DNA of 21,355 nucleotides from a virus. Each line of letters starts with the position of its first letter. Positions within the stretch are counted from its first letter, which is position 1. Location: positions 1 to 21,355 of IMG/VR virus record IMGVR_UViG_3300025687_000395, one strand, 5' to 3'. Made by a program: the position numbers and the translations under genes. Under the pieces are notes generated by a model, which saw only the letters and a list, made by a program, of their open reading frames with translations, searched no databases and had not been told where the DNA came from. Below, in pieces: positions 1 to 21,355 of the stretch.

Positions 1-771
1 TGCGCCACGTCTTGTTCGCTGTGCGATCAAGTTTGCTTGCTGGTTGATAAGCACTGCTAGTGCGGCGTGCTCGTCACCTACGAATGTTGCTGTACCTGAT
101 ACTGCTGATTGGTCAAAAGAAGCTGCAGCTGAACCAGCTAGTGATCTTAATGATGTTAAGATCTCTTGATCGATCTCAGCAGTGATCTCTTGTGCCAATG
201 CGGCCATGATTTCTGCTTCGATGTCGATGCCTTGCTGTGCTTGTGCGTCTTGAGCTGCTTCAAATGTCCATCTTGCTGATAGTTTTCTTGACTTAGCTTC
301 AACTACCTGCTTTAAGATTTGAACGTTTAACTTCTTACCAGCTGTTCCTTCAAGTGTTGCTGTTGCGGCACCTTTTGCAGGTGAACTGTCGTTACCTGAA
401 TAAGATGATGCGATTTTGAATGGAGATAATGCTTCGTCACCAGCTGTGATGTTTGTTGCACCACCTGTTGTTGTGTCAGCATATCTTACTCTTAGTGTGT
501 GGATTTGTCCAACTGGACCTGTCATTGGTTGTACACCAACTAATTCGTTGGCGATAACAGTTGGCATGACCCTTCTGATCACTGGCAAAATAACTCTGTT
601 CAGAGTTGCTACGTTACCGGATGATGTTGCTCCAGCTGTTGCTTGCTCTGACAGGTATTTGCGTGTGTTCTCAAGGACCACATCCAATGATTTGGCTTTA
701 GTACCTTCAACACCTTCCATCAGTGCTGATTTAGTTTCTTGCCATTTACTTTCTAGCAATTGGGATGTCAT
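1..771 (-). CDS. 23: Major capsid protein gp23, N-terminal part (runs off the window)
   Basis: This is the amino-terminal 257 residues of a T4-type major head protein, the hexameric shell subunit of the prohead. The start at 771 is preceded by a GGAGAGGA ribosome binding site, and 14 bases separate it from the end of gp22. The translated start is MTSQLLESKWQETKSALMEG, followed around residues 50-100 by the typical RVILPVIRRVMPTVIANELV and VGVQPMTGPVGQIHTLRVRY stretches, in which the Q-P-M-T-G-P-V-G motif is characteristic of gp23. A YLSEQ sequence at residues 39-43 fits the gp21 cleavage rule (hydrophobic-x-Glu) and would remove about 42 residues on maturation; that site is an inference. The carboxyl end lies beyond base 1. 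It is the last gene of the head module seen here, in the T4 order 21-22-23. Confidence 0.95.
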   Translation of the reverse strand, partial: MTSQLLESKWQETKSALMEGVEGTKAKSLDVVLENTRKYLSEQATAGATSSGNVATLNRVILPVIRRVMPTVIANELVGVQPMTGPVGQIHTLRVRYADTTTGGATNITAGDEALSPFKIASSYSGNDSSPAKGAATATLEGTAGKKLNVQILKQVVEAKSRKLSARWTFEAAQDAQAQQGIDIEAEIMAALAQEITAEIDQEILTSLRSLAGSAAASFDQSAVSGTATFVGDEHAALAVLINQQANLIAQRTRRGA

Positions 772-785
772 TTTTGTTTCCTCTC

Positions 786-1853
786 CTATTTAATACCTGC
801 TAATTTGCGGATGTTTATTACATCTTCGTCTTGTTGTTTTGCCTGTGGTGTTGCCTTGGATCGATCGCCTGTGGTTTCTGTTTTTGATTCTGATATAATT
901 GATGACTTTCTTGCATCTTTCATTACATGTGGAAGATACTTGTTGAAAGCTGTTTTTAGATTGTCTGTCTGCACTGTTTCTAACAGATTTGACATAACTT
1001 CTTTTTTGTCGCCTGACAGAGGCTGTAACATTTCGTTGAGGATCTTGTCTCTACGATGTCTTGATTCGATTTTGTCTTTTTCGATTCTTGTTGACTCATA
1101 AAGCTTTGATTTCTCTTCGATTTGTGCTTGGGCTTCTGCGAGTTGCTTCTGCATCTTGCGAACTTCTGAAGTCTCGTTTAGGTATGAAGATAGATACTCG
1201 GAAGCATATGCTTCAAAGATCTTTCTACCAAAATTGTTTTCACGAGCAGTTTTGATGTCCTCTTTGAATTGAGTCATCTCTTTTGTGATGTTCTCACTGA
1301 CTACCTGTTCAACAATTTTGCTTGCCTTCTTGATGAATGCACTTCTGATTTCAGCAAATTTTTCTTTTGCTTCTTTCACAAGTTTCACACGAGTTTCAAC
1401 AACTGATCTCTTGTCTGTTTCAAACTCATTGAGTTCTTTAGCAAGAGATGAAGTCACAAATGACTCAAGAGTTTTAATCTGTTCTGCCATTTGCTTTCTG
1501 TCCTGTTGTAACTCTGCCATCTCGTTGGCAAGTTGTTTTGTGATGAACTTCTGAAGCATCTCCATGTGTGGTTTGACGCCTTTTTTGTACATCACTCGCT
1601 GTGCCGCTAGTTGTTTTCTGTCTTCTACGAATTCAGCAATCTCTTTTTTGAGAGATTCATTAACAAGGCGGTCCATCGCTTCAACCATTACAGACTTGTC
1701 ATGTTCATAACGCTTGGCAAACTCTTCCCTAACTTCTGTCTTAGCTTCTTCTTTGACTTCTGATAACTTGGCATCCCATGCTTCTTGAATTTCAGCACGA
1801 GTGTCTTCTGTTACCAGGTCTTTGTCAAGGAGTTGTTTGATAATGTCTAGCAT
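786..1853 (-). CDS. 22: Prohead core scaffolding protein gp22
   Basis: A 355-residue, highly charged, mostly helical and coiled-coil-prone protein lying between the prohead protease and the major capsid gene, the exact place of T4 gene 22. It should form the internal core on which the shell assembles and then be cut to small peptides by gp21; several L-x-E and I-x-E sites are present. T4 gp22 is shorter (about 270 residues), and the extra length here is made of Lys/Glu-rich helical segments through residues 60-240. The tail ends in INIRKLAGIK, a short hydrophobic-basic terminus of the kind found in T4-like marine phage gp22 proteins. The start has a strong AAAGGAGA ribosome binding site 6 bases upstream. 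Identification rests on position and composition more than on motifs. Confidence 0.88.
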   Translation of the reverse strand: MLDIIKQLLDKDLVTEDTRAEIQEAWDAKLSEVKEEAKTEVREEFAKRYEHDKSVMVEAMDRLVNESLKKEIAEFVEDRKQLAAQRVMYKKGVKPHMEMLQKFITKQLANEMAELQQDRKQMAEQIKTLESFVTSSLAKELNEFETDKRSVVETRVKLVKEAKEKFAEIRSAFIKKASKIVEQVVSENITKEMTQFKEDIKTARENNFGRKIFEAYASEYLSSYLNETSEVRKMQKQLAEAQAQIEEKSKLYESTRIEKDKIESRHRRDKILNEMLQPLSGDKKEVMSNLLETVQTDNLKTAFNKYLPHVMKDARKSSIISESKTETTGDRSKATPQAKQQDEDVINIRKLAGIK

Positions 1854-1865
1854 GTTTAGTCTCCT

Positions 1866-2492
1866 TTAGCCTATTTTCAGATCCTTAATTAATCGGATCA
1901 CTCCATCTTTTAGATGTCGTTGTGCTCTTGCATCTTCTTTTACTGCTTTGGCCACTTCCAATACTTTATGTCCATGCTTCATGTTGAGAAGACTTTCATA
2001 AATTGGAGTTGGATAAGCATTTGGAGCTGATGGTTGAGCTACCACATCTACGGTAATAATGTCAAAGTCGGACACATTACCACTTCCTTCGTCTACGTTG
2101 CCTGATCCCCTTGATGATACGCCTAGTTTTACGCCTGATTGTAGCATTGTTTCTACAAGTTTACCCATCGGAGTGGGTAAAATTTTTAATTTGCCATACC
2201 CGTTGTGTCCATCCATCCACATTGATGTCAACATGTGTGACACTCTGTCAAGATTGATTTTCAAATCTTCTGGATGATCCACTTCGCCGAGGACTGATTG
2301 GCCCCCAGCGATTTGGTCGGATATTTTTTGCACTGCTTTGTTGATTTCGAAAGTAGGATACACTCTCTGGTTTGCGTTCTTGACGTTCCCTTGAATACAA
2401 ATACCCTTCATGTACAGATCCTTACCTTCGTTGGAAGACTCAACCACAACCTTTGCTTGGTCGAATGTCAAGTGTTCTGATAGTACTTGCAT
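1866..2492 (-). CDS. 21: Prohead core protease gp21
   Basis: A 208-residue serine protease of the T4 prohead protease family (MEROPS S77). It matures the head by cutting the scaffold and capsid proteins. The visible signature is GEVDHPED around residue 69-76, carrying the catalytic His73, then LGVSSRGSG at 124-131 with the catalytic serine, followed by VDVVAQPSAPNA from about residue 148 with a likely acidic member of the triad. The length matches T4 gp21 (212 residues). It sits between the gp68-like core protein and gp22 as in T4, with 12-base gaps on both sides. The start at 2492 has AAAGGAA in a suitable position and a second AGGA very close to the ATG. Confidence 0.93.
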   Translation of the reverse strand: MQVLSEHLTFDQAKVVVESSNEGKDLYMKGICIQGNVKNANQRVYPTFEINKAVQKISDQIAGGQSVLGEVDHPEDLKINLDRVSHMLTSMWMDGHNGYGKLKILPTPMGKLVETMLQSGVKLGVSSRGSGNVDEGSGNVSDFDIITVDVVAQPSAPNAYPTPIYESLLNMKHGHKVLEVAKAVKEDARAQRHLKDGVIRLIKDLKIG

Positions 2493-2504
2493 ATCCTAGT
2501 TCCT

Positions 2505-3380
2505 TTACTTAGATGCCACAGGAGACTTGCCGTCTACTGATCCTTCTTTTTCCATTGCCTTTGGAGCGTTGTCCATCTTGGCAGATTTTATTCCGCCTTC
2601 GTTCTTGAAAGACTTGCCCATAGGCTTTGCAGTGTCACCTGCTAATGCTTTGCCAACGCCGCCTTTGCCTTCGCCGCCAACACCCATTTGATGAGGTTTA
2701 GCATCGTTAACTGGCTTGTTCTTTGATGGCACAGGTGATTTCTTTACGTCTGCACCTGTTTCTTTGCCCATTTTTTCTGCACCATGGCCAGCTTTGACCA
2801 TTTCGGCATATTCTTTGACAATCGAATCAGCGTCTTTTGACTCTGTGTATGACTCTTCTGGAGCGTCTTCTTTGTCATTATCCATCATTTTTGCGAACTC
2901 AGCTTTTAATGCATCAAGTTCTTTTTCTAATGGTTCAAACATTTCTTCGGCTTCGTCATCGTCACCATCCATTTCATCTTCATCATCGCCTTCTTCACCT
3001 GGCATTTCCATGTCGTCCATGCCTTCTGCTTCTGCCTCAATGTCTGAAATTAGATCGTCTGTTGCGTCACCGCCGATTTCTTCGATTGTTTCGTCTGTTG
3101 ATTCTGCAGGCTCTTCTGTTTCTTCAACTTCTTCGTCTGCTTCATCTTCATTCATTTCTTTGTCGTCTTTTTTAGACTTCATTTTGTGTTTTGCTTCATC
3201 AACTTCATCACCCTCAACATTGTCAGATGATTCATCAGCTTCTGAAGTTTCCTCTTCCTCTGCTAGGATGCCTTCATAGATTTGGCGTGATTTTTCCACT
3301 ACAATTTCGTGGAAAACCTTTTCTGCCTCATCTTTCTGTTCATTCACTAACAGATCAAGGAGTTTTTCAAATTTTGACAT
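2505..3380 (-). CDS. 68: Acidic prohead core protein, gp68-like
   Basis: A 291-residue protein in the gene 68 position, directly upstream of the protease gene. Residues 1-40 (MSKFEKLLDLLVNEQKDEAE and the following FHEIVVEKSRQIYEG) form a helical head of the kind seen in gp68-like proteins of marine T4-like phages. Residues 41-175 are an extreme Glu/Asp-rich tract, and residues 185-291 are a Lys/Gly/Pro-rich tail. T4 splits such roles between gp67 (80 residues, very acidic) and gp68 (141 residues); this protein is about twice as long as gp68 and may carry both properties. It probably belongs to the internal core and is digested by gp21. The ATG at 3380 has an AAAAGGAGA ribosome binding site. 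The low-complexity DNA of this gene gives long spurious reading frames on the other strand. Confidence 0.75.
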   Translation of the reverse strand: MSKFEKLLDLLVNEQKDEAEKVFHEIVVEKSRQIYEGILAEEEETSEADESSDNVEGDEVDEAKHKMKSKKDDKEMNEDEADEEVEETEEPAESTDETIEEIGGDATDDLISDIEAEAEGMDDMEMPGEEGDDEDEMDGDDDEAEEMFEPLEKELDALKAEFAKMMDNDKEDAPEESYTESKDADSIVKEYAEMVKAGHGAEKMGKETGADVKKSPVPSKNKPVNDAKPHQMGVGGEGKGGVGKALAGDTAKPMGKSFKNEGGIKSAKMDNAPKAMEKEGSVDGKSPVASK

Positions 3381-3434
3381 GATTGTGTCTCCTTTTGTAA
3401 CATTTATTTAAGAGAAAAGGGAAAAAGAACCTTT

Positions 3435-4316
3435 TTAAGACTCTTTTTTGGGCATTTTTGATAGGTGTTCTTCGAACTGTGTGTATGTAATGTCGATCCA
3501 GTTCTTTTTTTCTGCTAATTTATTGGGTGATCGCTGGTTATCTAACACTACATGATAGAAATTCACTGAAGGATGATTGGTTGTGTTGGTGATCATTTGA
3601 TTGAGCCAGTTGCCAAAGTATGTTCTGTCTGAATTGGCTTTGCGATACCTATCTGTGCCCTTGTACATATTATTAAGTTTGCGTCCATCCTTTTCGCCAC
3701 CCACTCGACCGTCTTGGGTGAGTCCAAAAAAGTCCATGCCAAGGATGTAAATGGTTTGAAACTTCTTGTATTCCAGTGCAATGCGTGTAGCTGTGGGTCC
3801 TGATGACCATCCCCAGTCTTTTTCGATGCGTTTTACCCTGGGGTCTTTGACTCCGCCTCTGGGATATGACCACATTTCAAGTCTATCAGGCACATTGTGA
3901 TCACAGATGTATTTGACTGTGGCTATGTCCACTGAGATCAGTGCGTCAGGCCAAAAGTCTTCTCTGAGTGGCAACACATTCATGCCCATGATGTATCCTC
4001 GATTTTTCAACATGTTGAGGTCAAATCCTCTGCGAGACTCGCCATTAGCAATAATAAAACACACATCACCTCTCGGTTTGTAGGCAGTGTCTTTGGGTGG
4101 TATAGGCACTTTGGGTAGATTGTTGACTGTTGGAGCAGGTCGTTTGATGGCTTCTTGTTTTTTGAGTTGGTCCAGAGTGCCTTTGGGATCAGCAATCTGT
4201 TGAGGGGACAACCATGCAGAAACTTGGCCTGTTTTGCCAAAACACTTCACAGTTTGTTCGCCACGCATCACAGCCTCACAAGCTGCCATACGCCATTGTC
4301 TTCCTCTGCCTGCCAT
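3435..4316 (-). CDS. DUF115 / sialyltransferase-fold-like protein inserted in the prohead cluster
   Basis: A 293-residue protein with no counterpart in the T4 head cluster. Residues 84-130 read as a Rossmann-type start: IIANGESRRGFDL, then GMNVLPLREDFWPDALISVD, which follows the pattern of the DUF115 (MAF flagellin glycosylation) and CST-type sialyltransferase folds: a G-x-S-like loop, a conserved Asn, then P-D-x-x-x-x-x-D. Further on, SSGPTATRIAL and IYILGMDFFG repeat the second half of that pattern. Residues 1-75 are a separate basic, proline-containing segment (MAGRGRQWRMAACEAV at the start) with no recognised domain. It is 17 bases after the small gp67-position gene and 54 bases before the gp68-like gene, with only a poor ribosome binding site. 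Role unknown; transfer or binding of a nucleotide-sugar is an inference from fold resemblance only. Confidence 0.6.
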   Translation of the reverse strand: MAGRGRQWRMAACEAVMRGEQTVKCFGKTGQVSAWLSPQQIADPKGTLDQLKKQEAIKRPAPTVNNLPKVPIPPKDTAYKPRGDVCFIIANGESRRGFDLNMLKNRGYIMGMNVLPLREDFWPDALISVDIATVKYICDHNVPDRLEMWSYPRGGVKDPRVKRIEKDWGWSSGPTATRIALEYKKFQTIYILGMDFFGLTQDGRVGGEKDGRKLNNMYKGTDRYRKANSDRTYFGNWLNQMITNTTNHPSVNFYHVVLDNQRSPNKLAEKKNWIDITYTQFEEHLSKMPKKES

Positions 4317-4333
4317 TGATGAAAGTAGTTAGT

Positions 4334-4564
4334 TTATGCGAGTTCGGCTGCGTCAGCAACTGATCCACCGTACATTTTTTGATACAGTTCCATTGCTGTG
4401 CGTTTTTCTTGACGTCTTGCCCGCATGTGATGACGCAGTTGATTGATCATTTCAAGAGTGAGTCGAGATTTTCTTGTGTCGCTGTCCATATTGTACACAG
4501 TTTTGTCTTTTTCTGCGTTGTATCTTGAATCATCCACAGCATTAAAGAATTCAAACAGTTGCAT
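4334..4564 (-). CDS. Small basic protein in the gene 67 position
   Basis: A 76-residue protein starting MQLFEFFNAVDDSRYNAEKD. The frame stays open upstream, but that part lies inside the portal gene in another frame and encodes an Arg/Cys-rich nonsense stretch, so the ATG at 4564 is chosen; it lies 8 bases after the portal stop, with GAGG upstream. Residues 30-66 (RKSRLTLEMINQLRHHMRAR, then QEKRTAMELYQKMYG) form one basic amphipathic helix, a pattern I associate with small proteins following gene 20 in marine T4-like phages. T4 places the acidic core protein gp67 here, but this protein is basic, so it is a positional equivalent rather than a clear homologue. It is likely translated with the portal gene. 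Confidence 0.7.
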   Translation of the reverse strand: MQLFEFFNAVDDSRYNAEKDKTVYNMDSDTRKSRLTLEMINQLRHHMRARRQEKRTAMELYQKMYGGSVADAAELA

Positions 4565-4572
4565 GTGAGTAT

Positions 4573-6309
4573 TTACGCCTCTGTGCCAGGTTCTAGTCCT
4601 GTGTCGGCAGCACCTTCTTCTCCCGGTGTTTCTTCTCCACCTATGGGTTCTTCTGCAGAAGGTTCTGTTTGGCCGGCAATGTCTGCACCTATACCGCCAC
4701 CTGTAACGCCAACATTTCTCAGATCGGAACCTTTGACTGCATCGTCTCTGGCTTCGCCCTTCTCTTCGGCCCACATCACTTGATTTTGTGCCATTTCTTC
4801 TTCGGATAGGCCCAAGAATCGCTTGAGTGCAAATCTTTTGCTCAAATACGGCACTTGTTCAATCTGTGTGAATGCCTGCACTCGTTGGTTGTCCAGTTCA
4901 ATCTGTCTGTATGCGGCAAAATTCTGTGGTGTTGTGAACTTGATGTCAAACAGTGATGTGTCGATGTTGATGCCTCTGTTTTTGAGGAACAGTTTGAACT
5001 CCTGGTTGAGTGGTGGCATCACAATTTCCTGCAGTCTTTCACAGTACTTGTTGAATCTCAATTCTTGGATGTATGCTGTGCCTACTCTGCCATCTGAATA
5101 CTGTGGATTGGCTCCATCGTCTGGACCAGTTGGCAAGTAAGAACTTGGAATTCTCAATGCACGATACAATTTGTTTGTGAAATATCTTAGATCATCAATC
5201 TCACCAAGGTTTGTGCCACCTGGCAGTGTTTCAACCTTTGAGCCTCTGCCTTCTGCTGTCTGCGGAAAGAAGTAGTCTTCATTGATCGACAGTGGATTAT
5301 AAGTTGCATCAATCTGATTGGTGCCTCCTGATATGGATGGAATTCGTCTTTGGTGAATTTCATTTTTCACTCGCTCCACAAAACCCATGGCCATGTGTGT
5401 GGGCATGTTGCCTACATCAATGTAGAACACTCTGCGTTCTGGAGCACGATGCACTCTGTAGATGATGATAGCATCTTCTAACAATTCTTTTTGTTTGAAA
5501 GTTTTGAACACAGTTTCCAGGATGGATGTGCCAAATGGGAAGTTGGAATCTAAACCTTCTGACAGTGATACATGACACACATGATTGGCATCAATGGCAT
5601 ATTGGTTGATGGTGGTTTCAAATCTGCCGCCACCCTGTCCGTAGGTGCCACCAAAACCTGCGCCGCCGCCCAAGCCTCGCTGTCCTCCACCATACTGTGA
5701 GTCTGACACAGCGGATGAACCTGGTGATGAATAGGTCACATTGGCTGCCACCTGCGATGCAGATAGTGATTCCAAATTTAAATTCAAATCTCTGAACACA
5801 TACTGTTCTGGCTGTTTGCCTTTGGATTCATTCACAATCACCTTGTCGCACTTGGATGCGGCCACATGGATCAGTTCCTGTGTTTCAGGATCTCTGATGA
5901 AAAATGAATCACCATACTTGAGTGTGTTGCGGAACATACGGAATATTCTTCTGTTCCAATCGTTGAGTGATGTAAACTGTTGCAGAGCATCTTTGAGTAT
6001 GAGTGCTTCTGATTCTGTGGGTGAGTCATGAAAGTGTAGATCAAAGGGTGTTTCTGTTTTGGAATTTTGTTGTGAACAGAATTCTGCGATGATGTCCAGT
6101 GCGGCATTGACTTCTGAGTCTTGATCCATTTGGTCGTACTGGAAGTATCGCTCCATTCTGTTGGGGTGACCCGTGTAGACTTCTGGCAGATAGGATGTGT
6201 AGTTTCTGCGACCCACCTGACTCATGGGATTTGATGCTGTGTTGGCACCACTCACAGGCGACATTGATCCATCTGGCTTGACTAGATTAAAATATTTTTT
6301 CCAACTCAT
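4573..6309 (-). CDS. 20: Portal vertex protein gp20
   Basis: A 578-residue T4-type portal protein, the dodecameric ring at the head vertex that starts prohead assembly and serves as the DNA packaging channel. Clear family stretches are LPEVYTGHPNRMERYFQYDQ and DSEVNAALDIIAEFC near residues 41-79, KYGDSFFIRDP around 131-141, IYRVHRAPERRVFYIDVGNMP, VETLPGGTNLGEIDDLRYFT and RALRIPSSYLPTG. T4 gp20 is 524 residues. Here a Gly-rich insertion occupies residues about 194-230, and the last 60 residues are an acidic Gly/Glu/Pro tail. The start at 6309 has no good Shine-Dalgarno sequence but has TATAAT 8 bases upstream. It opens the classic portal-to-capsid series. Confidence 0.95.
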   Translation of the reverse strand: MSWKKYFNLVKPDGSMSPVSGANTASNPMSQVGRRNYTSYLPEVYTGHPNRMERYFQYDQMDQDSEVNAALDIIAEFCSQQNSKTETPFDLHFHDSPTESEALILKDALQQFTSLNDWNRRIFRMFRNTLKYGDSFFIRDPETQELIHVAASKCDKVIVNESKGKQPEQYVFRDLNLNLESLSASQVAANVTYSSPGSSAVSDSQYGGGQRGLGGGAGFGGTYGQGGGRFETTINQYAIDANHVCHVSLSEGLDSNFPFGTSILETVFKTFKQKELLEDAIIIYRVHRAPERRVFYIDVGNMPTHMAMGFVERVKNEIHQRRIPSISGGTNQIDATYNPLSINEDYFFPQTAEGRGSKVETLPGGTNLGEIDDLRYFTNKLYRALRIPSSYLPTGPDDGANPQYSDGRVGTAYIQELRFNKYCERLQEIVMPPLNQEFKLFLKNRGINIDTSLFDIKFTTPQNFAAYRQIELDNQRVQAFTQIEQVPYLSKRFALKRFLGLSEEEMAQNQVMWAEEKGEARDDAVKGSDLRNVGVTGGGIGADIAGQTEPSAEEPIGGEETPGEEGAADTGLEPGTEA

Positions 6310-6349
6310 GACTTTATATTATATGTATCTTTTTCCTGCATTGCAACCA
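6310..6349 (-). promoter_or_regulatory. Putative promoter just before gp20
   Basis: On the minus strand a TATAAT lies at 6318-6323 inside ATATAATATAAAG, 8 bases before the portal ATG. A transcript starting about 7 bases downstream of that box would have almost no leader. It also resembles, imperfectly (5 of 8), the T4 late box TATAAATA. No -35 element or ribosome binding site is convincing. Position and composition support a promoter; the recognising factor is not determined. Confidence 0.4.
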
Positions 6350-8425
6350 CTAAAAATAGCCATTACCAGTCAAGGCCTTGGGCAGTATGCGTGTTAATAA
6401 TCTCTTGGTGTCTGCTTGGTCTTTGGCCATCGCAGTGAGCACATCGAGAGTGGCTTTGGCATAACCACTGCTGTTGTTGCCTAAATTGTTGACCACAGCA
6501 TTGGCAGCTGACATGATGTCACTTGAAGTTGCATTGTTGATCACTTCGCCTGTGCCTCCTGCTTTGATCAACTCGGGTCCCATTTCTCCCACCATGCTCA
6601 GCATGCCTGGAAACAGATTGCCTCCTGAAAAATTATTCGTAAAAGGACTATTGGCTTGGCGTTCTTGGTATATTTTGTTCATGGTTGCGTATGCGGCAGA
6701 ACCAGGAGCTATTTCTATGGTGTTGCCATTCAATTCAACTTTCATATTTTCTGCTTTGACATCAATTGTATCAACGTCTTTTAAATTTAATTTTTCTGAC
6801 AAGGTGTCATAGGTTTTGCCTAACAGAGTTGCAAATCCTTGTACGTCGCCTGCAAATGTCTGGATAATTTTGGCTTGGCTCAGTGAAAAGAATTCATCTT
6901 GTATTGCAGACAGTGCCGCAAGTGTGTTGCCTGTTTCTGTGTCCAGTCCTTTGATGTTTTTGAGAAACTTGGCTCTGTCTTGAGGATCCATTTCTTCCAA
7001 TTGCATGATGTCTTCTGCTGTGAGCACAGTTTTGATTTTCCTCATTGCGTTTTCAAATTCATTGGCACTCACGCCCACTTGATCTAAAAAGTATTGAGCC
7101 GCTTCATCTTGTGTTTTGAAACTTTGCCCTGTGTTTTGATTGATGAGATCCAATTGATTGACAAACTGTCTTCCTTTGAGATATCCATCAGCAAAAATAC
7201 TCGAAAATTCGTTGGTGCCTCTGGCTGCATCAATCAACAATAGATTTTGCACTCTTTGATTCTTTGATGCTTCTGCTAAAACTTGATTTAATTCCGCCTG
7301 AGCTTCCAGCGCTGTGATGGAACCATTTTCCAAACGCTCTTGTAAACTTTCCAATGTGGTGCCAACTTCTGGAAGAAATCCAATCATTTTGAGTGCTTCT
7401 TCGTTGGCAACTCCAAATGGTGTGGTAAATCCAACAAATGCATCTCTAATGGGTCCGTCCAGCAGTGAAGTAAACTTTAATGTTTGTTCAGCTGCCTCAG
7501 CATCCATGTCCATCAGTGCAGCTTGCAGTGATGCCTCTTGTGCGGTTTGATTCAATCTTGCTCGTTGTTCTTTGACATCAAGACCTGTGAGTTCTGTGAT
7601 CAATCGTTCGTTTTTAATTCTTTGCACCAACTGTTCTCTCAGTTGAGTCTCTTCCATTGTCATCATTTTTGCATTGAATCTATTGGTTTGAATAAAGTCG
7701 CCAAATGCTTCTGCTATGGCATCTGAATCAAGCCCCAATGATCTCAACTGCATGCCAGTTTCGCTCAGCGGATCAGTCAATTGATCCAGTTGTCTCAAAA
7801 ACTTCCTTGCGCCTGTGTCAGTGGCTCCACCAAATGCAACAATGCCTTCTAAATTTTGGCCAACAACTTCATTGAATGATCCTAGAGTTACCTGTGCTTT
7901 GATGATTTCCTGGATCAAATCGTCTGTGGTGCCCACCTGTGTGTTGAACTGTATGCCCAAATCTTGCAGACTGGAGAATGTGTCAAGTGTGAGATCCATG
8001 ATTTCCAATTTGAATTTGTACAGTTCGCCTGTGGCACCAATCACGCCTTGCAGAAATCCTCCCACAAATGGAGCCAATCCTGCCAAGTTCTGCATGCTTG
8101 CAGTGGCAATGTCGATCACAGGGTTCAAATCAGAAAATTTACCAGAAGCATTCATCACACCTTTGAGTAGACCTGTTGTGCCCATGATTGCACCACCCAA
8201 CAGATCAAATCCTGCAGTAACTTTGGGAAACTTGTCTTCTAATTCGTCGACTTTTCTACGGAGATCGTCTAAACTCCGAGCAGTTGTATTGGACGACTTG
8301 CCTAAATTGCCGATGCTGCCTGAACTTTGTCCGCCTATGCCTGCCAAACGTCTGAGTGTGGCTTCTGATGCGAATCCCAGTTCCGGTGCTGGTATTTGTT
8401 GTCCGTCGAACTCAATTGTGGCCAT
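6350..8425 (-). CDS. Probable tail tape-measure protein
   Basis: A 691-residue protein, the longest of the left module. After an N-terminal Gly/Ser-rich segment there is a heptad-like helical region (residues 50-70), a Gly/Ala-rich hydrophobic stretch (74-150: FDLLGGAIMGTTGLLKGVM and LAPFVGGFLQGVIGATGELY), then long amphipathic helices to about residue 560. Near residues 612-619 stands VGEMGPEL, followed by a glycine-rich turn and EVINN. The V-G-E-x-G-P-E-L motif followed by Gly and a short valine strand near the C terminus is typical of phage tape-measure proteins, which fix tail length. No resemblance to T4 gp29 is visible by eye. It is divergent from the gp26-family gene and precedes the portal, where T4 has tail tube gene 19. 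Tail function is inferred from motif and architecture. Confidence 0.6.
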   Translation of the reverse strand: MATIEFDGQQIPAPELGFASEATLRRLAGIGGQSSGSIGNLGKSSNTTARSLDDLRRKVDELEDKFPKVTAGFDLLGGAIMGTTGLLKGVMNASGKFSDLNPVIDIATASMQNLAGLAPFVGGFLQGVIGATGELYKFKLEIMDLTLDTFSSLQDLGIQFNTQVGTTDDLIQEIIKAQVTLGSFNEVVGQNLEGIVAFGGATDTGARKFLRQLDQLTDPLSETGMQLRSLGLDSDAIAEAFGDFIQTNRFNAKMMTMEETQLREQLVQRIKNERLITELTGLDVKEQRARLNQTAQEASLQAALMDMDAEAAEQTLKFTSLLDGPIRDAFVGFTTPFGVANEEALKMIGFLPEVGTTLESLQERLENGSITALEAQAELNQVLAEASKNQRVQNLLLIDAARGTNEFSSIFADGYLKGRQFVNQLDLINQNTGQSFKTQDEAAQYFLDQVGVSANEFENAMRKIKTVLTAEDIMQLEEMDPQDRAKFLKNIKGLDTETGNTLAALSAIQDEFFSLSQAKIIQTFAGDVQGFATLLGKTYDTLSEKLNLKDVDTIDVKAENMKVELNGNTIEIAPGSAAYATMNKIYQERQANSPFTNNFSGGNLFPGMLSMVGEMGPELIKAGGTGEVINNATSSDIMSAANAVVNNLGNNSSGYAKATLDVLTAMAKDQADTKRLLTRILPKALTGNGYF

Positions 8426-8435
8426 TTTGTGCGTA

Positions 8436-8443
8436 TATAAATA
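8436..8443 (+). promoter_or_regulatory. T4-type late promoter box TATAAATA
   Basis: A perfect TATAAATA lies in the 35-base gap between the divergent tape-measure and gp26-family genes. It is the box recognised in T4 by the gp55 sigma factor, and a gp55 gene lies in this window at 16313-17089. The expected transcript start would be about 6-7 bases downstream, leaving a leader of roughly 10 bases before the ATG at 8461. A one-mismatch copy, CATAAATA, faces the other way at 8456-8463 and could serve the tape-measure gene. No Shine-Dalgarno sequence is present for 8461. Confidence 0.65.
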
Positions 8444-8460
8444 TTCCTTGTATACTATTT

Positions 8461-9354
8461 ATGGACACACAAAACACCACTTCTAATCCGTTGTCAGCAT
8501 ATTTTAGACAACCCCAGATTTATGTCAAGTTGCCCTCTGGTGGCAAGTATTGGCCACAAGGTGCATTGGCCATGGGAGACTCGGAAGAGTTGGCAGTGTA
8601 TGCCATGACAGCACGTGACGAAATGATGATGAACACACCAGACGCACTGTTGAATGGTGAAGCCACTGTGTCTGTGATTCATTCTTGCATACCACAAATC
8701 AAAAATGCATGGGAAATGCCCATGATTGATGTCGACACCATACTGATTGCCATCAGAATAGCATCATATGGAGAAAGCATGGACATTGCAACTGTAATTC
8801 CAAAGGTCAACAAATCATATGAACTAAAAGTTGATCTAAGGTTGCTGATGGATCAAGTGGTCAAAGGAGATTTCCAAGAATGGATGGAATTGTCCAACGG
8901 ATTGCACGTCAAACTGAATCCTCTAAACTACAGACAGCAAACCAACATAGCTCTCAAGGCATTTGAAGAACAGAGTCTCATGAGATCAGTTGAAGATGCA
9001 ACATTATCTTCCAGTCAAAAAAGAGAAAAATACACATCTATCATATCCAACCTTGCAAATTTGAATTTTGAAAATATTTTGTCTGCAATCAAGTGTGTGA
9101 AAACTCCCGAAGGCGAAGTGGAAGATGCTGAATACATCAGACAGTTTGTGACAAATATTGATTATAAACTGGGTGATGAAATCAAAAAACATGTGGAAAA
9201 ATATGCAAAACTTGGCGCAGTGCCTCCAGTCACTGTGCAGACACCCGAAGAACACATCAAAGAAGGTGCTCCGGCATCATACACTGTGCCTATATCACTG
9301 GACAACTCGAATTTTTTCGTATCAAAGTCCTTTCAACCCCGAAGTCTGATTTAG
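8461..9354 (+). CDS. 26: gp26-family baseplate/tail assembly protein, zero-frame product
   Basis: A 297-residue protein of the T4 gp26 (T4_baseplate) family. The N-terminal domain shows VKLPSGGKYWPQG at residues 22-34, then AVYAMTARDEMMM, NTPDALLNGEATV and DTILIAIRIASYG, the typical ordered motifs of that family. In T4 gp26 is a hub assembly factor not found in the finished baseplate, so it behaves as a chaperone. The frame is open upstream to 8356, but that part overlaps the divergent gene; the ATG at 8461 directly precedes the family start. T4 gp26 is about 208 residues; this one has some 90 extra C-terminal residues. Translation ends at 9352-9354 after FQPRSLI, but a slippery heptamer at 9312-9318 offers a longer product in the -1 frame. 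Confidence 0.85.
   Translation: MDTQNTTSNPLSAYFRQPQIYVKLPSGGKYWPQGALAMGDSEELAVYAMTARDEMMMNTPDALLNGEATVSVIHSCIPQIKNAWEMPMIDVDTILIAIRIASYGESMDIATVIPKVNKSYELKVDLRLLMDQVVKGDFQEWMELSNGLHVKLNPLNYRQQTNIALKAFEEQSLMRSVEDATLSSSQKREKYTSIISNLANLNFENILSAIKCVKTPEGEVEDAEYIRQFVTNIDYKLGDEIKKHVEKYAKLGAVPPVTVQTPEEHIKEGAPASYTVPISLDNSNFFVSKSFQPRSLI
9312..9318 (+). promoter_or_regulatory. Slippery heptamer T-TTT-TTC for -1 programmed frameshift
   Basis: In the zero frame of the gp26-family gene the codons are AAT TTT TTC (Asn-Phe-Phe), so bases 9312-9318 read T TTT TTC, an exact X-XXY-YYZ site. After a one-base backward slip both tRNAPhe still pair with TTT, and the next codon is CGT at 9318. The -1 frame is open from 9180 to the stop at 9546-9548, so the fusion is continuous. 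The heptamer lies 11 codons before the zero-frame stop. No strong stem-loop or pseudoknot is evident by eye just downstream. Confidence 0.75.
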
Positions 9355-9548
9355 AAAAATATTTCAAAGATTTAGAAAACGAAAATCACAAACTCAAACT
9401 TGATCTAACCAAAATGTGTTGGTACATGCGTGGCAGTGTGACACTATCAGAAGCATTTCAAACATCGCGAGATGATAGACAAAAAATTTCAGAAGTGATC
9501 AAAGAAAACATTGAGTTAGTCAAAAAAACCAAAATGCCCTTGTTATAA
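9318..9548 (+). CDS. -1 frame extension of the gp26-family protein (frameshift domain)
   Basis: Seventy-six codons continue from the slippery site to the TAA at 9546. The fusion protein 8461-9548 would have 362 residues, of which the last 76 differ from the short form. The extension begins RIKVLSTPKSDLEKYFKDLE, continues as a charged helix, and ends with a compact domain MCWYMRG-SVTLSEAFQTSRDD and IKENIELVKKTKMPLL. The W-Y-M-R-G start and the K-E-N-I-E-x-x-K-K-T-x-M-P end resemble small proteins encoded next to gp26-family genes in other phages. An ATG exists at 9414 but has no ribosome binding site, and the coding character begins well before it. This favours expression as a fusion, like the G-T extension of lambda tail chaperones. 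Confidence 0.75.
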   Translation, partial: RIKVLSTPKSDLEKYFKDLENENHKLKLDLTKMCWYMRGSVTLSEAFQTSRDDRQKISEVIKENIELVKKTKMPLL

Positions 9549-9551
9549 TAT

Positions 9552-9578
9552 TGCACTTTAATGACAAGACAGTATAAT
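9552..9578 (+). promoter_or_regulatory. Putative sigma70-like promoter before the 69-residue gene
   Basis: TTGCAC at 9551-9556 and TATAAT at 9573-9578 are 16 bases apart, immediately after the end of the frameshift extension. The -10 is perfect and the -35 matches at only about half its positions. A start near 9585 would give a leader of about 10 bases before the ATG at 9596. A second TATAAT lies at 9544-9549, overlapping the preceding stop. The sequence suggests an early, host-polymerase promoter separate from the late box at 8436. Confidence 0.5.
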
Positions 9579-9595
9579 ATTAAGTAAATCTGCAC

Positions 9596-9805
9596 ATGGC
9601 AATCGTTAAATCAAAACATGCTGTCATAACCAAACAGGATCTGCACTCACAGTGTGTGATGGTGATCAAACGCATGTTGTTGGATCATTCTCCCAAAGAA
9701 GTTGCTGAAATGATGAGTGAATTTCTAGAATCACACTGTTCGGATTCACGTCCTGATGTTGAACTGCAAGAGTTCATTGCCAAGTTCCACAAGCAACATC
9801 GCTGA
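9596..9805 (+). CDS. Small hypothetical protein, 69 residues
   Basis: The product begins MAIVKSKHAVITKQDLHSQC and ends AKFHKQHR. I do not recognise a family. It appears soluble, with two probable helices (residues 14-45 and 52-66), no signal peptide and no membrane segment; two Cys and four His residues are scattered without a clear zinc-binding pattern. Coding is supported by codon usage like its neighbours, a perfect TATAAT 17 bases upstream, and the lack of competing frames. There is no clear Shine-Dalgarno sequence. The stop codon is followed within 3 bases by the first hairpin of the structured stretch, so gene and hairpins may share a transcript. Confidence 0.6.
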   Translation: MAIVKSKHAVITKQDLHSQCVMVIKRMLLDHSPKEVAEMMSEFLESHCSDSRPDVELQEFIAKFHKQHR

Positions 9806-9807
9806 TG

Positions 9808-10131
9808 GATTGACTTCGTCAATCGCTTTTCGCTTGTGCTCAAGCATTTTCTTTTACGAAGTAAAGTTGTCGTCATCACGTTGATGAGCAGTCATAATTC
9901 TGCTTCACAGCAGAACTATAACTTTCGATACATCACGTTTGTATCGCAGTCATCCAATCTCGCTACTTGACGTCGGGCGGTTGTGCTGTACCCGTTAGCT
10001 CATTCTCAACAACGCGATCTGTTTGTACCTCGATTGAATAATTTACAAACAGACTGTGGGTGCTTCTTTTTCTTGCCAGTGCCACATCATTGTGCCTTGT
10101 GCATCAAGGGATTCGCCGCCATTCTGCATGG
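9808..10131. ncRNA. Dense hairpin array, possible structured RNA
   Basis: The gene-less stretch 9806-10269 holds at least eight short inverted repeats in a row. The clearest are 9808-9824 (7-base stem GATTGAC/GTCAATC, 3-base loop), 9832-9845 (GCTTG/CAAGC), 9853-9865 (TTTAC/GTAAA), 9873-9887 (TCATCA/TGATGA), 9898-9915 (TTCTGCT/AGCAGAA), 9926-9946 (CGATACA/TGTATCG), 10018-10053 (10-base stem TCTGTTTGTA/TACAAACAGA) and 10095-10109 (CCTTG/CAAGG). A weaker CGGG/CCCG pair spans 9974-9994 and CCAT/ATGG closes at 10119-10131. The first six start every 20-28 bases. No tRNA or tmRNA pattern fits. The strand is unknown; plus is favoured by the promoter at 9573. That it is an RNA gene is an inference from structure alone. 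Confidence 0.45.
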
Positions 10132-10165
10132 AGTAGTTCCCTATTACCAAAGATGCTATGTTAGC

Positions 10166-10185
10166 CTTAAAAAAGTTTTTTGAAG
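10166..10185 (+). terminator. Possible weak terminator after the hairpin array
   Basis: The stretch contains AAAAAAG followed by TTTTTT inside CTTAAAAAAGTTTTTTGAAG, a nearly perfect inverted repeat of A and T ending in a T run. The stem has almost no GC pairs and hardly any loop, so it would be a poor intrinsic terminator on its own. It lies between the hairpin array and the promoter of the next gene, where a transcript end would be expected. Confidence 0.25.
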
Positions 10186-10203
10186 TGTGCCTTGATTGCC
10201 TAG

Positions 10204-10219
10204 CACATTATATTATGTG
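10204..10219. promoter_or_regulatory. 16-base palindrome, possible operator
   Basis: CACATTATATTATGTG is a dyad in which 7 of 8 base pairs are symmetric. It lies 39 bases before the -10 box at 10258, a distance suited to an activator or a repressor. On the minus strand it includes a TATAAT at 10207-10212 that could read into the hairpin array. No known binding site is recognised. Confidence 0.3.
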
Positions 10220-10233
10220 AACAAAAAATTTTC

Positions 10234-10263
10234 TTGTGCCGTTTTGACTTTTTGTGTTATAAT
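10234..10263 (+). promoter_or_regulatory. Promoter with extended -10 and almost no leader
   Basis: TGTTATAAT at 10255-10263 is a perfect extended -10 (TGnTATAAT). TTGTGC at 10234-10239 could be a weak -35 with an 18-base spacer. The box ends 6 bases before the ATG at 10270, so the transcript would be expected to start at or beside the start codon, making it nearly leaderless. There is no ribosome binding site. Confidence 0.6.
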
Positions 10264-10269
10264 GATGAC

Positions 10270-11001
10270 ATGAAAGTTTGGTTCGAACATCCTTTTGGTA
10301 GATTGGACAAGTATGACATGCAGTGGGTCAAAGTGTTTGCAGACGTAGAACCTGAAGAACAAGAACAAGCACTGGCACAAGGTTTTGTGGACATGGGCGA
10401 GAACTGGCTACAAGTGAGATCCTCTCGCATCAACATCCGAGAATACGTTAAAACAGCACCCCGTTTCAAACAACGCAAAGGCGTCACAGTGGAAAAATGG
10501 TCCGGATCGTTTGCCATCAAACATCAAAATTTATTGCAAGATGTCTACGATCGATACCTACAGCACAATCAATACAAAGATCCGTTTATATTCCAACAGT
10601 TTGAGATCACAGACAAAGAAACATTCTACTGTTACTATCATGACAATCAATTGGTGGCATGGTCTGTGTGGAGCAAGTATGGTCATTCCATAGACAATTG
10701 GCAGTTTGCTTGGGACTACAAAAATCCCGAACTGCATCTTGGCAAGTTTTCCATGGACTATGAAATTCGCACAGCACATGAAAAGGCCTACAATTGGTTT
10801 TATCTGGGCGCATCATATGATGCTTCCTGCAGATACAAACAGGACATTCCTGCATTTGAATGGTGGACTGGTCGTGAATGGAGCCAAGATCTTGCCATGT
10901 ATGATCAACACATCAACGCAGACTGTTTTGTTGAAGATTTGGAAGATCTAGAAAGTGTGTATGAATCCATACACGGTTTGAGCAAACCTAAGAATCGCTA
11001 A
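10270..11001 (+). CDS. GNAT-fold protein resembling arginyl/leucyl-tRNA-protein transferases
   Basis: A 243-residue protein. Its C-terminal half follows the pattern of the Ate1/Bpt C-terminal (GNAT-like) domain: a Tyr-rich strand FYCYYHDNQLVAWSVW (about 125-140), then LGKFSMDYEIRTAHEKAYNW and FYLGASYDAS near residues 157-186, then a basic CRYKQDIPAFEWWTGREW. In that family the order is L-G-x-x-S-x-x-x-x-E-I-x-x-A, then Y-Y-L-G, then a Lys/Arg-containing Y-K-x-x-x-x-P-x-E segment. The N-terminal half (EHPFGRLDKYDMQWVKVFAD) lacks the cysteine cluster of cellular Ate enzymes and may have another role. True family members attach an amino acid from aminoacyl-tRNA to a protein N terminus; here this is an inference by pattern only. 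A different N-acyltransferase is the main alternative. The 3' end overlaps the next, convergent gene by 14 bases. Confidence 0.5.
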   Translation: MKVWFEHPFGRLDKYDMQWVKVFADVEPEEQEQALAQGFVDMGENWLQVRSSRINIREYVKTAPRFKQRKGVTVEKWSGSFAIKHQNLLQDVYDRYLQHNQYKDPFIFQQFEITDKETFYCYYHDNQLVAWSVWSKYGHSIDNWQFAWDYKNPELHLGKFSMDYEIRTAHEKAYNWFYLGASYDASCRYKQDIPAFEWWTGREWSQDLAMYDQHINADCFVEDLEDLESVYESIHGLSKPKNR

Positions 11002-11494
11002 AACGCCAACGCACAACATCATCAAGATTGTCGTCACTCCAGCGATGATAATATTTTGTGGCTTGCAAATTTTTGCTGAATTGATTTAATCTTTTGAGTC
11101 GCTGAACTACAACTAACACCAACTCCCCATGATTCATTTTGACACCATCGATAAATTCTTGATCATCGGGATGATCTTCCAGTGCCACAAGATCATATGG
11201 TTTGAAATGTTTGTTTAATTTTTGAATGCGTTCTGATAGCAGTCCTGGAGAAATTTCTCTAAGTGTGGATGCTAGTATAACTGCTTCCCACTCGTCTGAC
11301 CATTCACGCATTTGCAGTTTGCACTCGTCCCAAATTGCTTGATGGCATTCAACAATTTTGACTTTGTTCTGCAGTCTAAACTGACGAGCATATGGACAGG
11401 GAGGCATGCTGCCAAAGGAAGGGTGTGGCACTTCAACAAATGTTTCCATCCAATTGACAATGGAATCAACAATGTCGGTAGAGGCTTGGTGCAT
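10988..11494 (-). CDS. Conserved-looking hypothetical protein, 168 residues
   Basis: The start is placed at the ATG at 11494 (MHQASTDIVDSIVNWMETFV). A second ATG at 11512 would overlap the start codon of the divergent GIY-YIG-like gene, leaving no room for promoters, so the shorter form is preferred. I do not recognise the family with certainty. Visible features are a PHPSFGSMPPCPYARQFRL segment near residues 22-40, whose P-P-C-P-Y-A-R motif recalls CPFA/R-type motifs of DUF1415-like proteins, then DLVALEDHPDDQEFIDG in the middle and a C-terminal TKYYHRWSDDNLDDVVRWR. Such ordered aromatic and acidic motifs suggest a real enzyme-like fold. There is no signal peptide or membrane segment. It overlaps the 3' end of the convergent transferase-like gene. 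Confidence 0.65.
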   Translation of the reverse strand: MHQASTDIVDSIVNWMETFVEVPHPSFGSMPPCPYARQFRLQNKVKIVECHQAIWDECKLQMREWSDEWEAVILASTLREISPGLLSERIQKLNKHFKPYDLVALEDHPDDQEFIDGVKMNHGELVLVVVQRLKRLNQFSKNLQATKYYHRWSDDNLDDVVRWRFSDS

Positions 11495-11510
11495 GACGTA
11501 TATACTTAAC

Positions 11511-11918
11511 ATGACATGGCAGTATCAAGGAAAACCAGTGGAAGAAATTCCAGAAGGCTGTGTGGGATTTGTCTACGAAATCACCAACACACAGTCAGGT
11601 AGAAAATACATTGGTAAAAAACTTGTGGAATTCAAAAAATCTCGTCCACCGCTCAAAGGTAGGAAAAACAGACGCAGATACAAGGTAGAATCGGATTGGC
11701 GTGAATACTATGGTTCATCAGACGCTCTCACAGAAGATATTCAACAGTTAGGTGTGGAGCATTTCACCAGAGAAATCCTGTTTTATTGCCGCAACAAAGC
11801 AGAATTATCATACATAGAAGCCAGAGAACAGTTTGCTCGCAAAGTGCTGGAATCAGATGCCTACTACAACGGACACATTCGTGTGAGAGTGCATGGCAAC
11901 ATGTTCAAAAAACGCTAA
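11511..11918 (+). CDS. GIY-YIG-like protein of T4-type phages
   Basis: A 135-residue protein. Residues 18-35 (GFVYEITNTQSGRKYIGKK begins at 19) give the two strands of a GIY-YIG nuclease domain, with the first motif changed to F-V-Y and the second kept as Y-I-G. A basic loop PPLKGRKNRRRYK follows, then ESDWREYYGSSDAL, REILFYC and YIEAREQFARKVL, the last carrying the Glu expected in helix 3. Small stand-alone proteins of this kind are frequent in marine T4-like phages; some are free-standing homing or repair-type nucleases. Since no DNA-binding C-terminal domain is present, activity is uncertain. The start at 11511 follows TATATAC; upstream in-frame codons overlap the neighbour on the other strand and are not used. 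Confidence 0.7.
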   Translation: MTWQYQGKPVEEIPEGCVGFVYEITNTQSGRKYIGKKLVEFKKSRPPLKGRKNRRRYKVESDWREYYGSSDALTEDIQQLGVEHFTREILFYCRNKAELSYIEAREQFARKVLESDAYYNGHIRVRVHGNMFKKR

Positions 11919-11994
11919 TCACTAATGTCATAACCCTGTGCTGATAGCAGGCTAATAATCAAAGACAAATAATTTTTTCAGTTTGTTTTAAATT
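11919..11994. other. Convergent gap between the GIY-YIG-like and glycosyltransferase genes
   Basis: This 76-base stretch separates two converging transcripts. It contains CCTGTGCTGATAGCAGG at about 11934-11950, an interrupted stem (CCT/AGG and GCT/AGC with a two-base bulge), and AT-rich sequence with runs of T and A further on. A bidirectional terminator is plausible but the stem is weak. Confidence 0.25.
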
Positions 11995-12822
11995 TCATTG
12001 TTCGTTGATAATTTGGGAAAGTAATTTAATTTCTTCTTCAAATTTAATATTCTGGGTGGACCAAAAAGATTCATCTATACGCCAATCGCCATTGTGTGGA
12101 TCAACAAGATGGAGATTATCATTTGTTGTTAGATACATGTGAGCAAAATCTTTTGAATCAACTTCTGTAATCAATTCTGGTTGAGTGACATAATCTTGTT
12201 TTTCTATTGTGTGCATAAATGTTCCATATATGGTAGATTCGCTAAATCCGGGAACTAAATTGTTAGGACTTTCATTAGTTTGATAATCTAAAAATACTTG
12301 ATGAATTGGTTTTTGATGTTTGGCTTGTACAAATTTGTCTAATTTATCTAGTATGTAAGTGTCCCAAAGATGCCATTCTGCAATAAAACTATCCTCAATA
12401 CATTTGTTTACACCAAGTAGGAATTCAACAAAGTTGTAATATGGTTTGTAGTGTTCTTTGCTCAAATATTTGATTGAAATTCCTTGTTTGTTGATCAATG
12501 GTGTAGATTTTCTAAGTATACTATCACCGCACACAAGTGCTATTTTTTCATCTGGGAAAACTTTATGTAATGAAAGTTTTGCAAATTGTTGAATCAACCA
12601 ATTATTTTTTGTTTGTATTCTTTCTTGTAAAAACAAATCGCTGAAAAATATTGTGTTACCGTTGACAAGATTTGCTAATTTTTCTCCAACTTTTTTGCTA
12701 CTGTTTTTATCGTTCCATAAAATGTGTACACTTGATATATCTGGGATTGATTTGATTGCATTTTTTACACTAAGTTGTGTAATATGAAAGTGGTCTATAT
12801 AGGATGGAACTACAAGTTTCAT
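11995..12822 (-). CDS. Glycosyltransferase-like protein (DUF6492 pattern), AT-rich
   Basis: A 275-residue protein beginning MKLVVPSYIDHFHITQLSVK. The N-terminal pattern (hydrophobic strand, Pro, Asp, then a helix and a second strand VHILWND) and the segment NNWLIQQFAKLSLHKVFPDE at residues 73-92, followed by ALVCGDSILRKSTPL, resemble DUF6492/GT-A type glycosyltransferases with W-x-x-Q-Q-x-x-K-L and a D-S-D-like metal site; here that site reads G-D-S. The ATG overlaps the gp46 stop by one base (TAATG), suggesting coupled translation. Its base composition is clearly lower in GC (about 27% and 40% in sampled 60-base rows) than gp46 (about 42%), and its codons end more often in A or T. This suggests a late acquisition at the end of the 47-46 operon. 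Substrate unknown. Confidence 0.55.
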   Translation of the reverse strand: MKLVVPSYIDHFHITQLSVKNAIKSIPDISSVHILWNDKNSSKKVGEKLANLVNGNTIFFSDLFLQERIQTKNNWLIQQFAKLSLHKVFPDEKIALVCGDSILRKSTPLINKQGISIKYLSKEHYKPYYNFVEFLLGVNKCIEDSFIAEWHLWDTYILDKLDKFVQAKHQKPIHQVFLDYQTNESPNNLVPGFSESTIYGTFMHTIEKQDYVTQPELITEVDSKDFAHMYLTTNDNLHLVDPHNGDWRIDESFWSTQNIKFEEEIKLLSQIINEQ

Positions 12823-14585
12823 TATTCTACCACATCAGTAAATGCATAAGAAGTAAAACCATTTTCTTTGGTCACTTTCAACACATTGTTCACACGACCC
12901 TGCAGTTCATCTCTGTGTGATATGAGATAGATGTTCTTGCCACGTTCACGAGCAATCTGTTTTAATATACCAATGGCATTTTCCACACCAGCTGTGTCCA
13001 TGCCAGAATCAACCAATTCGTCAATGAACATGGTGTTGATGTTGTGATACAGCATTTCCCACACATCTCTGAATGCCCAACACAGACTCAATATTAGTCT
13101 GTTTCTTTCGCCTCTGCTCAAATTGTCAAAGTCAAGATCTCTGCCCAACTCTGTGATTTCCACAGTGAGATCAGACAGGAATTTCACTTCATGCGGTAGT
13201 CCTGTTTTGTCCAAATAGTAGGCCAGTCTTGAATTCAAATAGGTCAAGTTTTGATCAATCACTCGCTTTCGCACAAACGAATCCTTTGATGTTAACAACT
13301 TGTATAGGAATTCTTGATGATCCTGCAGTTTGCGTAGATTGTTCATTTTGACATACGACAGTTCCTGCACAGCAGAAGTTTTCAATTCATCAATCTGTTC
13401 TTGATATGGATCAGATTCTTTGGTCTTGGTTTCCAGTTGTTGCCCCAGATATTCCACGGTGTTTTCATGCTTGTAAGCCTCCTGTGCTGTGTCGTAATAG
13501 GTCTCCGGCTGTTCTAGGTCACCAATGGATTTGATCTTTGCTGTGAGACCTGATTCCTGTGAAACCAAGTCTTCTATGTACTTTTCAAATTCTGTGCGAT
13601 CAGTTGTTAATTTTGTAACCATTGCATGATGCTTGTCATCTTCCATGGCACCACCACATGTGGGACACTGTTTGTTTTCAGTTTTGTCAATTGAGTCAAG
13701 TATTTCTGTGAGTTGTTTGGTTGACTGTTTGATGGCAGTCTGCACAGTGGCCAGTTCACGCTCCCATGTTCTCTTCTTTTCAAAATTTTCTCTGTAGGTT
13801 TCTAATTTCTTGTGGCATTCAATTTCATGTTTGATGTCCACCTTCATCAGTTCTTCAATTGACAGTGCAAGTTTGGCGATGTCATCTTTTTGCTGTGCCT
13901 GCCAACCACGCTGACGAGTTTCCAGTGCATCAATGGATGATTGTATCTTTTCATTGTTGCGTTGAATCTCATCCAGACGAATTTCTTCTTCTTTGATGAC
14001 TTCTTTGGTTTCTTTCAATTCTTCTTTGAGCACTTCTGCTTTTTCACTCAGCACTGTGATGCCCAACAGTTGTTCAATGATGTCTTTTTGTTCTGCAGCT
14101 CGCAAACCAAAGAATGGTGGCGCATATGTGTGCAGTGCCACAATGTTTTGGAACATGATGTGACTCATGCCCAATATCTTGGTGATGTCTTTTTGTGTTT
14201 CTCTGGAATCACCCTGTGCTTCGTCAGATGCTTCTTCTTCGCCATCCACATAGAACTTTATGATGGCAGGCTTTCTGCCACGTTCAATCTTGTAGTGTTT
14301 GCCGTCAATTTCAAACTCACAGGACACCACCATGCCACGTTCGTTGGTTTTATTCACAAGGTTGTCTCGCTTGATGTTGGTGAGAGCATCACCAAACAGA
14401 GCAAATGACAGAGCATTCAGGATGGTGGTCTTGCCTGTGCCATTTCTTGATCCTGCATCATCGCCGCCCAGATCAATGTTTTGTCCCAACACCAGTGTCA
14501 GATCCTGTCCTTCAAAGTTGATGGCTTGGGTCACATTGCCCACTGACATGAAATTTTTTACCGTCAGTGTCTTCAATCTGATCAT
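12822..14585 (-). CDS. 46: Recombination endonuclease subunit gp46 (Rad50/SbcC-like ATPase)
   Basis: A 587-residue SMC-type ATPase that with gp47 processes DNA ends for recombination and recombination-dependent replication. Seen in order: Walker A GSRNGTGKTT (residues 45-54), long coiled coils around residues 175-300 and 330-400, a zinc hook CPTCGG (about 313-318), the ABC signature LSRGERNRL (489), Walker B MFIDEL with the following Asp (about 519-526) and the H-loop ISHRDEL. All key residues are present and the length is close to T4 gp46 (560). Its start overlaps the gp47 stop by 4 bases (ATGA) and its stop overlaps the next gene by one, so the three genes are translationally coupled. Confidence 0.96.
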   Translation of the reverse strand: MIRLKTLTVKNFMSVGNVTQAINFEGQDLTLVLGQNIDLGGDDAGSRNGTGKTTILNALSFALFGDALTNIKRDNLVNKTNERGMVVSCEFEIDGKHYKIERGRKPAIIKFYVDGEEEASDEAQGDSRETQKDITKILGMSHIMFQNIVALHTYAPPFFGLRAAEQKDIIEQLLGITVLSEKAEVLKEELKETKEVIKEEEIRLDEIQRNNEKIQSSIDALETRQRGWQAQQKDDIAKLALSIEELMKVDIKHEIECHKKLETYRENFEKKRTWERELATVQTAIKQSTKQLTEILDSIDKTENKQCPTCGGAMEDDKHHAMVTKLTTDRTEFEKYIEDLVSQESGLTAKIKSIGDLEQPETYYDTAQEAYKHENTVEYLGQQLETKTKESDPYQEQIDELKTSAVQELSYVKMNNLRKLQDHQEFLYKLLTSKDSFVRKRVIDQNLTYLNSRLAYYLDKTGLPHEVKFLSDLTVEITELGRDLDFDNLSRGERNRLILSLCWAFRDVWEMLYHNINTMFIDELVDSGMDTAGVENAIGILKQIARERGKNIYLISHRDELQGRVNNVLKVTKENGFTSYAFTDVVE

Positions 14586-15592
14586 AGGTTTTTGTAAATC
14601 TCCAACAGTAGATTTCTATCATAGTGTTCTGAATCCACTGCCATCAACTGCGAATGCACAATCTCATCAATGGATTCAAATGCCTGTGTCAAATCAGTTG
14701 AATCATGTGCTGTGATGTCTCGCTGTTGTATGAATGTCATTTCACGCAATTTATGTTGTGAAATGAATGTGTCTTTGATGAAGTTGGATTCTTCGTAGGT
14801 TATTTCTGTGTCTATGTCCACTCGCACATATGCTCGTTTTTTTAACACAGATGCGTTGTGCAGTATTTCACTCAATTTTAGTGTTTGATACACAGGCATG
14901 TCCGCCCAGTCATAGTACACAGGATCGCCACCATGCTCCAACATCATGTAGCCACGCCTAAAGTCGTTGGCATCTGAATAGTTGTGCGGAAATGCATTGC
15001 CAATGTAGTGAATGTTGCCTTTCATCTGTCGCTTGTGGAAGTGGCCTGAAAACACATAGCCGTGATGTGTGAGGTCATCACCTGACAGTTCATTGGTGTC
15101 AGGCATGGAAACCATGGCATTCATGAGGAAGTGTGGCAACTCAAAGTGCCCAAATACATACGGCTTGGCGGGCATGTCCTTGAGTTGCTTCCATTCCTCT
15201 GACACCAACCACGGGATAAACGCACAATCCTCTGTGTGGTATGGTTCCAGAATTAGGTTTAAATTTTTGATGTGTTTGGCAAATTCAATGGAGTTCACAG
15301 CACGTGAATCTTTGTAATACAGATCATGGTTGCCAACAATGAAATGGTTTTGTTCAAATGATGATGCAATCTTTTCTAAATTTTTTAACGAGTGTTGCAG
15401 GGTGGTGATGTTGATGGTGGCTCTCTGATGATGCCAGTCACCTAAGAATATACATGTTTCGCAGCCTTGTGATTGAGCGTGTTGAATGAACCAATCCACA
15501 TAACGATCACAGTCTTCGTTGAACTGTCGTGAATTGCCTTTGTTGCCAAAGTGAATGTCAGCAAACACTGCCGCACGTTTAAAAGTTTGCAT
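14582..15592 (-). CDS. 47: Recombination endonuclease subunit gp47 (Mre11/SbcD-like)
   Basis: A 336-residue metallophosphoesterase, the nuclease partner of gp46. The five metal motifs are visible: FADIHFGN (D12, H14), FLGDWHH, VGNHDLYY, FGHFELPH and SGHFHKRQ. The length equals that of T4 gp47 (about 339). The start at 15592 has no ribosome binding site, but on the minus strand TATAAT lies 8 bases upstream (15601-15606), the same layout as at the portal gene. It opens the 47-46-glycosyltransferase operon and is divergent from the SGNH hydrolase-like gene with 31 bases between the starts. Confidence 0.96.
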   Translation of the reverse strand: MQTFKRAAVFADIHFGNKGNSRQFNEDCDRYVDWFIQHAQSQGCETCIFLGDWHHQRATINITTLQHSLKNLEKIASSFEQNHFIVGNHDLYYKDSRAVNSIEFAKHIKNLNLILEPYHTEDCAFIPWLVSEEWKQLKDMPAKPYVFGHFELPHFLMNAMVSMPDTNELSGDDLTHHGYVFSGHFHKRQMKGNIHYIGNAFPHNYSDANDFRRGYMMLEHGGDPVYYDWADMPVYQTLKLSEILHNASVLKKRAYVRVDIDTEITYEESNFIKDTFISQHKLREMTFIQQRDITAHDSTDLTQAFESIDEIVHSQLMAVDSEHYDRNLLLEIYKNL

Positions 15593-15623
15593 TGAGTTTT
15601 ATTATAAGATAATTATTTGAATA
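15593..15623 (-). promoter_or_regulatory. Divergent promoter region of gp47 and the SGNH gene
   Basis: This 31-base AT-rich gap contains, on the minus strand, TATAAT at 15601-15606, 8 bases from the gp47 ATG, and within TATAATAA a partial match (6 of 8) to the late box TATAAATA. On the plus strand TATAAG at 15603-15608 could serve the gene starting at 15624. No Shine-Dalgarno sequence is found for either start. Confidence 0.4.
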
Positions 15624-16316
15624 ATGCAACACAGATTTTTTCAAGACAATATTTTGAAATTCAAACCATATCTTGATTATGAACACAATGCACATGGTTA
15701 CCGCACACATGAAATCACTGATGACAATTTAGATCAACCACATTGGTACCTGTTTGGTGAAAGCAACACATTTGGCATAGCAATCAAAAATGGACAAAGG
15801 TTTTCAGATAGACTAGAACATCATCTCAATCAAAAAGTTTTTAATTTCGCAAGGCCCGGAGCATCCGGTGAAGAATGTGTGAGAATACTTTATGGTTTCA
15901 CAGACACTGTGCAAAAACCACAAGGAGTGATCGTGGTTTGGCCCTATTTGGTAAGAAGAAATCATTACAGCATCACTAGACCTTATCCTGTGTATCTGAC
16001 TGGATCATCTGTGGACAAATCAATGATCAAACATCTAGTCAACAATAATGACGACATGGATGTGGCACATTTTTACAACCAAATGTATTTTGTTGAACAT
16101 TGGTGCAAACAGAAATCAGTGCCAGCATATCATTTTATGATTGAACAAGAAGACATTATTTTATTAAAAAATAAATCATGTTTTGATGACAAAATCTGTG
16201 CCACAGCACTGAGCGACTGTGCTGATCGTGATGATCTAGCAGATGATGGTGCTCACTGGGGACCACTGCATCACAAGGTGTTTGCTCACACCATCAAAGG
16301 TTGGATGCAAAATTAG
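15624..16316 (+). CDS. SGNH/GDSL hydrolase-like protein
   Basis: A 230-residue protein. Block I appears as LFGESNTFG with the presumed nucleophile Ser47; block II as FNFARPGASGEECVR near residues 73-87, with a conserved Gly; and the C-terminal DDGAHWGPLHHK has the D-x-x-H pair at 208-211. The G-E-S replaces the usual G-D-S, and between them VIVVWPYLVRRN lies where the Asn-containing block is expected. Such enzymes remove acyl groups from carbohydrates or lipids; in a phage, a role in modifying host surface sugars, virion glycans or metabolites is possible but not shown. There is no signal peptide. It lies alone on the plus strand and its stop overlaps the convergent gp55 gene by 4 bases. Confidence 0.65.
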   Translation: MQHRFFQDNILKFKPYLDYEHNAHGYRTHEITDDNLDQPHWYLFGESNTFGIAIKNGQRFSDRLEHHLNQKVFNFARPGASGEECVRILYGFTDTVQKPQGVIVVWPYLVRRNHYSITRPYPVYLTGSSVDKSMIKHLVNNNDDMDVAHFYNQMYFVEHWCKQKSVPAYHFMIEQEDIILLKNKSCFDDKICATALSDCADRDDLADDGAHWGPLHHKVFAHTIKGWMQN

Positions 16317-17089
16317 TCTTTGCTGTTGAGATCGTGTTCTGCTTTTTGTTGGATTTCCCATTCAATCTGTCGAGTGTGTGAAGGCATCATGCCATTTTCT
16401 TGTAGGATGTCATCTCTCAGTGATTGATTTTTCTTTTCCACGTTCAGTATACGAGTGAAAGAGTTTGTGATTGCGGCAGTGTAATAAGCAAATGGATTTT
16501 CTGATTTGGATTCGTCAAACTGCAAACCAATCTGGCTCAACTGCATGAGTGCTTGTCCCTGCATTTCGTCATTGTAGGTGTAACCACGCCAGTTGCCTCG
16601 GGTGCCATATCTCTGTGTCAACAGCAGGAACATTTTGGCCAGTGTGTTGGTCATCTTGCCATGCTCTGTGGAAAAGTGTCCATTCTGCAGTCCGCCCTGC
16701 CAGTGTGACTTGCCCACACAGATCAGATCACCATCTTCTGTGTATCTCCAGTGTTGATAGGGAGGGAAATTGCATTTGGCTTTGGATTCTGCTGTGTTTT
16801 TGGGATTGGCCTTGCGTTTGGAGTTCGGCACATGATCAAATGTCATGATTCTAAACACCACTTCGTGCTTTTGAATCTTTTTTGGATCCTGTTTTTCACC
16901 TGTTTCGCGTTCCAATCTTTTGGCTCTCAATCTTTTGCCTTCTGCTGTGCTTCTTGTGTTGATCTTGGACACAGTGGGCAAAATGATGTCATAGTCTCTG
17001 TCTTGAGGCGTAAGGAATTCGCTGTAGGTGGCTTTGCTGAGGTGAATCTGCTTGAGCATGTCACGATTGTTGAGATATTTTACTGCCAT
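16313..17089 (-). CDS. 55: Late transcription sigma factor gp55
   Basis: A 258-residue T4-type sigma factor that directs host RNA polymerase to the late box TATAAATA. The family core is KMTNTLAKMFLLLTQRYGTR, NWRGYTYNDEMQGQALMQL, then NPFAYYTAAITNSFTRILNV (from residue 198), EKKNQSLRDDILQENG and MPSHTRQIE; the NPFAYYT segment corresponds to sigma region 2. T4 gp55 has 185 residues; here an N-terminal addition of about 70 residues (KINTRSTAEGKRLRAKRLER and HEVVFRIMTFDHVPNSKRKA) is strongly basic. The C-terminal tail that binds the gp45 clamp is not clearly conserved. It is transcribed opposite to the tail module it should activate; its own start has a TATAGA box 13 bases upstream. Confidence 0.93.
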   Translation of the reverse strand: MAVKYLNNRDMLKQIHLSKATYSEFLTPQDRDYDIILPTVSKINTRSTAEGKRLRAKRLERETGEKQDPKKIQKHEVVFRIMTFDHVPNSKRKANPKNTAESKAKCNFPPYQHWRYTEDGDLICVGKSHWQGGLQNGHFSTEHGKMTNTLAKMFLLLTQRYGTRGNWRGYTYNDEMQGQALMQLSQIGLQFDESKSENPFAYYTAAITNSFTRILNVEKKNQSLRDDILQENGMMPSHTRQIEWEIQQKAEHDLNSKD

Positions 17090-17154
17090 TTGTTGATGTC
17101 TATACTTTCTTTATGTTCTATAAAGATATTATAAACTATGCACTTAATTTATGC

Positions 17155-17162
17155 AATAAATA
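17155..17162 (+). promoter_or_regulatory. Near-consensus late promoter box AATAAATA
   Basis: AATAAATA differs from the T4 late box TATAAATA at one base and ends 6 bases before the ATG at 17169. It heads the plus-strand tail module, exactly where a late promoter would be needed. The expected transcript start falls at the start codon itself, and no Shine-Dalgarno sequence exists, so translation might begin without a leader. Confidence 0.5.
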
Positions 17163-17168
17163 TTTTTG

Positions 17169-18023
17169 ATGGCCGCATTCTCGAATTTTTTAAATCAAGG
17201 TTCCAAGTTCCTCACAGGAGCTGCAGGTGCAGTGGCCAACAGATTATCTGCGGCTGGTTTGCCTGTAGGCGGCATATTTGGCAGACAGCAACGCACACTG
17301 CAATCAAATGTGGGTGCACCAAGTGCCACACAAGACTGGGCAGTCAAACTGACCTTGCCTGCATCAACATATGCATCACTGTTTGGCAGTTCGCCCATCA
17401 TGGACAAACAGACACTGGGCATACAAAATGGCATGAGATGGCCGGTTACACCGTTTATTAATATGTCACATTCTGCTTCATATGACGCCAAAAGTGTGAT
17501 TCACAATAATTACCCGTATTATGCCTACCAAAATTCACAGGTGGATCAGATCACAATATCAGGATCATTTCCTGTGAACGATCAAAAAAGTGGGTTGGCA
17601 TGGTTGGGCACACTGCACTTTCTGAGAACAGTCACAAAAATGTATTATGGCGGAGAACTTAACAAGGGCAATCCTCCACCAGTGTGTAGATTGAATGGCT
17701 ATGGAGATTTTGTGTACAAAAATGTTCCAGTGATCATAACCAACTTCAATGTTGAATTGAGAGAACAGGTGGACTACATCGGTGTAACCATGCCCACAGG
17801 TGGACTAGCCTCATCAACAACACCTCCAACAGATCCAACTGGCATGGCCAGTGCCGAAGGCAGTAGGCAAGCCCAAGAATCATCGGGTTCAGTCAACTAT
17901 GTGCCAACTGATTCATTGATTGCTGTGTCATGTCTACCGATCTACTCAAGAAAAAAGATCACAAACTCATTCAGTTTGAAAAAATTTGCTAATGGCGATT
18001 TGGCCAATGATGGATTTATCTAA
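17169..18023 (+). CDS. 48: Baseplate tail tube cap, gp48-like
   Basis: A 284-residue protein beginning MAAFSNFLNQGSKFLTGAAG; a TTG codon directly before the ATG is not needed. Motifs typical of gp48-like proteins of marine T4-like phages are QDWAVKLTLP near residue 58, VTPFINMSHSASYD, NNYPYYAYQNSQVDQITISG, WLGTLHFLRTVTKMYYG and LNGYGDFVYKNVPVIITNF. T4 gp48 and its structural relative gp54 form the two rings between the hub and the tail tube; no second member is found here, so which one it corresponds to best is not certain. The Gly/Ala-rich N terminus differs from the rest. The stop overlaps the next start by one base (TAATG). Confidence 0.8.
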   Translation: MAAFSNFLNQGSKFLTGAAGAVANRLSAAGLPVGGIFGRQQRTLQSNVGAPSATQDWAVKLTLPASTYASLFGSSPIMDKQTLGIQNGMRWPVTPFINMSHSASYDAKSVIHNNYPYYAYQNSQVDQITISGSFPVNDQKSGLAWLGTLHFLRTVTKMYYGGELNKGNPPPVCRLNGYGDFVYKNVPVIITNFNVELREQVDYIGVTMPTGGLASSTTPPTDPTGMASAEGSRQAQESSGSVNYVPTDSLIAVSCLPIYSRKKITNSFSLKKFANGDLANDGFI

Positions 18024-18322
18024 TGGCTCAGTATGCAAAGACATCACCCTATTCAACCACACCACAAGGTGTTGAATCACTGGGCATACTCAAAAAAAGA
18101 TTGTTTGCGTTTGAACCAGATGACATATTATATGAAATTGATTCATTCTATGACAAACGTCCAGATCTACTAGCTCATGATTTGTATGGCTCTGCCAAAC
18201 TGTGGTGGGTGTTCATGCATCGCAACATGGACATCATAACTGATCCAATTTTTTCTTTTGCAGAAGGTGTGCAGATCCGCATACCAAAAAAATCAACTCT
18301 TGAAAAATTTTTAGGAGTCTAA
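18023..18322 (+). CDS. 53: Baseplate wedge protein, short gp53-like
   Basis: A 99-residue protein starting MAQYAKTSPYSTTPQGVESL. The core EIDSFYDKRPDLLAHDLYGS, AKLWWVFMHRNMD and DPIFSFAEGVQIRIPKKSTL is the N-terminal gp53 pattern, related to LysM-like folds: Y-D-x-R-P-D-L-L-A, W-W-V-F, and I-x-I-P-K. T4 gp53 has 196 residues, so this one keeps only the first domain. It joins wedges together in the T4 baseplate. Its neighbours are gp48-like and a large structural gene, with one-base overlap before and a single base gap after it. Confidence 0.85.
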   Translation: MAQYAKTSPYSTTPQGVESLGILKKRLFAFEPDDILYEIDSFYDKRPDLLAHDLYGSAKLWWVFMHRNMDIITDPIFSFAEGVQIRIPKKSTLEKFLGV

Positions 18323-18323
18323 C

Positions 18324-20717
18324 ATGACTTCATTTTTAGGCAAACTGGAAGCACAAGAACAAGCAGAAATTCTTGAACAAGAAGTGCGTGTGGAAAAATT
18401 ACGCAAAGACAGTGAAAATGTCAGCAGGCTACAAAACATCGATCCAGCATATGGTTATACATCAAGATTTTCGTCACAAACAGTGTATAATCCAAAAGTA
18501 GACACACAAAAGGTTGCATCAAACAAAACCAATGTACAGACAGAACAAGATCTCATCAGTCAAAATGCTTTTTTACAGGATCCTGGGTTGACCAACGGCA
18601 ACATAGGCACCACACCAGGATCCACTGCCAACACAGGCAATACACAGGATTTACCTCCTATAGAAAATCCACTGCATGACTATGCTCCCTACAATTACAT
18701 CATCACTCTTTCATGCCTCAGCAAAACACAGTTCAATCAAGGTGAGTATGAAGGCATTGTGATTGCTCGCAGTGGCGGCAAAGGCACCACAGGTGCTTCT
18801 CCACTGGACAAAGATTTTTACATCAACAACTTGGTGGTGAGAAATACCATTACCCCCACAGCACAAGCAGGCACAGGCACTGTATTCCAAGTGTTGTTTG
18901 ATATCACAGAACCATACGGTGTGTCGTTCATTGATGCCCTCATACAAGCTGCTGATGCACAAGATTACGCCAATCATTTGAAAGCTGTGTACAATTTAAA
19001 AATTGAATTCCGTGGCATCAATGACGATGGACAACCCACTGATGTGATTCCATTCTCAACAAGAAATATTCCTATTCACATATATCAAGCAGAAATGCAG
19101 ATTGATGCAGGTGTTAGTGTGTATCAAATATCAGCAGTGCCAGCCACCATGTTGGGACTCACAGAAGTGCATGGCAAAACCAAAGAAGCATATACCATAT
19201 ATGGTGACACGGTGCAAGAAGTTCTCACAAATTTCTTTGATGCTGTGAACAACACACAATCAACTCTTGAAGCACAGAACAAAATTCTGCATGCAGATGA
19301 ATACACTATTGATGTTGAACAATCCACTGCATTGATCAAAACCAAACTGGGATATGATGAACTCAGTGATGCAAATTCTATTTTGAATTATTCCAATGTC
19401 AAAGTCAGTCCGGTTGAAGCCAAGCGAGTGATTAATATTCCCAAAGGCACATCTATCCAAGCATTCATTGAGGCTGTGATCAGGGAAAGCGATTTCTACA
19501 AGGATCAATTCACAGATGACATGCAACCTGTGACTGATGACATGACCATTGCTCGTGTTTTTACACAGTTGGAGATTTTGCAAGACGACAACGGCAACAA
19601 CAGACCATCCTATAGGTTTGTGTTCATTGTGAGAGAACAAAAGGTCACTTCTGCATATTTCAACAAACAAGGCGGTGATCTTGTGTCGGACCGTTCACCT
19701 GCAAAGATTTACAATTATATCTACACAGGCCAAAACAGGGACGTGTTGGCATTTGACATCACATACAAATTTGGATATTATCAAGCAATACCATATGTAG
19801 AAAACAATGACAATGATCCGCAAACCAACAACAAATCTGGCACCAAATCAGAAGTCAATGCAGAAACATCTCAACAGGGTGCTGGCAACAAGGGTGTCAG
19901 CCAAGTCACCACAGAACCAGAAGATTCATTGTACAAAGGCGGCCTCAATCTTTCAGTCAACAAGAAGAATGGCGAGATTGGCAGGATATTTGAACAAATT
20001 ATTTCAGATCCATCTGCGGACTTGTTGGTGACCACATTGGAAATCATTGGTGATCCTTATTGGATTGCCCAAAAACCTGTGACCAACAAAACATTCACTG
20101 AATCGCACGTGGAGAGTGCACCATACACAGATGAACTGGGTGCTGTGAGTCCGGATGGCAGAGAAGTGTTGATTGATTTCAATTTCAAAACACCCACAGA
20201 CTTAGATGATGCCACTGGCATATTCTTTAACAACCAAAGAGTGACATTCAGTGGAAAATACAAAGTATATATGTGTGCCAGCAGATTTGCTGATGGCATG
20301 TTCACAAATGAACTGGAAATGGTGAGAATGAGATTTCAAGAAGACGATGAACCAGAAGTTGTAGCAAACAACCAAGGTGCATCCAAGGCAGGACTGCAGA
20401 GCAAACAGGGTGTGGGCAGATACGACCCAACCAAACCAGCGTTTCTCACAGACCTTGGTTCCAATGTAGGAGACATAGGCGTGCAGGGAGACAACACAGG
20501 AGACAACGTCACAAAAATTCCTGTGGGCAGTAACATCACAAGACAATACACAGGAGCCAACCGTGGCGGGTTCGTGCCGGAAGGGTTTAACGCAACTGTA
20601 CCACCCAGAATTGACATCACACTTGGTGATCAGTTTTATTCAAAATCACAACTTGACCTCATCAGAGAAATTGGAGCAACACCAGACCCATCAAGGATAA
20701 GACCAGATGGCAATTAA
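18324..20717 (+). CDS. Large tail/baseplate structural protein, hub-associated
   Basis: A 797-residue protein beginning MTSFLGKLEAQEQAEILEQE, preceded by a TAGGAG site. Residues 1-60 are a charged helix; 70-115 a Thr/Gly/Asn-rich linker; 119-330 a beta-rich domain (YAPYNYIITLSCL, LVVRNTITPTAQAGTGTVFQ); 330-500 a second domain ending in KIYNYIYTGQNRDVLAFDIT, a pattern of large structural proteins of T4-like marine phages; 500-560 a Gln/Asn/Ser-rich linker; then a further beta domain and a Gly/Asn-rich end. The position between gp53 and gp5 is where a gp27-like hub would fit, but it is twice as long as T4 gp27 (391 residues), and I do not see its motifs. Its end overlaps the gp5 start by 11 bases. 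Confidence 0.65.
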   Translation: MTSFLGKLEAQEQAEILEQEVRVEKLRKDSENVSRLQNIDPAYGYTSRFSSQTVYNPKVDTQKVASNKTNVQTEQDLISQNAFLQDPGLTNGNIGTTPGSTANTGNTQDLPPIENPLHDYAPYNYIITLSCLSKTQFNQGEYEGIVIARSGGKGTTGASPLDKDFYINNLVVRNTITPTAQAGTGTVFQVLFDITEPYGVSFIDALIQAADAQDYANHLKAVYNLKIEFRGINDDGQPTDVIPFSTRNIPIHIYQAEMQIDAGVSVYQISAVPATMLGLTEVHGKTKEAYTIYGDTVQEVLTNFFDAVNNTQSTLEAQNKILHADEYTIDVEQSTALIKTKLGYDELSDANSILNYSNVKVSPVEAKRVINIPKGTSIQAFIEAVIRESDFYKDQFTDDMQPVTDDMTIARVFTQLEILQDDNGNNRPSYRFVFIVREQKVTSAYFNKQGGDLVSDRSPAKIYNYIYTGQNRDVLAFDITYKFGYYQAIPYVENNDNDPQTNNKSGTKSEVNAETSQQGAGNKGVSQVTTEPEDSLYKGGLNLSVNKKNGEIGRIFEQIISDPSADLLVTTLEIIGDPYWIAQKPVTNKTFTESHVESAPYTDELGAVSPDGREVLIDFNFKTPTDLDDATGIFFNNQRVTFSGKYKVYMCASRFADGMFTNELEMVRMRFQEDDEPEVVANNQGASKAGLQSKQGVGRYDPTKPAFLTDLGSNVGDIGVQGDNTGDNVTKIPVGSNITRQYTGANRGGFVPEGFNATVPPRIDITLGDQFYSKSQLDLIREIGATPDPSRIRPDGN

Positions 20718-21355
20718 TCAAAGACGATCTCAAGACGAAATACAAAAGAAAATTCAACAGTTTCCTGGACCCTACATTGGCTATGTGAAAAATCCCACTG
20801 ATCTCAACAGAATGGGCAGACTGTTTGTGTTCATACCCTCACTGCATGGCACCTATGATGAAACCAACAAAAATCCACAATCGCAGGTGATTGGTGTGAG
20901 TTACTGTTCGCCCTTTGCAGGACAGACACCACTGAGCGAAACCAATTCCAACAACAGAGAATTCGCCAACACACAAAAGTCATACGGATTTTGGATGGTG
21001 CCACCAGACATTGACACCAAGGTGTTGGTGATGTTTGCAGACGGCAACCCCAATGCAGGCTATTGGCTGGGTTGCGTGTATGAAGATTTCATGAATCACA
21101 TGACACCTGGCATTGCTGTGAGCGAACCCAACAAGTTTGTGGGCACACCAGAAGAAAATGAACAGTACTATTCAACACTTGGATTGACCCAGGTGCCTGT
21201 GGCAGAAGCACAACGCAGAGCTGAATCTAACAACATCACAAGATTGAATGCAAATCCAGACAATGATGTTGCATTTTCTGTGAGACCTGCACACACTCCT
21301 TCCACACAGTCATTGATAGCACAAGGACTCATCACAGATCCTGTGAGAGGCACCA
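20707..21355 (+). CDS. 5: Baseplate hub / tail spike gp5-like, N-terminal part (runs off the window)
   Basis: The first 216 residues of a protein starting MAINQRRSQDEIQKKIQQFP. The segment GPYIGYVKNPTDLNRMGRLF with FIPSLHG, then VSYCSPFAGQTPLSE, YGFWMVPPDIDTKVLVMFAD, and GNPNAGYWLGCVYEDFMNHM is the OB-fold domain of gp5/VgrG-type hub proteins. T4 gp5 then has a lysozyme domain and a triple beta helix; the rest lies beyond the window, so the presence of a lysozyme domain cannot be judged. Residues 150-216 form a linker (EENEQYYSTLGLTQVPVAEA) without lysozyme motifs. The ATG at 20707 overlaps the preceding gene by 11 bases; upstream AAGGATAAGA could assist initiation. Confidence 0.85.
   Translation, partial: MAINQRRSQDEIQKKIQQFPGPYIGYVKNPTDLNRMGRLFVFIPSLHGTYDETNKNPQSQVIGVSYCSPFAGQTPLSETNSNNREFANTQKSYGFWMVPPDIDTKVLVMFADGNPNAGYWLGCVYEDFMNHMTPGIAVSEPNKFVGTPEENEQYYSTLGLTQVPVAEAQRRAESNNITRLNANPDNDVAFSVRPAHTPSTQSLIAQGLITDPVRGT

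Follow-up and report, generated by a model that had tools for sequence, protein, structure and literature searches.

The stretch of DNA analysed here (the window) is a 21,355-base IMG/VR virus record carrying T4-type structural genes, among them the gene of the portal protein gp20 (4573-6309, minus strand). On the plus strand, a gene encoding a gp26-family protein of the TAC-N type was located at 8461..9354. Its zero frame runs from ATG 8461 to the stop codon TAG at 9352-9354, giving a product of 297 amino acids (33.3 kDa). A T4-type late promoter box, TATAAATA, lies at 8436..8443 on the plus strand and starts 25 nt before the start codon; it occurs once in the window, where 0.23 copies were expected, and 34 of 57 relatives also have it no more than 100 nt ahead of the gene, against 0.55 expected. 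Divergent from the gp26-type gene and back to back with it, as the first-pass annotation had stated, is a gene of 691 amino acids at 6350..8425 on the minus strand. A long minus-strand frame was present in all 73 relatives with enough upstream DNA; these frames measured 541 to 1138 amino acids, some being cut by the locus end, and 58 of them were detectably similar. Judged by its place and variable length, the neighboring gene in the window is probably tape-measure-like.

Near the end of the gp26-type gene, TTTTTTC was found at 9312-9318 (plus strand). Since the zero frame reads AAT TTT TTC there, the T-TTT-TTC slippery heptamer is in phase, exactly as first annotated. The zero-frame stop lies 11 codons past the heptamer, compared with 1 codon in most relatives. 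The -1 frame had been described as open from 9180; it is indeed open over 9180-9545 and closed by TAA at 9546-9548, but positions 9180-9311 lie outside the product, whose translated -1 part (the extension, TAC-C type) starts at 9318 and comprises 76 codons plus the stop (9318..9548, plus strand). The proposed extension of 76 residues was thus recovered, with both W-Y-M-R-G and K-K-T-K-M-P present, and the proposed products of 33 and 41 kDa agree with the masses computed from the sequence, the -1 fusion having 362 amino acids and 41.1 kDa, 65 residues more than the short form. No ATG, GTG or TTG occurs in the -1 frame between 9318 and ATG 9414 of the window, leaving the first 32 extension codons start-free. 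When the 21 likely genes of the window were surveyed for in-phase X-XXY-YYZ heptamers with a -1 frame of at least 30 codons that outruns the zero-frame stop, this heptamer was the sole one. Farther downstream, the region 9806-10233, between a 69-aa frame and a gene starting near 10234-10273, contains no long likely gene and many short repeat-like runs, and gave no match in Rfam.

The zero-frame protein was assigned to PF12322 (gp26 / T4_baseplate) with E=1.1e-13 and 51.8 bits, above the curated cut-off of 24.5, and it matched phrog_150 with E=2.7e-19. The Pfam and PHROG matches of the extension (Cnn_1N, Shugoshin and others) were below cut-off, reflected coiled-coil composition and were rejected. 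The AF2 models had a pLDDT of 87.5 for the N part and 91.8 for the extension, which was modelled as entirely helical. A PDB fold search with the N-part model gave no match at E<=0.001 and no solved chaperone structure, and a PDB sequence search returned nothing credible for the N part and generic coiled coils alone for the extension. Among viral models (Foldseek against BFVD), the N-part model (8461-9351) matched further baseplate hub proteins of gp26 type, and one protein named as a tail assembly chaperone, from an Arthrobacter phage, followed at rank 50 as a weak match (E=0.039). The same search also returned uncharacterised proteins of 475-690 amino acids from other jumbo phages (Erwinia Special G and phiEaH2, Ralstonia RP12 and RSF1) at E 1e-6 to 1e-3; these model matches may offer a lead to unrecognised gp26-like chaperones.

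Viral contigs scanned with only the window protein as query gave no relatives, a nine-sequence alignment offered no sufficiently conserved stretch, and a four-sequence profile was needed to reach them. With this profile, 80 IMG/VR loci, 39-50% identical to the window, were retrieved, which together with four loci from other scans (L038-L041) made up a window-type set of 84. T-TTT-TTC was present at the same FF in 84/84 loci, followed in nearly all by an extension of 76 codons. After the set was reduced to 58 clusters with less than 80% identity, the seven heptamer bases were still invariant throughout, and the second Phe codon of the heptamer was always TTC although the same genes use TTT over TTC 652:147. 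Since the heptamer is invariant in 58/58 clusters against this codon preference, its conservation is far beyond chance, and a chance heptamer was ruled out. A query with the P-SSM2 protein retrieved 80 cyanophage-type loci, in which T-TTT-TTC was again found in 80/80 and the flanking codons varied synonymously around the invariant heptamer.

Among isolated phages, tblastn with the zero-frame protein reached jumbo phages, and many alignments stopped exactly at residue 286, which is the second F of the heptamer. T-TTT-TTC was in phase in 10/10 jumbo phages first examined (Phosso, Atu_ph07, PA5oct, Cassandra, PAC2, 121Q, XaC1, Vibrio 2.275.O, CBB and RaK2), each with a homologous -1 extension (R..LL....EI......) after it; in database records of jumbo phages this extension is a separate small gene, part of one, or unannotated. 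The same heptamer was found in Salicola SCTP-2, Vibrio KVP40, Delftia phiW-14 and Prochlorococcus P-SSM2, and T-TTT-TTT took its place in Stenotrophomonas CM1 and Pelagibacter HTVC008M. A conserved slippery site with an overlapping -1 frame, which the first-pass annotation had proposed to look for, is therefore found across the gp26 family, and the two frames of the relatives overlap rather than being separated by intergenic DNA. The extension was in the +1 (or -2) frame in four far relatives, namely Microcystis Mel-JY01, Rhodothermus RM378, a 484 kb uncultured phage and GXN1. The sites were located at L016:2744, in RM378 (L033/L205), and at about 3750 in L015 and about 2715 in L017; two of the relatives have TTT TTT TGG at the site and GXN1 has CCC C, which suggests frame-switched versions of the same device.

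Measured over the extension, pN/pS was 0.38 for the -1 frame; the two remaining frames are rich in stop codons and gave 0.99 and 1.36. At the sequence level, the extension is under purifying selection and evolves as a protein in the -1 frame. In a rival reading these are two separate genes, and past the gp26 stop the downstream frame is translated alone, through re-initiation or translational coupling. Such an arrangement agrees with the GenBank records, which annotate separate small genes, and with the ATG that some members have within a few codons; cyanophages have an ATG soon after the heptamer, kept by the P-SSM2-like group at the 4th codon past the slip, so that separate initiation is also possible in cyanophages. 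However, the first 10 extension codons of the window and of 37/58 clusters include no ATG, GTG or TTG, yet the residues there are conserved; the Arg that directly follows the slip, as read in the -1 frame, is conserved at 98%. In most relatives the -1 frame is closed within 3 codons upstream of the heptamer. Moreover, the invariant heptamer would have no reason to exist between two independent genes, and the equivalent domain of T4 is fused in one frame, in gp51. Separate translation was thus considered improbable, and a -1 frameshift is the preferred explanation.

A strong hairpin was predicted from about 5 nt past the heptamer in many relatives, for example AGGATCTTACCC...GGGTGAGATCCT in L134. 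Scored against codon-preserving shuffles that leave the -1 protein sequence unchanged, relatives had a mean z of -2.1 (-0.3 for a control stretch), and z was below -1.64 in 33/58 clusters. Covariation of the near stem was 0.210, against 0.160 +/- 0.013 in the shuffles, and 0/500 shuffles reached it; a second, more distal pairing partner showed weak covariation and seems to be used in other lineages. An RNA structure past the slippery site, which had been suggested for checking, is thus predicted for many relatives, but the window has no hairpin past the heptamer (z +0.8), and no strong hairpin was found in its closest relatives L122, L125 and L127. A stimulatory structure is not required at every known frameshift site.

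The hairpin also bears on transcriptional slippage, in which RNA polymerase would add or drop bases in the T6 run and mixed mRNAs would give both proteins. A run of T is present under either mechanism, and it is longer in CM1 (T7) and HTVC008M (T8). The T8 run of HTVC008M takes in part of the stop codon (AGT TTT TTT TAA), which makes transcriptional slippage a serious alternative for this phage. Against it, six T are few for RNA polymerase to slip on strongly, nearly all members retain the C that limits the run to T6, and the downstream hairpin, spaced about 5 nt from the heptamer, agrees with slippage by the ribosome; for the family this mechanism was therefore judged very improbable, below separate translation. 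That a sequencing error or decay broke one gene by an indel, as might be suspected of a metagenomic contig without an isolate, has practically no probability and is refuted by 84 contigs and by isolated phages, each sequenced independently, that are split at this very codon.

To relate the frameshifted gene to T4, its two proteins gp26 and gp51 were compared, and both match PF12322. Along the phrog_150 profile, gp26 aligns over positions 14-235 and gp51 over 13-280, and in P-SSM2 and HTVC008M the match carries on in the -1 frame from near position 206-230. Judged by these profile matches, gp51 is a gp26-like protein with an additional C-terminal stretch. The KVP40 record likens the small frame to the last 40 residues of T4 gp51, and hhalign aligned the cyanophage-type extension with the gp51 C-terminus at 96.7% (E=4.6e-10 for one comparison). 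The profile comparison of the window's own extension with the gp51 C-terminus was in the right register and weak (26%), so its link to gp51 runs through KVP40 and the cyanophages as intermediates. A slippery heptamer is absent from the end of T4 gene 26 (AAA GAG TTC TTT GAG).

Whole-genome searches found one gp26-family gene in each of 18 complete or near-complete genomes with split frames, of which 14 have the extension in the -1 frame (8 jumbo phages, P-SSM2, HTVC008M, KVP40, phiW-14, CM1 and SCTP-2) and four in the +1/-2 frame (RM378, Mel-JY01, GXN1 and LR756508). Two gp26-family genes, a short gp26 and a long gp51, were found in T4, PF-CE2, phiAS4 and KARL-1; one record in this survey is a partial genome, and the short copy of PF-CE2 is a shorter match. 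The split-frame arrangement is thereby distributed in a way complementary to the two-gene arrangement of T4. The window holds one gp26-family gene and does not show the T4-type two-gene arrangement; since the window is itself a genome fragment, a second copy may lie elsewhere. Frameshifting, in -1 or +1/-2 versions of a single site, may well be ancestral for the gp26-type chaperone across T4-like phages, whose distant lineages here include cyanophages, the Pelagibacter phage, KVP40, jumbo phages and uncultured phages. On balance we favor the view that the two-gene system of T4 is derived, a gene duplication having released one copy from its dependence on the slippery site.

The gene order of relatives also points to a tail assembly function. 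KVP40 has tail tube, gp26, extension and a large gene in a row, and HTVC008M has tail tube, gp26, extension, a small gene and the tape measure; the gp26-type gene of these two phages and of Mel-JY01 sits between tail tube and tape-measure-like genes. This is the usual place of lambda G/GT-type chaperones. The proposal that the gp26 family is the T4-type equivalent of the frameshifted tail chaperone is supported by this place and by the conserved site, and we are confident that the window's gene is a gp26-type tail assembly chaperone made in two forms by a -1 frameshift. The analysis itself shows the anatomy of the sequence, its conservation, the selection acting on the -1 frame and a distribution complementary to that of the two-gene phages; we infer the occurrence and efficiency of the frameshift, the binding partners and the chaperone role, the last of these from the family, the place and the two-form design.

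Under this proposal, most ribosomes would terminate at 9352-9354, yielding the short form of 33 kDa, and a minority, with two tRNA-Phe on TTT TTC, would slip back one base and re-pair with TTT TTT. The slipped ribosomes would resume at CGT and stay in the -1 frame until 9548, producing the 41 kDa long form, which would carry the helical C-terminal domain. By analogy with lambda G/GT, both forms might jointly coat the tape-measure protein, recruit tail tube subunits and then leave. No solved chaperone structure matched the N model, so that kinship with lambda G/GT at the level of the fold is no more than a possibility. With a chaperone of this kind, T4-type contractile tails would share the two-form chaperone logic of lambda-type tails.

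Part of this picture is not new. Vladimirov, Gautam and Davidson reportedly dealt in 2022 with the tail assembly chaperones of T4-like phages (PMID 34826709), to judge from the title and from citations; the chaperones meant are probably the products of T4 genes 26 and 51. Of two later papers that cite this work, one states that some T4-like phages have one short and one long copy instead of a frameshift (PMC10885494), and the other credits Vladimirov et al. 2022 with slippery poly-T stretches in the TAC-N genes of T4-like phages (PMC12846349). To judge from these citations, gp26/gp51 as T4-type tail assembly chaperones have very probably been published already, and the frameshift in some T4-like phages probably has too. 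Among the papers searched, none treats this frameshift in RaK2-like jumbo phages or in the uncultured clade of the window, whose gene is strongly supported as a further member of the known frameshifted-chaperone class.

The class reaches back to the frameshifted tail assembly chaperones of lambda G/GT type, which Xu, Hendrix and Duda are said to have described in 2004. Like lambda gpG/gpGT, the window's gene has a slippery site near the end of the short frame and a -1 extension without its own start, and it adjoins a tape measure gene, if the neighbor is one; the difference is that, in sequence or solved fold, its protein gave no detectable match to lambda's or any other known chaperone beyond the weak Foldseek match. 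The chaperones of Vandenendeviridae and Andersonviridae (PMC12846349) similarly have a poly-T site and a -1 extension often annotated as a separate hypothetical gene, whereas their motif is GTTTTT and they belong to another phage group, the comparison covering the site and the extension.

Closer to the window, KVP40, P-SSM2 and HTVC008M have T-TTT-TTC or T-TTT-TTT at the same place, one gp26-family gene per genome and a -1 extension of about 57-63 amino acids. In KVP40 and HTVC008M the tube, chaperone and tape-measure-like genes lie on one strand, whereas the tape-measure-like gene of the window is divergent. The records of the three phages list two genes and no frameshift. Their short genes named 'gp51' or 'baseplate hub assembly catalyst' (NC_005083 186612-186779 in KVP40, NC_006883 7217-7390 in P-SSM2 and NC_020484 16366-16503 in HTVC008M) are very likely gp26 frameshift extensions and not separate genes. 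The same would explain many other records in which gp26 is followed by a short 'gp51' or 'hypothetical protein': they very likely represent one frameshifted gene, and the long form is consequently absent from databases. The jumbo phages RaK2, 121Q, CBB, XaC1, PA5oct, Atu_ph07 and Phosso share T-TTT-TTC and a homologous extension with the window, and most of them also the divergent tape-measure-like neighbor and the portal order; their gene, in contrast, is about 30% identical to the window's, and most isolated jumbo relatives keep two CxxC pairs (zinc-ribbon-like) in the gp26 protein, which the window's protein lacks. T4 gp26 and gp51 belong to the same family (PF12322/phrog_150), gp26 ending at the place of the FF and the long gp51 carrying the extra C-terminal stretch; however, T4 obtains its two forms from two divergent genes, and the window would do so from one gene with a predicted -1 frameshift. 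One protein family thus appears to have arrived at two solutions, frameshift or gene duplication.
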